From positions 62,001-126,000 of the forward strand of contig JACIXZ010000003.1 of assembly GCA_014360205.1 (NCBI GenBank): 64,000 nucleotides of DNA, written 5' to 3'. The notes below the pieces were generated by a model, which was not told the DNA's origin, did no database searches, and saw nothing but the letters and a program-made list of their open reading frames with translations. This DNA comes from Tissierellales bacterium. Its GTDB lineage: Bacteria > Bacillota > Clostridia > Tissierellales > Tissierellaceae. Positions 1-64,000 of this stretch are shown here, in pieces. The first letter of the stretch is position 1, and each line of letters begins with the position of its first letter. The translations under genes and the position numbers were made by a program.

Positions 1-201
1 TCTCCTGTTGTCAAATAAAAGATCTCCTTCTGTTATTGAGTTAAGTCCTGCTATCATTCTTAACAATGTGGTCTTTCCACATCCTGATGGACCTAGTATT
101 ACGCAAAAATCCTTATCATCTATCTCAAGGTTTATATTTCTAAGAGTAAATTCTTCTCTACCTTCATATTTTTTCCCAATATTTTTTAGTTCTACTTTCA
201 T
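1..201 (-). CDS. malK: Sugar ABC transporter ATPase (MalK/MsmX type), 5' fragment
   Basis: Only the first 67 codons are inside the window; the gene continues past position 1. The reverse-strand frame opens with ATG at 201 after a GGAGG site and reads MKVELKNIGKKYEG, then a complete Walker A (GPSGCGKTT, about residues 38-46) and the start of the following helix. This is the opening of the ATPase that powers oligosaccharide ABC importers from the cytoplasmic face. It lies 13 bases after malG in the same direction, so it is very probably the energising subunit for the MalEFG proteins upstream. The Q-loop, signature and C-terminal regulatory domain lie outside the window, so MalK cannot be separated from a multi-system MsmX-type ATPase. 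Confidence 0.85.
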   Translation of the reverse strand, partial: MKVELKNIGKKYEGREEFTLRNINLEIDDKDFCVILGPSGCGKTTLLRMIAGLNSITEGDLLFDNRR

Positions 202-214
202 TATATAATTCCTC

Positions 215-1111
215 CTATCCTTTAACAGATCCGCTTGTTAAGCCTGAAACAAGTTGTTTTTGTAAAGCCATGAATAATACAACAATTGGTATTGCTGTTA
301 AAAGTCCTCCTGCTGCGAATGCTGGTTGATTCATCGTTCTAAAATCGGTTACAAGAGTATACAATCCTGCTGCTAATGTGTATGAACTTGGATTTGTTAA
401 AAGAACCTTAGCTAATAAATAATCCATAAAAGGCCCTATAAATGACCAAAGAGCTATTATCGTTAACATAGGCCTAGCTATAGGCATTATTATTAGCCTA
501 TAAACATTAAAATTAGAACACCCATCGATCCTAGCAGCATCATCTAATTCAGTTGACACTGAGTCAATGTAACCTTTTAGAATAAATGTATTTGATGCTA
601 TAGAACCTCCTGTATATATCAAAATCAACATCATCTGTCTAGTGAATTGAGGAATTATAGCCGAAATAATTGAATGCATTGTAAAATAGGCAGTGATACC
701 AGCAAAGGTAGGTATGGTTTGTATCAACAAGATAGCCATTAATGATGCTTTTCTACCTTTGAATCTATATCTCGAATATGCATATCCTGTAAACGATACA
801 ACTATCAAAGTAAGTATAGCTGTGGTTCCAGCTATAATTAATGTGTTCTTAACCCATGTTAAATAAAGTGTTTCAGTAAATAAATACTGGAAATGTCTAA
901 CAGAAAATTCAAAATTAGAATTAGCCATTATATATTGTTGTTGCTTTCCGTTAAATGCAGATACAAACATCTGAAACAAAGGCCAAATGATTGCATAAAC
1001 CCAGGCAAATAGAATAACATAAGATAAGAATATCCCAATTTTACCAAATAAAGTTAATGGAGGTTTGTCAGAAAGATACAATTTATCCTTTTCTTCTTTT
1101 TTTCTTGCCAT
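215..1111 (-). CDS. malG: Maltodextrin ABC transporter permease MalG
   Basis: This 298-residue integral membrane protein is the second permease of the maltose/maltodextrin importer. It shows an N-terminal membrane segment (about residues 25-50) and five further hydrophobic segments. The EAA loop near residues 190-215 (ELDDAARIDG, then a conserved Pro) is the site that docks the ATPase. Length and order match the MalG family. The ATG at 1111 overlaps the malF stop by one base (TAATG), which implies translational coupling and matched amounts of the two permeases. An ATPase gene follows 13 bases downstream. Substrate specificity is inferred from malP and malQ in the same locus. Confidence 0.93.
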   Translation of the reverse strand: MARKKEEKDKLYLSDKPPLTLFGKIGIFLSYVILFAWVYAIIWPLFQMFVSAFNGKQQQYIMANSNFEFSVRHFQYLFTETLYLTWVKNTLIIAGTTAILTLIVVSFTGYAYSRYRFKGRKASLMAILLIQTIPTFAGITAYFTMHSIISAIIPQFTRQMMLILIYTGGSIASNTFILKGYIDSVSTELDDAARIDGCSNFNVYRLIIMPIARPMLTIIALWSFIGPFMDYLLAKVLLTNPSSYTLAAGLYTLVTDFRTMNQPAFAAGGLLTAIPIVVLFMALQKQLVSGLTSGSVKG

Positions 1112-3219
1112 TACAATCTTCCCTCCTTAAATTGCTTAGAATTTCTAAATCCTATGAAAGTAAACAGCATAAGACCAATAGATATAAACATTGTTATGGC
1201 TGCTCCAATAGCCTGATATTGATTATCCATTGTCAATTTGTAAATATATGAAATCAATATATCTGAAGACCCTGCTAAATTTCCATATTTAATAGGATTG
1301 AAAGGTCCACCGCCATTAAATAAGAATATAGCTGAAAAATTGTTAAAATTGAATGTATATTGAGTTACCAATAATGGTGCTGTTTGAAATAATACCAAGG
1401 GTACGGTTATTCTTCTAACCTTATCCCAAGCAGTAGCCCCATCCATATCTGCTGCTTCATATAAATCTCCTGGAATAGCTTGCAATACTCCTGTTGTAAG
1501 TATAAAAATATATGAGCTTCCTAACCAACCTTGCATCAAGATAAGCGCAATCCTAGTTAATGTTGGATTGTTTTTTATCTCTATTCTTAATCCAGTTAAG
1601 TCGTTTAATATTTCAGTTAACACCCCTCCTGGTGCTACCATAATGCTGAAGAACATTATTGTGATAAATGCAGGAACTGCCCAAGGAAGCAAGTAAATAG
1701 TTCTAAAAAATCTCTTTGCCTTAATTCTTTCATTATTTACTAAAAGAGCAAGAATAAATCCAATCAAAATTGCTAAAGTCGTGGCTACCAATGTCCACAC
1801 TAATGTCCATCCTAAAATCAGCCAGAAAACTCTACCTGCTAATCCCTGTCCTGTCAAAATCATCTTATAATTGCTTAAACCAATCCAAGTAAACTTTGAT
1901 TGATGCTGTGGATCCATATTGGTAAATGATAGTAGGAACGTTGTCATGATTGGAACAAGTACTATGAATATAATTATCAATAAAGCTGGCAAGGATACAA
2001 CATAAGGGAATCCATCTTCGGATATAGCGATTTTGGTTTCTTTCCAAGTGCTTGGTCTGATTCCTTTTATGGCATTTTTTTCTACTTTATTTACATCTAT
2101 AAAAGATATAACAAATATTGCTAAAGCAATTATCGATAGAAAAACTGCTACAATCCCTTCTATCATAAATATTATTGATTTATGAATTCTAAGTCCGCCT
2201 TCAGCCAAGTTTATAAGGCCTGCTATACCTTGTCCTTGATAATTCCCATATCCTAGAGCATATGGAATTGCAATAAGATATATAAATGCTGAACCTAGTA
2301 AGAATAAAAGCATTTTCATATATTGTTTGTTTAATCCTTGTCCTAACCCTGGAATCAAAATAGTTAAATATGAATAATATGGTATGGTTTTTTCAATTTC
2401 AATAGGAATTTTTCTCCTAAAATCTGAAATATCGGCTTCCATAACCTTTATCATTGTATTTAACCCTTTTTTGAGGTCGTATTTTTTAGACTTTATAAAC
2501 TCTTTGTTGGAGAATTTTTTCGATTCCCTTCTTTTAATTTCTAGAGCATTTACATATTTCTTTTTTAACTCTATCAAGGCATTTTCTTCTGCTTTCTTAG
2601 AAATTAGCCCTTCTTTTCTTAATTTTTTAATTCTCAGCTTCTCTTTTTTCAGAAATTCTTTTTGAGCTTTTTTAAATTCCTTGAATTCTTTTTTGAGATT
2701 AGATTCATCTAAATTCTTTAATTCTTTCTTTTCTTCCTTTGCTGTTCTTAATTCATCCTGACTTACTGTTAAAAATTCAATTATATTGGGTAAGTGAATC
2801 GTTTCTAATCTAGCTTTCTCACATTCAAATTCAGCCTCATAGGATAGATCTATATAATCTTTGTAAAAATTTAATTTTTTTTCACTTTCAAATAATTTTA
2901 CTTTTAAGTTTTTAACTCTTCTACTTGTTTTTTCATCTTTTAAAGCGTTTCTATAATCTTTAGATTCCTTCTTTAATGCTTTTAAAAAGTCTTTTTCTTT
3001 TCTTTCAAAATCTTTTAACGAAACAATATACTCATGTTTATTTTTATTTCTTTTTATTTCTTTTCTTTGTTTTTTTAATTCATTTCTAATTTTTTTATCT
3101 TTTTCTTCTTTGATTTTTTCATCTAATACTGCAAGCTCAAGAAGATATTTGTTTTTTCTTTCATAAGTATTTCCTATACTATCAACTAATAAAACATTAT
3201 ACTTGCCCAATTTTTTCAC
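1111..3219 (-). CDS. malF: Maltodextrin ABC transporter permease MalF with long charged N-terminal extension
   Basis: This 702-residue protein is the first permease of the maltodextrin importer. Residues from about 275 onward are ordinary for Gram-positive MalF: a PGLGQ-containing segment, two early membrane helices, then the permease core with an EAA loop (DLYEAADMDGAT) near residue 610. Residues 1 to about 270 are unusual. They form an almost uninterrupted Lys/Glu/Arg/Leu-rich stretch that should be helical, probably coiled coil, and cytosolic. Firmicute MalF proteins are usually 430-450 residues. The reading frame is continuous and no ribosome-binding site precedes an internal Met at the junction, so this looks like one polypeptide. 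It is coupled to malG by a one-base stop/start overlap. Confidence 0.92.
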   Translation of the reverse strand: MKKLGKYNVLLVDSIGNTYERKNKYLLELAVLDEKIKEEKDKKIRNELKKQRKEIKRNKNKHEYIVSLKDFERKEKDFLKALKKESKDYRNALKDEKTSRRVKNLKVKLFESEKKLNFYKDYIDLSYEAEFECEKARLETIHLPNIIEFLTVSQDELRTAKEEKKELKNLDESNLKKEFKEFKKAQKEFLKKEKLRIKKLRKEGLISKKAEENALIELKKKYVNALEIKRRESKKFSNKEFIKSKKYDLKKGLNTMIKVMEADISDFRRKIPIEIEKTIPYYSYLTILIPGLGQGLNKQYMKMLLFLLGSAFIYLIAIPYALGYGNYQGQGIAGLINLAEGGLRIHKSIIFMIEGIVAVFLSIIALAIFVISFIDVNKVEKNAIKGIRPSTWKETKIAISEDGFPYVVSLPALLIIIFIVLVPIMTTFLLSFTNMDPQHQSKFTWIGLSNYKMILTGQGLAGRVFWLILGWTLVWTLVATTLAILIGFILALLVNNERIKAKRFFRTIYLLPWAVPAFITIMFFSIMVAPGGVLTEILNDLTGLRIEIKNNPTLTRIALILMQGWLGSSYIFILTTGVLQAIPGDLYEAADMDGATAWDKVRRITVPLVLFQTAPLLVTQYTFNFNNFSAIFLFNGGGPFNPIKYGNLAGSSDILISYIYKLTMDNQYQAIGAAITMFISIGLMLFTFIGFRNSKQFKEGRL

Positions 3220-3224
3220 CGCCT

Positions 3225-3659
3225 TTAGTTAAAATCTTCTTTTATGGCTATAAAAATATATGTATAAATAATTAGAATAACGTACATTCCCAATATCAGA
3301 AAATAAAAAAACGAGTTTATATTTCTTGTTATAGCAGTAAATGTTAGTCCCCCTAATTCCAAGAAAATAAAAACATAAATCAATAACTTATTTATATAAA
3401 ACTTATTAAGAGTTAAAAATGCACTTAATCCTAATACCACTGGAAAAATTATTTTCAGAGCATATGAAATTAAATTGGCATTTAAATATTCCACAAAAGT
3501 CTCTTCGATTGGATATTGTGTCAAGTCATTTGAAATAACCCACTGATTAAAAAACGTGCCATCCTTTATTATTATCATCAATTCCATAGAAGATAACAAT
3601 ATAATAGCAGCACAGAAAATAAATAATATATAGAAATGTTTTTTTGATAAATGTTTCAT
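3225..3659 (-). CDS. Small four-helix membrane protein in the maltodextrin operon
   Basis: This is a 144-residue protein I do not recognise. It has four hydrophobic segments at about residues 8-30, 62-84, 90-112 and 116-138, with a polar loop of about 30 residues after the first. It has no signal-peptidase site and no catalytic motif. It lies between malE and malF, five bases before malF, so it is presumably co-translated with the permeases. An accessory or assembly subunit of the importer is possible but is inferred only from position. A 15-bp stem-loop separates it from malE. Confidence 0.7.
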   Translation of the reverse strand: MKHLSKKHFYILFIFCAAIILLSSMELMIIIKDGTFFNQWVISNDLTQYPIEETFVEYLNANLISYALKIIFPVVLGLSAFLTLNKFYINKLLIYVFIFLELGGLTFTAITRNINSFFYFLILGMYVILIIYTYIFIAIKEDFN

Positions 3660-3678
3660 CTTATCCCTCTTTATTGTT

Positions 3679-3715
3679 TAATACTCTGGGAATAATCTCT
3701 ATTCCCAGAGTATTA
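3679..3715 (-). terminator. Stem-loop between malE and the downstream permease genes
   Basis: A perfect 15-bp inverted repeat (arms 3679-3693 and 3701-3715, 7-base loop) begins seven bases after the malE stop. On the transcribed strand no U-run follows the stem. It therefore looks like a 3'-stabilising or partial-attenuation hairpin, which would leave malE mRNA in excess over the permease mRNA, and not a full terminator. Confidence 0.5.
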
Positions 3716-3721
3716 TTAAAA

Positions 3722-5056
3722 CTAAAAGTTATTCATCATTGATTTAAATGCAGCTTGCATTACTGAGTAAGCTTCTTCAACTGTTGCTGGCTTTGTTGAT
3801 GACCATGATAAGATACCATTCTTCCAAGTATCCCATACTGAGCCCCATTCAGTAAATAGTGGTCTTGCAGGAGCATTGTTATATGATTCAATTACTGCAG
3901 AAATAACTTTCTTATCAACTTCTGGCAAATCAGAATTCATATATTCTTCTACTTTTACGTTTTCCATGATTTTACCTGTTGCTTTGAAGAAATCAACTGC
4001 ATAATCTGGATTCAATACTTCTTCAATGAAAGCTTGACCTAGTGCCATTTTATCTGGATCGCCTTCATTTCTTGAATTGATTACCATTCCCCATCCACCT
4101 TTCCAGTGAGCTAATGGATGTCCAGCTACTGTTACTCTATTAATAGGAATGATATCCAAGTCTTCACCGTTTCCTGCTAGTGCAGAAAGGCTTGCTGTTG
4201 ACCATGGACCTTCTAATCTTATAGCAGTATTCCCACCAGTTGCAAATTCAGTATCCATATAACCCCAAGCTGCGTCAGCATCCCATAAAGGTGTTCCATT
4301 TTGGTTGTGTTCTTTCCAATAGTTATATAGAGCTGTAAATACTGCTTTTTGTTGGTCATTTAATTCGCTGAAGTCTTTAGTCATGTCTGAGTATAAATTA
4401 CCAGCATCATCTTTTCCTAATAACTCAAGCCCAGCAGCATTAGTGAATGATACTCCAAACCATGCATCAAATGCTGGAATTAACATATCTTGATATCCTA
4501 ATTCTGTAAACTCTATGTCTTTTGTCAAATCTATGCCTAAGTTTTCAGCATTTTTAGTGTTAACAAAATTTACTAAAGTTTCAATATTCATTGGGAATGC
4601 TAAGTATTCTCCATCAATATTGAAGTTTCCACCTAAACCTGCATCAAAATCATCAAATCCACCTATATTAGCAGCCATAGTTTTTGCGTCTAATGCTGCA
4701 AGAGCTTCATTTCTTGACAATCCATAAATTCTATCTGCTGGTATTGCAAATACATCTGCAACATCTGGGTTTGTAACATCAGTTGCATCAAGAACGTCTA
4801 AGTGATCAAATGATGGAATTTCTATGAATTCAATCACTGCTTCAGGGTTCTTTTCAATAACTCTTTGTGCAGCAGCCTCATAATAAGGTTTCCATGATGG
4901 TTCAACTTGAACTGTTATACTAGCTTTAATGCCTTCAACTGGTGCTGGTTCTTGTGTACCAGGTTCTTCAGTAACTGGCTCCTCGCTACCACCTGAGCAA
5001 GCTGTGATAGAAAGCGCTACCACTAACAACAATGCTAACAAAATTCTTTTCTTCAT
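3722..5056 (-). CDS. malE: Maltose/maltodextrin-binding lipoprotein MalE
   Basis: This 444-residue extracellular substrate-binding lipoprotein delivers oligosaccharides to the MalFG permease. A Lys-Lys-Arg start, a hydrophobic core and a lipobox (ITAC, lipidated Cys at about residue 20) are followed by a Glu/Pro/Thr linker and a family 1 solute-binding fold. The fold includes the AIRLEGPWS segment typical of maltose-binding proteins. The start has a very strong GGAGGGGG site. It is the first gene after a LacI-type operator-like palindrome at 5077-5090 and precedes the small membrane gene, malF and malG. Its exact ligand (maltose or longer dextrins) cannot be read from sequence, but malP and malQ upstream favour maltodextrins. 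Confidence 0.93.
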   Translation of the reverse strand: MKKRILLALLLVVALSITACSGGSEEPVTEEPGTQEPAPVEGIKASITVQVEPSWKPYYEAAAQRVIEKNPEAVIEFIEIPSFDHLDVLDATDVTNPDVADVFAIPADRIYGLSRNEALAALDAKTMAANIGGFDDFDAGLGGNFNIDGEYLAFPMNIETLVNFVNTKNAENLGIDLTKDIEFTELGYQDMLIPAFDAWFGVSFTNAAGLELLGKDDAGNLYSDMTKDFSELNDQQKAVFTALYNYWKEHNQNGTPLWDADAAWGYMDTEFATGGNTAIRLEGPWSTASLSALAGNGEDLDIIPINRVTVAGHPLAHWKGGWGMVINSRNEGDPDKMALGQAFIEEVLNPDYAVDFFKATGKIMENVKVEEYMNSDLPEVDKKVISAVIESYNNAPARPLFTEWGSVWDTWKNGILSWSSTKPATVEEAYSVMQAAFKSMMNNF

Positions 5057-5076
5057 TTTTCCCCCTCCATTTTTTA

Positions 5077-5090
5077 TGCATACGATTGCA
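5077..5090 (-). promoter_or_regulatory. LacI-family operator-like site upstream of malE
   Basis: The 14-mer TGCATACGATTGCA is an imperfect palindrome centred on CG with TGCA ends, the usual form of MalR/LacI-family operators. It lies 20 bases before the malE start, between a possible promoter and the ribosome-binding site. A closely related site lies before malQ (9019-9032). No malR gene is visible in this window. Confidence 0.55.
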
Positions 5091-5110
5091 TATTGTTAAA
5101 TATATAATTT

Positions 5111-5148
5111 AATTTCAAGGGCCGCAAGTCTTACGACCCATGAAAATT
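5111..5148 (-). terminator. Imperfect hairpin after malP
   Basis: The segment from the malP stop into the malE leader folds into an imperfect hairpin. AATTT, CA and GGG on one side face CCC, TGA and AAATT on the other. The downstream tract is AT-rich but not a clear U-run. It may limit read-through from malQ-malP into malE. Confidence 0.4.
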
Positions 5149-7507
5149 AAATCCTCTCTATGTTCCAAATTTCATTGGCATATTCTTTTATAGTTCTATC
5201 TGAACTAAATTTACCCGAATTTGCTATGTTTAACCATGCTTTCTTAGCAAAATTTAATCTATCTTTGTATGCAATATCTACTTTTTCTTGCATCTCACAG
5301 TAGCTTTGGAAGTCTGCCAAAACAAAGTAGACATCAGGTCTTTCCCAGCTTGTACCATTGATTAATGAATTGTATATATCTTTATATACTCCCGTCTTAT
5401 CCTCGAATGTATCATCGATTAAAGTATCAACAACTCTTTTTAACCTTCGATTTGACTGATATATCTCTTTTGGATTATAATTAGCCGCTAGGCTTTGAAT
5501 TTCCTCAACTCTTAATCCAAAAATAAAATTGTTTTCTTCTCCTGCTTCCTCAACTATCTCTATATTTGCTCCATCAAAAGTACCGATAGTTGGTGCTCCG
5601 TTAAGCATTAGTTTCATATTCCCAGTACCCGAAGCTTCTTTACCTGCTGTAGATATTTGCTCAGAAATGTCTGCACTAGGCATTATCTTTTCAGCATAAG
5701 AAACTCTATAATCTTGAACGAAAACTACCTTTATTCTATTATTTACATCAGGGTCATTGTTAACTAAGTTTGCAATATCATTGATGAATTTAATGATTCC
5801 TTTAGCTCTATAGTAACCAGGTGCTGCTTTGCCTCCAAAAATAAATGTTCTAGGATAAATATCCAAGTTTGGATTTTCTTTAATTCTAAAATAAAGATCT
5901 AAAATATGAAAAGCATTTAAAAGTTGTCTTTTATATTCATGTATTCTCTTTACCTGAACATCAAAAATGGAATCTGGTGATATTTCAATGCCTTCTACTT
6001 CTTTTATATATCGAGCTAATTGCTCTTTCTTAGTCTTTTTAATCTTTATGAATTCTTCAAGCACTTCACTATCATCAGCAAATTTTTCTAAACCCTTTAA
6101 TTTATTTAAATCTACAATCCATTCTTCTGTGTTGAGCAGACGAGTTATCAAATTTGATAATTCTGGATTTGCTTGCAAAAGCCATCTTCTTTGAGTTATA
6201 CCATTAGTTTTATTGTTAAATTTTTCAGGATATAGTTTGTACCAATCATTTAATTCTTTTTTGATTAGCAAATCAGTATGAAGTTTCGCAACCCCGTTAA
6301 CTGATCTAGAGCCATATATTGCAAGCCAAGCCATTTTGATATTTCCATTGTGTATTATCTCATATTTATATACATCCTCATCTTTAACGCCCATGCTTTT
6401 TATTTCTTTGATAAGCTTATCATTAATTTTTTTAATTATTTCTAGAACATTCGGTAACAATTCTTCATAGTACTTTATTGGCCATTGTTCAAGTGCTTCT
6501 GCCATTAAAGTATGGTTTGTATACCCAAATGTTTTTTGAGCTATGCTTAATGCTTCATCAAAATCAATGTTTTCTGCTATTAACAATCTAATCAGCTCTG
6601 GTACTGCTACTGCAGGATGTGTATCATTTAATTGTATTGAATGGTATTTATAGAATTCATGTAAATTGCGATTTTTTTTCTTGAACTTTCTGATTAAATC
6701 TTGTAAAGATGCAGAAACAAAGAAATATTCTTGTTTCAACCTCAATTTTTTACCTTCTTCAAATGAGTCATTAGGATATAAGACTTTTGCGATATTCTCA
6801 GCATCATTTTTTTCTTTAACAGCTAAATCATAATTTTGATCATTAAAAGCTTTAAAGTCAAATTCATCTAATGATTCTGCTTTCCAAAGTCTAAGTGTAT
6901 TAATTAATTTCTTATCATATCCTATAATAGGGTAATCATATGGCACAGCCTTAATTACAGTATGGTCAAAACTTACATATACTGTTTCTTTTACTTTCCT
7001 AATACCCCATGGATCTCCGTATTTAGTCCAGTTATCTGCGACTTCTACCTGTTCTCCATTGATAAATTGTTGTTTAAACAATCCGAAGTCATACCTAATT
7101 CCATATCCATCTAGCGGATAACCTAAAGTAGCAGCTGAATCTAGAAAACAAGCCGCAAGCCTTCCTAATCCACCGTTGCCAAGCGCAGGATCTTGCTCTG
7201 ATTCCTCTATTTCAGAATAATTAATACCTAAATCGCTTAGAATCTTGTCAACTTCCTCTTTTACTCTTAGATTTATTAAATTGTTGTCTAAGAATCTGCC
7301 TAATAAATACTCAGAGGAAAAATAATATGCTTTCTTTTTTTCTTCGCTCTTTTCCATTGAATCATTCCAAATAGGCAGTACTGTTTCCATAAGAGCTTTT
7401 GATAATGCTACATATTTTTCATTATTATCTAAGTCTTTAAAGCTACTTCCAAAAGTTGTCATTGAATATATCTCAATTCTACTTTTTAAATCTTCGTGAT
7501 TAATCAA
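5147..7507 (-). CDS. malP: Maltodextrin/glycogen phosphorylase
   Basis: This 786-residue cytosolic pyridoxal-phosphate enzyme removes glucose-1-phosphate from the non-reducing end of alpha-1,4-glucans. The PLP site is intact: SGTGNMKLMLNGA contains the Schiff-base Lys, and the following GTFDGANIEI is the family signature. The length is normal for the bacterial family. Translation starts at TTG (7507) after GGAGGG. The start overlaps the malQ stop by eight bases, so the two enzymes are coupled. MalQ makes longer dextrins and releases glucose, and this enzyme then shortens them, so the pair completes degradation of the imported substrate. It could also be called glgP, but the malQ-malE context favours a dietary dextrin role. 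Confidence 0.94.
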   Translation of the reverse strand: MINHEDLKSRIEIYSMTTFGSSFKDLDNNEKYVALSKALMETVLPIWNDSMEKSEEKKKAYYFSSEYLLGRFLDNNLINLRVKEEVDKILSDLGINYSEIEESEQDPALGNGGLGRLAACFLDSAATLGYPLDGYGIRYDFGLFKQQFINGEQVEVADNWTKYGDPWGIRKVKETVYVSFDHTVIKAVPYDYPIIGYDKKLINTLRLWKAESLDEFDFKAFNDQNYDLAVKEKNDAENIAKVLYPNDSFEEGKKLRLKQEYFFVSASLQDLIRKFKKKNRNLHEFYKYHSIQLNDTHPAVAVPELIRLLIAENIDFDEALSIAQKTFGYTNHTLMAEALEQWPIKYYEELLPNVLEIIKKINDKLIKEIKSMGVKDEDVYKYEIIHNGNIKMAWLAIYGSRSVNGVAKLHTDLLIKKELNDWYKLYPEKFNNKTNGITQRRWLLQANPELSNLITRLLNTEEWIVDLNKLKGLEKFADDSEVLEEFIKIKKTKKEQLARYIKEVEGIEISPDSIFDVQVKRIHEYKRQLLNAFHILDLYFRIKENPNLDIYPRTFIFGGKAAPGYYRAKGIIKFINDIANLVNNDPDVNNRIKVVFVQDYRVSYAEKIMPSADISEQISTAGKEASGTGNMKLMLNGAPTIGTFDGANIEIVEEAGEENNFIFGLRVEEIQSLAANYNPKEIYQSNRRLKRVVDTLIDDTFEDKTGVYKDIYNSLINGTSWERPDVYFVLADFQSYCEMQEKVDIAYKDRLNFAKKAWLNIANSGKFSSDRTIKEYANEIWNIERI

Positions 7508-8990
7508 ATTGTTCCCTCCTATAAGTCTTAGTCAACTCTCTTATAGATTCGGCCAGCTCATCAGTTAGCATAGACTTATCTATTCTCCACTTCCAGTTAT
7601 CCCCTAATGTTGCTGGTGTATTCATTCTTGCTTCTTCGCCAAGGTTTAAAAAATCTTGCATTTGGCAAACTGCTAAATAAGCAGTTGATGCCCATACGCC
7701 TCTTATGAGTCCCCAATTGTATCCTTCTTTTTCGTCTAATTTTAGATATTTTATAGCAAAATCTTTTTCTTCTTCTGGAGCTGTATCAAACCAGTCTTTT
7801 ACTGTTTTATTGTCATGGGTACCAGTATAAAAGGTTGCATTTCTAATTAAGTTGTGTGGTAAATTTTCACTATCACCTTTTGGATCAAATGCGAATTGTA
7901 ATATTTTCATCCCTGGGAAACCAGTATCTTCAATCAACTTTATAACTTCGTCAGTTTGATATCCCAGATCTTCAGCAATTATATCTAAATCTCCAAGTTC
8001 TTCTTTGATTTTATTGAAAAGCTTCATTCCAGGACCTTTGACCCATTTACCATTTACTGCATCAACAGAACCATATGGTACTTCCCAATATGACTCAAAT
8101 CCTCTAAAGTGATCTATTCTTAAGGTGTCAAATAAATTGAAACTATGTTTTATTCTTCGCACCCAGAACCTATACCCATCTCTTTCCATTTCATCCCAGT
8201 TGTATATTGGATTTCCCCATAGTTGTCCTGTGCTAGTAAATGCATCAGGTGGTACTCCTGCAACTGTTTTTGGAACTAAATTTTCGTCTAAATTGAAAAT
8301 AGATGGATGTGCCCACAAATCCGAGCTATCTTCTGATACATAGATTGGTAAATCACCAATTATTTTTATTCCTTTTCCATTTACATATTTCTTCAATTTA
8401 AGCCACTGTTTTTCAAAATAATATTGGGTAAATATCCAAAACTCTATCTTTTCCCTGTTGTTTTTTTCAAATTCAATGACTTTTTTACTGTTAAATTTTC
8501 TAAATTCATCGGGCCACTTAAGCCATGATAGACCATTAAATTCATCTTTTAATGCCATGAATAAAGCAAATTCTCTCAGCCATTCCTCATTTTTTAAATA
8601 AAAAGCCTCTAATTCCGACTTTAGATTTTTTTTAGCTCTATCAAAAGCTAGCCTTAGTAATTTATATTTGCCTACATATAGCTTTCCATAATCTACAGAT
8701 AAACTATCATCGCCTAAATCTTCTTTTTTAATTTCATCTAAAGTTAAATAGCCTAGGTCAATAAATTCGTTTAAATCTATAAAGTATGGATTTCCAGCAA
8801 AAGCCGAAAAACATTGATAAGGACTATCTCCAAAACCTGTTACACCTAACGGAAGTATTTGCCAATTATTTTGACCTGCTTTTTCCAAAAAATCAGCAAA
8901 ATCGTAAGCCTCCTTACCAAAATCGCCAATTCCATATTCACTTGGCAGTGACGAAATATGCATCAAGATCCCACTTGTCCTTTTTTTCAA
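7500..8990 (-). CDS. malQ: 4-alpha-glucanotransferase (amylomaltase)
   Basis: This GH77 enzyme of about 496 residues transfers dextrinyl units between maltodextrins and releases glucose. Family landmarks include the opening KRTSGILMHISSLPS, GDLPIYV, the nucleophile region DTLRIDHFRG, the acid/base AEDLG and the GTHDNKT block. The open frame extends upstream to a TTG at 9035, but that stretch contains the operator-like site and no family homology. The TTG at 8990, just before KKRTSGIL and after a GTGGGTG site, is the better start and gives a normal length. It is the first gene of the malQ-malP unit. Confidence 0.93.
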   Translation of the reverse strand: MKKRTSGILMHISSLPSEYGIGDFGKEAYDFADFLEKAGQNNWQILPLGVTGFGDSPYQCFSAFAGNPYFIDLNEFIDLGYLTLDEIKKEDLGDDSLSVDYGKLYVGKYKLLRLAFDRAKKNLKSELEAFYLKNEEWLREFALFMALKDEFNGLSWLKWPDEFRKFNSKKVIEFEKNNREKIEFWIFTQYYFEKQWLKLKKYVNGKGIKIIGDLPIYVSEDSSDLWAHPSIFNLDENLVPKTVAGVPPDAFTSTGQLWGNPIYNWDEMERDGYRFWVRRIKHSFNLFDTLRIDHFRGFESYWEVPYGSVDAVNGKWVKGPGMKLFNKIKEELGDLDIIAEDLGYQTDEVIKLIEDTGFPGMKILQFAFDPKGDSENLPHNLIRNATFYTGTHDNKTVKDWFDTAPEEEKDFAIKYLKLDEKEGYNWGLIRGVWASTAYLAVCQMQDFLNLGEEARMNTPATLGDNWKWRIDKSMLTDELAESIRELTKTYRREQFD

Positions 8991-9018
8991 GGTGTTACAC
9001 CCACTTTCAATAACTTTG

Positions 9019-9032
9019 TGCAATCGTTTGTA
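9019..9032 (-). promoter_or_regulatory. LacI-family operator-like site upstream of malQ
   Basis: TGCAATCGTTTGTA differs by one base from the palindrome TGCAATCGTTTGCA and shares its TGCAATCG half with the malE site. A TTTACA-like -35 (9068-9073) and AT-rich -10 candidates lie just upstream. A repressor bound here would sit over the transcription start, 29 bases before the chosen malQ start. Confidence 0.6.
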
Positions 9033-9093
9033 CAATATATTTATAGTTTATATTAAAATGCTTTTTTTGTAAAGAATAAATTTTAAAATGATT

Positions 9094-9121
9094 AAAAGCT
9101 AGACCATATGGCCTAGCTTTT
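9094..9121 (-). terminator. Terminator after the baeRF-like gene
   Basis: AAAAGCTAG and CTAGCTTTT arms (9094-9102, 9113-9121) enclose an inner CC/GG pair. The stem overlaps the stop codon of the upstream gene and is followed on the minus strand by an AT-rich tract with a short T-run. It separates that gene from the malQ promoter. Confidence 0.65.
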
Positions 9122-10268
9122 AATATCTTAATATTGCTGATATAGGTTTTTCTACAGGTAGATTTTCTTTCTCCATTACATAAACTTTTCCACCATTAAA
9201 CAATGTCTTAAGAGCTATATAATCCAATAAATCTGTATTTGAACCGACTTCTTCATTAGTTACTTCTACTTCAAATTTTTCTTCATCAAACTTCCCAAAC
9301 AGTTGATAATCCTCTGCTACAAAAAGAGTTTCGACATTTCCGCTATAACTTAATTTTACTAGTTCTTTTGCTTCTTCACAAACGAGTTGTGGATTAGCAT
9401 TTTTCAATTCTAATAATCGATTTTTATCTTTATCTATATGATTTTGTATTATTTTTGAATATATTTCTACTGCTTTTTCATGAACTTCTTTTGGTTTTAC
9501 ACCTATTGGGCTGCCTTTGATATATTCATCTAATATGTTTTTATATGAACTTACTTCCTTGTACATAGAGTATATATATTCAACACTGTAAATAATCAAA
9601 GGTTTTTTTGTGTCACTGATTAGTTTGCAAACTCCCTTATCTATATTTCTAAATAAATTGGATAACTCAATTTTCTCAGTTTTGCTCAGTTCATGAAGAC
9701 TGTGCATTCTGCCACCAAATCCTCTTGCAGCACCTTTGGGACTAGTTGCTTCTTGATGTAATTCATTACCTGGGACAAAATCTCTTACCAACTCATCTAT
9801 CTGAGGAGCTTCTATTTTATTTATCTCAAAAGGAGTAGCTTCATATAAGTTAACTTCCTCTTGACTAAGTGTTAAGATATAAAAATCTGATAATTGAGTA
9901 AAATATTTTAATAGTGGTCTTATATAAAATCTATTTGATACAATAGACAATTCTTTAAATTTCACAGGAAGTGAAAAATAAGTAAAGAAATCATCTGATA
10001 AAAATATTGCTAGTCCATCTTCTTGATATTGCCAAAATATAGTTTCATCTACTAATCTGTTTGCTGGTTTTAATAAATTATCTATATCTCTTTTGTTATA
10101 GCCTAGACTAGATAATTTCTTTTCTACCTCATTAAGTCTATTCTTTAAAATAATTCTATTTTGGTTTACTTCGATGCCAGCTCTAAAGGTAGGCATATAA
10201 ATAGATATCAATGCCCTTCCTTCGAAATTAGACAAATTCATTATAGTATTGAGTTCAAGTCTTTTCAT
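9120..10268 (-). CDS. Bacterial eRF1-like (baeRF family 3-type) protein
   Basis: This 382-residue soluble protein appears to be a bacterial member of the archaeo-eukaryotic release-factor superfamily (baeRF). Recognisable blocks are the N-terminal ISIYMPTFRAG, FWQYQEDGLAIFLS (about 80-95), FYILTLSQEEVNLYEA (about 130-145) and the C-terminal LFNGGKVYVME ... AILRY. I see no GGQ tripeptide, so peptide-release activity is not supported. The biochemical role of these bacterial proteins is not established; ribosome- or RNA-related functions have been proposed for the superfamily. ATG at 10268 is preferred over 10274 because the GGGGGAG site is too close to the earlier ATG. It stands alone between terminators. 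Confidence 0.7.
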   Translation of the reverse strand: MKRLELNTIMNLSNFEGRALISIYMPTFRAGIEVNQNRIILKNRLNEVEKKLSSLGYNKRDIDNLLKPANRLVDETIFWQYQEDGLAIFLSDDFFTYFSLPVKFKELSIVSNRFYIRPLLKYFTQLSDFYILTLSQEEVNLYEATPFEINKIEAPQIDELVRDFVPGNELHQEATSPKGAARGFGGRMHSLHELSKTEKIELSNLFRNIDKGVCKLISDTKKPLIIYSVEYIYSMYKEVSSYKNILDEYIKGSPIGVKPKEVHEKAVEIYSKIIQNHIDKDKNRLLELKNANPQLVCEEAKELVKLSYSGNVETLFVAEDYQLFGKFDEEKFEVEVTNEEVGSNTDLLDYIALKTLFNGGKVYVMEKENLPVEKPISAILRY

Positions 10269-10361
10269 CAGCATCTCCCCCTTTATTATTCGTAGTCAAT
10301 ATTAAACTGTCTTATATAATAATTACCACATTTAACCTATTATAAACACTTATAAACAATA

Positions 10362-10390
10362 TTGTATAAAAGCATTTAAGATGTTATAAT
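10362..10390 (+). promoter_or_regulatory. Promoter of the MerT-like selenoprotein gene
   Basis: A perfect -10 TATAAT (10385-10390) is preceded at 17 bases by TTGTAT (10362-10367). Transcription would start within or just before the CsoR-like palindrome, about 25 bases before the gene. Confidence 0.6.
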
Positions 10391-10395
10391 ATAAC

Positions 10396-10414
10396 AAACC
10401 CCGTATGGGTATGG
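10396..10414 (+). promoter_or_regulatory. CsoR-family operator-like site
   Basis: ACCCC-GTAT-GGGT followed by ATGG is a G/C-tract dyad with a 4-bp core in an otherwise AT-rich intergenic region. It resembles the known operator of copper-sensing CsoR repressors (TACCC-core-GGGTATGG). It lies between the -10 box and the ribosome-binding site, where a repressor would block transcription. A regulator of the CsoR/RcnR/CstR group sensing copper, another thiophilic metal or persulfide is inferred, and none is encoded in this window. Confidence 0.5.
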
Positions 10415-10423
10415 AGGTGCTAT

Positions 10424-10723
10424 ATGAAAGAGAAATTAATGGGTTTATCATCAATATTAACAGCTCTATTTGCTAGCCTTTGCTGAAGTGGTACGCTTAT
10501 ATTAGCAACCCTAGGTCTAGGGTCTTTAGGAAGTGCTTATTTTTCAAATATGACTCAATATAAACCTTTATTCGTCTTGATAACAGGGATCTTGATTTAT
10601 AAAGGCTATACTCAATTAGAAAAAAAGAAGGCTTCAAAATCTACTAAAGTGTTTTTCTATGTATCTTCGGTTATAGCAATAATAATGCTATATCTGCCTA
10701 CTATAATAAGGTTTGTGAGCTAA
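10424..10723 (+). CDS. MerT-like small membrane transporter, probable selenoprotein (in-frame TGA = Sec)
   Basis: ATG at 10424 follows GGAGG by six bases. The frame reads 20 codons, meets TGA at 10484-10486, then stays open for 78 more codons to TAA at 10721, giving 99 residues with TGA read as an amino acid. The product aligns by eye with mercuric-ion transporter MerT: a Cys-U pair where MerT has Cys-Cys at the end of helix 1, then LILATLGLGSLGSAYF, a YKPLF motif matching YRPIF, helix 2, a Lys-rich loop and helix 3. A SECIS-like hairpin follows the TGA. A likely role is import or handling of a thiophilic metal or selenium/sulfur species through a selenolate-thiol pair. Simple pseudogenisation is the alternative, but the promoter, operator, ribosome site, frame and terminator are all intact. 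Confidence 0.75.
10484..10523 (+). other. Bacterial SECIS-like element
   Basis: Downstream of the in-frame TGA, ACCCT (10508-10512) pairs with AGGGT (10519-10523) around the six-base loop AGGTCT. The loop is the same as in the E. coli fdhF SECIS as I recall it, with G in the second loop position. It begins 26 bases after the TGA, within the usual bacterial range. The element would bind SelB and direct Sec insertion. The host needs selA, selB, selC and selD, which are outside this window. Confidence 0.65.
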
Positions 10724-10751
10724 ATTTTTAGTATTTGTACTGTATATATTT

Positions 10752-10777
10752 TAAGTCTAGCCTTTTGGCTAGACTTA
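10752..10777 (+). terminator. Terminator of the selenoprotein gene
   Basis: A perfect 11-bp stem (10752-10762 with 10767-10777) closes a TTTT loop 28 bases after the TAA. It is followed by a short T-containing tract. It supports transcription of the whole TGA-interrupted frame as one unit. Confidence 0.65.
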
Positions 10778-10876
10778 TCTTATACACAATATTTTATTAG
10801 TAGCTGTTTTTTATAAAAATTTCTTTTTCTTAATTCTTGTATTCTGATTTGAGCTATCATAATGGGAAATAATAAA

Positions 10877-11449
10877 TCAATTTCTAAAAACCACTTTGTT
10901 AGATTTAATATCATCTATAATAACAAGTGATTCTAAATTAAATCCTCTGTCTCTGATTAGTTTTCCTCCATCTTGAAAGCCTTTCTCAATTACTATCCCT
11001 ATCCCCTCTATTTTAGCATTTGCTTGATCTATAATATCAATAAGACCTTCTAATGCTTTTCCATTTGCTAAAAAATCATCAATTATCAATATTTTATCTT
11101 CCTTATCTAAAAATTTCTTAGCAACACGAACTGTGTAGGTTTCATTCTTAGTAAATGAATAAACTTTGCTCTCATATGTATTATCATCTAAATTTGTAGA
11201 TATAGTCTTTTTTGCAAACACCACATCTACATTGAAATATTGTGCAGTAATTGCTGCTATAGCAATACCAGAAGCTTCTATGGTCAATATTTTGTTGATA
11301 TTTTTGTGTTTAAATCTCTCGTAAAACTCCTTGCCTATTTCATTTAACAAACTTATATCTAATTTATGATTTAAAAAAGAGTCTACCATTACTATATTAT
11401 TTCCTCTAACTGTACCGTGTTCAAGTATCATTTTTTTTAATATTTCCAT
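10877..11449 (-). CDS. xpt: Xanthine phosphoribosyltransferase
   Basis: This 190-residue cytosolic type I phosphoribosyltransferase converts xanthine (and usually guanine less well) plus PRPP to XMP for purine salvage. The PRPP-binding loop [11 protein letters not shown] (about residues 120-130), the early VDSFLNH and the later [14 protein letters not shown] are characteristic of Xpt. A GTG at 11452 is in frame, but the ATG at 11449 is better spaced from GGAGGC. A TATAAT -10 lies at 11471-11476. I looked for a purine riboswitch in the leader and found none, although one is common upstream of xpt in Firmicutes, so control here is different or absent. Confidence 0.93.
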
Positions 11450-11629
11450 CACATCGCCTCCATTTAATTTATTATACTAATATAGCTTAGCAAAATAATC
11501 AACAAAAAACACAAACTTTTCTATTTAATTAAACAATCAACGAGAATTAAAATTACCAAATATAACTAAATTCCTATATAACTATTTGACTTAAATATTG
11601 TATAATTTTATTATGAGGGGGGGATATTT

Positions 11630-12892
11630 TTGGATGATAAATTGTTGTCTATTTTAAAAAATCAAGTATTTAAATCATTAGGTTGTACAGAGCCAGCAGC
11701 TGTAGCGATGGCAGTAGCTCGAGCAAGAGAAATATTAGGTGGAAAAGTCGAAAGTTTAGAAGTCCGTGTAAATACGAATATTCTTAAAAATGCCATGAAC
11801 GTTGGTATTCCCTATACTGATGAGAAAGGACTTTTAATGGCGTGTGCAATTGCAATGGTTAAAGGAAGTTCTTCAGATAAGCTTGAGGTTTTAAACAATG
11901 TAGATGAAGATACTTTAGATTTAGCCAAAAGTATAATCTCACAAAATAAGATAAAAATAGATGTAGATTTTGACAAAAAATTCTTTTACATAGAAATAGA
12001 CGCCTATTATAAAAATAACTTCTCTAAAGTTATTGTCAAAGAAAACCATAAAAATATCTGTTATGAGTCGTTAAATGGACATGTAATAAAAAACGAAAAT
12101 GATTTATCAGATAAAATAAATTTAAGAGATGAAATATTGAATTTTACTATTAGCGACCTAATAAATTTCTCTAGAAATATAGACATAAAAGCACTGGATT
12201 TTATAAAAGAAGGTATTGATATTAATTTGCGTTTAGCTAATATTGGAGCGACCCAAAATCTTGGAATTGGTATGAGTAGAGTATATATGAGTGATATCGG
12301 TGATGTATATAAAAAAGCGAAAGCTCTAACTGTAAGTGCATCAGAAGCAAGGATGTCAGGTTATCCATTGCCTGTTATGAGCTCTGCAGGTAGTGGAAAC
12401 CATGGTTTAGTAGCTATTGTACCATTGGCTGTTATAGGAGAAGAACTGGGCAAACCATACGAAGAAATCATTCGTGCAATTACACTTAGTCACTTAATAA
12501 CAATATATGTTAAAGCACATATAGGCACACTAAATCCAATATGTGGTTGTTCTGTTGCATCTGGGGTTGGGCTAAGTGCAGGTCTTACCATGCTTAATGG
12601 AGGCAATGATAGTCAAATAAAATCGAGTATAAACAATACTCTTGCAGGTGTATCAGGTATGTTCTGTGATGGAGCAAAAACAGGATGCGCTTATAAACTA
12701 TCTATTTCTGTTACAGCAGCCATAGAAGCTTCCAACCTAGCTATTTCAGGTGTTTCTATCCCTAGTGACAATGGCATACTCGGAAACAGTCCAGAAAAAT
12801 CTATTGAAAATCTGAAGTCCGTAACTTCTAAAGGAATGAAAGATGTTGACAAGGAAATTTTGGAAATAATGCTCAGCAAGCTATATTATTAA
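11630..12892 (+). CDS. L-cysteine desulfidase / serine dehydratase alpha-like protein (UPF0597, CyuA/YhaM type)
   Basis: This 420-residue cytosolic enzyme belongs to the UPF0597 family, related to the alpha chain of iron-sulfur L-serine dehydratases. Characterised members break L-cysteine down to pyruvate, ammonia and sulfide. Cys residues that fit Fe-S ligation occur in LGCTEPAAVA (about 20-29), NPICGCSVASG (about 304-314) and CDGAKTGCAY (about 347-356). Start TTG (11630) follows a GGGGGG site by six bases; no ATG gives a better start. A -10 TATAAT lies at 11601-11606. Its stop region overlaps the convergent ogt by four bases. Confidence 0.85.
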   Translation: MDDKLLSILKNQVFKSLGCTEPAAVAMAVARAREILGGKVESLEVRVNTNILKNAMNVGIPYTDEKGLLMACAIAMVKGSSSDKLEVLNNVDEDTLDLAKSIISQNKIKIDVDFDKKFFYIEIDAYYKNNFSKVIVKENHKNICYESLNGHVIKNENDLSDKINLRDEILNFTISDLINFSRNIDIKALDFIKEGIDINLRLANIGATQNLGIGMSRVYMSDIGDVYKKAKALTVSASEARMSGYPLPVMSSAGSGNHGLVAIVPLAVIGEELGKPYEEIIRAITLSHLITIYVKAHIGTLNPICGCSVASGVGLSAGLTMLNGGNDSQIKSSINNTLAGVSGMFCDGAKTGCAYKLSISVTAAIEASNLAISGVSIPSDNGILGNSPEKSIENLKSVTSKGMKDVDKEILEIMLSKLYY

Positions 12893-13356
12893 TAAATTTT
12901 TTCAATCTCAAGGAGGGCTTTCTTTATATCAAGTCCTCCTTTATATCCAACAAGAGATTTATCTGCACCTACCACTCTATGACATGGTACTATTATAGGG
13001 ATAGGATTTTTATTGTTTGCTCCACCAACAGCTCTATAAGCTTTATCGTTGCCTATGGACTTTGCAATTTCACGATATGTCTTTGTTTCCCCAAAAGGTA
13101 TTTTCAACAATTCATTCCAGACTTTTATTTGAAATTCAGTCCCACTTAATCCAATAGGAATCGTAAACATTTTTCTATCCCCATTAAAATATTCTTCTAG
13201 TTCATTAACTGTCTTTTTTATTAAAGGAGTCACCTCCATTTCATATGAATTTGCTATCATATCTTCATTGTATTCAATTCGTACTATTTTGTTTTCAATT
13301 TGATATATGTTTATTTTCCCAATTTTACTTTCAAACGAATAAGCATATCTATGCAT
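12889..13356 (-). CDS. ogt: Methylated-DNA--protein-cysteine methyltransferase
   Basis: This 155-residue suicide repair protein takes the methyl group from O6-methylguanine in DNA. It has the active-site block IIVPCHRVVGA with the acceptor Cys near residue 123, and the helix-turn-helix segment TKTYREIAKSIG with the arginine finger in AYRAVGGAN. Length fits the Ogt/MGMT class without an Ada domain. It begins one base after the stop of the membrane J-domain gene, so the two are probably co-transcribed. It overlaps the 3' end of the convergent desulfidase gene. Confidence 0.95.
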   Translation of the reverse strand: MHRYAYSFESKIGKINIYQIENKIVRIEYNEDMIANSYEMEVTPLIKKTVNELEEYFNGDRKMFTIPIGLSGTEFQIKVWNELLKIPFGETKTYREIAKSIGNDKAYRAVGGANNKNPIPIIVPCHRVVGADKSLVGYKGGLDIKKALLEIEKIY

Positions 13357-13357
13357 T

Positions 13358-14155
13358 TCAATTTGCTCCCTTTTTTATGTTTTTATATCTTTCAATATTT
13401 TCTTCAGTTAAAAATTCATATGCATCATTTATTTCTTGAAATTTTCTAGTAGCATCAGGAGATTTATTAAGATCCGGATGATACTCTTTAGCTTTTTTCC
13501 TATAAGCTAATTTTACTTGATAAATATCTGTATCAGGCGATAATCCTAATAATTTGCAACTATTTTCGTATTTACTGATAAATTCTGTCGCAGGATTTTG
13601 ATAAGTTGTACCATTGTATTGCCCACTTGTATTCTGATAATAGCCCTGATATCCCCTGTTGTAGCTCTGATACTCTTGCCACTGCCTAAATCTTTCTTCC
13701 CAAGCTTCCCTTTCTCTTCTTTGTCTTTCTTCTCTTTCCTTTCTTTCTCGTTCCTCTTCCATATGCCTGTATTTTTTGCCGTACTCATTAAATGATTTAT
13801 ATTCTGCTTTCTCTTCAGTAAGATATTTACTTAAGTCAAACAAATACTCTGTTACAATATATTTTAAGTATTGTAAATAGGATATAAATTTTTTCCCTAA
13901 AATAGGGATTACAATAAATAAAGTAATGACTATTATTGTTATAGGATTAAATAACAATGCTATTCCAATTGGTGAAAATAAAAGAAATATTACTAATATT
14001 CCACCCATAGCAATAAGAGTCAATAATATTCTTCCTAAACCAATAATCAAGTTAACTATTGTTTGAAATATCCAAATAAAAAAATCAAAAATGTATGAAA
14101 TCGCCTTAGCTATTCCATAAATAACTTTTCCAGCTAAATTTTTAAAAAAATTCAT
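13358..14155 (-). CDS. Membrane-anchored J-domain protein
   Basis: This is a protein of about 265 residues. From the chosen start it has two or three hydrophobic segments in the first 90 residues, then a highly charged Arg/Glu helix (HMEEERERKEREER), a Tyr/Gln/Gly/Asn-rich linker, and a C-terminal J domain (about 205-260) with the HPD tripeptide in EYHPDLNKSPDA. It should recruit and stimulate DnaK at the membrane through the cytosolic J domain. It lacks the zinc and substrate-binding domains of DnaJ. The ATG at 14155 (or 14158) follows AGGGG; the upstream ATG at 14194 has no ribosome site. The client is unknown. Confidence 0.85.
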   Translation of the reverse strand: MNFFKNLAGKVIYGIAKAISYIFDFFIWIFQTIVNLIIGLGRILLTLIAMGGILVIFLLFSPIGIALLFNPITIIVITLFIVIPILGKKFISYLQYLKYIVTEYLFDLSKYLTEEKAEYKSFNEYGKKYRHMEEERERKEREERQRREREAWEERFRQWQEYQSYNRGYQGYYQNTSGQYNGTTYQNPATEFISKYENSCKLLGLSPDTDIYQVKLAYRKKAKEYHPDLNKSPDATRKFQEINDAYEFLTEENIERYKNIKKGAN

Positions 14156-14229
14156 CATTATCCCCTTTAAATTTATGTGAAATATACTAATCATACTAAC
14201 TTAATGATAACAAAAATACAACTAAAAAT

Positions 14230-14259
14230 AAAAGGTTCTGAAATCATTCAGAGCCTTTT
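14230..14259 (-). terminator. Terminator overlapping the end of the CBS gene
   Basis: Arms of 13 bases (14230-14242, 14247-14259; one G-T pair) close a four-base loop and include the last codons and stop of the CBS gene. AAAA/TTTT ends give a T-run on the minus strand, followed by ATTTTTAG. Good intrinsic terminator. Confidence 0.75.
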
Positions 14260-14705
14260 GGAAATAAGTAATTCATTATATCTTTTCTTGAAATTATTCC
14301 AACCAATCTATTTTGATCATCTAAAACAGGGAGTCTCTTTACCTTTTTTTCTACCATCAAGGTTGCTGCTTCTTCTACAGTAGCATTTTCATTGATTGTT
14401 ATTACTTCATCAGTCATTACATCTTGCACAAAAATACCTAAATCCTTCTTCAGTTCTTCAAAAAATCTTTTAGGAGTGTCCAAATAAATTAGCCCTCCTA
14501 GAATTTCTATCGCTTTTGGTCCTTTTATATTTGTTCCTCTTCTTATTAAATCGCCTTCTGTAACAATTCCTTTAAGATTGCCGTCATCATCCACTACAGG
14601 AGCTCCACTTAAGTTTTTTTCAGTAAAAAGTCTTGCGCAATCTTCTACTGTGTCATTTAATTTAATGGTATAAACTTCTTTAGTCATGATATCTTTTATT
14701 AGCAT
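14244..14705 (-). CDS. Tandem CBS-domain protein
   Basis: This 153-residue protein consists of two CBS motifs forming a Bateman module: DIMTKEVYTIKLNDTVEDCARLF...GAPVVDDDGNLKGIVTEGDLI and VMTDEVITINENATVEEAATLM...RLPVLDDQNRLVGIISRKDIM. Such modules bind adenosine nucleotides and act as energy or ligand sensors, often through partners. No other domain is attached, so the target is not evident. It starts 14 bases after the nicotinamidase gene and likely shares its transcript. Its 3' end carries a terminator. Confidence 0.9.
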   Translation of the reverse strand: MLIKDIMTKEVYTIKLNDTVEDCARLFTEKNLSGAPVVDDDGNLKGIVTEGDLIRRGTNIKGPKAIEILGGLIYLDTPKRFFEELKKDLGIFVQDVMTDEVITINENATVEEAATLMVEKKVKRLPVLDDQNRLVGIISRKDIMNYLFPKGSE

Positions 14706-14719
14706 ATAATCCCCCCTAT

Positions 14720-15274
14720 TTAGATAAAATCAACTCTTTTCTCTACTAAATCAGCTAAGTTTTTATTGTGCCCATCCTCATCTACATAACCTATGCCTTT
14801 TAAAAACACCTTAACTTTTCTACCACTATTTAATAAATCAAGAATAGTCTCTCTTACGCAAAATTCACTGGCTATACCACACACAACAACTTCATTTTGA
14901 AGTATTTCACCTAATATTTGGTCATTTGAATTCTTTGCATAAAATGCTGAATATTCCTCTATTTCATCATCTATACCCTTATAAAACATGTTTTTATCAT
15001 TTGGTCTATTATCTACATCTATTAATTTTTCATAAAATGCATCATCTAATTTCGATCCATTTTGATTTTGAACACAATGAACTGGCCATACTCCCCCATT
15101 TATCTCAAAGCTCTTGTTAGTTGCTGTATGCCAATCCAATGTATAATAAACATTGACATCATTGTTGTTTATAAAATCAATTATATTATTAACAGCCTCT
15201 TTAGCATGTTTACATGCTAGGCTGCCTTCTATAAAATCATATTGGCAATCTATCACCACTAAGTCCATCCCCAT
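14720..15274 (-). CDS. pncA: Nicotinamidase-type cysteine hydrolase
   Basis: This 184-residue isochorismatase-superfamily enzyme probably deamidates nicotinamide to nicotinate for NAD salvage. The catalytic triad is visible: Asp in VVIDCQYDF, Lys in FYKGID, Cys in GIASEFCVRET. A metal site is suggested by DWHT and by the His of WPVHCVQ, a nicotinamidase-like block. The open frame extends to 15328, but the ATG at 15274 follows AGAGGTG and begins directly before the conserved strand; the longer form would run into the upstream gene. It begins 11 bases after the ferritin-like gene in the same direction. Confidence 0.85.
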   Translation of the reverse strand: MGMDLVVIDCQYDFIEGSLACKHAKEAVNNIIDFINNNDVNVYYTLDWHTATNKSFEINGGVWPVHCVQNQNGSKLDDAFYEKLIDVDNRPNDKNMFYKGIDDEIEEYSAFYAKNSNDQILGEILQNEVVVCGIASEFCVRETILDLLNSGRKVKVFLKGIGYVDEDGHNKNLADLVEKRVDFI

Positions 15275-15285
15275 CAATTTCACCT

Positions 15286-15771
15286 CTAGTATTCTTCTCT
15301 TATGCCAAATTCTGCTGATTCTACCCACTCTTCTGCTTTTCTAAGCAATTCTACAATATTGTTAAATAATTTATAATGATTTTGTTCTTGCTTTATTAAA
15401 AAATCTAGCAATACTCTTTCTTCATCATCCTTTGCAAGTTCTCTCATTTTATTATACAATTCAATGCTTTCATTTTCTTTTTGAAGAGCAAACCTATATA
15501 CATCTATTTGTTTAGGGTCTGTTTCAGTATCAATCTTAAAGTCCTCTTCGTTTTTAAATAAATAATCAAAATCGATCTCTTCTTTAGCTTCTGGTATAGT
15601 ATAATCAATTTTCTTTGAAAAATTCTCTAGTAATTCTCTATGTTTTCTTTCTTCGTTCGATAGCAATCTAAACACTTTAGATATTTCTTTTCCTTCATAT
15701 TTATCTGCTTGTTCTTTATAAAAAGTCTCACCATCGGTTTCAATTTGAATAGCCATTTCTATATAATCCAT
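15286..15771 (-). CDS. Ferritin-like (rubrerythrin-type) diiron protein without rubredoxin domain
   Basis: This 161-residue, mostly helical protein has carboxylate/His pairs expected of a diiron four-helix bundle: ETDGETFY, LSNEERKHREL, QKENESIELY and IKQEQNHYKLF. Rubrerythrins reduce peroxide, and members without the C-terminal rubredoxin domain, as here, are less well understood. Oxidative-stress protection or iron handling is the likely theme for an anaerobe. It is first of a probable three-gene unit with the nicotinamidase and CBS genes. Confidence 0.82.
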   Translation of the reverse strand: MDYIEMAIQIETDGETFYKEQADKYEGKEISKVFRLLSNEERKHRELLENFSKKIDYTIPEAKEEIDFDYLFKNEEDFKIDTETDPKQIDVYRFALQKENESIELYNKMRELAKDDEERVLLDFLIKQEQNHYKLFNNIVELLRKAEEWVESAEFGIREEY

Positions 15772-15923
15772 AAAAACCCCTCCTAAAATTTAATAATTTA
15801 TAGTGACTTTATACCCATATTTTCACATATATCCCAACGTAGATATTACTATTTTATAAAATTATTTTCTGTGATATATTATATTTGTTCTAATTCATAA
15901 ATTTAATATGCGAGGAGATAACT

Positions 15924-16769
15924 ATGAAATTTAATTTAAAAAGATTTGTTTACATCAATACAGGCTTAATCATAATGACTATAGGACTTTATTTCTTTCT
16001 TATGCCTTCTAATCTAGCAGTCGGTGGTGCTACTGGATTAGCTATGATTTTAAACTATTTAGTGCCTTCTATCCCTATGGGAGTTATACTGGCAATTCTA
16101 AATGTAATACTATTTATTTTAGCTTTTATCGCAATAGGTAGAGATTTTGGCGGATACACAGTGTATTCGTCTTTTGCATTCTCAGCAATGATAGCATTAT
16201 TTGAAACAATAATTCCTATGAATGAACCTTTTACAGATGATTTATTCATCAACCTAATATTTGGAATATTGATAACTGGAATTGGTATGGGTATAGTATT
16301 TAATCAGGATGCATCCACTGGTGGTACAGATATTATCGCAAAAATTATAAATAAATATACAGGAATAGCCATGGGCAAATCACTATTGATTGCAGACTTT
16401 TTAATAGTTCTTTTTGCAAGTTTTGTATATGGTGCTAGATTAGGAATGTATGCTTTATTAGGTATTGTTATAAACTCTTTTGTCATAGACAAAATCATCT
16501 CTGGTTTCAATGTAAAAATGAATATGACCATAATATCAAAAGAGCTTGATAATATAAACGACTTCATATTGAATGAAATTGGCAGGGGTACTACAATCTA
16601 TTTAGCAATTGGAGGATATTCGAAAGAAGAACGAAAGATTATCAATACCATAGTTTCTAGAAATGAATATGTAAGAATTAGAGATTATATAAGAAGCATT
16701 GACAATAAGGCTTTTATAGCAGTATCACATATAACTGAAGTTGAAGGTGAAGGCTTCACATTTAATTAG
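15924..16769 (+). CDS. YitT family membrane protein (DUF161/DUF2179)
   Basis: This 281-residue protein has five or six hydrophobic segments in the first 190 residues, with the glycine-rich AVGGATGLAM and the DASTGGTDIIA blocks typical of YitT proteins. A cytosolic C-terminal DUF2179 domain follows (RGTTIYLAIGGYSKEERKII). The family is widespread in Firmicutes and presumed to be transport-related, with no settled substrate. GAGGAG precedes the ATG. truA follows nine bases downstream, so the two are likely co-transcribed. Confidence 0.88.
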   Translation: MKFNLKRFVYINTGLIIMTIGLYFFLMPSNLAVGGATGLAMILNYLVPSIPMGVILAILNVILFILAFIAIGRDFGGYTVYSSFAFSAMIALFETIIPMNEPFTDDLFINLIFGILITGIGMGIVFNQDASTGGTDIIAKIINKYTGIAMGKSLLIADFLIVLFASFVYGARLGMYALLGIVINSFVIDKIISGFNVKMNMTIISKELDNINDFILNEIGRGTTIYLAIGGYSKEERKIINTIVSRNEYVRIRDYIRSIDNKAFIAVSHITEVEGEGFTFN

Positions 16770-16778
16770 AGGTGAAAT

Positions 16779-17516
16779 ATGAAAAATATAAAGATGATTT
16801 TAGAATATGATGGTAGCAAGTATCAAGGATGGCAGAAATTAGGAAACACCGAAAACACTATTCAGTCAAAAATTGAAAAAACAATAAAACTAATACTAAA
16901 TGAAGATATATCATTAATAGGCTCAGGAAGAACAGATGCAGGAGTTCATGCTAAAGGTCAAGTAGCAAATTTTAAGACTAATAGTGAAATTACCATGGAT
17001 GACTTTATATATTATATGAATATATATCTACCAAAAGATATAGTAGTTAAAGATGCAAAAGAAGCTTCAGAAAGATTTCACGCAAGGTACAATGCAAAAA
17101 GTAAAGTTTATTCATATTATATATATAATGATTTTTATCAATCACCTTTTTATAGAAAATATAGCTACCATATCTCAGATAAATTAAATATTGACAACAT
17201 GTTAAATGCAAGTAAGTTGCTCGTTGGTAAACATGATTATAAAGCTTTTTCATCTGTAAAAAGCAAAAATAAATCAACAATAAAAACTGTCCATTCGATA
17301 GAAATTGAACATAAAGCTCCATTTATTTGCATAAGGTTTGAAGCAGACGGGTTTCTATATAATATGGTGAGAATATTGGCAGGAACTATTATAGAGGTTG
17401 GAAAAGGAATAAGAGATATAAACACTATATATGATCTATTTGACTCTAAAAATAGAGCCGAAGCTGGATTTACAGCACCGGCTCATGGTCTATTCTTAGA
17501 AGAAGTAAAATATTAA
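16779..17516 (+). CDS. truA: tRNA pseudouridine(38-40) synthase
   Basis: This 245-residue enzyme isomerises uridines 38-40 of the tRNA anticodon stem-loop. It has the opening MILEYDGSKYQGWQ and the catalytic Asp in GSGRTDAGVHAKGQV (about residues 49-63), plus the C-terminal FLYNMVRILAGTI block. Length and motif order are normal. The start follows AGAGGTG and lies nine bases after the YitT-type gene. It converges with the AI-2E family gene, whose stop is two bases away; no terminator hairpin is evident between them. Confidence 0.95.
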   Translation: MKNIKMILEYDGSKYQGWQKLGNTENTIQSKIEKTIKLILNEDISLIGSGRTDAGVHAKGQVANFKTNSEITMDDFIYYMNIYLPKDIVVKDAKEASERFHARYNAKSKVYSYYIYNDFYQSPFYRKYSYHISDKLNIDNMLNASKLLVGKHDYKAFSSVKSKNKSTIKTVHSIEIEHKAPFICIRFEADGFLYNMVRILAGTIIEVGKGIRDINTIYDLFDSKNRAEAGFTAPAHGLFLEEVKY

Positions 17517-17518
17517 AT

Positions 17519-18583
17519 TTATTTAGTGGTATTTTCTTTTAATTTATTTCTATATTCTATGACGTATTTCCCGATATTTATCAGAATAGCCATTAGTGGT
17601 ACTCCGATTATTAACCCTATAATCCCAAAAATCGATCCAAAGAATAAAACAGAAAACATCACTAGTAATGGATGGAGTCCAACTGAACGAGCCATAATCT
17701 GTGGAGATATTAAGTCTGATTCGCCTTGTTGAATAATTACAATTGCAAGTACCATCCACAATGCTCTAATCGGGCTTATCATCAGCGCTAAAATCACAGG
17801 CAATATTCCCCCTATCCAAGGGCCAAAATACGGAATAATATTAGTCAAACCAGCTTGTATCCCAATGGTAATTGCATAAGGTACTCCTAGCAAAGCAGCT
17901 GCTATTCCTGTTAGTATTCCAACTATAAGAGCGATTATTAACTGTCCTCTAATAAAACCGCCTAGTATCCTATGCATATCTCCTGCTACTTTTTCTACTT
18001 CTGGATAAATTTTATTTGGAATTATATTCTTTAAAAAGTTTAATATTTTATCTTTATCTTTTAAATAATAAAAAGTTATGATAGGTGTCATTAACAAATC
18101 AAATAATGTAGCTGTTGATGCAACTAAAAAAGATACTATATTTTCTAAACTAGATTGGATATATTTAGATAAGTTTTCTAACTGACTGTCTAAATTAATG
18201 TATTCTTCCAATTTTAAAATCACTGCGCCAAAATTTTCATTTCGCAAATCATCAAACCACTCTTGAACAAACATCACAATATTAGGTATATCCCGTATAA
18301 ATCCAGTTAAGTCACTCACGGTTTTTGGTATTACTAATGCAAAAAATAATGATAGAACTACCAGTATAATTGCAAAAATTATCAGAACTCCCCATTTTCT
18401 TTTTATATTTCTTCTTTCCAATATATTAACTAACGGATTTAAAATGTAAGCTAATACCATTGCATATATGAAAGGATTGATTACTCTAGAAAAATATCCC
18501 CATAATCTAAAAATTATTATCAAAGATAATATTGCTAAAATACCGTCAAAAATCCATATTCTTTTTATTTGTTTTAGTTTCAC
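17519..18583 (-). CDS. AI-2E family (PerM/YtvI-type) transporter
   Basis: This 354-residue polytopic membrane protein has about seven hydrophobic segments and the family's C-terminal core (VPYAITIGIQAGLTNIIPYFGPWIGG, then a Pro/Gly-rich re-entrant segment). Members export small molecules or act as Na+/H+ antiporters, and the substrate cannot be assigned. The open frame begins at ATG 18607, but GTG at 18583 has the better ribosome site (GGGGGTGG). It is a single-gene unit convergent with truA and divergent from mnmA. Confidence 0.85.
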   Translation of the reverse strand: MKLKQIKRIWIFDGILAILSLIIIFRLWGYFSRVINPFIYAMVLAYILNPLVNILERRNIKRKWGVLIIFAIILVVLSLFFALVIPKTVSDLTGFIRDIPNIVMFVQEWFDDLRNENFGAVILKLEEYINLDSQLENLSKYIQSSLENIVSFLVASTATLFDLLMTPIITFYYLKDKDKILNFLKNIIPNKIYPEVEKVAGDMHRILGGFIRGQLIIALIVGILTGIAAALLGVPYAITIGIQAGLTNIIPYFGPWIGGILPVILALMISPIRALWMVLAIVIIQQGESDLISPQIMARSVGLHPLLVMFSVLFFGSIFGIIGLIIGVPLMAILINIGKYVIEYRNKLKENTTK

Positions 18584-18698
18584 TTTGCCACCCCCATCCT
18601 TTGTCATAATAAAAGTCTACCACTGAATAAAGTTTTTTTCAATTAATTATGCTTGTAGTCTAAATATGAAAATGTTAATATAATTAAAGAATAAATTT

Positions 18699-18720
18699 AT
18701 CACTTCATTAATGAAGTGAT
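18699..18720. promoter_or_regulatory. Perfect 22-bp palindrome in the mnmA leader
   Basis: ATCACTTCATT is followed directly by its exact reverse complement, 24 bases before the mnmA start. It could be a dimeric repressor operator or a weak 5'-UTR hairpin. The downstream ATTTAATTT makes a terminator unlikely. No matching site was noticed elsewhere in the window. Confidence 0.45.
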
Positions 18721-18744
18721 ATTTAATTTAAAAGAGGGATGTAA

Positions 18745-19843
<1,099 letters not shown>

Positions 19844-19845
<2 letters not shown>

Positions 19846-19876
19846 AACACTGTATGGTTAAACCATACAGTGTTTT
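19844..19876. terminator. Bidirectional terminator between mnmA and the C_GCAxxG_C_C gene
   Basis: A perfect 14-bp stem (19844-19857 with 19863-19876) has AAAA/TTTT ends and a five-base loop. It gives T-runs on both strands for two convergent genes. Confidence 0.9.
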
Positions 19877-19877
19877 C

Positions 19878-20345
19878 TTATTCTACTACTACTTTACCGT
19901 CTTCAATTAGTTTATCTGCGACCCATTCTGCAACTTTTCCTGTGATTTCTACACAATGCATCTTTCTTTCTGGACTTTGGAATTTATCTCCAGCCCACTG
20001 TCTAGTCATTACCCTACAGCAAGTTGAACCATATTCTTCTTTTATGTAGTCATGTAATCCTGCTGATATAGGGAACATAGCATCATCCATCTTCTCTCCA
20101 TAATTTCTGCCATAAACCATTCCCAAAGCCATGATTCCTCCACTTACTGCCCCACATAGACAACCTGATTTTCCTATGCCGATAGGGAAACCTGATGCCA
20201 TTTTTACTATATCATCTTCATAGGGTTTCCCAAGTAAGTTATTTATTGCTCTAACAATCGCTTCAGAGCAGAAAAATTCCCCTCTTTGAAAATAGCCCTC
20301 TGCTTCATTTTTAACTTGATTAACTAATTCTTCTCTAGTCATCAT
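19878..20345 (-). CDS. C_GCAxxG_C_C family probable redox protein
   Basis: This 155-residue protein is named for its Cys/Gly pattern. Here it reads FFCSEAIVRA early and SGCLCGAVSGGIMALGMVYG near residues 57-75, with later Cys residues in STCCRVMTRQ and MHCVEITG. The conserved Cys set suggests redox or metal-cluster chemistry, but no activity is established. The ATG at 20345 (or 20342) follows AGGAG. It lies eight bases after the TDT transporter gene in the same direction and is probably co-transcribed with it. Confidence 0.85.
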   Translation of the reverse strand: MMTREELVNQVKNEAEGYFQRGEFFCSEAIVRAINNLLGKPYEDDIVKMASGFPIGIGKSGCLCGAVSGGIMALGMVYGRNYGEKMDDAMFPISAGLHDYIKEEYGSTCCRVMTRQWAGDKFQSPERKMHCVEITGKVAEWVADKLIEDGKVVVE

Positions 20346-20353
20346 ATCACTCC

Positions 20354-21277
20354 TTAATTAGAAATTGTTTTCTTACTTAAAAATGAAATGTATCTTATTA
20401 AAACATATACAACCAATAAAACTGCAATTATTTCTTCTATTAATGCAACTGAAGTTAAAAAGCTCAACGATTCATTAACTCCTTTTAAATAATTAGTAGC
20501 TCCCTTTATCCCTATCGCTGTTATAACAGTTGGAAAAGTAAATGCAGAATAAGAAGGATAGAATTTTAAGCTCAATAACTTTGGCAATCTAGTTAGTACA
20601 TAAATATAAAGAATTTGCGAAATTATTAAAAGTGCTAACACTGCTGCATAACTTTTATTTTCAAATACATTCATATATCCTGCAAGTAACAGACCTGCTG
20701 GCGCAGTCATAATAGCAATAGTTGGCAGTGCTGGCTCAGGTATTTCTTTAACAACAAACACTCTCTTTATTATTACAGGCAACAATACTATAAAACTGAT
20801 TAATCCAAAATAAAACAATATCCTCCCTATAGACTCATAGCCAAATGCTTTAGAGGAAACTGAACCTGCTACAATCCCAACATAAACTATAAACCATGAG
20901 GGAAATACTTTTTTAATGTCAAATTTTGATACAAAATTAATTGTAAACCAAATTATCAATATGATATGAAATGCTAAACCAACTATCCACAATCCCCTTG
21001 CTGCTGGTTCTGAATATGGTTTTAAATATGTACTTAAAATCATAATTGCCATGCTAAATGTTGGAAACGAGCTTGCAATTACTGGATTTTCTAAATCTTT
21101 TTTTGTCTGTTCAAATGACATAAATATTTTAATAATTAAAAGCACTGCTAATATAGCACTAATAATACCAAAAATATTGCGATATACTTCTCCACGGCTT
21201 TGTACTAAATTCCCACATGCCGCAAGTCCAAGTATAAGCCCTGAAATTGGCAATGGAATTTTTTTAATTTTCTCCAT
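20354..21277 (-). CDS. TDT (tellurite-resistance/dicarboxylate) family transporter
   Basis: This 307-residue protein has about ten hydrophobic segments and opens with IPLPISGLILGLAACGNL, a typical start for TehA/Mae1-type channels and permeases. PAGLLLAGY and the later PSYSAFTFPTVI blocks also fit. Relatives carry dicarboxylates, sulfite or other anions, and the substrate here is not predictable. AAGGAGG precedes the start. The following redox-protein gene suggests a shared function, but nothing in the sequence specifies it. Confidence 0.85.
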   Translation of the reverse strand: MEKIKKIPLPISGLILGLAACGNLVQSRGEVYRNIFGIISAILAVLLIIKIFMSFEQTKKDLENPVIASSFPTFSMAIMILSTYLKPYSEPAARGLWIVGLAFHIILIIWFTINFVSKFDIKKVFPSWFIVYVGIVAGSVSSKAFGYESIGRILFYFGLISFIVLLPVIIKRVFVVKEIPEPALPTIAIMTAPAGLLLAGYMNVFENKSYAAVLALLIISQILYIYVLTRLPKLLSLKFYPSYSAFTFPTVITAIGIKGATNYLKGVNESLSFLTSVALIEEIIAVLLVVYVLIRYISFLSKKTISN

Positions 21278-21443
21278 AAAATCCCTCCTTAATTTGTCAA
21301 AGTCTATTTTAGCATAAAATTAGAATCTCCTTCATTGAATTTTTCTATATATTTTTAAATTTAATGTTTTTTTTCTATACATAAATTCCACGAGACAATA
21401 GTACTCATCTATATCATACTAACACTATAGTATAATATAATTT

Positions 21444-21479
21444 TGTCCACCTCCCCCTGTAAACAGGGAGAGGTGGACA
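21444..21479. repeat. GC-rich 17-bp inverted repeat
   Basis: Arms 21444-21460 and 21463-21479 match at 16 of 17 positions around a two-base loop. This is unusually GC-rich for the window. Neither side has a T-run, so it is not a standard terminator. The wider stretch 21278-21525 holds no gene I can support; besides this hairpin it has only AT-rich sequence and an isolated TATAAT-like motif. Confidence 0.6.
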
Positions 21480-21525
21480 TCGCTATGTCATGCATGGTTT
21501 TACCCTGTATCATACTGTAAGAAGC

Positions 21526-21771
21526 TCACTCATTTTCATCCACAAATATTCTTTCTTTTATATTCCCTGCACTATCTTTTATCACTACTTCAAATCTTGC
21601 TCTTGGGGTTTTAAAATTCACTCCATGTTCTTTCCTTAAGATATTTAAATATTCATCATAAGTTATTGGAGGAGGTTCTTCTGCAAAGACACTCTCCACA
21701 CCCCCTAAGCTAAATATAACCATAAACATTATGGCTATTAAAATCTTTAATTTTTTTCTTAATTTATTCGT
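21526..21771 (-). CDS. Small secreted protein with decayed or non-standard start (ACG)
   Basis: I do not recognise this short protein. The ATG-initiated frame (from 21729) begins inside a signal peptide and has no ribosome site. Reading upstream in frame gives ...NKLRKKLKILIAIMFMV, a complete basic n-region, preceded by ACG at 21771-21769. That ACG is exactly seven bases after GGGAGGTG, so the original start was probably ATG changed to ACG. The signal peptide likely ends after ESVFA. The mature part is about 52 residues with a strand-rich end (RFEVVIKDSAGNIKERIFV). It may be a dying gene or use a rare start codon. Confidence 0.45.
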   Translation of the reverse strand, partial: TNKLRKKLKILIAIMFMVIFSLGGVESVFAEEPPPITYDEYLNILRKEHGVNFKTPRARFEVVIKDSAGNIKERIFVDENE

Positions 21772-21872
21772 GTGTATACACCTCCCAATTTATTTTAACC
21801 CTGCAAATTTCACAGAGTTAATCTAAATATATATACGAAAAACCAACACATTTTATACATTTAAAAAGGCAT

Positions 21873-21908
21873 AAAAAAACACCCTTAAGTTTTCACTTAA
21901 AGGCGTTT
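21873..21908 (-). terminator. Terminator after the copper-amine-oxidase-N-domain remnant
   Basis: The stem is formed by AACGCC, TTAAGT and their complements around GAAA, followed on the minus strand by seven T residues. It begins 11 bases after the stop at 21919. The intact terminator shows the remnant was once an expressed gene. Confidence 0.75.
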
Positions 21909-21918
21909 AAATTAAATT

Positions 21919-22647
21919 TTACCATTCATCCCAAGGAATAAAATTCATATTCCCATCTTCTGCAAAGAGGTCTTTTACATCTTCTCTAATCCTTACTTTA
22001 TGGAAATATGTCTTAGTGTATCCATTTGCAGTAAAGTCTATTTGAAATACCAATATATCTCCTTCTTTTGGAAACGCAACTATTTCATCTTTTGTGCTAT
22101 TAAGTTTTAATGATCTGACATTTATGTCAAATCTGTATAAGTCCCTCGCAGAACGAAGATCATCATATGTTCTATTGCTGTATTTTTTTATATTGTCAAC
22201 GATAATATAGTCGCCTTTTTTAGCAGTGGTAAAATCGTCTACTTTATAGACAAGCCAATCAGGATCACCACCTATTAATTTAGTTGTTACATTAAGACCT
22301 AAATCTTTATATTCTTCAACATTTCTTAATTCTATCCTAAACCAGTTTCCATATGCTCCCCTTGTTTGTGGGTAAAAGACTGTTATAATGTTTGGCTCTG
22401 GGAAGGGGAGTTTTTCAGGAGTAGTATCAGGGTTAGGTGTTTTAATATCTATAATATTTACTTTTAAGCCTCTTTGATAATCAATTGTTGCCCCAAGAGC
22501 TTCTGCTACAAACCTTAAAGGCACATAAGTTCTATCTTTTAAGAGTAGAGCTTTTGTATCTACTACTTTACCATCTTGGACATCCATAGGGGTTTTTACT
22601 CCATTTACTGTTGCAGTAGTTTCTCCTATTTTTTTGGTAACTTTGTA
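21919..22647 (-). pseudogene. 5'-truncated protein with copper amine oxidase N-terminal (stalk) domain
   Basis: The open frame begins after an in-frame TAA (22648-22650) and runs 242 codons. It has no plausible start with a ribosome site at the beginning and no signal peptide. An internal ATG at 22587 is badly placed. Residues 1-70 match the end of a copper-amine-oxidase N1-type domain (VNGVKTPMDV ... LLLKDRTYVPLRFVAEALGA), normally a cell-surface module preceded by a signal peptide and about 30 more residues. The rest is a strand-rich domain I do not recognise. Loss of the 5' end makes it a probable remnant. It is divergent from the SLH protein gene. Confidence 0.6.
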
Positions 22648-22792
22648 TTATATTATATATTATTTATCGTTCGTTTCAAAGCTTTTATGATTTCTATCGT
22701 AAATTTCCATTAGATTTTTTTTATATAAAATGGTATAATTTTACATTATATTAATCATTTTAAATTTAAAAACAAAGAAGAGGTGTTAATTT

Positions 22793-23962
22793 ATGAAAAA
22801 AACATTCAAAATAATTTGTTTAATTTTAGCTTTTTTATTAATGGTACCTGCTAACTTTTCTTTTGCTGAATCAGATTATTATTTCGAAATAGCTGAAGTC
22901 AAAATTAAGGATATGCTTCTTACTATTAAATTTTCAGGTCCAATTGATAACCATAACGTTGAGATTTTTATAGATGATATAAAGCAAGATAATTCTCTTA
23001 CTTATAAGATAGATAAGCTTCCAGTTTTTTTAACAATTATATATTGGAATGGAAATGAAAGAAATACCAGAGGTATGCTTGTAGATAGAGATAATTATAT
23101 AGTTTCAAAAAATGATTTAATTAGTCTGTATGTTTTAGATGGAGATCTTTATATTGACGCTGGTCTTGATAGTAAAAATATAGACAAAGTGAACTTAACA
23201 ATTAATGGTAATAAGGTTGTAAACCCATTTTTTTATAGATATCATAAGATAGAAAATATATTAATTCCTTGCACAATTAATTGGGAATATAGAGATAGCA
23301 ATAAAACCTTTTATTTAGAAAAAGATAACACAATACTATATGGAGATGAAAATATATCATCTTACATACAAGAAAAAATATTATATAAAAATATACCTGA
23401 ATTAAATGTTGATTTGTTTTCAGATATCAACGTTGATCATTGGGCGTACTATTACGTTCAGAATCTTGCCAGAAAATCAATAATTAAAGGCTTTACAGAC
23501 GGAACTTTTCGACCCGATAAAGATATGACAGTTAGAGAATTCAATACGATGCTAAATAGATTTTTGGATGGTTTAGACTCAAGTATAATTAAGCCTAAAG
23601 TATCAACTTTGGCTTTGAACAACATTAAAGACCAGTGGGGATATGAGGAAAATAAAAATATTTTAGAAAGATTGACAAAAGATGAACTAAGACTTTTTAA
23701 TCCAAATAAATTAGATCGTCCAATAAAAAGACAAGATGTAGCATTTTTAATAGACAAAACAATTTATGTAGAAAAACTTGATAGTGCGAAGAAAAAGAAT
23801 ATAAAGGAATTAAAAGACATTTCTAAATTAGAATATAAAGATAGCGTTCTAAAGCTCTATAATTATGGATTAATAGAAGGTTATCCAGATTTATATTTCC
23901 GCGGATACAACAATATAACAAGAGCCGAAGTTTGTGCTATGCTAAATAGAATTTTGCCATAA
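22793..23962 (+). CDS. Secreted SLH-domain protein
   Basis: This 389-residue protein has a signal peptide (MKKTFKIICLILAFLLMV..., cleavage near NFSFA-ES), an N-terminal region of about 190 residues I do not recognise, and three C-terminal S-layer-homology motifs. The best is DHWAYYYVQNLARKSIIKGF TDGTFRPDKDMTVREFN near 215-255; a weak second and a third (LYNYGLIEGYP...ITRAEVCAMLNRIL) follow. SLH modules bind pyruvylated secondary cell-wall polymers, so the protein is displayed on the surface. The ATG follows AGAGG. It is a monocistronic unit. Confidence 0.85.
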   Translation: MKKTFKIICLILAFLLMVPANFSFAESDYYFEIAEVKIKDMLLTIKFSGPIDNHNVEIFIDDIKQDNSLTYKIDKLPVFLTIIYWNGNERNTRGMLVDRDNYIVSKNDLISLYVLDGDLYIDAGLDSKNIDKVNLTINGNKVVNPFFYRYHKIENILIPCTINWEYRDSNKTFYLEKDNTILYGDENISSYIQEKILYKNIPELNVDLFSDINVDHWAYYYVQNLARKSIIKGFTDGTFRPDKDMTVREFNTMLNRFLDGLDSSIIKPKVSTLALNNIKDQWGYEENKNILERLTKDELRLFNPNKLDRPIKRQDVAFLIDKTIYVEKLDSAKKKNIKELKDISKLEYKDSVLKLYNYGLIEGYPDLYFRGYNNITRAEVCAMLNRILP

Positions 23963-24089
23963 AAGAGTAAGCCTAAAAGTAATTTTATTTATTGTTTCTT
24001 ACTCTTAACTAAATATTAGAGTTTTTATTAAAATTTTAAATTAATAAAGCTTATAGTAAAGGATTTTATTCCCATTTTATAGTTTCCTA

Positions 24090-24118
24090 TTGAACTAACT
24101 TATATAATGATGTATTAT
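24090..24118 (+). promoter_or_regulatory. Promoter of the cobalamin operon
   Basis: TTGAAC (24090-24095) and TATTAT (24113-24118) are spaced 17 bases apart, just upstream of the cobalamin riboswitch, so transcription would begin near 24125. Confidence 0.5.
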
Positions 24119-24135
24119 ATTATCAACTTCATATT

Positions 24136-24290
24136 TCTTTTAAGGTGTACTACTTAATAGGGAAATGCGTGAAACGCTGCAGCCCCCGCTACTGTATGTG
24201 GTATGCTTATCATTTATCCACTGTAGCTTTGCTATGGGAAGGTTTGATAAGTTTAAGCCATAAGCCAGGAGACCTGCCTTAAAGACTATG
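24136..24290 (+). promoter_or_regulatory. Cobalamin (AdoCbl) riboswitch
   Basis: Conserved B12-box elements occur in order: AATAGGGAA with GCGTGAAACGC, then GCAGCCCCCGCTACTGT (24178-24194), an internal stem region ending in GGGAAGG, and AAGCCAGGAGACCTGCC (24261-24277). These are the core of the B12 riboswitch. It controls the adenosyltransferase, DUF4430 and S-component genes downstream through the terminator at 24349-24373. Confidence 0.95.
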
Positions 24291-24348
24291 TTTTACTTTC
24301 GGAGGGAAAGGAGGAAACAAGAAACAATTAGTTTTATATTGTATTTTT

Positions 24349-24373
24349 GCTCCTTTTTGGGAGCTTTTTTTAT
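24349..24373 (+). terminator. Riboswitch-controlled terminator
   Basis: GCTCC (24349-24353) pairs with GGAGC (24360-24364), followed by seven T residues. It lies between the riboswitch and the first coding sequence, so it would form when cobalamin is bound and stop transcription. Confidence 0.7.
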
Positions 24374-24393
24374 TGTTTATGAGGAGGTTTGAA

Positions 24394-24897
24394 ATGAAAC
24401 CAGATTATGATTTAATTAGTTATCCTTTTTTAAATGAAGATGCAAAAATAGTTGATCATGAAATTCTGACTGATAAACTATCTGCTTCTTTGGGACATAT
24501 ATTGTCTCAAAATACACCTTTAGAAAAAGAAACTTGGTGGCTATTGGAGAGGGTTTTACACTTAAATGGTTCATTAAGAGGTAAAATGGCTATTTCCGAA
24601 TCTGATATCAAAGAAGGTTTGATAATGTATCATGTATTAAAGGATAGAAATAAAGACAGATTGATTAATTTTGTATACCCTACAGGCTCAAGTATTGCGA
24701 CTTTATATCACAATGCAAGATGCGAAGCGAAAATTGTCACTAGAAATTTACATTTAATTGAAAAATCAGGTGTAGTTGTGCCACAGGTGCTCATAGATTT
24801 TTCAAATTTAACAGCTAATCTTCTATTTGCATTTGCAATAGAAACTAACAGACTTGAAAACATAGATGAAATTGAATTTATATCAAAATCTTATTAA
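24394..24897 (+). CDS. PduO-like ATP:cob(I)alamin adenosyltransferase
   Basis: This 167-residue cytosolic protein has the helical core of PduO-type adenosyltransferases, which transfer the adenosyl group of ATP to cob(I)alamin to make coenzyme B12. The C-terminal half shows ARCEAKIVTRNLHLIE, followed by VPQVLIDFSNLTANLLFAFA, matching the family's Arg/Glu helix and the N-x-LSDLLF-type block. Sequence divergence is high, so activity is inferred from fold signature and riboswitch context. ATG at 24394 after GAGGAGG is preferred over 24373. It is the first gene of the B12-regulated operon. Confidence 0.75.
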   Translation: MKPDYDLISYPFLNEDAKIVDHEILTDKLSASLGHILSQNTPLEKETWWLLERVLHLNGSLRGKMAISESDIKEGLIMYHVLKDRNKDRLINFVYPTGSSIATLYHNARCEAKIVTRNLHLIEKSGVVVPQVLIDFSNLTANLLFAFAIETNRLENIDEIEFISKSY

Positions 24898-24916
24898 CTG
24901 GAGGAATTGAAATAAT

Positions 24917-25357
24917 ATGAAAAATACAAAAAAAATTATACTAGCAATAGTTGCAATAGCACTGGTAGCAGGAGTGTTTTTAGGAATAAATAAATTCTTT
25001 CAAGGCAGCGATCTTGAGAAAAGCATTTATATAACAGTCGTTAACGATACAACTGGTGAAGTTTTGATGGAAAAAACTAAGTTTAAAACAGAACAGGAAA
25101 CTCTTGGAGACTTTCTAGAAGAAAATAAAGAAAAATTGAATGTGAAAATGACTGATACACAATATGGAAGATTTTTAGATGGTCTTTTGGGTCTTGAAAC
25201 TGCAGACATGACAAATGGACCGTGGTGGATGTATTCTTATAAATCTAAAGAGAAAAATCTCGATATGAAAATAGGTGAAGCTCCGGGTGTTGATTCGATT
25301 GGTCTTAATGAAGGAGACGAAATAGAATTCCACTATACTTTAGATATGGGCATGTAA
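24917..25357 (+). CDS. Membrane-anchored DUF4430 (transcobalamin C-terminal-like) protein
   Basis: This 146-residue protein has one N-terminal membrane anchor (about residues 6-26) and an extracellular DUF4430 domain: ITVVNDTTGEVL..., a central GPWWMYSYK (about 102-110) and LNEGDEIEFHYTLD at the end. DUF4430 resembles the C-terminal domain of eukaryotic cobalamin-binding transcobalamin and intrinsic factor. It lies between a cobalamin adenosyltransferase and an ECF S-component under a B12 riboswitch. A surface corrinoid-capture role is therefore reasonable but unproven. There is no Cys lipobox, so it is an uncleaved anchor and not a lipoprotein. Confidence 0.8.
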   Translation: MKNTKKIILAIVAIALVAGVFLGINKFFQGSDLEKSIYITVVNDTTGEVLMEKTKFKTEQETLGDFLEENKEKLNVKMTDTQYGRFLDGLLGLETADMTNGPWWMYSYKSKEKNLDMKIGEAPGVDSIGLNEGDEIEFHYTLDMGM

Positions 25358-25358
25358 A

Positions 25359-25853
25359 ATGAGTAGTAAAAAAATTACACGAGTAGCCATGCTAGCAAGC
25401 ATATTGTATATTATTCAATTAATTGGCTCTGGGCTACTATACATAGAGCTAGTAAATTTTACTATTCTTTTGTATGGTGTTAGTTTAAAAAGAGATGAAT
25501 CCTATTTATCAGTTGCAATATTTTGCTTATTGGTGATGCTAACACGAGGATTTGGATTATGGACAATAATGTATTTAGTGGTCTTTCCACAATATGCTTT
25601 GATTTATTCTACTTTAGGAAAAAGGCTAAAGTCTGAATACTCACTTTCACTCTTAGGTTTTTTCTTAGCGTTTATATGTGGAACATTGATAGATATTCCT
25701 TATATAATTGCTGCTGGATTAGACTACAATGGATTGATAGTTCGTTTATTGCTGGGATTTCAAGTATCTATAGTAAATGCTTTAGTTACTTTTGTTGCAA
25801 CATTATTTTTGCTAAATCCTTTAAAAAAGCTTTTGTTAATGCTTAATACCTAA
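25359..25853 (+). CDS. ECF transporter S-component, probably for cobalamin or a corrinoid
   Basis: This 164-residue protein has five or six membrane segments and the short, mostly hydrophobic form of energy-coupling-factor substrate-binding components. Examples are VAMLASILYIIQLIGSGLLY at the start and FLAFICGTLIDIPYIIAAG near 105-125. Its start is one base after the DUF4430 stop. The shared ECF A/A'/T module must be encoded elsewhere. Position behind a B12 riboswitch and a transcobalamin-like protein points to cobalamin or cobinamide as substrate; dimethylbenzimidazole is an alternative. Confidence 0.8.
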   Translation: MSSKKITRVAMLASILYIIQLIGSGLLYIELVNFTILLYGVSLKRDESYLSVAIFCLLVMLTRGFGLWTIMYLVVFPQYALIYSTLGKRLKSEYSLSLLGFFLAFICGTLIDIPYIIAAGLDYNGLIVRLLLGFQVSIVNALVTFVATLFLLNPLKKLLLMLNT

Positions 25854-25854
25854 A

Positions 25855-25876
25855 AAGTAGAGCTTTTGCTCTACTT
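25855..25876. terminator. Bidirectional terminator
   Basis: AAGTAGAGC and GCTCTACTT (9 bp, TTTT loop) lie between the S-component gene and the convergent small membrane gene. It overlaps the latter's stop, and T-rich sequence follows on the plus strand. Confidence 0.8.
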
Positions 25877-26143
25877 ACCCCCTTTTTTTCTCATTCTAAC
25901 TAATAAAAATACAATTATAGAAACTATAAATCCTTCTATTCCAATAGTAATAAGAACTCTTACATCTTCAGTAAATTCCGTACCTGTTAAGCCAACCGAT
26001 AAATAATTATACAGAGCTACCATTAAAAAAGTTATAGGTAAAATAAGTCCTGTGAAATTTTTTTCTTTTGAAGCAAATCCAATCTCTAAAAATAAAACCA
26101 TTAGGCCTATTAAAATATATACAAATATCATGTTGCTGTCCAA
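25871..26143 (-). CDS. Small three-helix membrane protein
   Basis: This is a 90-residue protein I do not recognise. It has three hydrophobic segments (about 5-25, 33-50, 62-84), separated by short loops, and a basic RMRKKGGK tail. Its start is TTG at 26143 after GGGGTGA; the upstream ATG at 26176 has no ribosome site. It is a single-gene unit flanked by symmetric hairpins. Nothing in the context suggests a function. Confidence 0.6.
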   Translation of the reverse strand: MDSNMIFVYILIGLMVLFLEIGFASKEKNFTGLILPITFLMVALYNYLSVGLTGTEFTEDVRVLITIGIEGFIVSIIVFLLVRMRKKGGK

Positions 26144-26223
26144 ATTATCACCCCAATTGTAAAAATATCTTATCATTTTCTTTTATTAATTTGATTATAT
26201 TATAATTGAGTATAAATTGAAAT

Positions 26224-26267
26224 AACAAAGCCACCTCAAATTCAAACTATATTGAGGTGGCATTGTT
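26224..26267. terminator. Symmetric hairpin between divergent genes
   Basis: AACAA plus GCCACCTCAA pair with TTGAGGTGGC plus TTGTT (15 bp, one A-A mismatch, 12-base loop). It lies upstream of both flanking genes, which read away from it, so it is not a normal 3' terminator. It could be a remnant terminator, insulator or small repeat element. The rest of 26144-26427 contains only the psuK promoter region. Confidence 0.5.
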
Positions 26268-26354
26268 GTCCGATTTTGAAAATACCTCTATTTGAATTGT
26301 CCTCTAAACATATCATTTATTTAATAATATATCTATATTCTTTTAAAAAAAGTA

Positions 26355-26418
26355 TTGCCTTTATTTTTATACAGGTTTATACTATAAGCATAAGTTTATT
26401 TATATAAGCGTATGCTTA
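26355..26418 (+). promoter_or_regulatory. psuK promoter and dyad operator
   Basis: TTGCCT (26355-26360) and TATACT (26378-26383) at 17-base spacing form the promoter. TAAGCATA (26385-26392) and TATGCTTA (26411-26418) form an inverted pair around the start of transcription. The second half also reads TAAGC-GTAT-GCTTA. PsuK has an N-terminal helix-turn-helix, so autoregulation at this site is a natural guess. Confidence 0.5.
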
Positions 26419-26427
26419 GGAGGTATT

Positions 26428-27522
26428 ATGACAAACCGAGAACTTGAAATACTAAATATCATCAAAAAAAATCCCCTTGTTTCTCAAAATGAAATAGCAG
26501 AAATGTTAAATATTACTAGGTCAAGTGTAGCAGTTCATATAGCCAATTTAACTAAAAAGGGAATAATCAAGGGCAGAGGCTATTTAATTGAAGAATCGAG
26601 ATATGTTAGCGTAATCGGAGGAGCAAATGTCGACATTGTAGGTTTTCCTAATAATTCGTTGCGAAGAAAAGACTCAAACCCCGGCTTAGTAAAGTTGTCA
26701 GTTGGCGGTGTTGCTAGAAACATCGCTGAAAATATATCCAGATTAGGTATAAACACTAAATTGTTCACAGTGGTTGGGGATGATATGTACGGAGAAAAAA
26801 TTGTCGATGAATGTAAATTTGCTAACATAGACACTAGTTATATAAAGACCATTTCAAATGAATCATCCGGCACATATTTAGCAATTCTAGATGAAAAAAT
26901 GGATATGGATGTAGCTATTTCATCTATGGATATCTTTAAATACCTAAATGAGAACTATCTATATGAAAATGCCATCACATTGCAAGGTAGCGAAATAATA
27001 GTGCTAGATACAAATTTAGAGAAAGAAACACTGGAGTATGCAGTAGAAAATTACAAGGACAAAAAGTTATTTTTAGATACTGTATCTTTTTCCAAAGCTT
27101 TGAGAGCAAAAGATGTATTGGGGTATTTTCACACTATTAAGCCTAACAAACTAGAAGTAGAAGCTTTAACTGGCATTATGATAGAGAATGAAGATGATTT
27201 GATAACAGCAAGCAATATCATCCACAATTTAGGTGTGAAAAATATAGTAATTTCACTTGGTGAGAAAGGTGCTTTTTATAGTACTAAAGGATCTCAAGGC
27301 AGATTAAAAGCAAAGAAACCCAATATAAAGAACGCTACTGGTGCAGGTGATGCATTTCAAGCAGGATTAGTCTTTGGTGAATACAATGCTTTACCGTTTA
27401 AAGAGAGTGTCAAATATGCAATGGCCGCAAGCCTTGTGGCGATGGAATCAGAAGATACAATAAATAAAAATATATCTGTAGAAAAGTTAGAAGAATATAT
27501 AAACAAATTGGAGGAATATTGA
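26428..27522 (+). CDS. psuK: Pseudouridine kinase with N-terminal HTH (PfkB family)
   Basis: This 364-residue protein has a winged-HTH segment at residues 1-55 ([23 protein letters not shown]...) joined to a PfkB sugar-kinase domain. The kinase domain has [11 protein letters not shown] at its start and the ATP/anion-hole signature [12 protein letters not shown] near residue 305. With psuG directly downstream it should phosphorylate pseudouridine to pseudouridine 5'-phosphate. The HTH may let the kinase act as a ligand-dependent regulator of its own operon. The ATG follows AGGAGG. Its TGA overlaps the psuG ATG. Confidence 0.9.
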
Positions 27523-28430
27523 TGAAAAATATTGTTAAATTGTCAAGAGAAGTAGAAAATGCTTTAAAAGAAAATAAGCCTGTAGTCGCATTAGAGTCCA
27601 CTATAATTTCACATGGTATGCCCTATCCACAAAATGTTGAAACCGCATTAAATGTAGAAAAAATCATAAGGGAAAATGGCGCAGTACCTGCTACTATAGG
27701 AATAATAAATGGTCAACTCATAGCAGGCCTCACAGAAGAAGAGATAGACTACATGGGAAAGACAAAAGGGATTTTAAAAGTATCTAGAAGAGATATCCCA
27801 TATGTATGTGCTATGAAAAAAGATGGTGCTACTACAGTTGCTTCAACTATGATAATCGCTGAAATGGCTGGAATTAAAGTCTTTGCAACAGGTGGCATCG
27901 GAGGAGTTCACAGGGGTGCTGAGACTACTATGGATATATCAGCAGATCTTGAAGAACTAGCTCAAACTAATGTGGCGGTAGTATGTGCTGGGGCAAAATC
28001 TATTTTAGATCTAGGTCTTACTTTAGAGTATTTAGAGACAAAAGGGGTGTTAGTTCTAGGCTATAAAACTAATAAACTCCCTGCTTTCTACACAAGAAGC
28101 AGCGAGTTTGATGTTGATTACCGCGTAGATACTCCTAAAGAAATTGCAGATATAATTAACGCTAAATGGAGTTTGAACTTAAAAGGCGGTATGCTAATAG
28201 CAAATCCTATACCAAAAGAGTATTCAATGGATGAAGATCTGATAAATAAAAGTATAGAAGAAGCAGTAATAGAGGCTAACGAGAAAGGTATCAAAGGTAA
28301 AGCTCTTACCCCATTTCTCCTTTCAAAAATAAAAGATGTCACTGAAGGAAAATCACTAGAGGCAAATATACAGCTTGTATATAACAATGCATTGCTTGCA
28401 GCAAAAATCGCTGTTGAAATGAATAAATAA
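27522..28430 (+). CDS. psuG: Pseudouridine-5'-phosphate glycosidase
   Basis: This 302-residue enzyme splits pseudouridine 5'-phosphate into uracil and ribose 5-phosphate. The opening [20 protein letters not shown], the [20 protein letters not shown] block and the Lys of [12 protein letters not shown] are family landmarks. The ATG at 27522 overlaps the psuK stop by one base (TGATG), after GGAGG. The pair completes recycling of pseudouridine from RNA turnover. A strong terminator follows at 28438. Confidence 0.95.
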
Positions 28431-28437
28431 TTTAATT

Positions 28438-28466
28438 AGAGTTTGCTTAAGCAAACTCTTTTTTTA
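28438..28466 (+). terminator. Terminator of psuKG
   Basis: AGAGTTTGCTT meets its exact complement (11 bp) and is followed by eight T residues. Strong intrinsic terminator seven bases after the psuG stop. Confidence 0.9.
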
Positions 28467-28550
28467 TAAATAATTGTCGGAATAATTCGAAATTTAATTC
28501 CTACTATTTTACTGTTTAATAATTTTTTTTTTGGAGATATATATAACAAA

Positions 28551-28565
28551 TGATAAAGATTATCA
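28551..28565 (+). promoter_or_regulatory. Fur-family box upstream of the 2-oxoacid dehydrogenase operon
   Basis: TGATAAAGATTATCA fits the 7-1-7 Fur box TGATAATnATTATCA at 13 of the 14 defined positions and is symmetric over its six outer pairs. It lies 22 bases before the E1-alpha start, in the promoter/leader region. Fur (iron) is the closest match; PerR or Zur boxes are related and cannot be excluded. Confidence 0.6.
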
Positions 28566-28586
28566 ATTATACGAGGAGGTTAGTTT

Positions 28587-29672
28587 ATGTTATTTGATGA
28601 ATACAATCCATTGGATAATAAAATGTATAAAGTGTTAGACCATAATGGCAAGCTTGTCAAAGAGAGTGATTATCCTGATTTAAGTGATGATGAGCTATTG
28701 TATCTTTTTAAAACTATGCTTTATGAAAGAACAATTGATGAAAAAGCTCTTTCCTATCAAAGACAAGGAAGAATGCTTACCTATGCTCCAAACATCGGCC
28801 AAGAGGCAGCTCAAATCGGCAGTGCTTATGCGATAAAAAAAGACGACTGGCTTGTACCAGCTTTCAGAGAATTAGGTGCGTGGCTGATTAAAGGTGTACC
28901 TTTAAAAAATATATATTTGTATTGGTATGGAAATGAATGGGGAAGCCATTTCCCAGATGGTGTGAAGATGCTCCCTGTGTCTGTTCCTATAGCATCGCAA
29001 TTACAGCATGCTACAGGTATAGGTATGGCAAATAATATTAAGGGTGAAAAAAATGTTGTTATGACTTATGTAGGTGATGGCGGTACCTCTCATGGTGATT
29101 TTCATGAAGCTTTGAATTTTGCCTCTGTTTTTAATGCGCCTGTAATTTTCATAATACAAAATAACCAATACGCAATATCTACTCCAAGAAAAGTTCAAAC
29201 GAAGAGCAAAAATTTAGCCATGAAATCTATTGCATATGGTATGCCCGGTATACTCGTAGATGGAAATGATTTATTTGCAATGTACAATGCTTCAAAAGCA
29301 GCTGTTGAAAGAGCAAGAAACGGAGAAGGGCCAACTCTAATTGAAGCCTACACTTATAGATTGGGAGCCCACACAACAAGCGATGATCCTACAAAATACA
29401 GAGAAGATAAAGAAGTGGAAGAATGGAAGAAAAAAGACCCTATTTTAAGATTTGAACTCTTCTTGAAATCCAAGGGTTTGATAGATGATGAATGGATTGA
29501 AAAAACCAAAGCAGAACTTGAAAAGGATGTTACAACAACTTTTGAAGAAATAGAAGGTAAATCAGATACCGAAATAGATGATATATTCAAGTTCACTTAT
29601 GAAAAGATGACACCTCAGTTAGAAGAACAATTATTTGAGTATAAAGCTTTTTTAGAAGGAGGTAAAAAATAA
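28587..29672 (+). CDS. pdhA: Pyruvate (2-oxoacid) dehydrogenase E1 alpha subunit
   Basis: This 361-residue subunit, with E1 beta, makes the thiamine-diphosphate-dependent decarboxylase of a pyruvate-type dehydrogenase complex. The ThDP motif YVGDGGTSHGDFHEALNFA...QNNQYAIS (about 153-190) is complete. GPTLIEAYTYRLGAHTTSDDPTKYR is the conserved phosphorylation-loop region. Sequence blocks resemble Bacillus PdhA, but branched-chain or acetoin substrates are not excluded. The ATG follows GAGGAGG. Its TAA overlaps the E1 beta ATG by one base. First gene of a four-gene operon behind a Fur-type box. Confidence 0.88.
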   Translation: MLFDEYNPLDNKMYKVLDHNGKLVKESDYPDLSDDELLYLFKTMLYERTIDEKALSYQRQGRMLTYAPNIGQEAAQIGSAYAIKKDDWLVPAFRELGAWLIKGVPLKNIYLYWYGNEWGSHFPDGVKMLPVSVPIASQLQHATGIGMANNIKGEKNVVMTYVGDGGTSHGDFHEALNFASVFNAPVIFIIQNNQYAISTPRKVQTKSKNLAMKSIAYGMPGILVDGNDLFAMYNASKAAVERARNGEGPTLIEAYTYRLGAHTTSDDPTKYREDKEVEEWKKKDPILRFELFLKSKGLIDDEWIEKTKAELEKDVTTTFEEIEGKSDTEIDDIFKFTYEKMTPQLEEQLFEYKAFLEGGKK

Positions 29673-30652
29673 TGCCAAATACTTTAAATATGGTGCAAGC
29701 AATAAATCAAGCTCTTATGGAAGAAATGGAAATAGATGAAACTATTGTGGTATATGGTGAAGATGTCGGTGTAGAAGGTGGAGTTTTTAGAGTAACACAA
29801 GACTTGCAGAAAAAGTTTGGAGAGAAAAGAGTTTTTGATACTCCATTAGCAGAATCAGCTATCGTCGGCTCGGCTGTTGGCATGGCAGTAAATGGCCTTA
29901 GACCAATTGTTGAAATGCAATTCTCAGGATTTTCTTATCCAGCTTTTAATCAAATAATAAGCCATGTAGCTCGTATGAGAAATCGTTCTCGAGGAAAATA
30001 CTATCTTCCTATGGTTATAAGAGCGCCTTATGGAGGCGGAATAAGAGCTTTAGAGCATCATTCAGAAAGTACAGAAGCTTTGTATGCTCATATTCCAGGT
30101 TTAAAAGTAGTTATCCCTTCTACTCCATATGATGCTAAAGGACTATTGATCTCTGCAATCAGGGACAATGACCCTGTTCTTTTCTGGGAACCAAAGCGAA
30201 TATATCGAGCTTTTAAACAAGAAGTACCCGAAGGTCCTTATGAAATACCAATAGGCAAAGCAAAAATTATAGAATCAGGTGAGGATATAACAGTAGTATC
30301 ATGGGGTGCTATGGTAAGAGATGTTCAAAAGGCTATGGATATAGTCAAGAAAAAGGATATATCTGTGGAATTAATAGATTTGAGAACAATTGCACCTATG
30401 GATAGAGAGAGTTTTGTAGAATCAGTCAAAAAGACAGGAAGAATATTAGTTGTCCATGAGGCTCCAAAGACACTTGGAGTAGGTGCTGAAATAATATCTA
30501 TTGTCAATGAAAAAGCATTTCTTTATCTTGAAGCTCCACCAACAAGGTTAACGGGTTTTGACACAACTTTCCCTTTGCCTAGAGGTGAGCAACATTATAT
30601 TCCTACACCAGAGAGAATTGCTAAAACTATTGAAGATGTAGTGCGTTACTAA
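29672..30652 (+). CDS. pdhB: Pyruvate (2-oxoacid) dehydrogenase E1 beta subunit
   Basis: This 326-residue partner of E1 alpha completes the ThDP active site. It shows GEDVGVEGGVFRVTQDL, the FDTPLAESAIVG segment containing the catalytic Glu, GGGIRALEHHSES and a C-terminal TFPLPRGEQHYIPTPERI. It is translationally coupled to E1 alpha by a TAATG overlap and ends a few bases before the E2 ribosome site. Normal length for the family. Confidence 0.93.
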   Translation: MPNTLNMVQAINQALMEEMEIDETIVVYGEDVGVEGGVFRVTQDLQKKFGEKRVFDTPLAESAIVGSAVGMAVNGLRPIVEMQFSGFSYPAFNQIISHVARMRNRSRGKYYLPMVIRAPYGGGIRALEHHSESTEALYAHIPGLKVVIPSTPYDAKGLLISAIRDNDPVLFWEPKRIYRAFKQEVPEGPYEIPIGKAKIIESGEDITVVSWGAMVRDVQKAMDIVKKKDISVELIDLRTIAPMDRESFVESVKKTGRILVVHEAPKTLGVGAEIISIVNEKAFLYLEAPPTRLTGFDTTFPLPRGEQHYIPTPERIAKTIEDVVRY

Positions 30653-30664
30653 GGAGGAATGAAA

Positions 30665-31987
30665 ATGAAATTTGAATTTCAGTTTCCAGATATCGGTGAG
30701 GGTATTCACGAGGGTGTAATAACTAAATGGCTGGTTGATGTAGGAGATATGATAAAAGAGGGAGAATCTATAGCTGAAGTTGAAACCGATAAAGTTACAA
30801 CAGAAATACCATCACCTAAAACTGGCAAAATAATAGAGTTAAGAGCAAACAATGGAGATACTATTCATGTCGGGGATGTCTTTGTAGTAATAGATACAGA
30901 GGGAAATGCAGAAGATGTTTCATCAGTGGAGAAAAAAGATACTTTAAGTGAAAAAAAGGAAATAGTTGAGGAAGAGAATGCAGGAGTGGTTGGAGAAGTA
31001 ATTGCTTCATCAGAGGTAATAGCCCCAAGTCATGAAAATAAGGAAAATAATAAAGATAAAAGAGAAGTAAAAAAAGCTCTCGCCACCCCAGTTTCAAGAA
31101 AACTCGCTAAGGATTTAGGCGTGGACATAAATCAAGTTGTTGGCAGTGGACCAAATGGTAGAGTTATGAAAGAGGATATCATCAAAGCTAGTGAAAAATT
31201 GCAAGTTGAAAAACAAGAAATAGCGATAGATGAACCTGTTAAAACAGCTCCTAAAGCAAAAGAAGAAAAACTTTTAATTGAAGATGAAAAAATCGAAAGA
31301 ATTCCTCTGACAAAGATAAGAAAGACAATTGCTGAAAAAATGACTCAATCTAGGTTTACTATCCCTCACACAACTGCCATGGATGAATTGGATGTAACCG
31401 AATTATATGAATTAAGAAAAAGATATAAAGATTCATTAAGAGAAGAAGAAATCAATTTAACTTTTATGCCTTTTATAATAAAGGCAACTATAGCAGTTCT
31501 TAAGAAAATGCCTGAATTCAATTCAACACTCGATGAAGAAAATGATGAATTGATATTAAAGAAATTTTATCATATAGGTATTGCCACAGATACAGAGCGA
31601 GGCTTGATGGTGCCTGTCATAAGAGATGCAGATAGATTAAGCATAATTGAGTTGGCTAAAATAGTTGATGAAATTTCTAGCAAAGCAAAGAATAACCAAA
31701 TTGAACTTAAAGATTTAAAGGGAAGCAGTTTCACGATTACAAATTATGGTTCTATAGGTGGATACTATGGAATTCCAATAATAAATTACCCTGAGTCAGC
31801 AATTTTAGGAGTTGGAAGAATTGTACAAAAGCCTATAATCAAGAATGACGAAATAGTAAAAGCATGGGTTCTACCTCTTTCATTATCCTATGACCATAGG
31901 ATAATCGATGGAGCAAGTGGAGCTAGATTTTTAAACATGATGAAAGAAATACTCGAAAATCCAGAAATGCTTTTGCTTAAAGCTTAA
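30665..31987 (+). CDS. pdhC: Dihydrolipoamide acyltransferase (E2)
   Basis: This E2 core protein has about 440 residues. One N-terminal lipoyl domain (VETDKVTTEIPS, lipoyl Lys near residue 43) is followed by an acidic/Ala linker, a peripheral-subunit-binding domain (ATPVSRKLAKDLGVDINQVVGSGPNGRVMKEDI, about 140-172), a second linker, and the catalytic domain. The catalytic domain ends in SLSYDHRIIDGASGA with the active-site His and Asp. It passes the acyl group from E1 to CoA and scaffolds the complex. ATG at 30665 is better spaced from AAGGAGG than the in-frame ATG at 30659. Confidence 0.93.
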   Translation: MKFEFQFPDIGEGIHEGVITKWLVDVGDMIKEGESIAEVETDKVTTEIPSPKTGKIIELRANNGDTIHVGDVFVVIDTEGNAEDVSSVEKKDTLSEKKEIVEEENAGVVGEVIASSEVIAPSHENKENNKDKREVKKALATPVSRKLAKDLGVDINQVVGSGPNGRVMKEDIIKASEKLQVEKQEIAIDEPVKTAPKAKEEKLLIEDEKIERIPLTKIRKTIAEKMTQSRFTIPHTTAMDELDVTELYELRKRYKDSLREEEINLTFMPFIIKATIAVLKKMPEFNSTLDEENDELILKKFYHIGIATDTERGLMVPVIRDADRLSIIELAKIVDEISSKAKNNQIELKDLKGSSFTITNYGSIGGYYGIPIINYPESAILGVGRIVQKPIIKNDEIVKAWVLPLSLSYDHRIIDGASGARFLNMMKEILENPEMLLLKA

Positions 31988-31998
31988 GAGGTGATTTT

Positions 31999-33381
31999 AT
32001 GGAAAAATTTGATTGTGTTGTGCTTGGTGGCGGCCCAGGTGGGTATATTGCCGCTATTAAACTAAGCCAAATGGGAAAAAAAGTGGCTGTAGTAGAAAAA
32101 GATAGATTAGGTGGAATATGCTTAAACTGGGGTTGTATACCCACTAAAACATTGTTATCCTATGCTAAACATTTCCAAGATATATTGCGTAGTGAAGACT
32201 TTGGCATTATGGGAATTGACAAAAGTAAAATATATGTTGATATTGAAAAAATGATGAAGAATAAAGATGATGTGGTAAATAAATTAGTTTCAGGCATTGG
32301 AATGTTGTTTAAGAAAAACAAAGTAACTTTATACAATGGTTACGGAAAAGTATTAGATGAAAATCACATTGATGTAGAAGGAAAAACCATTTCCTTTGAA
32401 TACCTAATAATTGCAACTGGTGCAAAACCTTATATCCCAAATATTAAAGGATTAAAAACTGCATTTGAAAGCAATAAAGCGATTAATAACATCGGAATTT
32501 TAGGATTGAAAGAGAAATTAAATTCTGTAATCATATTAGGCAGCAATACCTATGCTGTAGAATATGCAACTTTTTTTAATGCTATTGGCACAGATGTTAC
32601 TATGATTTTTAAAGAGAAAAATATTCTGACTGATTTCGATAGCGAATTATCTCAAACCTTAGAAAGACAACTTAAGAAAAGTGGTATAAAAATTGTCAAT
32701 AATGCTAATATAATTGAAGTTAAAGAAGATAAAGTAATAATTTCTCAAAAGGACAAAGAAAAAGAATTCAGTGCTGATAAATATATTGTGTTCTTAGGTA
32801 TTAGACCAAATCTTAGTGGTTTAGAAAATTTAAACCTAGAAAAAAACGAAAAAGAATTCATCAAGGTGAATGAGAACCTAAAAACAAATATAGAAAATAT
32901 ATATGCTATTGGAGATGTAAATGGGAATATGCCTCTAGCTCATGTAGCTTCTTTTGAAGGAATCGTCGCTAGCGAAAACATATGTGGAATAAATTCAAAA
33001 GTAGACTACAAAAAGCTACCATCTGTAGTATACTCTTTCCCAGAAGTCGCTAGTGTTGGATATACTGAAGATGAAGCAAAGGAAAGAAAAATCAACTATT
33101 CTGTAGGCAAATTTCCAATGTCAGCTAATAGCATGGGTATTGCCAAAGGAGAAACAACAGGTTTTGTCAAAATATTAATTGATAAAGAGATGTACGGAGA
33201 GATCATAGGCATGCATATCATAAGCTCTGATGCTTCTAACATGATTTCTGAAGGAGTAAGCTTAATGGGTATAGAAGCAACTGCTTATGATTTATCAAGA
33301 ATAGTTCATCCTCATCCTACTTTTACCGAAGCTATAGTAGAAGCAAGTTTGGATGCTATTGATAAGCCTCTCAATATATAA
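31999..33381 (+). CDS. lpdA: Dihydrolipoamide dehydrogenase (E3)
   Basis: This 460-residue FAD flavoprotein reoxidises the lipoyl group and reduces NAD+. It has the N-terminal FAD fold (VVLGGGPGGYIAAIKLS), the redox-active disulfide GGICLNWGCIPTK (about 40-52), an NAD-binding region near 170-200, and the C-terminal His-Pro block VHPHPTFTEAIVEA. It has no fused lipoyl domain. The start is 11 bases after E2, following AGAGGTG. Last gene of the operon, ending in a bidirectional terminator. The operon allows NADH-linked oxidation of pyruvate or a similar 2-oxoacid without an iron-sulfur oxidoreductase. Confidence 0.94.
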   Translation: MEKFDCVVLGGGPGGYIAAIKLSQMGKKVAVVEKDRLGGICLNWGCIPTKTLLSYAKHFQDILRSEDFGIMGIDKSKIYVDIEKMMKNKDDVVNKLVSGIGMLFKKNKVTLYNGYGKVLDENHIDVEGKTISFEYLIIATGAKPYIPNIKGLKTAFESNKAINNIGILGLKEKLNSVIILGSNTYAVEYATFFNAIGTDVTMIFKEKNILTDFDSELSQTLERQLKKSGIKIVNNANIIEVKEDKVIISQKDKEKEFSADKYIVFLGIRPNLSGLENLNLEKNEKEFIKVNENLKTNIENIYAIGDVNGNMPLAHVASFEGIVASENICGINSKVDYKKLPSVVYSFPEVASVGYTEDEAKERKINYSVGKFPMSANSMGIAKGETTGFVKILIDKEMYGEIIGMHIISSDASNMISEGVSLMGIEATAYDLSRIVHPHPTFTEAIVEASLDAIDKPLNI

Positions 33382-33405
33382 AAGGGTGTTTTAAAACACC
33401 CTTTT
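33380..33405. terminator. Bidirectional terminator between lpdA and the EAL gene
   Basis: A perfect 26-base palindrome (AAAAGGGTGTTTT and its complement) starts in the lpdA stop and ends in the last codons of the convergent gene. T-runs are present on both strands. Confidence 0.9.
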
Positions 33406-35080
33406 ATATATCTATTGGTTGAGGCTTTCCATAATAGTATCCTTGAATAAAATCACATTCTAAAATATAAAGTAGATCTCTTTGGCTTTTAGTTTCAACT
33501 CCTTCTCCCACTACTAAAAGTCCAAGTCTATGTGAAAGTTCAATGATTGATTTAACCATAAGATGATCCCTTTCATCATATGCAATATTATCTATGAAAC
33601 TTTTATCCAATTTTACTTTGTCAAAAGGTAAATTTTTTAAATAGTTTAGTGAAGAATAGCCTGTGCCAAAGTCGTCTAATGACAGCTTAAACCCCATTTC
33701 TTTTATTTTATCCAATGTTTCAATAGTCCATTCGATATTATTTAATAGTGAAGATTCAGTTACTTCAAATTCTATAAATTTGGGGTCAACATCATATTTT
33801 AATATCAATCTCTCTAAGAATTTGATTATATTTCTTTCTATTATGCCCCTAGCTGATAAATTTATGGAAACATATTTCATGTCAGGATTTAATTTTCTAA
33901 GAAGTTTTAGCCTTCTAAAACACTCCTCTATGACAATTTTTTCAATATCAACCATTTGTCCTGAGGCTTCTGCTATTGGAATAAATTGGCCCGGGGAAAT
34001 CATTCCCCTGTGTGGGTGTACCCACCTAACAAGTGCTTCATATCCAAATATTTCCTCATTTATTGTATGAACTATTGGCTGAAAATAGACTATAAACTCA
34101 TTTCTCTCAATAGCAATCCTTATTTGATTTAACATATCTGCCTGAGAAAAAGCATATTCGCCTAATTTATCACTATATCTTACAAACTGAGATTTCCCTT
34201 TGCTCTTTGAATAATGAAGTGCTGTATTAGCATATCTTAGCAAAGTATCGAAATCACTTCCGTTTATTTTATAAATAGAATATCCTATACTAGCTGATAA
34301 TTTGAAATCGGTATTTAGCAAAAAATTCTTTTTTCTTAAATCTCTTAATAACTTATCTATTCTGCCTTCTAATGATATAATATCCTTATAATTTGTAAAA
34401 ATTACCAAAAATTCATCGGCACTTAATCTACCAATTAAATTATCAGGTGAAAATTCATGTTTTAAGAACTCAGCGAATTTCTTTAAGAACTCATCCCCAT
34501 ATCCATATCCTAAAACATTGTTGACATGTTTGAAGTCATCAATGTCAATGAACAAAAATGCTAAATTATCAATGTTTTTTTGATTTCTAAGCCTAGAAAA
34601 ATCTTCTTTCAATTTTTCTTTGTTTGGTAAATTTGTTAGAGGGTCGAAATGAGATAATTTAAATAATGCTTCCTTCATAACTACTTTTTCTGTTATATCA
34701 GATCTTATGCCTATTATTTTTTCTAAATTCCCTTTTTTATCATATACTTTTATACCTCTAGAATACACCCATTTAGAATGATTATTATCATCTTTAACCC
34801 TGTAAACAATTTCTAATTTATCATCATTACAATCAATAAATCTTTCTAATTTTTCATTTATGTTTTCTAAATCTTCTTCGTGTATACTTTCCCCGAAATT
34901 CAACATCATATTTTCTTCATAGTTAAATGAATATTTCGCGAAATCTTTATCAACTTTTTCTTTAATTGGACTTAATTTTAACTCCCAAACTTCTCCACCA
35001 ATTTCTTCAAGAAGTTTTCCATAGTTTCTGAGATTTTCCTTTAGTACTTGGGTCTCCGACATTCTATCTGCTTCATTCAT
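33404..35080 (-). CDS. PAS-GGDEF-EAL cyclic-di-GMP signalling protein
   Basis: This 558-residue protein lacks membrane segments. A PAS/PAC sensor (about 25-135) is followed by a GGDEF domain (about 142-300) and an EAL phosphodiesterase domain (about 315-555). The GGDEF signature is degenerate (LSADEF), so GTP cyclisation is unlikely. The EAL site is intact: FGYEALVRW, DDFGTGYSSL, KLDKSFI and GEGVET. The expected activity is hydrolysis of c-di-GMP, possibly GTP-modulated through the GGDEF fold. The ATG follows GAGAGGG. A c-di-GMP riboswitch occurs in this window at 54763-54830. Confidence 0.9.
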   Translation of the reverse strand: MNEADRMSETQVLKENLRNYGKLLEEIGGEVWELKLSPIKEKVDKDFAKYSFNYEENMMLNFGESIHEEDLENINEKLERFIDCNDDKLEIVYRVKDDNNHSKWVYSRGIKVYDKKGNLEKIIGIRSDITEKVVMKEALFKLSHFDPLTNLPNKEKLKEDFSRLRNQKNIDNLAFLFIDIDDFKHVNNVLGYGYGDEFLKKFAEFLKHEFSPDNLIGRLSADEFLVIFTNYKDIISLEGRIDKLLRDLRKKNFLLNTDFKLSASIGYSIYKINGSDFDTLLRYANTALHYSKSKGKSQFVRYSDKLGEYAFSQADMLNQIRIAIERNEFIVYFQPIVHTINEEIFGYEALVRWVHPHRGMISPGQFIPIAEASGQMVDIEKIVIEECFRRLKLLRKLNPDMKYVSINLSARGIIERNIIKFLERLILKYDVDPKFIEFEVTESSLLNNIEWTIETLDKIKEMGFKLSLDDFGTGYSSLNYLKNLPFDKVKLDKSFIDNIAYDERDHLMVKSIIELSHRLGLLVVGEGVETKSQRDLLYILECDFIQGYYYGKPQPIDI

Positions 35081-35179
35081 CTATACCCTCTCATTTCTTT
35101 TATAAAATACATAAACCAACATAATTATACACGAAAAAAGATTAATGTAAATAAAAATATGATTAATATTTTGTACTTG

Positions 35180-36916
35180 CTATAATATAAAACTATTCAT
35201 GTTTATACTTAATTCTTCAGCTAATGATGCTTGTTCTTCTGCAACTTTTTCTACTTCTTCGATAGCTTTAGACAGTTCTTTCATGTTTGAAGAGATGTCA
35301 ACAGTTCTGCCAGTAGATTGTTCGATTGTTGTTGCTACAGATTCAATAGCTTCATTTATCTCAGATATAGCTTCTTTTATTTCAGTTGATTTCTCGTTGA
35401 ATTTAGAAATTAAGTTTTCTACATACTCTGCATCTTCGAGATATTTGCTCCCAGTTTCTACAAGACTATCATAATCTGCGATTACTTTGGAATCTATAAA
35501 TTTAAGCAAATCATCGGAGCTTGATGTCAATTCAGTAAATACATCATTAACATCTCCAACCAAATCAGTTATTTTATCTACAGTTGAAGAAGAAGCTTCA
35601 GCTAGTTTTCTTACTTCATCTGCTACTACTGCGAATCCTCTTCCATGCTCCCCTGCTCTTGCCGCCTCTATAGCTGCATTTAAAGCTAAAAGGTTTGTTT
35701 TCTCAGCAATTTCCTTAATTGAATCAGCCATGATTTTTATTTCTGAAACAATTTTTCCTCTTTCTATGGATTCTTTTATAGCTTTTTGTTTTTCCTTGTA
35801 AGTGTTGGTTGCTTCGCTTCGGCTCTTTACAGCATTTGTCTTCAACTCAGATGCCCTATTTGCAATAAGTTTTGCGTTTTCTTTGCCATCTTCTGATTCT
35901 TCCAATATTACCTTGACATTGTCTAATATCTGATCGCCTGATGAACTTACTTCTTCTATGGCAGCAGAAGTTTCTTCCATGCTTGCTGCAATTTCTTGTG
36001 TGGAAGAATTTACTTCTTGAATTTGTGCGCTGATTTCTTCTACTGTCGCACTTAGCTCTTGACTAGATGCGCTTGCTTCCCCAGCATTTTCTCTAGATAA
36101 ACTGATTACCTCTCTAAGACCTTCTTTAGTTTGTTTAAATGCTCTTATTAGATCCCCTATTTCATCTTTTCTAGCTAAAGATTTTTCCTCTATATCAAAA
36201 GAAAAATTACCATCTCTTAGCATAGTAGAATAATTCACAGCCTCTTTTATCCCTGAGACAATGCTTTTTGAATTATAGAAGCCCAATAACAGAGCTAAGA
36301 AAAATGCAACTAAACTAACTATTGTAGATAAAGTTACTGTCATCATCATCCTAGTATGTGCATTATTATACATAACTTCAGATGTTTTAACATTATATTT
36401 AACCATTTCTTGTATGGCATTTTCAACTTCATTTTCCCATTTGCTTGCTTCGCTATATGCACTTATTGCTAAAGAATACTGCCCATTTTTTACAAAATTT
36501 ATAACCTCTTCTCTATGTGGCCGATATGTATTTAAAGCTTGTTTAAAATTAGCTAGTAAAACTTTTTCTTGTGTATCTAAATTTCTATTTTCATATTCTT
36601 TAATTAAACTTTCATTAGATTCTACCAATGCATTTATTTCTTCTTCTGCATTTGTTATTATTGACTCATTATATGTTACTTGGTATCTCCATAAAATATC
36701 CATTAGATGTTCTTTAGATTTCATTACATTTTTTTCGACCTCTGTTAAAAGAACATTTACTCTCAATCTTTCTTCATACATTGACTCAAGATCTTTTGTG
36801 GATTGATTTAAAGATATTATACTTATTATCCCAACTAATATGGAAAGCAATGCTACTAATATAAATCCACCAAGAACTTTTGTATTCGTCTTTAAATTAT
36901 TTAAAAATTTTGCCAT
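35180..36916 (-). CDS. Methyl-accepting chemotaxis protein
   Basis: This 578-residue transmembrane receptor has membrane helix 1 (about 14-34), an extracellular four-helix-bundle sensor, membrane helix 2 (about 190-212), a HAMP linker and a long coiled-coil signalling domain. The hairpin tip is [24 protein letters not shown] and [11 protein letters not shown]. It feeds ligand information to CheA/CheW. The ligand is unknown. It is monocistronic, with its start after GAGGA. Other chemotaxis genes are not in the window. Confidence 0.93.
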
Positions 36917-37056
36917 AAAAATCCTCCTCTAGAAATATAATCAGACTCTTAAGATTTATATCGGTTGGAAATTTAATTTTTTAATATATAAAAATATAGT
37001 TTGTCAGAGTTTTATAAAGGTATAAATATAATAATAACATTAATTTGGAGGTCATT

Positions 37057-37998
37057 ATGCAAGGTAAAGTCAAATTGCTAATAGATAATTTAAACGATGT
37101 AATAATCGGCAAGAAAGAAGTAATAGAAAATGTAGTCATTGCGCTAATTTCTAATGGGCATTTGTTGATTGAAGATGTACCGGGTGTTGGCAAGACAACA
37201 CTCGCCAAGGCATTAGCTAAGAGCCTTGACTTAACTTATAGAAGAGTTCAGTTTACTCCAGATCTTACACCATCTGATATCATAGGTGTAAGCATATATG
37301 ATAAAAATTCAGGTTCTTTTGTGTTTAAAAAAGGTCCAATATTTTGTAATATTTTTTTAGCAGATGAAATAAATAGAACTTCTCCAAAAACACAATCAAG
37401 CCTACTTCAGGCCATGGAAGAATTTGAAGTTTCAACTGAAAGTAATAGCTTTTTATTAGAAAAACCTTTTTTAGTTTTGGCAACACAAAATCCAATTGAA
37501 TACCAAGGAACATTTCCGCTCCCCGAAGCTCAACTTGATCGTTTCTTTATGAAAATATCAATTGGTTATCCTAATAAAGATGACGAAAAAAAGATATTAA
37601 AAAGCTATTTAGATTTTAAAAATTTGGATAAACTGAAACCAATTCTTACAAAATCAGAATTGTTGTCTATATCTAGTGAAGTTGAAAATGTAATAGTTCA
37701 TGATGAGATACTGGATTATATCTTAGATATAGTGAATATGACTAGAAAATATAAAAGTATTACTCTAGGTGCTAGCCCTCGTGCAAGTATAGATATATTA
37801 AAAGCATCTAAAGCTAAAGCATATATTTCAAACAGGGATTATGTGATTCATGATGATGTAAAAAGTGTAGTTATACCAGTGTTAAGACACAGAATAGTTT
37901 TATCCGCTGAAGCAAGACTAGAGAAAAAAGATGCTGATCAAATTTTGAAAGAGTTGATACAAAAGTTATATATAGGTGTTCAATATGCTAAAAAATAA
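37057..37998 (+). CDS. MoxR-family AAA+ ATPase
   Basis: This 313-residue ATPase has Walker A (EDVPGVGKTTLAKAL, about 38-52), Walker B (FLADEINRTSPKTQSSLLQAMEE, about 105-127), sensor 1 (VLATQNPIEYQGTFPLPEAQLDRF) and a C-terminal lid domain. MoxR proteins act as chaperone-like maturation factors, typically with a DUF58 protein and a transglutaminase-like membrane protein as here. The ATG at 37057 follows GGAGG; an in-frame TTG at 37045 overlaps that site. Its 3' end overlaps the DUF58 gene by 14 bases. Confidence 0.92.
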   Translation: MQGKVKLLIDNLNDVIIGKKEVIENVVIALISNGHLLIEDVPGVGKTTLAKALAKSLDLTYRRVQFTPDLTPSDIIGVSIYDKNSGSFVFKKGPIFCNIFLADEINRTSPKTQSSLLQAMEEFEVSTESNSFLLEKPFLVLATQNPIEYQGTFPLPEAQLDRFFMKISIGYPNKDDEKKILKSYLDFKNLDKLKPILTKSELLSISSEVENVIVHDEILDYILDIVNMTRKYKSITLGASPRASIDILKASKAKAYISNRDYVIHDDVKSVVIPVLRHRIVLSAEARLEKKDADQILKELIQKLYIGVQYAKK

Positions 37999-39196
37999 AT
38001 TTATTGTAATTGCTGTTTTTTTGTTGTTCGTTTTTTCTCTTTTAGTAGGTGGGGAAATCCCATTTTTCATATTTTATTTCATTATGTCTATTATTATAAT
38101 TTCATTCATCAGTGCAGTAATTTACAGATATGCTATAAATGCTAAATTGAATTTAAATGAAGGTGCTTTATACACTGGTGATGAAATAGAAATCTCCTAT
38201 AATATTTACAATGGAGGTTTCTTTTCTATACCTTATGTTGAGATTAAAAATCTATTTGAAAGAGAACTTACAAACCTTAGCCCCAAGCCTTCAATTTATT
38301 CTATAGAACCAAAAAAAACAATTACTAAAAGAGTGAAAATTACTGTAAAAAGAAGAGGTTTGTATGAGCTTGGCGAAATAAAGATAAGTGTTATGGATAG
38401 TTTAGGAATATTTAAGTTAAGTAAAACCATAAAACAAACTACATCACTATTAGTATATCCAAGCTACAGAAAATTAGAATCATTTCATGTGTTGGCTGGG
38501 CTTTATTCTGGTGAGCTTTTTACTCATTATAAAAAGGCAGAGGATAGAAACAGAAGTTATGGAGCAAGAAGCTATGTTTTAGGTGATCCTGTAAAATCAA
38601 TTCACTGGAAATTATCAGCAAAAAAAGATTCCTTGATGACTAAAGAATTTGAAAGCAGAAGTAACACTAGTGTTTTGATAATCATTGATTCTCTTTCTTC
38701 AAAATTTAAATATGATTATGATTTTCACATAGAGGATTCCCAAGTTGAAATATCAAGTAGCATAATAGATTTCTGTCTATCACACGAAATAGAAACAGCA
38801 CTTTTTTTTGAGAATAACAGCAAAGGAAAATTTATAAGTGGAAAAAATATAATAGATTTAAATTATTTTATCGACGAATTAGCTATGTACCGTCCAACAG
38901 GAATTTTGAGTTTGAGTGATAATATCGATATAAATTTTGAAAATTTTTATAAATACTCAACAATCATATTTATAACGAACTCTTTGAACAAAGATGATTC
39001 AAAAGAGATATTAACTTTAAAAATGAAAGGCATCAACCCTATTATAATATACATCACAGATTTAGAAAATAAAGCAGTTGATCATGATTATTCTTATTTA
39101 GAAATATTAAAGCTTCAATCTATTTCTATATATGAGCTTGATTACAATTCTGATTTCGTAAAAGAGATGGAGGCTCATTATGATGAAAGATTTTAA
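37985..39196 (+). CDS. DUF58-domain membrane protein
   Basis: This 403-residue protein has two N-terminal membrane segments (about 6-45), a beta-rich segment and a DUF58 region with DRNRSYGARSYVLGDPVKSIHWKLSAK (about 180-206), followed by a vWA-like fold (VLIIIDSLSS). It is presumed to be a partner of the MoxR ATPase. ATG at 37985 is preferred to the GTG at 37976. It overlaps both neighbours (14 bases upstream, 17 downstream), which indicates tight translational coupling. Confidence 0.88.
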   Translation: MLKNKFIVIAVFLLFVFSLLVGGEIPFFIFYFIMSIIIISFISAVIYRYAINAKLNLNEGALYTGDEIEISYNIYNGGFFSIPYVEIKNLFERELTNLSPKPSIYSIEPKKTITKRVKITVKRRGLYELGEIKISVMDSLGIFKLSKTIKQTTSLLVYPSYRKLESFHVLAGLYSGELFTHYKKAEDRNRSYGARSYVLGDPVKSIHWKLSAKKDSLMTKEFESRSNTSVLIIIDSLSSKFKYDYDFHIEDSQVEISSSIIDFCLSHEIETALFFENNSKGKFISGKNIIDLNYFIDELAMYRPTGILSLSDNIDINFENFYKYSTIIFITNSLNKDDSKEILTLKMKGINPIIIYITDLENKAVDHDYSYLEILKLQSISIYELDYNSDFVKEMEAHYDERF

Positions 39197-41468
39197 AATA
39201 GAAAATCTATTTCTGAATTTTACAGCTTTGCTATTTAGTTTTTCAATAGTTTATACGATATCAGATGCAATAAATGTAGAAATGATTTTACCTAGGCAAG
39301 TTATCTTATTTGTTTTGATTTTTGAATTGGTTTATATTTTTATTAAAAAACCCTTAATCATTATAGGAACTAGTGTGTTTGCGCTAATGCTAATCATAAT
39401 ACTTATCAGATATGATCGTGATTTGTTTGTTCAGATTATAAATTATTCAACACAACTTTTTAGTAATATAATCGAGAATTTAAGTCAATCATCTCCTATA
39501 GAGCCACAATTCAAATTTCCATATTTTATATTGATAAGTGTCTTGTTTAGTACAATTTCCATTTTAAGTATTTGCATTTACAAAAGGTATATATTAATAT
39601 ACTCGTTTTTTACAGTTTTTCTGATAATTTATTGGTATAGTTTTATAGATGTAGCTTTTGTATCTTTGAAAATGTTATTAATTTCTTTGATTCTCACAAT
39701 TACTATTATTAATTACGATAAAATTACAAAAATATATTCCAAGGATGATATATTAATTAAAATCAGATTTTCATTTTTCATAAAACCTGCTATTATAATC
39801 AGCATAATATCGTTGATTCTATCTTCAATTCTTCCTAAATGGAATAATCCAGTTGATTGGATCTGGTTTGAATCAAAGATTATTGAGAGGTATCCAGCAG
39901 TTCTTGATTTTAGATCTAATCCTGCATATGTAAGAGGAAATGTTAAAGCTAATCCATTTAATTTTAGAACTACAGGGTTTAACCCAAACAACTCTGCGTT
40001 AGGTGGTAGGGTAATACCTAATAGTAGGATTGTTATGAATGTTAAATCTGATTCGCCAGTTTATTTAAGAGGTAGTGTTAAACACACTTTCAGTGGTACT
40101 CATTGGATTAGCGAATATACTGCTGTTAAAACAACAAAAGCAGGGAATATATTCTATTTTCCACCTATAGATTCTAGTTTAAATTATGAATTTGCTAAAA
40201 ATATAACTATTCAAAACATCAATTTAGCTTCCACGACTTTATTTAGTCCTTTTATGCCATTTAATGTTGAAATAAATGGCGATGAATATATTTATATAAA
40301 TGAAGATATGATTTTAGAATATCCTGATGGTATATATAAAAATGAATCATATACAGTTTACTACATCCCTGAATTGCCTTATGATAAATTATTAGAGTTA
40401 GGAGTTAATAGAAGTAAAGAAGATATCAATAATCTAAACCTTTACTTAACAATTTCTGATACAACAACTTCAAGAACAATAAATCTAGCAAATGAAATAA
40501 CAAAAAATGCAACCAACGATTATGAAAAGGCCGTCTTAATAGAAGAATATTTAAGAAACAATTACTTTTATACATTAGATGTTGATAACTACTCTCCATC
40601 AGAAAATCCTGATTTTGTAGACTACTTTCTATTCGATACTAAAGAAGGGTATTGCACATATTATGCTTCTGCTATGGCAATAATGCTTAGAATTTTGGGC
40701 ATTCCAAGTAGGTATGTCGAGGGATATGTTGCCAATGATGAAATCGCAAAAGGAGAGTACAAAGTTACACAAGCTAATGCCCATGCATGGGTCGAAGCTT
40801 TTATAGAACCTGTAGGTTGGATGAAATTTGAACCTACACCATATTACGATACCAACAACTATGTGAATATTCCAGAAAATACTCCAACTCCACCAATAGA
40901 CGATACTAGTGAATATAGCCCCGATATGTATAGGGATAGAATAATTAATGATCCTAGAAATCCTAACAGACAGGATATCATAGAAGAAGGAAATAATATA
41001 GTTATAGATGAAAATGAAACTAATGATTCTATACAACCTAATATAAGTTTAAGAATAATACCTATATCTATTATAATCATGCTTCTCTTAAGAGTATTAT
41101 ATATTATTTTTAGAAATTATTACATTTTAAATAGACAGAAAAAACTTAATAACAATCAAAAAATAGAGATTTATTATTATCAAATATTATATATTATGGG
41201 GCTTTTAGGTTTCCCTAAAAATAATGATGAAACCTATCTAGAATATTCTAGAAGAATTAATTATAAGTACTTCAAATTATCAGACATAGAGTTTGATAAA
41301 ATTACTGAAATATTTATTAAAACTAAATTTGGGCTTAAAGAGGCTTCTATTGAAGAAACTGATTTGGTTGATGAATTTAAGAATATATTATTAAATAGAC
41401 ACAAGAATTATCAAGGACGAATTAAATATTTCATCAGAAAATATTTAATTGGGGATGTCAGAATTTAA
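39180..41468 (+). CDS. Transglutaminase-like membrane protein (TgpA type)
   Basis: This 762-residue protein has a polytopic N-terminal region (about six helices, 1-215), an extracellular stretch with a transglutaminase-like core, then a helix near 625-645 and a cytosolic tail. The core has the catalytic Cys in KEGYCTYYASAMAIMLR (about 486-502) and the His/Asp region in ANAHAWVEAFIE (about 535-546). It is the third member of the moxR-DUF58-transglutaminase trio and probably acts on surface protein cross-links or maturation. The start has GGAGG six bases upstream. Its 3' end overlaps the convergent gene by 11 bases. Confidence 0.88.
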   Translation: MMKDFKIENLFLNFTALLFSFSIVYTISDAINVEMILPRQVILFVLIFELVYIFIKKPLIIIGTSVFALMLIIILIRYDRDLFVQIINYSTQLFSNIIENLSQSSPIEPQFKFPYFILISVLFSTISILSICIYKRYILIYSFFTVFLIIYWYSFIDVAFVSLKMLLISLILTITIINYDKITKIYSKDDILIKIRFSFFIKPAIIISIISLILSSILPKWNNPVDWIWFESKIIERYPAVLDFRSNPAYVRGNVKANPFNFRTTGFNPNNSALGGRVIPNSRIVMNVKSDSPVYLRGSVKHTFSGTHWISEYTAVKTTKAGNIFYFPPIDSSLNYEFAKNITIQNINLASTTLFSPFMPFNVEINGDEYIYINEDMILEYPDGIYKNESYTVYYIPELPYDKLLELGVNRSKEDINNLNLYLTISDTTTSRTINLANEITKNATNDYEKAVLIEEYLRNNYFYTLDVDNYSPSENPDFVDYFLFDTKEGYCTYYASAMAIMLRILGIPSRYVEGYVANDEIAKGEYKVTQANAHAWVEAFIEPVGWMKFEPTPYYDTNNYVNIPENTPTPPIDDTSEYSPDMYRDRIINDPRNPNRQDIIEEGNNIVIDENETNDSIQPNISLRIIPISIIIMLLLRVLYIIFRNYYILNRQKKLNNNQKIEIYYYQILYIMGLLGFPKNNDETYLEYSRRINYKYFKLSDIEFDKITEIFIKTKFGLKEASIEETDLVDEFKNILLNRHKNYQGRIKYFIRKYLIGDVRI

Positions 41469-41790
41469 TGCCCAATATCTTATCTGTTAATTTATACATT
41501 CTCAAGAGAGTATTCTCTAAAAAGAAATAGTGCAAAAAATAAAATATTGTGGTTATAAATAGTATTCCAAACAATATAAAGATGATTATTTCACCTGTTT
41601 TTAAACTAAAATATAAGCTTGTCAACATCAATATTGATGTAAATATAGTTACCAACAAGTGAATTAACCTTTCGTGACGAAAATAATCAATATGTAATTG
41701 ATGCACATATAATAAATCTTCATAAGAATACTCATCGCCTCTTAATGCTTTGATTATCCATTTTTCGTAATCTCTAATGTATTTTTTCAT
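41458..41790 (-). CDS. Small two-helix membrane protein
   Basis: This is a 110-residue protein I do not recognise. It has a polar N-terminus (MKKYIRDYEKWIIKAL...), then two hydrophobic segments (about 47-66 and 70-92) and a short cytosolic tail. ATG at 41790 after AGAGGTG is preferred over ATG 41811, which has no ribosome site. It converges on the transglutaminase-like gene with an 11-base overlap. It is separated from the flavoenzyme gene upstream by a strong hairpin. Confidence 0.6.
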   Translation of the reverse strand: MKKYIRDYEKWIIKALRGDEYSYEDLLYVHQLHIDYFRHERLIHLLVTIFTSILMLTSLYFSLKTGEIIIFILFGILFITTIFYFLHYFFLENTLLRMYKLTDKILGIKF

Positions 41791-41822
41791 ATCCACACCT
41801 CTTTTTTTCACTATTTACCCAA

Positions 41823-41866
41823 AAAAAATAAAACTACTGCATTTAAATGCAGTAGTTTTATTTTTT
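41823..41866. terminator. Terminator after the enoate-reductase-like gene
   Basis: A perfect 44-base palindrome (22-bp arms, core ACTACTGCATTT) with A- and T-runs at the ends starts three bases after the stop of the minus-strand flavoenzyme gene. Very strong intrinsic terminator. Confidence 0.9.
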
Positions 41867-41868
41867 GT

Positions 41869-43875
41869 TTATATAAATCTTGCTACTTCATATCCTTCCC
41901 AAATTGCAGACATTATGTTTCTTGCACCATTCGCATCTCCAACTAAGTAAAGGTTATTAACTTTACCAACCAATTCGTCATACAGTGACTTGTCCGCTTT
42001 CATTCCTACAGAAATAACTACTGTATCCACATCTAAAGTACTAGGAGTAAAATTATTATCCATCAATTCTATATATCCTTCTTGCACTCCCATTAATCTT
42101 TGATTTGTCATTGTTTTTACATTGTGGAGTTTCATTAAATCTAACATCATTATTCTATTCATGTGAGGAACTGGTAATCCTGATGCCATTAGTTCTGGGA
42201 GCATTTCAATCACAGTTACATCTTTGCCAGCCATAGCTAAACTTAGTGCTGTTTCACACCCCACTAAGCCTCCCCCTATAACTGCAACCTTATTTCCTAC
42301 TTTGCTATTGTCTAATAATACTTCAGAAGCTGTATAGACATTTGCCTTATCAATTCCTTTTACTTTAGGTATAATATGATGAGAACCACACGCAACAATT
42401 ACTGCATCTGCATTCATTTCTTCAATCATTTCTTTAGTTACCAGGGTATTTAATTTAATATTTATGCCAAGTTTGTCCATCTGAGTTTTATACCAGTCTA
42501 ATAATCTTCCATTGTCTTTTTTGAATTCATCTACTGATCCTGCAATAACATGTCCACCAAGTGCACTAGATTTTTCGCATATAGTTACTTCATGACCTCT
42601 TATAGCAAGTACTCTAGCAGCTTCCATTCCTGCCATACCACCACCTACTACAAGTACATGTTTTTTTTCAGTTGCTTTTACTAATTTGTATTCAGCTTCT
42701 CTACCACATGCTGGATTTACTGCACATGATAGAGGTTTTCCTGTAAATGCTCTTCCTAGGCAACCATCGTGGCACCCTATACAAGGTCTAACATCCTCTG
42801 GATGACCCGCCAAAACTTTGTTGCCCCAGTCTGGATCCGCTAATAAACCTCTGCCTATACATACCATATCTAATGCTTTGCCTTCTTCACATTCTTTGAT
42901 TGCTAGTTCTGGTACATCCATCCTTCCGGCAACAACCAAAGGAACTTTTACAACTTTTTTAAGCTGTTCAGTAAGTGGCAAATATAATCCATGTTCTTGA
43001 TAGATCGGTGGATGAGCCCAGTACCATGCATCATAAGATCCAGCATCTGCATCAAATGCATCATATCCAGCCTGTTCAAGTATAGGAGCTATCATTAATC
43101 CTTCTTCTGTATCTCTGCCCATTTCTCTAAATTCTTCTCCTGCCAAACCTCCTTGATTCCATCCTTTAATGTAACTTTTTATACTAAATCTTAGCATTAC
43201 AGGAAAATTATCTCCGTTTACTTTCTTTATAGCCTTTACTATTTCAATAGGTAATCTTAATCTTCCCATTAAGTCTCCGCCATATTTGTCATTTCTCTTG
43301 TTAAACATTGCTATAGTAAATTGATCAAGCAAATATCCTTCGTGGACTGCATGAATTTCTACTCCATCAAAACCTGCCATCTTTGCTATTGCTGCAGATT
43401 CAGCAGCTTTTTTTACTAGAGTTTCAACTTCATCAACTGTCAATTCTCTACATGTAACTCTAGGATCCCAATAATTAGGTATAGCAGATGGTGCTACCGG
43501 TTTTCCTAATAACATCTGTGGAGCTGCTACTCTCCCAAAACCTATACCTAATTGAAGAAATATTTTAGTTCCATAAGCATGGATTCTTTCAACCATCTCG
43601 CCAGATGTTTGAATAAAATGCCCTGGATCGATAGTTGGACACAGCAGCATCCCTTCATGAAATTTTTCTATTTCATTCTCTACTTTAGCTACTCCTGTTA
43701 TCAGTAATCCAGTCCCACCTTTTGCTCTTTCTACATAGTAGTTTTCTGCACGTTTTGAAAATCCTCCTCTTTCTGTTGAAAGCCCTATTATGCCCATTGG
43801 TGCAAGCGCAATTCTGTTCTTGATTTCTAGATTTTTAATCTTGATTGGCTCAAACAACTTAGCATTGCTTTCCAT
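41869..43875 (-). CDS. Enoate reductase / 2,4-dienoyl-CoA reductase-like Fe-S flavoenzyme
   Basis: This 668-residue enzyme is of the old-yellow-enzyme fusion type. An N-terminal FMN TIM barrel (RIALAPMGIIG; catalytic block FDGVEIHAVHEGYLLDQF near 175-192) is followed by a [4Fe-4S] ligand set (PCIGCHDGCLGR ... CAVNP, about 365-390) and C-terminal FAD/NAD(P) domains (VLVVGGGMAGMEAARVLA; KVAVIGGGLVGCETALSLA). Relatives reduce C=C bonds of unsaturated acids, CoA esters or bile-acid intermediates. The substrate is not identifiable. Monocistronic. An AAGCAT/ATGCTT dyad (43904-43917) lies in its leader and may be an operator. The remainder of 43876-44047 shows nothing else. Confidence 0.88.
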   Translation of the reverse strand: MESNAKLFEPIKIKNLEIKNRIALAPMGIIGLSTERGGFSKRAENYYVERAKGGTGLLITGVAKVENEIEKFHEGMLLCPTIDPGHFIQTSGEMVERIHAYGTKIFLQLGIGFGRVAAPQMLLGKPVAPSAIPNYWDPRVTCRELTVDEVETLVKKAAESAAIAKMAGFDGVEIHAVHEGYLLDQFTIAMFNKRNDKYGGDLMGRLRLPIEIVKAIKKVNGDNFPVMLRFSIKSYIKGWNQGGLAGEEFREMGRDTEEGLMIAPILEQAGYDAFDADAGSYDAWYWAHPPIYQEHGLYLPLTEQLKKVVKVPLVVAGRMDVPELAIKECEEGKALDMVCIGRGLLADPDWGNKVLAGHPEDVRPCIGCHDGCLGRAFTGKPLSCAVNPACGREAEYKLVKATEKKHVLVVGGGMAGMEAARVLAIRGHEVTICEKSSALGGHVIAGSVDEFKKDNGRLLDWYKTQMDKLGINIKLNTLVTKEMIEEMNADAVIVACGSHHIIPKVKGIDKANVYTASEVLLDNSKVGNKVAVIGGGLVGCETALSLAMAGKDVTVIEMLPELMASGLPVPHMNRIMMLDLMKLHNVKTMTNQRLMGVQEGYIELMDNNFTPSTLDVDTVVISVGMKADKSLYDELVGKVNNLYLVGDANGARNIMSAIWEGYEVARFI

Positions 43876-44047
43876 AAACTTACCCCTCTCAATTTTATTT
43901 ATGAAGCATAAATGCTTACATACTTTGTTTGTTATTTTTCAAACTATTTAATGCACTAAAAATAATATTTTACTACATTTTGAATGTATTTGATTGTGCT
44001 AGCATGTTAGCTGTTGCATCATAAGTATACCCATTATTTTAAAAAAT

Positions 44048-44091
44048 AAAAAAATTTCCAAAAATATTTTTGAATTTTTGGAAATTTTTTT
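44048..44091 (-). terminator. Terminator after the Mrp gene
   Basis: A 17-bp perfect stem (44048-44064 with 44075-44091, ten-base loop) is built around TTTCC/GGAAA, with long A/T flanks. It lies just after the stop at 44096 on the minus strand. Confidence 0.85.
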
Positions 44092-44095
44092 ATTT

Positions 44096-44899
44096 CTATA
44101 TTTCTAATTCATTGGCGAGTACATCAAGGAAATTAAAACCTAGTGTTTCAATTTGTCCTTCATCGCAAATTCTTGCAATTTCTGGATCAATTGGCAATTT
44201 TGCTAATACTTTCAAATTAAATTCTTCAGCTATTTCATCTATATGGCTTTCTCCAAACACTTTATAATTTTTTCCATTATCTGGGCATTTAAAATAACTC
44301 ATGTTTTCAACCAGTCCAACGATTGGTATATTCATCATCTTAGCCATTTTTACTGCTTTAGTAACTATCATCGATACCAATTCTTGAGGAGATGTTACCA
44401 CTATTATTCCATCTACGGGAATGCTTTGAAAAACTGTTAAAGCTATATCGCCTGTTCCAGGTGGCATATCTATAAACAAAAAATCCTCATCTTCCCAAAT
44501 CACCTCAGTCCAAAACTGTCTAACTGTTCCCCCAATAATAGGTCCTCTCCAAACAACGGGATCCGTTTCATCCTCAAGCAATAGATTTAATGACATTACA
44601 TCTATCCCCGTTCTAGTTTTGACAGGAAATATTCCATCCTTATTTCCTCTGGCTTTTTCAGTAATGCCAAATATTTTTGGTATAGATGGCCCAGTTATAT
44701 CTGTATCCATTATTGCAACTTTATATCCTCGCCTTTGCATTTCTACGGCAATTAGAGAGGTTACTAATGATTTCCCAACTCCGCCTTTTCCACTTACAAC
44801 TCCGATGATCTTCTTTATATTTGATTTATCGTTTGGCTTTAAGATGAAGCTCGATTTTTTATTTGTTGGTTCATGATTTATATTAATATTATCAGTCAT
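44096..44899 (-). CDS. Mrp/NBP35-family P-loop ATPase
   Basis: This 267-residue cytosolic protein is of the Fe-S-cluster carrier group. Its deviant Walker A GVVSGKGGVGKSLVTSL (about 33-49), DTDITGPSIPKIFG and LFIDMPPGTGDIALT are intact. The usual C-terminal CPDC Fe-S motif instead reads YFKCPDNGKNY, so the second Cys is absent. Classical cluster binding at the dimer interface is therefore doubtful. The start follows GGAGAA. It lies downstream of tRNA-Thr on the same strand. Confidence 0.88.
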   Translation of the reverse strand: MTDNININHEPTNKKSSFILKPNDKSNIKKIIGVVSGKGGVGKSLVTSLIAVEMQRRGYKVAIMDTDITGPSIPKIFGITEKARGNKDGIFPVKTRTGIDVMSLNLLLEDETDPVVWRGPIIGGTVRQFWTEVIWEDEDFLFIDMPPGTGDIALTVFQSIPVDGIIVVTSPQELVSMIVTKAVKMAKMMNIPIVGLVENMSYFKCPDNGKNYKVFGESHIDEIAEEFNLKVLAKLPIDPEIARICDEGQIETLGFNFLDVLANELEI

Positions 44900-44922
44900 T
44901 AAAGTTCTCCTTTTTTAAATTA

Positions 44923-44997
44923 TGGAGCTGATGGTCGGATTTGAACCGACGACCTGTGCATTACGAGTGCACTGCTCTACCACTGAGCCACATCAGC
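44923..44997 (-). tRNA. tRNA-Thr (anticodon CGT)
   Basis: A complete cloverleaf with encoded CCA. The acceptor GCTGATG pairs with CATCAGC; the D arm is GGCTCAGTGGTAGAGC; the anticodon stem GTGCA/TGCAC encloses CTCGTAA with anticodon CGT (44963-44965); the T arm contains GGTTCGAATCC. It reads ACG Thr codons. The gap to tex (44998-45129) is otherwise empty. Confidence 0.97.
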
Positions 44998-45129
44998 ATT
45001 TAATGTAATTAACAGTATAATTATACAACATTTCATTGATTTTTTTAAGTATTTTATTAAGAATTTAAGGTTTACAACTGAAATACAGAATTCTTTTTAA
45101 AAGGTTTGTTAACTTTTCTGTAAAACATC

Positions 45130-45159
45130 AATAAGCCAAGCTATCAAGCTTGGCTTATT
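45130..45159 (-). terminator. Terminator of tex
   Basis: AATAAGCCAAGCT pairs with AGCTTGGCTTATT (13 bp, four-base loop), overlapping the tex stop codon. TTGATGTTTT follows on the minus strand. Confidence 0.85.
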
Positions 45160-47255
45160 CCTTTCATGCTCAATGATATTCTACCTTTATTGAGATCAAT
45201 TTTTATTATCCTCACTTTAACAATGTCTCCTACTTTTAAGACTTCTTTAGGATGCTTGATATATTTTTCCGATATTTCAGATATATGAACTAAGCCATCT
45301 TCTTTTACTCCGATATCTACAAATGCGCCAAAATCAACTACATTTCTTACAGTCCCTAAAAGTTCCATTCCTATCTCTAGATCCTCGATTTTCAAAACAT
45401 CACTTCTCAAAATTGGCTTTGGTCTATCTTCTCTTAAATCCCTACCTGGTTTTTCAAGTTCTTTTATGATGTCGACTAATGTAGGTTTACCTATATTTAA
45501 TTCTCTAGCTAATTCATCTATATCTCTTGATTTATAATTTAGATTTAGTAATTTATGTGCGATATCATAGCTTTCTGGATGAACACTGGTATTATCTAGG
45601 ATATTGTCACTTTCAGGAATTCTTAAAAAACCTGCGCATTGCTTAAAAGTCTTCTCTCCCATTCCTTTAATTTTAGAAAGTTCTTCTCTTGAAGTAAACT
45701 TCCCATTCTCTTCTCTGTATGCTACGATGTTTTCTGCTAATTTAGAATTAATTCCCGAAACATATTTTAGTAGAGAAATACTTGCTGTGTTGAGATTGAC
45801 CCCAACTCTATTTACACAATCTTCTACTACCTTTGATAACACTTCGTCTAATCTTTTTTGATTCAAGTCGTGTTGATATTGCCCTACGCCAATGTGCTTT
45901 GGTTCTATTTTTACTAATTCAGCTAATGGGTCTAATACTCTCCTCCCAATAGAAACAGCTCCTCTAACTGTAACATCTTTATCAGGAAATTCTTTTTGCC
46001 CAATTTCTGAGGCAGAGTATATGGAAGCACCTGCTTCATTTACGATAATGTAACTCAATTGGGTTAAATTATATTTTTTAATAAATTCTACAACAAAACT
46101 TTCTGTTTCTCTAGATGCCGTGCCATTCCCAATTGCTATTATTTCTACGTTATATTCGTTTACTAAATTTAATAATATACTTTCGCTTTCTTCGATCTTG
46201 TTATGTGGCTCTACAGGGAAAATATTAGTATGAGATAAAAGTTTGCCTGTTTCATCTAAAACTACGACTTTAAGTCCTGTTCTAAAACCAGGGTCTATAG
46301 CTAATATTGCTTTTCCTTTTATTGGGGGTTGCATTAGCAGTGGTTCTAAATTTAAAGCAAATACTTTTATCGCTTCCTCTTCTGCCCTTTGTGTAAGATC
46401 ACTTCTAATTTCTCTTTCTATAGACGGGAATAATAACCTTTTAAACGAATCCTCTATAGCTTGTTCCAATAAATCATTAGTTAGGCTTTTCTTGTTTTTT
46501 AGTATCTCTTCTTTAATTAAATTGGTTAAATCAAAATCCGGTGTTTCTAAACTAACCTTTAATGCCTTTTTATTCTCTCCCCTATTTATCGCTAATATTC
46601 TATGATTAGCCAAGTTTTTTATTGGTTCCTTATAGTCATAGTACATTTCGTATACCGAATCTAAGTTTTCGTCTATAGCTTTCACTACAATAATTCCATG
46701 CTTGTAAAGATATTCCCTTACCTTGTTTCTTATGTTTGCATCATCTGATATATCTTCTGCTATGATATCTTTAGCCCCATTAAAAGCATCCTCTATGGTT
46801 TTAATATCATTTTCTTCATTTATAAAAGTACTTGCAAACTCTAATAATTTATCATCTTCTAATTCATTTGCCATAATAACTTCAGCCAATTTGTCTAGAC
46901 CTTTTTCTCTTGCTATTGTTGCTTTGGTTCTTCTCTTTGGCTTAAATGGTCTATAAAGATCCTCTATCCTTTGCAGACTTTCAGATTTCTCAATTTCTTC
47001 TCTCAGTTCATCCGTTAGTTTGCCTTGTTCGTCTATTAGTCTGATTACATCTTCTTTTCTTTTTTCTAGATTTCTTAAATATGTAAGTTTTTCGTCTAAT
47101 TCTCTAAGCTTTACATCCGTCATTTCCCCAGTTAATTCTTTTCTGTATCTAGCAATAAATGGTATTGTGTTTCCTTCATCTAATAATTTAATAGCATTTT
47201 CAACATTTCTTTCCTTTAAATCCAAACTTTTTGCAATTTTTTTGATTATATCCAT
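45144..47255 (-). CDS. tex: Tex-family S1 RNA-binding protein
   Basis: This 703-residue protein has the standard Tex architecture: an N-terminal helical region (GNTIPFIARYRKELTGEM), a YqgF/RNase-H-like domain (AILAIDPGFRTGLKVVVLD, about 325-345), a helix-hairpin-helix pair (ISLLKYVSGINSKLAENIVAYREENGKF) and a C-terminal S1 domain (LEIGMELLGTVRNVVDFGAFVDIGVKEDGLVHISEIS). It is implicated in transcription and RNA metabolism. ATG at 47255 follows TAGGAGG; the TTG at 47273 is not needed. It lies 29 bases after prfB with a hairpin between. Confidence 0.95.
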   Translation of the reverse strand: MDIIKKIAKSLDLKERNVENAIKLLDEGNTIPFIARYRKELTGEMTDVKLRELDEKLTYLRNLEKRKEDVIRLIDEQGKLTDELREEIEKSESLQRIEDLYRPFKPKRRTKATIAREKGLDKLAEVIMANELEDDKLLEFASTFINEENDIKTIEDAFNGAKDIIAEDISDDANIRNKVREYLYKHGIIVVKAIDENLDSVYEMYYDYKEPIKNLANHRILAINRGENKKALKVSLETPDFDLTNLIKEEILKNKKSLTNDLLEQAIEDSFKRLLFPSIEREIRSDLTQRAEEEAIKVFALNLEPLLMQPPIKGKAILAIDPGFRTGLKVVVLDETGKLLSHTNIFPVEPHNKIEESESILLNLVNEYNVEIIAIGNGTASRETESFVVEFIKKYNLTQLSYIIVNEAGASIYSASEIGQKEFPDKDVTVRGAVSIGRRVLDPLAELVKIEPKHIGVGQYQHDLNQKRLDEVLSKVVEDCVNRVGVNLNTASISLLKYVSGINSKLAENIVAYREENGKFTSREELSKIKGMGEKTFKQCAGFLRIPESDNILDNTSVHPESYDIAHKLLNLNYKSRDIDELARELNIGKPTLVDIIKELEKPGRDLREDRPKPILRSDVLKIEDLEIGMELLGTVRNVVDFGAFVDIGVKEDGLVHISEISEKYIKHPKEVLKVGDIVKVRIIKIDLNKGRISLSMKGISQA

Positions 47256-47274
47256 ATATCCTCCTAAGCTCAAT

Positions 47275-47300
47275 CAAAGCTCTTCTACTGAAGAGCTTTG
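47275..47300 (-). terminator. Hairpin at the prfB-tex junction
   Basis: CAAAGCTCTTC and GAAGAGCTTTG form a perfect 11-bp stem with a TACT loop overlapping the end of prfB. No U-run follows, so it may only attenuate read-through into tex. Confidence 0.5.
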
Positions 47301-48389
47301 TATTTCAAATATTCATTTATAAAATAATCCAAGTCTCCATCCATGACTCTGTAGACATCTCCAACTTCTGCTTGGGTCCTATGGTCTTTTACCATGCTAT
47401 AAGGATGAAAAACATAAGATCTTATTTGTGAGCCCCATGCTATCTGAGAATAAGAGCCTTGAAGATCTTCTATTTTTTCTTTGTTTTCTTCTTCCTTTAA
47501 CTGTATCAACTTTGCTTTAAGCATTTTTAGTGCCGTTTCTTTATTAGAATGCTGACTTCTTTCAGACTGGCATTGAACAACTATTCCAGTAGGAATATGA
47601 GTAATTCTAACTGCAGAATCAGTAGTATTTACATGTTGTCCTCCAGCTCCTGTAGATCTATATGTGTCTATTTTTAGATCTTTTTCATTTATTTCGATAT
47701 CTTCCTCTTCGTTAAGTTCAGGAAATACATCTACGCTTGCGAAAGAAGTATGCCTTTTACCAGAAGCATCAAAGGGAGAAATCCGGACTAGTCTATGAAC
47801 ACCTTTTTCCCCTTTCAAATAGCCATAAGCATTGTATCCAGAAATTAACAAAGTTACTGATTTTATACCTGCTTCTGGATCTTGTAAAATATCTAATGTT
47901 TCAATCTTGTAACCTTTGTTTTCAGCCCATCTTCTATACATTCGAAGTAACATCTCTGCCCAATCCTGAGCCTCTAATCCTCCAGCTCCTGCATGAATGG
48001 ATAATATTGCGTTATGTTCATCATATTCCCCATTTAATAAAGTGGATATTTTAAATTCAAGAACTTCGTCCTCAACTTCATCCAAGGTTTTCTCAACCAT
48101 ATCGTAATCGGTATAATCATCTTCTTCAGACATTAGCTGGTATAATACCTCCAAGTCTTCGACTTTGTTTTTCAATTTTTCATACTTTTCAATTTGCTCT
48201 TTTAAGCTCTTTATTTTCTGCATTGTATCTTGTGCTTTTTTTTGGTCTTTCCAAAAATTTTCATCGTAAGTGCTTTTTTCTAAATCTTCTACGAGCTTTC
48301 TTTTACTCGGCAAGTCAAAGAGAAACACCCAGCTCTGTCATAATGTTTAAACAATTGTTCAACCTTTCTCTATCCAAATACAAATCCAC
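47285..48389 (-). CDS. prfB: Peptide chain release factor 2, programmed +1 frameshift
   Basis: RF2 terminates translation at UGA and UAA. The gene begins at GTG (48389) after AAAGGG and reads 24 codons (MDLYLDRERLNNCLNIMTEL GVSL), then TGA at 48315-48317. After a +1 shift at CTT-TGA-C the frame continues (DLPSKRKLVEDL) to 47285, giving about 367 residues, normal for RF2. It has the peptidyl-hydrolysis motif STGAGGQHVNTTDSAVRIT and the stop-reading tripeptide in ISPFDASGKRHTS. The frameshift is autoregulatory: scarce RF2 lets the ribosome shift. It lies 15 bases after secA. Confidence 0.96.
48315..48328 (-). other. prfB programmed frameshift site
   Basis: CTT TGA C (slippery Leu codon, in-frame stop, C) is preceded by a Shine-Dalgarno-like GGGTG several bases upstream. 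This is the standard RF2 recoding signal, with a slightly weaker and more distant internal SD than the E. coli version. Confidence 0.9.
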
Positions 48390-48404
48390 TCTATCACCCT
48401 TTCA

Positions 48405-51158
48405 TTAAATTACATTTTCTTTGTCAGGAGCGCCACAGCACTTTTTATATTTCTTTCCACTTCCACATGGACAAGGATCGTTTCTTCCAACTTTCTTCGT
48501 TTTGTTCACAACAGTTCTATTTGTATTTTCTGGGCTGCCTATTTCAATCGGATTAGCTACTCTCTTTCTTTCAACTGGTTTAGATTTAACAGCATGGAAT
48601 AGGAACTGAACTGTATCCTCCCAAATGCTTATTGTCATTTCTTCAAACATATCAAAACCTTCAATTTGATATGCTCTAGCTGGATCTTCTTGTCCCATTG
48701 CCCTTAATCCTATACCTTGTTTAAGTTGATCCATAGCATCTATATGATCCATCCACTTTGAATCTACTACTTGGAGTAAAACTATTCTTTCTATTTCTCT
48801 GAAAGTTTCTTCTCCAAATTCTTTTTCTTTATTATCATAAATTTCATTTGCTTTAGTTAAAATAAATTGTAATAATTTATCTTTAGTTAAACTCTCTATG
48901 TCAAGCTCTGAGAGAATTCCTTTTTTCATTCCAAATGTCTTTTCTAAAAATACCTCTAAGCCCTCAAGATCCCATTCTTCAGGATATTTTGCTTGTCTTG
49001 TATAGATTTCAATATTATTTTGGACAAGATTCTTAACCATTTCTAAAATATGGTCTTTTAGGTTTTCTCCTTCTAAAACTCTTCTTCTTTCTTTGTAAAT
49101 AATTTCCCTTTGTTTGTTCATTACATCATCATATTTTAAGACATGCTTTCTAATTGAAAAGTTGTTTCCTTCAACTTTCTTTTGAGCATTTTCAATTGTT
49201 CTGGTTAGGATACTATTCTCTAATGGCTCATCATCAGGCATATTTGCAGTCTCCATTAAATTCTTTATTCTATCTCCTGCAAATAATCTCATCAAATCAT
49301 CTTCTAGTGAGATATAAAATCTCGAACTTCCTGGGTCTCCTTGACGCCCTGATCTACCTCTTAACTGGTTATCTATACGTCTAGATTCGTGTCTCTCTGT
49401 ACCTATTATGTGAAGTCCCCCAGCTTCTACTACTTTTTTGTGTTCTTCTCTAGTTACCTCTTCAAATTTTTCAACTAATTCTTGATAGAGCTTTCTGGCC
49501 TCTAATATATTTTCATCATTAGTATCATAGAAACTATCTACTAATCCTAAAACTTCTTCATCGTATCCACGTTTTTTCATTTCTTGTTTAGCCATATATT
49601 CAGGATTACCGCCAAGTACAATATCTGTACCACGGCCAGCCATGTTTGTCGCTATCGTTACTGCTCCTAACCTACCAGCCTGAGCAATTATTTCAGCTTC
49701 CCTTTCATGTTGCTTAGCATTCAAAACTTCATGTTTTATGCCTTCTTTTTTCAACATTTTAGATAGAATTTCAGATTTTTCAATTGTAACTGTACCTACC
49801 AAAATTGGCTGTCCTGTTGCATGTCTTTCTTTAATTTCTTCTACAACAGCTTTAAATTTAGCTTCTTCATTCTTGTATACAACATCTGGATAATCTAATC
49901 TTATGACAGGTTTATTGGTTGGTATTTCAATTACATCCATATTGTAAATCTCTCTAAATTCATCTTCTTCAGTTTTTGCTGTTCCTGTCATACCAGCTAA
50001 TTTTTCATACATTCTAAAATAATTTTGAAATGTTATGGTAGCTAATGTTTTTGATTCCGATCTTACTTTTAATTTTTCCTTTGCTTCAATAGCTTGGTGC
50101 AAACCATCACTATATCTTCTGCCGAACATTAATCTTCCAGTAAACTCATCGACTATGATTACTTCTTCATCTTTTACTACATAATCGATATCTCTTTTAA
50201 ATAAACTTCTAGCTTTCAATGCTTGATTTATGTGATGAGCTATTTCCATATTTCCTATATCCGCTAAATTGTCTAGCCCAAAAAACTTTTCGGCTTTTCT
50301 TGTTCCATTTTCTGTTAACATTATGCTTCTTGCTTTTTCATCAACTATATAGTCAACTGTTTCTTCCTTTATCTCTCTATTGAATGGATCAAGCCTTTCT
50401 TCACTTGGATCTAAATATCTAAAAGATAAGGTTTGGGCAAATTTATCTGCCATTTCATATAACGATGTTGATTTGTCTCCTTCTCCTGATATTATCAAAG
50501 GAGTTCTCGCTTCATCAATTAAGATAGAGTCGACTTCATCCACAATTGCATAAAAAAGGTCTCGTTGAACCATTTCCTCTTTGTATATGACCATATTATC
50601 TCTTAGATAATCAAATCCAAACTCATTGTTAGTTCCATATGTTATGTCACATGCATATTGTTGTCTTCTTTCTTTGTTGTCTAGTCCGTGAACTATGCAC
50701 CCAACAGAAAGTCCTAAAAATTCATATATTTTGCCCATCCATTGTTTATCTCTCTTAGCAAGATAATCATTAACTGTTACTATATGAACTCCTCTTCCCG
50801 CTATTGCATTTAAATAGGCAGGTAAAGTAGCAACCAAGGTTTTACCTTCACCAGTTTTCATTTCAGCAATTCTACCTTGGTGAAGTATTATACCTCCGTA
50901 AAGTTGCACTTTAAAGTGCTTCATTTCGAGTACTCTATTGGATGCCTCTCTTACCACTGCAAAAGCCTCTGGTAACAGCTGGTCTAATGTTTCACCATTT
51001 GCAAATCTATTTTTGAATTCAACTGTTTTATTCTTTAGTTCTTCATCAGAAAGTTTTGACATTTCGTCATCTAAAGAAATTATTTCTTCCACTATTCCAT
51101 CTAATTTTTTAAGTTCTCTCTCACTATATGTGCCAAATACTTTGTTTAGCAAACCCAT
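48405..51158 (-). CDS. secA: Preprotein translocase ATPase SecA
   Basis: This 917-residue motor drives Sec-dependent export. It has Walker A ([17 protein letters not shown], about 101-117), [13 protein letters not shown] (about 207-219), the [13 protein letters not shown] and [14 protein letters not shown] helicase motifs, [21 protein letters not shown], and the C-terminal zinc tail [14 protein letters not shown]. This is the canonical SecA1 layout. It lies directly upstream of prfB, the usual Firmicute order. TATAAT-like sequence is present in the 150-base leader. It exports the SLH protein encoded immediately upstream. Confidence 0.98.
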
Positions 51159-51311
51159 TTGTTAAATCATCCTTTCAAATCACACTACAATATTGTAGCC
51201 ACTATTTATAATGCCTTTATATTATACCATTTATGTAGGAATATGCAAATATATTTGTGCTTATTGTAAACCAACCTAACCTATTATATACTTCTTATAT
51301 ACTTCTTTAAC

Positions 51312-51345
51312 AAAGATATAGCCCTCTTAAGAGGGCTATATCTTT
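51312..51345 (-). terminator. Terminator of the large surface-protein gene
   Basis: A perfect 34-base palindrome (AAAGATATAGCCCTCTT and its complement) lies six bases after the stop, with T residues following on the minus strand. Confidence 0.85.
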
Positions 51346-51351
51346 TAATCA

Positions 51352-54300
51352 TTACATATCCAAATCTGGATAATAAATTTTGGTCCATTTTTCTGTATTG
51401 TCTTCTAACCATTCATATTCATGACTGTTTATTGCTTCTTGCATGTCTTCATAGTACCATTTATCTTCGGTTAAATCAGGAAATTTTCTTGCATCTTCAA
51501 GGATATATTCCTTTGTCACTTTTCTTTCCAACACTGCATTTACTAGGGTTACAAATTCTGCTCTTGTTATATATTCATCTGGTCTAAATGTTCCATCAGA
51601 ATATCCCTTGACCCAGCCTTTTTCTGCTGCAGAATTGATATATTTATTTGCCCAATGCCCTTTTATATCTGAAAATTTATCTGATTCAAATGGACTTAAA
51701 TTATCAAATCTAGATGCTATTACTGCTAATTCAGCTCTAGTTATATAATTTCCTGGTCTAAATGTTCCATCTTCGTATCCTAATATTATTTCTGCATTTG
51801 CTAAAGTTGCAATGTGTTTATTGGACCATCTATTTGAATTTACGTCAGTAAATTTATGTGTTGTTTTAAATACCATGCTTCTGTATTCTGGATCTAATAA
51901 TCTGTAGAATACTGCTGCTACTTCTTCTCTAGTAATTCTCCCTAATGGTCTTACTGTATTGTCTGGATAGCCTTGTATATATGCTATATGCTCATCTGTC
52001 AATACTGGAAAATCAGTTGGTACTTCTTCATCTATTTCTTCTTCTGGTGGTATAAATGGTGGTATAAATGGCGGTACCACTTGAGAATTTACTGTTAATG
52101 TTCCTTCTACTTTTGTTATGTTGTAATTCTCAGTTACATCTTTATCGCCAGATTTTATACTTATACTTTGTATTGTGTTTTTACTTGAACCAACGTTTGT
52201 TTGTGAACCAGTAATAACTACGGTGATTGTCTCTCCAGATACAAGTTCTCCACTAGTTATTGTGAAAGTATTATTTGTTAAAGGTGTCCCGTCATATACT
52301 TTTGTAGCATTTTGTGATTGAACAGTTATGCTTCTTGCTGTTATTGTTACTGTAGCTAATCCTGTTCTATCTTCATAGTTTGGATTTTCTACTTTTACAT
52401 ATACTTTGTATTCTCCTACATCAGTGTAGCTTGGGTTTTCTTCTGTCCAAGTTGCTCCGTCTTTACTGTAGTATACTGTATCTCCGTCTACTAAGTTTCC
52501 TACTGTTATGCTGTGTTCTAATCCGTCATATACTCCAGTGTATCCTTCTACTTCTAGCTCTTCTCCTTGTGCTTTTGTTATTTCAAAGTTCCCTTTTATT
52601 ACTTCTACTTTGTAGTTTGGATTATCTGTATAGTTTGCGTCTAATACTCCTTCGTAATTTCCTACTTCTTCATCGTCATTTGTTCTTACAAAGGTTATTT
52701 CTCCTAAGTCGTTTCCATTTATTAATCCTTCTACTGTTCCTGTGAATGTTGGGTCTATTGTTCCGTATACTTTTGTTTTGCTATCTACTGTTATTGTTAC
52801 TTCTTTTGCTGTTATTTCTAATGTTCCATTTACTTTTGTTATATCATAGTTTTCTGTTACGTCTGTTCCTTCATGTGTTATTTTAACTTCTGTTATTTCA
52901 TTTACTACTGTCCCTACATCTGTTATTGTTCCAGTTACTGTTACTTCTATTTCATCACCTGTTAATAGGGTGCCTGTTAGTTCATATCCATTTGCTGTTA
53001 GTGGTGTCCCGTCATATACTTTCGTTGCGCTTTGTGCTGTTATCATTATTGGGTTTTGTGCTTTTGTTACTGTTAATGTTCCTTTTTGAGTTATTACGTT
53101 GTAGTTTATTGCTTTTGTGTTGTCATTGAAAGTGTATCCTGTTATTGTGTTGTCACTTGTTCCTACTAGTGTTTGTGATCCTTCTATTGTTACACTTGCA
53201 AATCCTTCTCCTTCTACAAAGCTTCCAGTTACTATTACATATCCGTTTGCTGTTAGTGGTGTCCCGTCATATGCTTTTGTTGCACTTTGTGCTTTTATCG
53301 TTATATCTCTCTTTGTTATTGTTACTGTAGCTGATCCTGTTCTATCTTCATAGTTTGGATTTACTACTTTTACATATACTGTATATTCTCCTACATCAGT
53401 GTAGCTTGGTTTTTCTTCTGCCCATTCTACTCCATCTTTACTGTAGTATACTTTATCGCCTTCTACTAAATTTCCTACTGTTATGCTGTGTCCTTCTCCG
53501 TCATATACTCCAGTGTAACCTGTTATTTCTAGCTGAGGAGCAATATTCTTTTCCCATTGTGCATAAAGTATGACATTGCTTGCTGGCATGTTGAATTTAT
53601 CCCCTGGTTGATAAGCTGTCCCACTTCCATTTGCTGCCGTGTTCCATCCAGCAAAAGTGTAGTATTGTCTTGTAAAACCTTCACCGCTTAGTACTGTTAC
53701 CTCTGCTCCTTCAAAGTAAGGACTGTTTGAATCAATTACTGTTCCTGTCCCTCCATTTGCATTGTATAAGACTTGATACATATTATCTGGTATCCATTGA
53801 GCATACAATACAACATCACTATATATGTTGAATTTATCTCCTGGTTGATAAGCTGTTCCACTTCCATCTGCTTTAGTGTTCCATCCTGCAAAAGTATGAT
53901 TTACTCTTGTATATCCATCTCCAGCTAATACTGTTACTTCTCTTCCTTCTACATAAGGATTATTTAGGTCATTTATTGTTCCTGTTCCTCCGTTTGGATT
54001 ATAGGTTACTGTATATTCCTGAAAGTCAATTATTATTGCACCTTCACCCCATGCGTCAAATCCATTTTCAGAATAGTCTAGACCAACCCTCATCGGTGCT
54101 GATAAATTCTGTATTCCTAAATTAACTACTAACCAATCACTTGATGTTGTTCCTAGAGTACTTCCATTTACTTTGAGGTCACTTACTTTAAAATAGTTGA
54201 CGCCTTCTAGTGGTTTGTTATTTTTCCCTGGGAAAAGTTCGACACCATTGTAAGATATATTTATTAAATTCTTTTGGTATGTGGGTCCTGTTACTGAAAA

Positions 54301-54642
54301 AGCAACTAATATCTCCCCTTCAGGGCTAATCCATGCATATTTTGCTGTTAGGTGCCCATTTGTTGATTGACCATATGCAGTTAGTATACCACTTTGAGCA
54401 GTGAATTCTTGTGTGCTCAGTGCCATTATTGTCATCATTGGAAAAGGTTCTGTGATTACTTCTTCTTTTACTGCATCTGGTTCTTCTATTTCATTTGTAT
54501 TTTCTATGCTGTTATTTTCTATGCCGATTTTCTCTTCTTGGTATATTTCTTCTATCTCTTGTGCAAATGTTGCTGATGTCATTGTTAATATCATCGCAAA
54601 TGCTAATACTATTGATAAACTTTTTTTAACAAGCAATTTCAT
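51352..54642 (-). CDS. Large SLH-anchored surface protein with InlB-type and MBG repeats
   Basis: This 1096-residue exported protein has a signal peptide (1 to about 28), an acidic segment, a domain of about 110 residues I do not recognise, and two InlB-type Listeria-Bacteroides repeats (TYNPNGGTGTI...FAGWNTKADGSGTAYQPGDKF...LYAQW, about 208-365). A string of MBG/YDG-type immunoglobulin-like modules follows (GYTGVYDGEGHSITVGNLV; QSATKAYDGTPLTANGY, about 370-860), then a Pro-rich hinge and three SLH motifs (about 900-1060) that bind the cell wall. Adhesion or biofilm function is likely. GAAGGAGG precedes the start. A c-di-GMP-I riboswitch and terminator control its leader. Confidence 0.92.
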   Translation of the reverse strand: MKLLVKKSLSIVLAFAMILTMTSATFAQEIEEIYQEEKIGIENNSIENTNEIEEPDAVKEEVITEPFPMMTIMALSTQEFTAQSGILTAYGQSTNGHLTAKYAWISPEGEILVAFSVTGPTYQKNLINISYNGVELFPGKNNKPLEGVNYFKVSDLKVNGSTLGTTSSDWLVVNLGIQNLSAPMRVGLDYSENGFDAWGEGAIIIDFQEYTVTYNPNGGTGTINDLNNPYVEGREVTVLAGDGYTRVNHTFAGWNTKADGSGTAYQPGDKFNIYSDVVLYAQWIPDNMYQVLYNANGGTGTVIDSNSPYFEGAEVTVLSGEGFTRQYYTFAGWNTAANGSGTAYQPGDKFNMPASNVILYAQWEKNIAPQLEITGYTGVYDGEGHSITVGNLVEGDKVYYSKDGVEWAEEKPSYTDVGEYTVYVKVVNPNYEDRTGSATVTITKRDITIKAQSATKAYDGTPLTANGYVIVTGSFVEGEGFASVTIEGSQTLVGTSDNTITGYTFNDNTKAINYNVITQKGTLTVTKAQNPIMITAQSATKVYDGTPLTANGYELTGTLLTGDEIEVTVTGTITDVGTVVNEITEVKITHEGTDVTENYDITKVNGTLEITAKEVTITVDSKTKVYGTIDPTFTGTVEGLINGNDLGEITFVRTNDDEEVGNYEGVLDANYTDNPNYKVEVIKGNFEITKAQGEELEVEGYTGVYDGLEHSITVGNLVDGDTVYYSKDGATWTEENPSYTDVGEYKVYVKVENPNYEDRTGLATVTITARSITVQSQNATKVYDGTPLTNNTFTITSGELVSGETITVVITGSQTNVGSSKNTIQSISIKSGDKDVTENYNITKVEGTLTVNSQVVPPFIPPFIPPEEEIDEEVPTDFPVLTDEHIAYIQGYPDNTVRPLGRITREEVAAVFYRLLDPEYRSMVFKTTHKFTDVNSNRWSNKHIATLANAEIILGYEDGTFRPGNYITRAELAVIASRFDNLSPFESDKFSDIKGHWANKYINSAAEKGWVKGYSDGTFRPDEYITRAEFVTLVNAVLERKVTKEYILEDARKFPDLTEDKWYYEDMQEAINSHEYEWLEDNTEKWTKIYYPDLDM
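52340..53520 (-). repeat. Intragenic direct repeats in the MBG region
   Basis: Segments 52340-52545 and 53315-53520 (206 bases each) are nearly identical and code for matching modules (VEGYTGVYDG ... NPNYEDRTG type). Shorter copies of the ATKxYDGTPLT module lie between them. Such repeats can expand or contract by recombination. Confidence 0.8.
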
Positions 54643-54735
54643 GATAGATCACACCTCCTTCTTTTTTTTATATATGAATTTGTTTTAATTCTATTGTTCA
54701 TTCAATCCCTCCCATAAATTTTATCTATTTATAAC

Positions 54736-54760
54736 AAAAAGCTGCTTTAAAAAGCAGCTT
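54736..54760 (-). terminator. Riboswitch expression-platform terminator
   Basis: AAGCTGCTTT pairs with AAAGCAGCTT (10 bp) immediately 3' of the c-di-GMP aptamer on the minus strand and is followed by TTTTTG. It stands about 95 bases before the surface-protein start, so it decides expression of that gene. Confidence 0.8.
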
Positions 54761-54762
54761 GA

Positions 54763-54830
54763 CTGTCCTGGCTAATAGCTTTAGACTCATGGCTTTGCGT
54801 CCTTACCTTTCGATAAGTTTGCCAATTTAC
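54763..54830 (-). promoter_or_regulatory. Cyclic-di-GMP-I (GEMM-I) riboswitch
   Basis: The minus strand reads GGCAAAC, CGAAAGG with its GNRA-type loop, GGACGCAAAGCC (the family hallmark), GTCTAAAGC, then GCCAGGACAG. These are the P2 and P3 elements of the class I c-di-GMP aptamer in order. It lies in the leader of the 1096-residue surface protein, directly followed by an intrinsic terminator. Whether binding turns the gene on or off cannot be settled by eye. Confidence 0.9.
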
Positions 54831-54846
54831 AAAAATAATATTTTTA

Positions 54847-55200
54847 TTAATTTATAAAACTGATATCTGAAAAATATAAGTATGTCTTTAGATCTGCAGT
54901 TGCGAACATATTTATCAAATAATAATTATTTAATTCATAAATATATTTTTTGTATTTCTTATTTGATTCTGGCAAAAGCTTATAGTATACTTCCTTAAAA
55001 GAAGGAAAAAAATCATTAAAATAAAATATAATATCGGAGATTCTTTTCCCAACTATAGGCTTATTATCGATATCATTTAAATTAAATATTTCTTCAAAAT
55101 TATCACTAACTTCAATTAAAAGAAAATCTGAAAACTTATTTTCATCATTGTATATAGGAATAAAGCTAAAGTAAAAATCAGTATTCACTTTACACTCCAT
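54847..55200 (-). CDS. Stand-alone PAS-like protein
   Basis: This 117-residue protein (ATG 55200 after GGAAGTG) has a segment resembling the start of PAS sensor domains: YFSFIPIYNDENKFSDFLLIE VSDNFEEIF then PIVGKRISDII. No output domain is attached. The frame is open from 55242, but that ATG has no ribosome site. It lies between hpf and the c-di-GMP-controlled surface gene, and its 3' end abuts the riboswitch, so read-through might feed the riboswitch leader. Function unknown. Confidence 0.6.
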   Translation of the reverse strand: MECKVNTDFYFSFIPIYNDENKFSDFLLIEVSDNFEEIFNLNDIDNKPIVGKRISDIIFYFNDFFPSFKEVYYKLLPESNKKYKKYIYELNNYYLINMFATADLKTYLYFSDISFIN

Positions 55201-55248
55201 ATTTATCACTTCCAATTTCTTTTCTTTTTGTAATGATACCATTTTGAG

Positions 55249-55314
55249 GTTTTATTTTAGTTTTATTTAAGTTTTATTTCAGTTTTATTTAAGTTTTTTT
55301 CAGTTTTATTTTTT
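55249..55314. repeat. 11-bp tandem repeat with phased A-tracts
   Basis: Six units of GTTTTATTTNA (starts at 55249, 55260, 55271, 55282, 55293 and 55303, the fifth one base short). The period is about one helical turn, so A/T-tracts are in phase, which favours intrinsic curvature. It lies just upstream of the PAS-like gene. Confidence 0.75.
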
Positions 55315-55323
55315 TGCATAAAA

Positions 55324-55345
55324 AAAACAGGGTTTCCCCTGTTTT
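55324..55345 (-). terminator. Terminator of hpf
   Basis: AAAACAGGG and CCCTGTTTT (9 bp) enclose a GAAA tetraloop on the minus strand, followed by T residues, ten bases after the hpf stop. Confidence 0.9.
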
Positions 55346-55354
55346 ATCTTTATA

Positions 55355-55888
55355 TTATAAAATTTCTGGTTCGATAAGCCCGTAATTACCATCTTTTCTC
55401 TTGTAAACAACATTTACTGCTTCTGTATCTGCATCCATGAAAATGAAGAAATTGTGTCTTAGTAATTCCATTTGTAAAATTGCTTCGTCAGTTGTCATAG
55501 GTTTTAATACAAATCTTTTATTTTTGACTAATTTTGGCTTTTCATCATCATTTTCTTCTATTGGAGTTAAATTTTCAAATCTAATTGTTTCTCCACTTTT
55601 ATATCTCTTTTGTAGTTTAGTTTTATGTTTCCTCATTTGCGCTTCCAATACATCAACTGCTCTATCTATTGATGCATACATATCATCACTAGACTCCTCT
55701 GCTCTCAAAATTGTCCCGGGAAGGTTTATGGTAACTTCTATTATTTTTCTATTTTTTTCAGTACTAAAAGTTACGTTCCCAACGATGTCATTTTGAAAAT
55801 ACTTGTTCAATTTACTGAGCTTTTTTTCAGTTACAGATTTTAAAGCGTCTGTTACCTCCATATTCTTTCCAGTAAAATTTATTTTCAT
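55355..55888 (-). CDS. hpf: Long-form ribosome hibernation promoting factor
   Basis: This 177-residue protein binds the small ribosomal subunit and dimerises ribosomes into inactive 100S particles in stationary phase. Residues 1-100 form the S30AE/YfiA domain (MKINFTGKNMEVTDALKSVTEKKLSKL; ...DDMYASIDRAVDVLEAQMRKHK). A charged linker and the C-terminal dimerisation domain (RFVLKPMTTDEAILQMELLRHNFFIFMDADTEAVNVVYKRKDGNYGLIEP) mark the long form. ATG at 55888 follows AGGAG; the open frame upstream is not conserved. hpf normally lies next to secA-prfB in Firmicutes; here two genes intervene. Confidence 0.95.
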   Translation of the reverse strand: MKINFTGKNMEVTDALKSVTEKKLSKLNKYFQNDIVGNVTFSTEKNRKIIEVTINLPGTILRAEESSDDMYASIDRAVDVLEAQMRKHKTKLQKRYKSGETIRFENLTPIEENDDEKPKLVKNKRFVLKPMTTDEAILQMELLRHNFFIFMDADTEAVNVVYKRKDGNYGLIEPEIL

Positions 55889-55996
55889 AAACCCAGCTCC
55901 TTTCATATAAGTCATTACTTATATATTTAAATATATTATACCTAAAAAGAGCATGTGTTAAACAAAGTTTTGTGAATCTTGTAAATAATAATTGAT

Positions 55997-56102
55997 TGTG
56001 GAAAATATGTTGTTAATTTTGTTGATATATTTTTATCAGCTTGTGGATAATGTGGATTGTTTTGTGGAAAACTTATATTTCTGTTGTTTTATTTGTGGAT
56101 TA
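55997..56102 (+). other. Cluster of DnaA-box-like sites
   Basis: Five same-orientation matches to TGTGGATAA, the complement of the DnaA box TTATCCACA, occur within 106 bases: TGTGGAAAA (55997), TGTGGATAA perfect (56042), TGTGGATTG (56051), TGTGGAAAA (56063) and TGTGGATTA (56094). They lie in an AT-rich intergenic region between divergent hpf and the ArAE-type gene. dnaA and dnaN are not nearby, so this is probably a DnaA-binding control cluster and not oriC. A promoter (TTGATA at 56108, TATAAT at 56129) follows. Confidence 0.65.
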
Positions 56103-56164
56103 ATATCTTGATAATTCTAAATTAATGTTATAATATCTTTATAATATTTAAAAAGGAGTTATCT

Positions 56165-57034
56165 ATGAATACGAGAAGTTATAAAGTAGGTATGAGAACA
56201 ATTAAAACAGGTTTAGCTGTAGCTTTAGGAATGTTTGTCGCCGATAAAATGGGGCTATATTCTCCTCTTTTTGTGGGGCTTGGTGTCATAAACACAATGC
56301 AATCTAGTGTTTCTGAATCTTTTCAATCAGGAAAAAATAGAATGTTATCCACAGTTACAGGTGCGTTAGTTGCTTTAATTATGAATTATCTTTTTCCTGT
56401 TAACTATTTCTTAATGGGAATTGGTATCATTGTTTTGATACATATTTTAAACCTGTTAAATTGGAAAAAAGCAATTTCACTTGCTGCTATGGTTTTTATA
56501 GCGGTTTATATGAATACTGATGATGAAATGATTGTTTATGCTTTTAACAGAGTTCTTGATACCTCTGTAGGTATTTTGGTTGGGGTATTAGTCAATTATT
56601 TGATTTCTGCTCCTCATAGTGATTATCAGTTTGATTCATTATTTAAATCCATGAAAAATGATATTAAAAGTATAGTTTATGATATAATTACAGAAAGAAA
56701 AGAGATAGATTTAGCTAAATTTAAATCTGATCTTGATAAATTAGAATCTATTTACGAATTGTCAATAGATGAAACGAGATACAAGATTTCTGATAAAGCT
56801 AAGATTGATGATAATTTAAATAAATTAAAGAAAATGCAAATTATTTTTACTGATTTATCTTCTATAAAAGCACTAAATTCTAAAAGTTGTATAAATGAAA
56901 AAAATAAAAGCACGCTTGAGGAGATGCTAAAGATGACTCTCTTCGTTAAGTGTGACAATGAAACAAGCAATGAAGATATAATATACAATTATCATCTCTC
57001 ATCACTTTTAAAAAATTTAGCAAGTCTCAATTAA
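56165..57034 (+). CDS. Aromatic acid exporter (ArAE/FUSC) family membrane protein
   Basis: This 289-residue protein has four to six membrane segments in residues 10-150, with KTGLAVALGMFVADKMGLYSPLFVGLGVINTMQSS and the later FNRVLDTSVGILVGVLVNYLI typical of Firmicute ArAE_1 proteins. A cytosolic helical C-terminal half (about 160-289) follows. It may export aromatic acids or related compounds; the substrate is unknown. The ATG follows AAAAAGGAG. The unrecognised gene downstream starts 21 bases after its stop, suggesting one transcript. Confidence 0.82.
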   Translation: MNTRSYKVGMRTIKTGLAVALGMFVADKMGLYSPLFVGLGVINTMQSSVSESFQSGKNRMLSTVTGALVALIMNYLFPVNYFLMGIGIIVLIHILNLLNWKKAISLAAMVFIAVYMNTDDEMIVYAFNRVLDTSVGILVGVLVNYLISAPHSDYQFDSLFKSMKNDIKSIVYDIITERKEIDLAKFKSDLDKLESIYELSIDETRYKISDKAKIDDNLNKLKKMQIIFTDLSSIKALNSKSCINEKNKSTLEEMLKMTLFVKCDNETSNEDIIYNYHLSSLLKNLASLN

Positions 57035-57055
57035 ACTATTAATTTGGAGGGCAAA

Positions 57056-58732
57056 ATGAAAGAATTAAATTACGATTTTTTGATGCAGATTAATAGCGAT
57101 ATCTACTATGATTTAGATAAGTATATCGATAAAAAAAATATTAGAAAAGTTTTATTTAACAAAGTAAGTATAGAGTATCCAGTCATAACTTTGGATAAGG
57201 AAAACACAATATTTAATTTATGGTTAATATGCGATTATAAAAATGAAAAAGGCGAAACCTTGATTGATGAATATTTAAATGAAAGGCGTATAATTAACAA
57301 TCTTGAGAGAGAAATTTTAATTCAAAAGAAAAAGTCATATCCTTCATTGTATGAGATACTAAATATTGTTAATGACAAAATCGTTGCAAAAAATTTGTTT
57401 ACTACAGAAACTATTGAGATTTTAGAGCCTTCAGCAAAGCGCATTCTAAAGCAAGGAGACTGTTTTATCGCACGTATCGAAAATATATTAGGACATAATA
57501 TATTCTCAGGTCAATTGATATATACACCAAAATCTGTGATCCCTTATTTTATAAAAGAGGTATTCTATGACTATAATTATGAGTTATCAAAAGATTTCAG
57601 CCTTTCTTTTCAAGATTATGTGAAAGATAATTGCTTTAAATTCTACGATTTGTTCTATATTAATGTATATGAGCATTTCGATCCTTCTGAAGAGGATATT
57701 TCATCTATTTATGATGATATTGAAGAATTTCAAAATTATCTGTACTATAAAAAAGATCCTCTTTTAACAGATAAATACATCAATAAATTACTTGAGCTAT
57801 ATGATTATTATCTGAGTCCTGAGGATTTAAGCCTCAGAGATCTAAACAGAATTGACTTAAATGAATTGTTCTTAAATACTATCTATGATGGATTCATATC
57901 ATCAAGCGAAACATTTTCCTTATATTTAGATGTGTTGACAGAATATATTCTCTTTAAAGAAAATCAAACCAATGATTTTCACGATTCTTTAGAGCAAATC
58001 AAACAAATTAGGGAAAATAGATTCGATTTTATTAGGGAAATAAATAAAGGCGAAAGTCATTTCTATAAAGACAAATATCTTGTTTCAAAACTAAATGAAT
58101 TTGATTTAACATTTAACGATGATTTTATTAAAGATTTTGATGTATTCTTAATATATCTAATTTCAAATAATTTATCATTAACTGATAAAAAGCAGAAAAT
58201 AAAAAAATCTGATAAAATGATTTTAATAGAAAATTTGTTTAAAACATATGAATTTAACGATTTATATTCAAGCGCAGACATTATAGATATTTTTAAAGCA
58301 TTGGGTTTGTCACTTAACATTATTGAGATTAATGATAATAAACTGATTCCGAGCAATATAGTTGAAGATTATTTAATATTATCTAACGAAGAAAAAATGC
58401 AAGTCCTATTATCAGAAATATTTAAAATAGATTTTATAAGTTCCATTTTGAATATTGATATAAAAAATGCCGAAAAATCAAAAGAGCTATTGTTAAAATT
58501 GATGGCTAAGTTAATGAGAAACCCTATGCCTTTAAAGCTCATAATTGATGAGATAGCTGTACTAAAAAAAGAGCTATCAACTCTAATCTATATTTTATAT
58601 ACCATAGGTTTAGTAGATCTAAAAAATAATAATTTAACTCTAACACGATTGGGTAAGATTTGTTTTCCTTTTATAAATCAATGGAGTAGGAGGAAAATGG
58701 ATAATATATTAATTTTTACGCTAAAAAACTAA
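57056..58732 (+). CDS. Unrecognised 558-residue cytosolic protein
   Basis: I cannot assign a family. No signal peptide, membrane segment or catalytic motif is visible. It is acidic/aromatic (many Tyr, Phe, Asp) and mostly helical. Around residues 95-165, the stretch YPSLYEILNIVNDKIVAKNLF...ILKQGDCFIARIENILGHNIFSG resembles a small beta-barrel segment seen next to SEC-C domains in other proteins, but no SEC-C Cys motif is present. The last 80 residues (LKLIIDEIAVLKKELSTLIYIL YTIGLV) could be a winged helix. ATG at 57056 follows GGAGG; the TTG at 57044 overlaps that site. It lies four bases from the next frame. Confidence 0.6.
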   Translation: MKELNYDFLMQINSDIYYDLDKYIDKKNIRKVLFNKVSIEYPVITLDKENTIFNLWLICDYKNEKGETLIDEYLNERRIINNLEREILIQKKKSYPSLYEILNIVNDKIVAKNLFTTETIEILEPSAKRILKQGDCFIARIENILGHNIFSGQLIYTPKSVIPYFIKEVFYDYNYELSKDFSLSFQDYVKDNCFKFYDLFYINVYEHFDPSEEDISSIYDDIEEFQNYLYYKKDPLLTDKYINKLLELYDYYLSPEDLSLRDLNRIDLNELFLNTIYDGFISSSETFSLYLDVLTEYILFKENQTNDFHDSLEQIKQIRENRFDFIREINKGESHFYKDKYLVSKLNEFDLTFNDDFIKDFDVFLIYLISNNLSLTDKKQKIKKSDKMILIENLFKTYEFNDLYSSADIIDIFKALGLSLNIIEINDNKLIPSNIVEDYLILSNEEKMQVLLSEIFKIDFISSILNIDIKNAEKSKELLLKLMAKLMRNPMPLKLIIDEIAVLKKELSTLIYILYTIGLVDLKNNNLTLTRLGKICFPFINQWSRRKMDNILIFTLKN

Positions 58733-58748
58733 TAATATGGAGGTAACC

Positions 58749-60734
58749 ATGAAAAATCTAAAATTAGATGACTTTACAAATTTTAAGTTTATTTCTTCTG
58801 TAAATATTTCCCCAGATGCTAAAAATTGTGCTTTCGTTGTGACTAGAATAGATATTGAGGAAAACAAATACTTGTCTAATATCTATATTGCAGACGAGAA
58901 TTATAAAATAAAAAAATTGACTAGCTTTAATGAAGAAAGAAAGTTTTTATGGAAAGATAAAAAAACCATTATATTTACTTCATTAAGAGAAAAAAAAGAT
59001 AAAGAAAAGGCTGAAAATGGCTACCCAATTACCTCTTTTTACGAGATAAATATTGAAGGTGGTGAAGCAAACAAGATTTTCAGCATACCATTAAATGTAT
59101 ATTCTACTGAGATAATCGATGAAAACCATTATCTATTTACTGCTTTATATGACCAAGACTTAGGAGAATACTTTAACCTTACTGAAGAAGAAATGGATAA
59201 AAAAATCAAAGAAAAAAAAGAGAACTCTGATTATGAAATTTTAGATGAAATTCCATTCTGGTCTAATGGAGAAGGTTTCACCAATAAAAAGAGAGCTAGA
59301 CTCTATTATTATATAAAAAATGAAAATAAGTTGATTCCTATCACAGATGAGTTTACTAACGTTCATCAAGTTCATTTATCTAAAGAAAAAGATAAAGCTC
59401 TTTTTATAACATCTTCATTTATAGATAAAATGAATTTATATAGCGATATCTATATTCTAGATCTAAATACCCTAGGTATAGAAAAAATTTCCCCATATAG
59501 TGAATTTAACTATGCTTTTGCTTGTTTTATTAAAGATAAAATTGTTTTCTTTGGTTCTGACATGAAAAAGCATGGTATTAATCAAAATCCTGATATATTT
59601 TTGATGGAAGATAATGGGATTAATTGCAAGCTTCTTCTGCACCTAGATGAAGGAATAGGAAACTCTGTTGGGTCTGACTGTAGATATGGGAGCTCTAGAT
59701 ATTTTAAAGTTGATGGAGATCTATTATATTTTATTTCAACAAGTGGTTATAATTCCTTTATAAACAAATTAGATTTAGATGGAAAACTAGAAAAAATAAC
59801 TGAACCAAATGGTTCAATTGACGATTTCGACGTGGTAGAAAATAAAGTTTTCTTTTCTGGATTAAGAGATATAAACTTACAAGAACTCTATGTTTTAGAT
59901 AGTTGTGAAAAAACTGTTACAGATTTCAACAGCTGGGTATGCGAAGAAAGATTACTTTCTAAACCAATATATATAAATGTTAAGAATGATGATGTTTCAT
60001 TAGATGGTTTTGTAATAAAACCAATAGGATTTGATGATACAAAATCATATCCAGCAATCCTTGATATTCATGGTGGTCCTAAAACTTGCTATGGCAGTGT
60101 TTACTACCACGAGATGCAAGTTTGGGCTAATCAAGGTTATTTTGTGTTTTTCTTAAACCCAAGAGGCAGTGATGGATATGGTGATGATTTTGCAGATATT
60201 AGAGGAAAATATGGGAGTATTGATTTTGATGACATAATGACTTTTACAGATAAAATATTAGAATTGTATCCTAATATTGATAGGGAAAGAATTGGAGTTA
60301 CTGGCGGCTCTTATGGAGGATATATGACTAACTGGATTATTGGTCATACAAATAGATTTAAAGTGGCTGCTTCTCAGAGAAGTATATCTAATTGGATATC
60401 TTTTTTTGGAACTTCAGATATTGGATACTACTTTGTTCAAGATCAAGTTGGTACAAATCCATGGAATCGTCATGAAAAGCTATGGGATAATTCTCCTTTG
60501 AAATATGCTAATAATGTAGTTACTCCTACTTTATTCATACATTCAGATGAGGATTATAGGTGTTGGATTGATCAAGGATATCAGATGTTCACATCATTAA
60601 AGTATCACGGAGTTGAGTCAAAAATTGTGATTTTCAAGGGAGAAAACCACGAACTTTCAAGGTCTGGAAAACCCAAACATAGAATAAAGAGATTGGAAGA
60701 AATCACAAATTGGTTTAACAAGTATTTAAAGTAG
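58749..60734 (+). CDS. S9-family prolyl oligopeptidase-type serine peptidase
   Basis: This 661-residue protein has an N-terminal seven-bladed propeller region (NVSPDAKNCAFVVTRID..., to about 390) and an alpha/beta-hydrolase domain with nucleophile Ser in GVTGGSYGGYMTNW (about 514-527), Asp in HSDEDYRCW and His in KGENHELSRSGKPKHR. It belongs to the acylaminoacyl-/dipeptidyl-peptidase branch. There is no signal peptide, so it is likely cytosolic peptide turnover. ATG at 58749 after GGAGG is preferred over 58737, which overlaps that site. Confidence 0.92.
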   Translation: MKNLKLDDFTNFKFISSVNISPDAKNCAFVVTRIDIEENKYLSNIYIADENYKIKKLTSFNEERKFLWKDKKTIIFTSLREKKDKEKAENGYPITSFYEINIEGGEANKIFSIPLNVYSTEIIDENHYLFTALYDQDLGEYFNLTEEEMDKKIKEKKENSDYEILDEIPFWSNGEGFTNKKRARLYYYIKNENKLIPITDEFTNVHQVHLSKEKDKALFITSSFIDKMNLYSDIYILDLNTLGIEKISPYSEFNYAFACFIKDKIVFFGSDMKKHGINQNPDIFLMEDNGINCKLLLHLDEGIGNSVGSDCRYGSSRYFKVDGDLLYFISTSGYNSFINKLDLDGKLEKITEPNGSIDDFDVVENKVFFSGLRDINLQELYVLDSCEKTVTDFNSWVCEERLLSKPIYINVKNDDVSLDGFVIKPIGFDDTKSYPAILDIHGGPKTCYGSVYYHEMQVWANQGYFVFFLNPRGSDGYGDDFADIRGKYGSIDFDDIMTFTDKILELYPNIDRERIGVTGGSYGGYMTNWIIGHTNRFKVAASQRSISNWISFFGTSDIGYYFVQDQVGTNPWNRHEKLWDNSPLKYANNVVTPTLFIHSDEDYRCWIDQGYQMFTSLKYHGVESKIVIFKGENHELSRSGKPKHRIKRLEEITNWFNKYLK

Positions 60735-60747
60735 AGTTGGTGTAAAT

Positions 60748-61656
60748 TTGAAAAAAATAATAGATCAGCTTTTACAACATAAGGCTATAATAGTCATTGA
60801 CCATTTTATATTTAAATTACGTAATGATTATATTTTTGGTTATGCAGCACAAATGGCTTATTATCTAGTACTTTCAATTTTTCCGTTTTTAATAGTTTTA
60901 CTAAATATAATTAGCCTTACCCCTCTTGTAAGGGGTGAAATCCCATTGGAATTCCTTGAATTTTTGCCTCAAGAAGTTACGAACATAATTGAGGGTTTTA
61001 TAAGTGATATAACAACATATAGCAGCCAAGGTTTGCTTTCTATAGCTGCTGTTGCAGGACTTTGGACTGCATCTGGTGGAATGATGGTAACAATGAGAAC
61101 TATTAATGCTGCATATGGTTTTAAAGAAAAAAGGTCATATGTAAAGCGTAAATTGTTGTCATTGCTATTTACTTTTGCGTTAATAATACTTTTAGTGATG
61201 GTATTTTTTACTCTTGTAATAGGGGAGCTAATAGGTAAGTGGGTATTCACACTACTAGACAGTGAAGTATTTTTCATTAATTTATGGCACTACCTTCGTT
61301 TCATAATACCAATCTTATACATGGTGATAATATTTGCTTTAATATATAAATATACGCCAAGTACAAAAAAAGAAGAAAAAATTAAATTAAGATATACATT
61401 GTTTGGTTCTTTATTCTCAACTTTAGGCTGGATAATTGCATCAATAATGTTTTCCTATTATGTAAATAATTTTGCAAATTATGCTGTTACTTATGGCAGC
61501 TTAGGTGGAGTAATTATTTTTTTAGTTTGGCTTTATATAATTAGTATGGTGATAATATTAGGTGGAGAGATAAATGCTATTTATCTTTATTATAAAAAAA
61601 ATGATTTAGTTTTTAGAGAAGATAATAGTTTTTTGTACGACTTTATTAAAGATTAA
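60748..61656 (+). CDS. YihY/BrkB family membrane protein
   Basis: This 302-residue protein has six hydrophobic segments and the family blocks AAQMAYYLVLSIFPFLIVLLNI (about 30-52), LWTASGGMMVTMRTINAAYG and GSLGGVIIFLVWLYIISMVIILGGEINAI near the C-terminus. Once annotated as ribonuclease BN, these are membrane proteins of uncertain transport or envelope function. The start is TTG at 60748 after GAGTTGGTG, 13 bases after the peptidase gene. It abuts the convergent comF-like gene with no terminator between. Confidence 0.88.
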   Translation: MKKIIDQLLQHKAIIVIDHFIFKLRNDYIFGYAAQMAYYLVLSIFPFLIVLLNIISLTPLVRGEIPLEFLEFLPQEVTNIIEGFISDITTYSSQGLLSIAAVAGLWTASGGMMVTMRTINAAYGFKEKRSYVKRKLLSLLFTFALIILLVMVFFTLVIGELIGKWVFTLLDSEVFFINLWHYLRFIIPILYMVIIFALIYKYTPSTKKEEKIKLRYTLFGSLFSTLGWIIASIMFSYYVNNFANYAVTYGSLGGVIIFLVWLYIISMVIILGGEINAIYLYYKKNDLVFREDNSFLYDFIKD

Positions 61657-62301
61657 TCAAATTTTGGGTGTAGATAAACATATGCTAATTATTTTATCTG
61701 CACCATTTTCTTTTAACTCTTTACTACAGTATTCAAGAGTCATACCTGTAGTGATAATATCATCTATTAACAATATTTTTTTGTTATATATCATATCATT
61801 GTTTTTAACAAAAAAAGAGGATTTTAAATTTAATCTCCTTTCGAAAACATTAAGTTTGTTTTGCTCTTTTGTCCATTTTCTCTTTATGAGTACATTATTA
61901 GATATAGGCTTATTATTTAATTTAGCTATTTCCTTTGCCAATAAATATGATTGATTATATCCTCTGATGGCCTCTTTCCTTCTGTGCAGTGGTACAGGCA
62001 AAATTATATCGTAATCAAATATTTCTTGAATTTCTATTGTCTTAATCATATATAATGCAAAAGTTTTATATAAATAGCTAGAATTGTTGAACTTAAATTG
62101 ATGAATAAAATTTTTTATAAATCTATTGTAGTAAATTGATACATAAACTTTGTCTATATTTTCTATATCAGCTTTGATTGGTTGGTGCAATTCTTCTATT
62201 CTATCTCTACATTCTTTGCAAAGACCTAATTCTAAGTCATCATCATAATCTTTACAGAAACTGCAAATGTTTTTTGTTGGAAATAATAACTCATCAATCA
62301 A
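61657..62301 (-). CDS. comF: ComF-family phosphoribosyltransferase-like protein
   Basis: This 214-residue protein has an N-terminal four-Cys zinc module (NICSFCKDYDDDLELGLCKEC, about 11-31) and a phosphoribosyltransferase fold with YDIILPVPLHRRKEAIRGYNQ and the PRPP loop KILLIDDIITTGMTL. ComF proteins take part in DNA uptake or single-strand DNA processing in competent bacteria. The start overlaps the end of the upstream RecD2-type helicase gene by eight bases, so DNA-processing genes are coupled. Confidence 0.9.
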   Translation of the reverse strand: MIDELLFPTKNICSFCKDYDDDLELGLCKECRDRIEELHQPIKADIENIDKVYVSIYYNRFIKNFIHQFKFNNSSYLYKTFALYMIKTIEIQEIFDYDIILPVPLHRRKEAIRGYNQSYLLAKEIAKLNNKPISNNVLIKRKWTKEQNKLNVFERRLNLKSSFFVKNNDMIYNKKILLIDDIITTGMTLEYCSKELKENGADKIISICLSTPKI

Positions 62302-64000
62302 AATTTATTCCTTCTTTCCGAATATACATATCATACTGCTTTATCTTCATATCTAGTGCTGAATATCTCTTCTCTATCTGATTGTTTCTTACCATTTCAT
62401 AAATATATTTTTTGTCTCCAACTAATATAACTAAATCCTTTGCTCGTGTTACACCTGTGTAAATTAAATTTCTAGTTAAAAGCATTTTGGGTCCAGAAGT
62501 TACAGGTATGATTACTGCTCTAAATTCACTGCCTTGGGATTTATGAATTGTTATAGCATAGGATAATGTCAATTGATCTAAGTCTTTATAATCATATTCT
62601 ACTTCTTTTTCTTGATCGAACAAGACCTTAATCTTATTTTCTTCATCAGAAATCTCTGTAATAATTCCAATGTCCCCATTGTAAATGCCTTCTCCTTTTT
62701 CTATCTCACCTTGCTTTGATATACTCCATTCAATTTGATAATTGTTTTTAATTTGCATCACTTTATCTCCAACTCTAAAAGAAAAACTTCCCAAGCTTTT
62801 TTGAGGTTTAAGTTTGTTTTCAGGATTTAAAACTGCTTGAAGTTTTTGATTTAAAGAAATTACTCCTAAATCCCCTTTTTTCATAGGAGATAAGACTTGT
62901 ATATCGTTGATTGGATCAAACCCATAATATTTAGGTAATCTATTGACTACTAGCTCTTTTATTTCCTCAAGAGCTTCTTTTGGATTTTGTTTATAAATAA
63001 AAAAGAAATCTTTATCTTTTTCATTTAAAATAGGCATTAATCCATTGTTAATCCTATGAGCATTTACTATTATCATGCTTTTTTCTTCTTGTCTAAAAAT
63101 TTCATCCAATCTAACCACTTTTATAACATTTGAATTAATGATATCTCTAAGTATATTCCCAGCCCCTACAGAAGGTAGTTGGTCAACATCGCCCACTAAT
63201 ATCAATCTCGAACCTGGTTTTATTGCATTTATTAGATTGTTCATCATAGAAATATCTATCATAGATGCTTCATCCACTATAATGATATCACTTTCAATTG
63301 GGTTTTCTTCATCTCTTAAAAAATTAAATTCATCACCTCCATAAGAAATCTCTAATAATCTATGCAAAGTTTTTGCTTCATATCCTGTATATTCCTTAAT
63401 TCTCTTTGCTGCTCTACCAGTAGGCGCTGCTAATACAAAAGTTTTACCTTCTTTTTTGAATATTTCAATTATAGCCTTGATAATAGTTGTTTTCCCAGTA
63501 CCAGGCCCTCCAGTCAATATCAAAACTCCATTATTTATCGAACTAACTATGGCTTCTCTTTGTTTATTGGCAAATTTAATATTTGATTTTTCTTGAATTT
63601 CGTTGATTTCCTTTTGTATGTCTATGTTAATATCATCTAATTTATAATTACTTAATTCTATTATTTTTCTAGCAATATTGTTTTCAAAAATATTATATAG
63701 ATAATGATAAATTATGTCTTTATCGTCTATTTTAGATTTGACAAAAACATCTGAAATCAAAAGACTTTTGATTTCATCGACAATTTTATCTTTTGAAACT
63801 GTCAACAATTTTTGTGCTTCATCAATCAATAGTTTTTCTGGTAAAAAAGTGTGACCTTGCCCTATTGCTTCATTCATAATATATTTAAGCCCTGCCTTAA
63901 TTCTATGTGGTGAATTTTTGTCAACACCAACTTTGTTCGCTATATCGTCAGATATCTTAAATCCTATCCCCCTTATATCTTCTGTCAATCTATATGGATT
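62294..64000 (-). CDS. recD2: RecD2-type SF1B DNA helicase, N-terminally cut by window edge
   Basis: At least 568 residues are visible, and the frame is open to position 64000, so the real start is outside. It begins with NPYRLTEDIRGIGFKISDDIA, the family's pre-helicase helix-hairpin-helix region. ATPase motifs follow: Walker A LTGGPGTGKTTI, DEASMID, LVGDVDQLPSVGAGNILRD, FRQEEKSMI and TIHKSQGSEFRAVIIPV, with a C-terminal SH3-like/2B region. It is a 5'-3' helicase thought to act in recombination and replication-fork repair in bacteria lacking RecBC. The TTG at 63988 is internal and not a start. It is coupled to comF. Confidence 0.93.
   Translation of the reverse strand, partial: NPYRLTEDIRGIGFKISDDIANKVGVDKNSPHRIKAGLKYIMNEAIGQGHTFLPEKLLIDEAQKLLTVSKDKIVDEIKSLLISDVFVKSKIDDKDIIYHYLYNIFENNIARKIIELSNYKLDDINIDIQKEINEIQEKSNIKFANKQREAIVSSINNGVLILTGGPGTGKTTIIKAIIEIFKKEGKTFVLAAPTGRAAKRIKEYTGYEAKTLHRLLEISYGGDEFNFLRDEENPIESDIIIVDEASMIDISMMNNLINAIKPGSRLILVGDVDQLPSVGAGNILRDIINSNVIKVVRLDEIFRQEEKSMIIVNAHRINNGLMPILNEKDKDFFFIYKQNPKEALEEIKELVVNRLPKYYGFDPINDIQVLSPMKKGDLGVISLNQKLQAVLNPENKLKPQKSLGSFSFRVGDKVMQIKNNYQIEWSISKQGEIEKGEGIYNGDIGIITEISDEENKIKVLFDQEKEVEYDYKDLDQLTLSYAITIHKSQGSEFRAVIIPVTSGPKMLLTRNLIYTGVTRAKDLVILVGDKKYIYEMVRNNQIEKRYSALDMKIKQYDMYIRKEGINFD

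Follow-up and report, generated by a model that had tools for sequence, protein, structure and literature searches.

What does an in-frame TGA mean in a short gene for a MerT-like membrane protein: a reading frame that has broken, or a codon for selenocysteine (Sec), and in the second case, what might the protein carry? The question is raised by a 64,000-nt stretch of DNA (hereafter the window; G000:C23:62001-126000), which comes from a host genome of 1.98 Mb in 78 contigs. In the reading frame of this gene (merT-Sec), an ordinary list of open reading frames (ORFs) contains only 10550-10723. A previous reading of the sequence alone (the sequence-only reading) had held that a TGA breaks a gene of 99 residues, and translation of the TGA at 10484-10486 as U bears this out, yielding 99 residues, U at position 21 and a TAA stop. 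The features of the locus, in window coordinates, are the following.

10385-10390, + strand: possible -10 box TATAAT (from sequence; absent from the promoter scan output)
10396-10412, no strand assigned: putative operator of CsoR-family type, AAACCCCGTATGGGTAT, matching ATACCC-N5-GGGTAT at 11 of 12 bases, just upstream of the Shine-Dalgarno sequence (from a pattern score)
10413-10417, + strand: Shine-Dalgarno sequence GGAGG, 6 nt before the ATG (from sequence)
10424-10723, + strand: merT-like selenoprotein gene, 99 codons and TAA, Sec at codon 21 (from read-through translation and conservation in relatives)
10481-10486, + strand: TGC-TGA, the Cys20-Sec21 pair (the same TGA in all 21 copies, the host's own included)
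10508-10523, + strand: bacterial SECIS hairpin ACCCTA-GGTC-TAGGGT, loop 10514-10517 (from codon constraint, and pair changes in wider relatives)
10753-10776, + strand: perfect inverted repeat AAGTCTAGCC-TTTT-GGCTAGACTT 3' of the gene, without a T tail (from sequence; not accepted by the terminator scan)

The TGA codon and its conservation

The Shine-Dalgarno sequence and the CsoR-like operator that had been reported are both present in the sequence, and the promoter and terminator fared less well. A perfect TATAAT is in place, but the hexamer 17 nt upstream of it, TTGTAT (10362-10367), is poor, agreeing with a TTGACA-type box at 3 of 6 positions, and the promoter nearest to the gene was absent from the scan output. 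The terminator was not borne out: the scan found no T-tailed terminator after merT-Sec, and the inverted repeat there is not followed by a run of T.

The gene was sought in 120 genomes, comprising the host's own and 119 relatives. Matches were obtained in 22, one of which (L022) was dropped after reading as an EamA-like chance match, and merT-Sec is thus present in 21 of the 120. The other 20 copies are 33-79% identical to the window protein. Every copy has a single TGA, always at the same codon, and no other internal stop, so that the random frame damage expected of a decayed gene was not seen in the relatives. A search of 391 genomes at the level of the class returned 11 matches: four already known, two that were dropped as chance matches (L060 and L061) and five new copies. 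Three of the new copies have TGA (L055, L058, and L059) and two are Cys-Cys forms (L056 and L057) with TGT at the Sec codon position, which places the TGA on the second Cys of the pair, as had been proposed; the Cys-Cys and Cys-TGA homologues that the sequence-only reading had suggested looking for are therefore both found. The copy L043, from an Alkaliphilus MAG, also has TGA at this codon.

The sequence 3' of the TGA is constrained as protein. In all 11 pairs compared, pN was below pS over this region (pN 0.06-0.14 against pS 0.09-0.76), weakly so in the closest pair, and dN/dS was 0.07-0.15 in eight pairs; of the other three, the two closest had 0.60 and 0.35, and one gave no defined value. 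The possibility that merT-Sec is a pseudogene broken by its TGA, which has on its side the splitting of the gene in an ordinary ORF search, is refuted because the TGA is common to 21 of 21 copies, the region beyond it is under purifying selection and the hairpin is conserved; we leave it next to no probability. Carriage on plasmids was also considered and rejected, as tblastn against 72,556 plasmid records gave no match at E 1e-3.

The host has the machinery for Sec, and the four genes named for checking (selA, selB, selC, and selD) are all present. Of these, selB (383.8 bits; G000:C12:5177-7069) and tRNA-Sec (75.4 bits; G000:C12:7950-8042) are above their cut-offs, and ORFs upstream of selB were read by eye as SelD and SelA, so that selD-selA-selB-selC stand together on this contig. 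Across the 120 genomes, SelB is above cut-off in 102 and tRNA-Sec in 101, with both in all 21 carriers of merT-Sec; Sec use is common in the order and is therefore not enough to set the carriers apart. The host SelD is, by eye, itself a Sec-containing protein, with an in-frame TGA (SGUAAK) in L025 just upstream of position 2771.

merT-Sec is a real gene, though one that is easy to miss; its product is small, of the membrane and related to mercury transporters, and is almost certainly a selenoprotein. An AlphaFold model of the product (pLDDT 62.1, pTM 0.41) is unusable and is the basis of no claim here.

The SECIS hairpin

As described in the portion of PMC13188914 that was available, the model of the bacterial SECIS element has a loop of 3-9 nt, a stem of 4-16 bp, a G in the first two loop bases, a spacing of 16-37 nt and a free energy of -7.5 kcal/mol or below. 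The window hairpin agrees with this model in its loop (the 4-nt GGTC), stem (6 bp), G position and spacing (27 nt); the isolated 6-bp stem, at -6.6 kcal/mol, is short of the -7.5 given there (PMC13188914). Folding of the 60 nt after the TGA gave -12.4, no better than shuffled sequences (z -0.06), so that little can be learned from the energy of this region taken alone. The sequence-only reading was right that a SECIS-like hairpin follows the TGA, and the hairpin is conserved, but its position is to be corrected: it begins 21 nt after the TGA and not 24-26, and its loop, GGTC, starts at 27 nt.

The evidence for the hairpin comes from comparison. Codon 30 is CTA or CTG in 19 of the 21 near sequences, against 59 of 279 other Leu codons (p=1.7e-10), and codon 31 is GGT in all 21, against 38 of 136 other Gly codons (p=8e-11); the hairpin codons are under silent-site constraint in the near relatives. 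RNAalifold recovered the stem from these 21 sequences, with no double changes, and Rfam at gathering scores had no match over the hairpin. Stem-keeping pair changes appear only in the wider relatives. When the near and wider relatives are combined (49 Sec genes), the loop of the best allowed hairpin starts 27 nt after the TGA in 34. Each of the 49 was also placed in the better of two loop registers, a procedure that favours pairing, and on this footing a 4-nt loop fits 27 and a 5-nt loop fits 22, with L058 and L064 fitting neither register well. All 22 sequences of the 5-nt-loop set form the closing pair, which is of five types (CG, GC, AT, GT, and TA), and 15 of the 22 form the fourth pair. 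Hairpins in the Cys forms (four in number) are weak and lie elsewhere in L056, L057, and L079; that of L078 has -6.8, at another spacing. From this conservation, UGA at codon 21 would be read as Sec by the host SelA, SelB, tRNA-Sec, and SelD, and the hairpin 21 nt downstream would direct that reading.

The apical loop fits two registers, of 5 nt in most of the wider relatives and of 4 nt in the copies from Tissierellaceae and a small number of other genes.

A family of MerT-like selenoproteins and its gene neighborhoods

The product had been said to line up with MerT along its whole length. This is so for the NCBIfam model merT_RC607 (NF033560), which covers residues 2-90 (7.5e-11, 42.3 bits, cut-off 130), but the Pfam model PF02411 covers residues 9-59 only (6.2e-6, 26.7 bits, short of its gathering score of 32.9). 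At E<=0.01, all 21 aligned family members match PF02411, and all 21 match both NF033560 and NF010314. In NCBIfam, the window protein is below the cut-off of every model and no dedicated short-form model was found for it; for the other 20 members, the NCBIfam comparison is by E-value only. The classical MerT of Tn501 and Tn21 has a second, cytosolic Cys pair. Like MerT of mer operons (NF033560, NF010314), the window protein is a membrane protein of short length that has a pair of residues in helix 1, but it is below cut-off for these models, has Sec for the second Cys and lacks the second Cys pair (C20 is the sole Cys among its 99 residues), and no mer operon surrounds its gene in the host. It also resembles the MerT part of the MerT/CopZ fusion-like selenoprotein MerT_CopZ_Se (NF045683, 235 positions), to which residues 5-66 match; the score is 30.1 bits against a cut-off of 375, and the fused HMA domain is absent here. 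As for the fusion itself, 0 of 398 genomes of the phylum are above its cut-off, and the matches listed are mostly to the HMA part.

In the same 398 Bacillota genomes, PF02411 has 26 matches in 21 genomes, 24 of them with one TGA at the same pair position, although counts over these 26 are not independent because they include three near-identical pairs (L072/L073, L074/L075, and L086/L087). The pair is CU in 14 of the 24 TGA rows and CxTU, CxSU, or CxAU in 10. The curated cut-off is exceeded in 9 of the 398 genomes, and the search missed the carriers G000 and G002; it therefore misses members like the window gene. In a 52-row tree, the two class-level Cys-Cys forms occupy separate places among the Sec forms (L078 was dropped, since its frame runs into unrelated sequence, and L079 sits on a very long branch, its position being uncertain). 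Sec is the usual state of the MerT-like family in the sampled Bacillota, and because the TGA makes an ordinary ORF search cut such genes in two, a mostly Sec-encoded family can stay hidden or mislabelled in this phylum. The occurrence of Sec in a small, transporter-like membrane protein suggests a use of selenium in metal or sulfur handling, as distinct from a classical enzyme active site.

MerT-family selenoproteins as a kind are already known, so that the novelty implied by the sequence-only reading is not supported: besides the NCBIfam fusion model, a selenoprotein named 'putative mercuric transport protein' (Pfam MerT) appears in the available portions of reviews from 2022 and 2026 (PMC9312934, PMC13188914). 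The latter gives the motif of the MerT-family selenoprotein as C/SxxU, with ABB16073.1 as its example (Table 1 of PMC13188914), and a 2008 paper on the GOS metagenome likewise lists a mercuric transport selenoprotein, with MerP among the selenoproteins of its table, in the part available (PMC2398784). The reviewed protein (PF02411) is, like the one described here, a MerT with one Sec, and its C/SxxU motif fits both S-L-C-U in the window and C-I-T-U in relatives; in the portions of the reviews at hand, no regulon, vicinal Cys-Sec pair or stand-alone Tissierellaceae clade is given, and ABB16073.1 is compared here by description only. A stand-alone MerT-Sec clade, its regulon and the CxxU-rhodanese pairing are likewise absent from the titles and abstracts of the literature matches listed (some of these lists being partial). 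What is new here is the prevalence of the TGA in Bacillota, the operator in the leader, the relative linked to MerA and the pairing of CxxU forms with a rhodanese.

Among Tissierellaceae, the copies examined are of a stand-alone gene, and no mer genes were recognized by eye near it in the 15 named loci (ORFs of at least 70 aa). The wider relatives have more informative neighbors. A rhodanese-domain gene lies directly 3' of the gene in 10 of 10 CxxU-type relatives, each confirmed by Pfam, against 0 of 14 CU-type relatives by eye within about 1.5 kb (Fisher p=5e-7, for rows that are related to one another). Glutaredoxin-like and Lgt-like genes are nearby in 3 of the 10 CxxU loci by eye, and one of the glutaredoxins was confirmed by profile. 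The CxxU loci with a rhodanese are L064, L067, L071, L074, L075, L076, L082, L085, L086, and L087, and several of their rhodaneses look like lipoproteins.

Links to mercury are present in other branches. L072 and the near-identical L073 follow a MerR-type regulator, that of L072 being above the mercury cut-off (170.6 vs 150.85 bits), and ArsR-like regulators precede L065, L069, L083, and L084 (the last confirmed by NCBIfam). In G052, the copy L021 heads an apparent operon with the order merT-Sec, HMA-like lipoprotein, Lgt, ArsR, MerA, and CopZ-type protein, in which Lgt, ArsR, MerA (559.5 vs 454.45 bits), and the CopZ-type protein are above curated cut-offs, and the HMA-like lipoprotein, MerP-like by eye, has an in-frame TGA of its own (GFSUASC). 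This locus looks like a Sec-containing mer operon. It lies at L199:1376-5245 (- strand) on G052:C83, its CopZ-type protein is an Fe-S protein, and recombinase-like ORFs adjoin it by eye. MerA is above cut-off in 2 of the 21 carriers (G012 and G052) and not in the host, where the best score is 352.7 bits against 454.45. The MerA neighbor of one relative and the mercury-type MerR of two favor mercury for the wider family.

The putative operator and the role of the protein

Leaders were scored over the 12 bases of ATACCC-N5-GGGTAT within 60 nt of the start. By this measure, 14 of 21 merT-Sec leaders, the window's included, score 10 or 11, and none is exact; in 7 of the 14, the match overlaps the Shine-Dalgarno sequence, and it is missing from the remaining leaders (L008, L009, L010, L012, L013, L016, and L021). 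The exact operator occurs at 41 sites, in 18 of 20 carrier genomes, and the reversed pattern at 3. By eye, the genes that follow the 41 sites encode a YruB-type glutaredoxin (16), a HesB-like selenoprotein (6), DUF302 (5), DsbD_TM (4), Fer4_5/ferredoxin (3), SBF (2), a TrxR-like protein (1), and others (4). For each of the seven named classes, one or two members were checked with Pfam or NCBIfam, and some sites are flanked by genes on either side (e.g., L094, L102, L104, L112, L116, and L124). The YruB glutaredoxin falls just below its NCBIfam cut-off (87.3 vs 88.55 bits), and the host HesB-like protein is also below (68.6 vs 85 bits). In the host, the operator of the glutaredoxin gene lies between TTGACA and TATAAT, the leader of the HesB-like selenoprotein gene has ATACCATAAGGGGGTAT, one base off the exact operator, and the two genes share one 7-kb stretch (L033). 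Other host matches fall within an ATPase gene and a probable RNA gene, and look like chance. The HesB-like selenoprotein gene is at L033:1422-1724 (- strand), and the exact operator is found with it in the relatives L121, L122, L103, L124, L125, and L126.

In the copper-sensing CsoR, a ligand His occupies the position at which another type of the family (C-Y-C) has Tyr. The host has two CsoR-family proteins: a C-H-C type on G000:C56, following copA-copZ, and a C-Y-C type on G000:C2, near which no metal genes were recognized. A paralogue of the C-Y-C type is present in 27 of 29 genomes, with Tyr in 26 of the 27 read and His in G097, and both Cys are kept in those read (the CsoR-family proteins L133, L156, L169, L173, and L175 were left out of this reading). 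G012 and G018 have neither the paralogue nor any exact site and keep the copper-type CsoR, which fits the C-Y-C protein as the regulator; the association has p=0.005, for two genomes that belong to one genus and are not independent, and of which G018 has a completeness of 88% and a contamination of 7%. In G097, where the paralogue has His, one exact site is nevertheless present.

Two-cysteine sensors of sulfane sulfur are known in the CsoR family, namely CstR and YrkD, as described in the available parts of PMC5480029 and PMC9918477. Their regulons likewise join a two-Cys CsoR-family repressor to sulfur or redox targets, and differ from the present case, so far as those parts go, in that the sites here precede scattered genes, selenoproteins among them (PMC5480029, PMC9918477). 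Neither sqr nor pdo was recognized at the operator sites examined. From these patterns, merT-Sec probably belongs to a thiol/sulfur regulon of the C-Y-C CsoR type, under the putative operator, and the way in which it appears to be regulated suggests a part in thiol or sulfur stress, and not in mercury alone.

The product would be a MerT-type protein of the membrane, small and helical, with the Cys-Sec pair at the end of its first helix. By analogy with MerT, this pair may bind a soft, thiol-loving species and pass it across the membrane. Its gene, with a near match to the operator in 14 of 21 leaders, would be controlled along with those that have the exact form (glutaredoxin, HesB-like selenoprotein, DUF302, DsbD/CcdA-type, and Fe-S membrane proteins) by a CsoR-family repressor with both Cys and with Tyr for the copper-ligand His, one that would respond to thiol or persulfide stress. 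On this view, an ancestor of mer type that contained Sec would have been recruited to serve as a conduit with fast exchange, carrying either sulfane sulfur or a soft metal bound to thiol. Taken as a whole, the explanation that we favor by a little is of a Sec protein in a thiol/sulfur regulon, serving as such a conduit. The substrate would be a soft thiophilic species, perhaps sulfane sulfur, and the more specific claim of a sulfur or thiol role rather than mercury or copper is a tentative one.

Several readings of the substrate were weighed. The resemblance of the putative operator to those of glutaredoxin, HesB-like, and DsbD-type genes, together with the link between CxxU forms and rhodaneses, leads us to favor sulfane sulfur or a thiol-bound soft metal. 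A narrower reading has a conduit for sulfane sulfur or thiol redox that works with an outer sulfurtransferase; it draws on the rhodanese-domain gene after every CxxU-type relative and no CU-type one, on the glutaredoxin and Lgt-like genes added in three of those loci (by eye), and on the host operator sites at the glutaredoxin gene and, one base off, the HesB-like selenoprotein gene. The window protein is of the CU type and has no adjoining rhodanese, so that the link is by analogy and a similar operator only, and we regard this reading as plausible while short of probable. A scheme of wider scope, which is unlikely to hold in full, would make the MerT-fold selenoproteins a Sec-based sulfane-sulfur conduit across the membrane of anaerobic Bacillota: sulfur from an outer donor of rhodanese type would move by way of Cys-Sec or CxxSec to the glutaredoxin and the HesB-like selenoprotein of the cytosol, a persulfide sensor of the CsoR family would turn the system on, and mer would be one branch of an older Sec family.

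A second possibility is a Sec-type mercury transporter that would bring in Hg(II) for reduction or trapping in the manner of a mer operon, as the MerA-containing G052 operon and the MerR before L072 suggest. For the window gene, this is doubtful. MerA does not reach its cut-off in 19 of the 21 carriers, the host among them, no mer genes were recognized by eye around the gene in the 15 named loci, the protein has one Cys besides Sec and hence no cytosolic Cys pair, and import of mercury by a cell lacking MerA would presumably be harmful. Among the functions offered by the sequence-only reading, plain mercury uptake is thus unlikely in the host because it has no MerA above cut-off and the protein no second Cys pair, and thiol or sulfur handling is the one favored by the operator.

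The third, a copper-handling protein under a copper CsoR, is improbable. The putative operator does resemble CsoR operators, and the host copA-copZ-csoR operon has a weaker, related leader, ATACCCGGTGGGGGAG, but copA follows none of the 41 exact sites by eye, and G012 and G018, which have the copper-type CsoR alone, have no sites. The resemblance of the putative operator to those of the HesB-like selenoprotein and glutaredoxin genes, together with the 10 of 10 pairing of CxxU forms with a rhodanese, offers a testable route to the roles of several uncharacterized selenoproteins.

Other features of the window may be recorded. Beside merT-Sec and divergent from it is a gene of 384 aa (9120-10274, - strand), which we take to be possibly of the bacterial release-factor-like (baeRF) family; a similar ORF adjoins merT-Sec in 5 of the 15 named loci (L037-L041). 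Elsewhere in the window, there are matches to a cobalamin riboswitch (24126-24295, + strand) and a c-di-GMP-I riboswitch (54750-54833, - strand).
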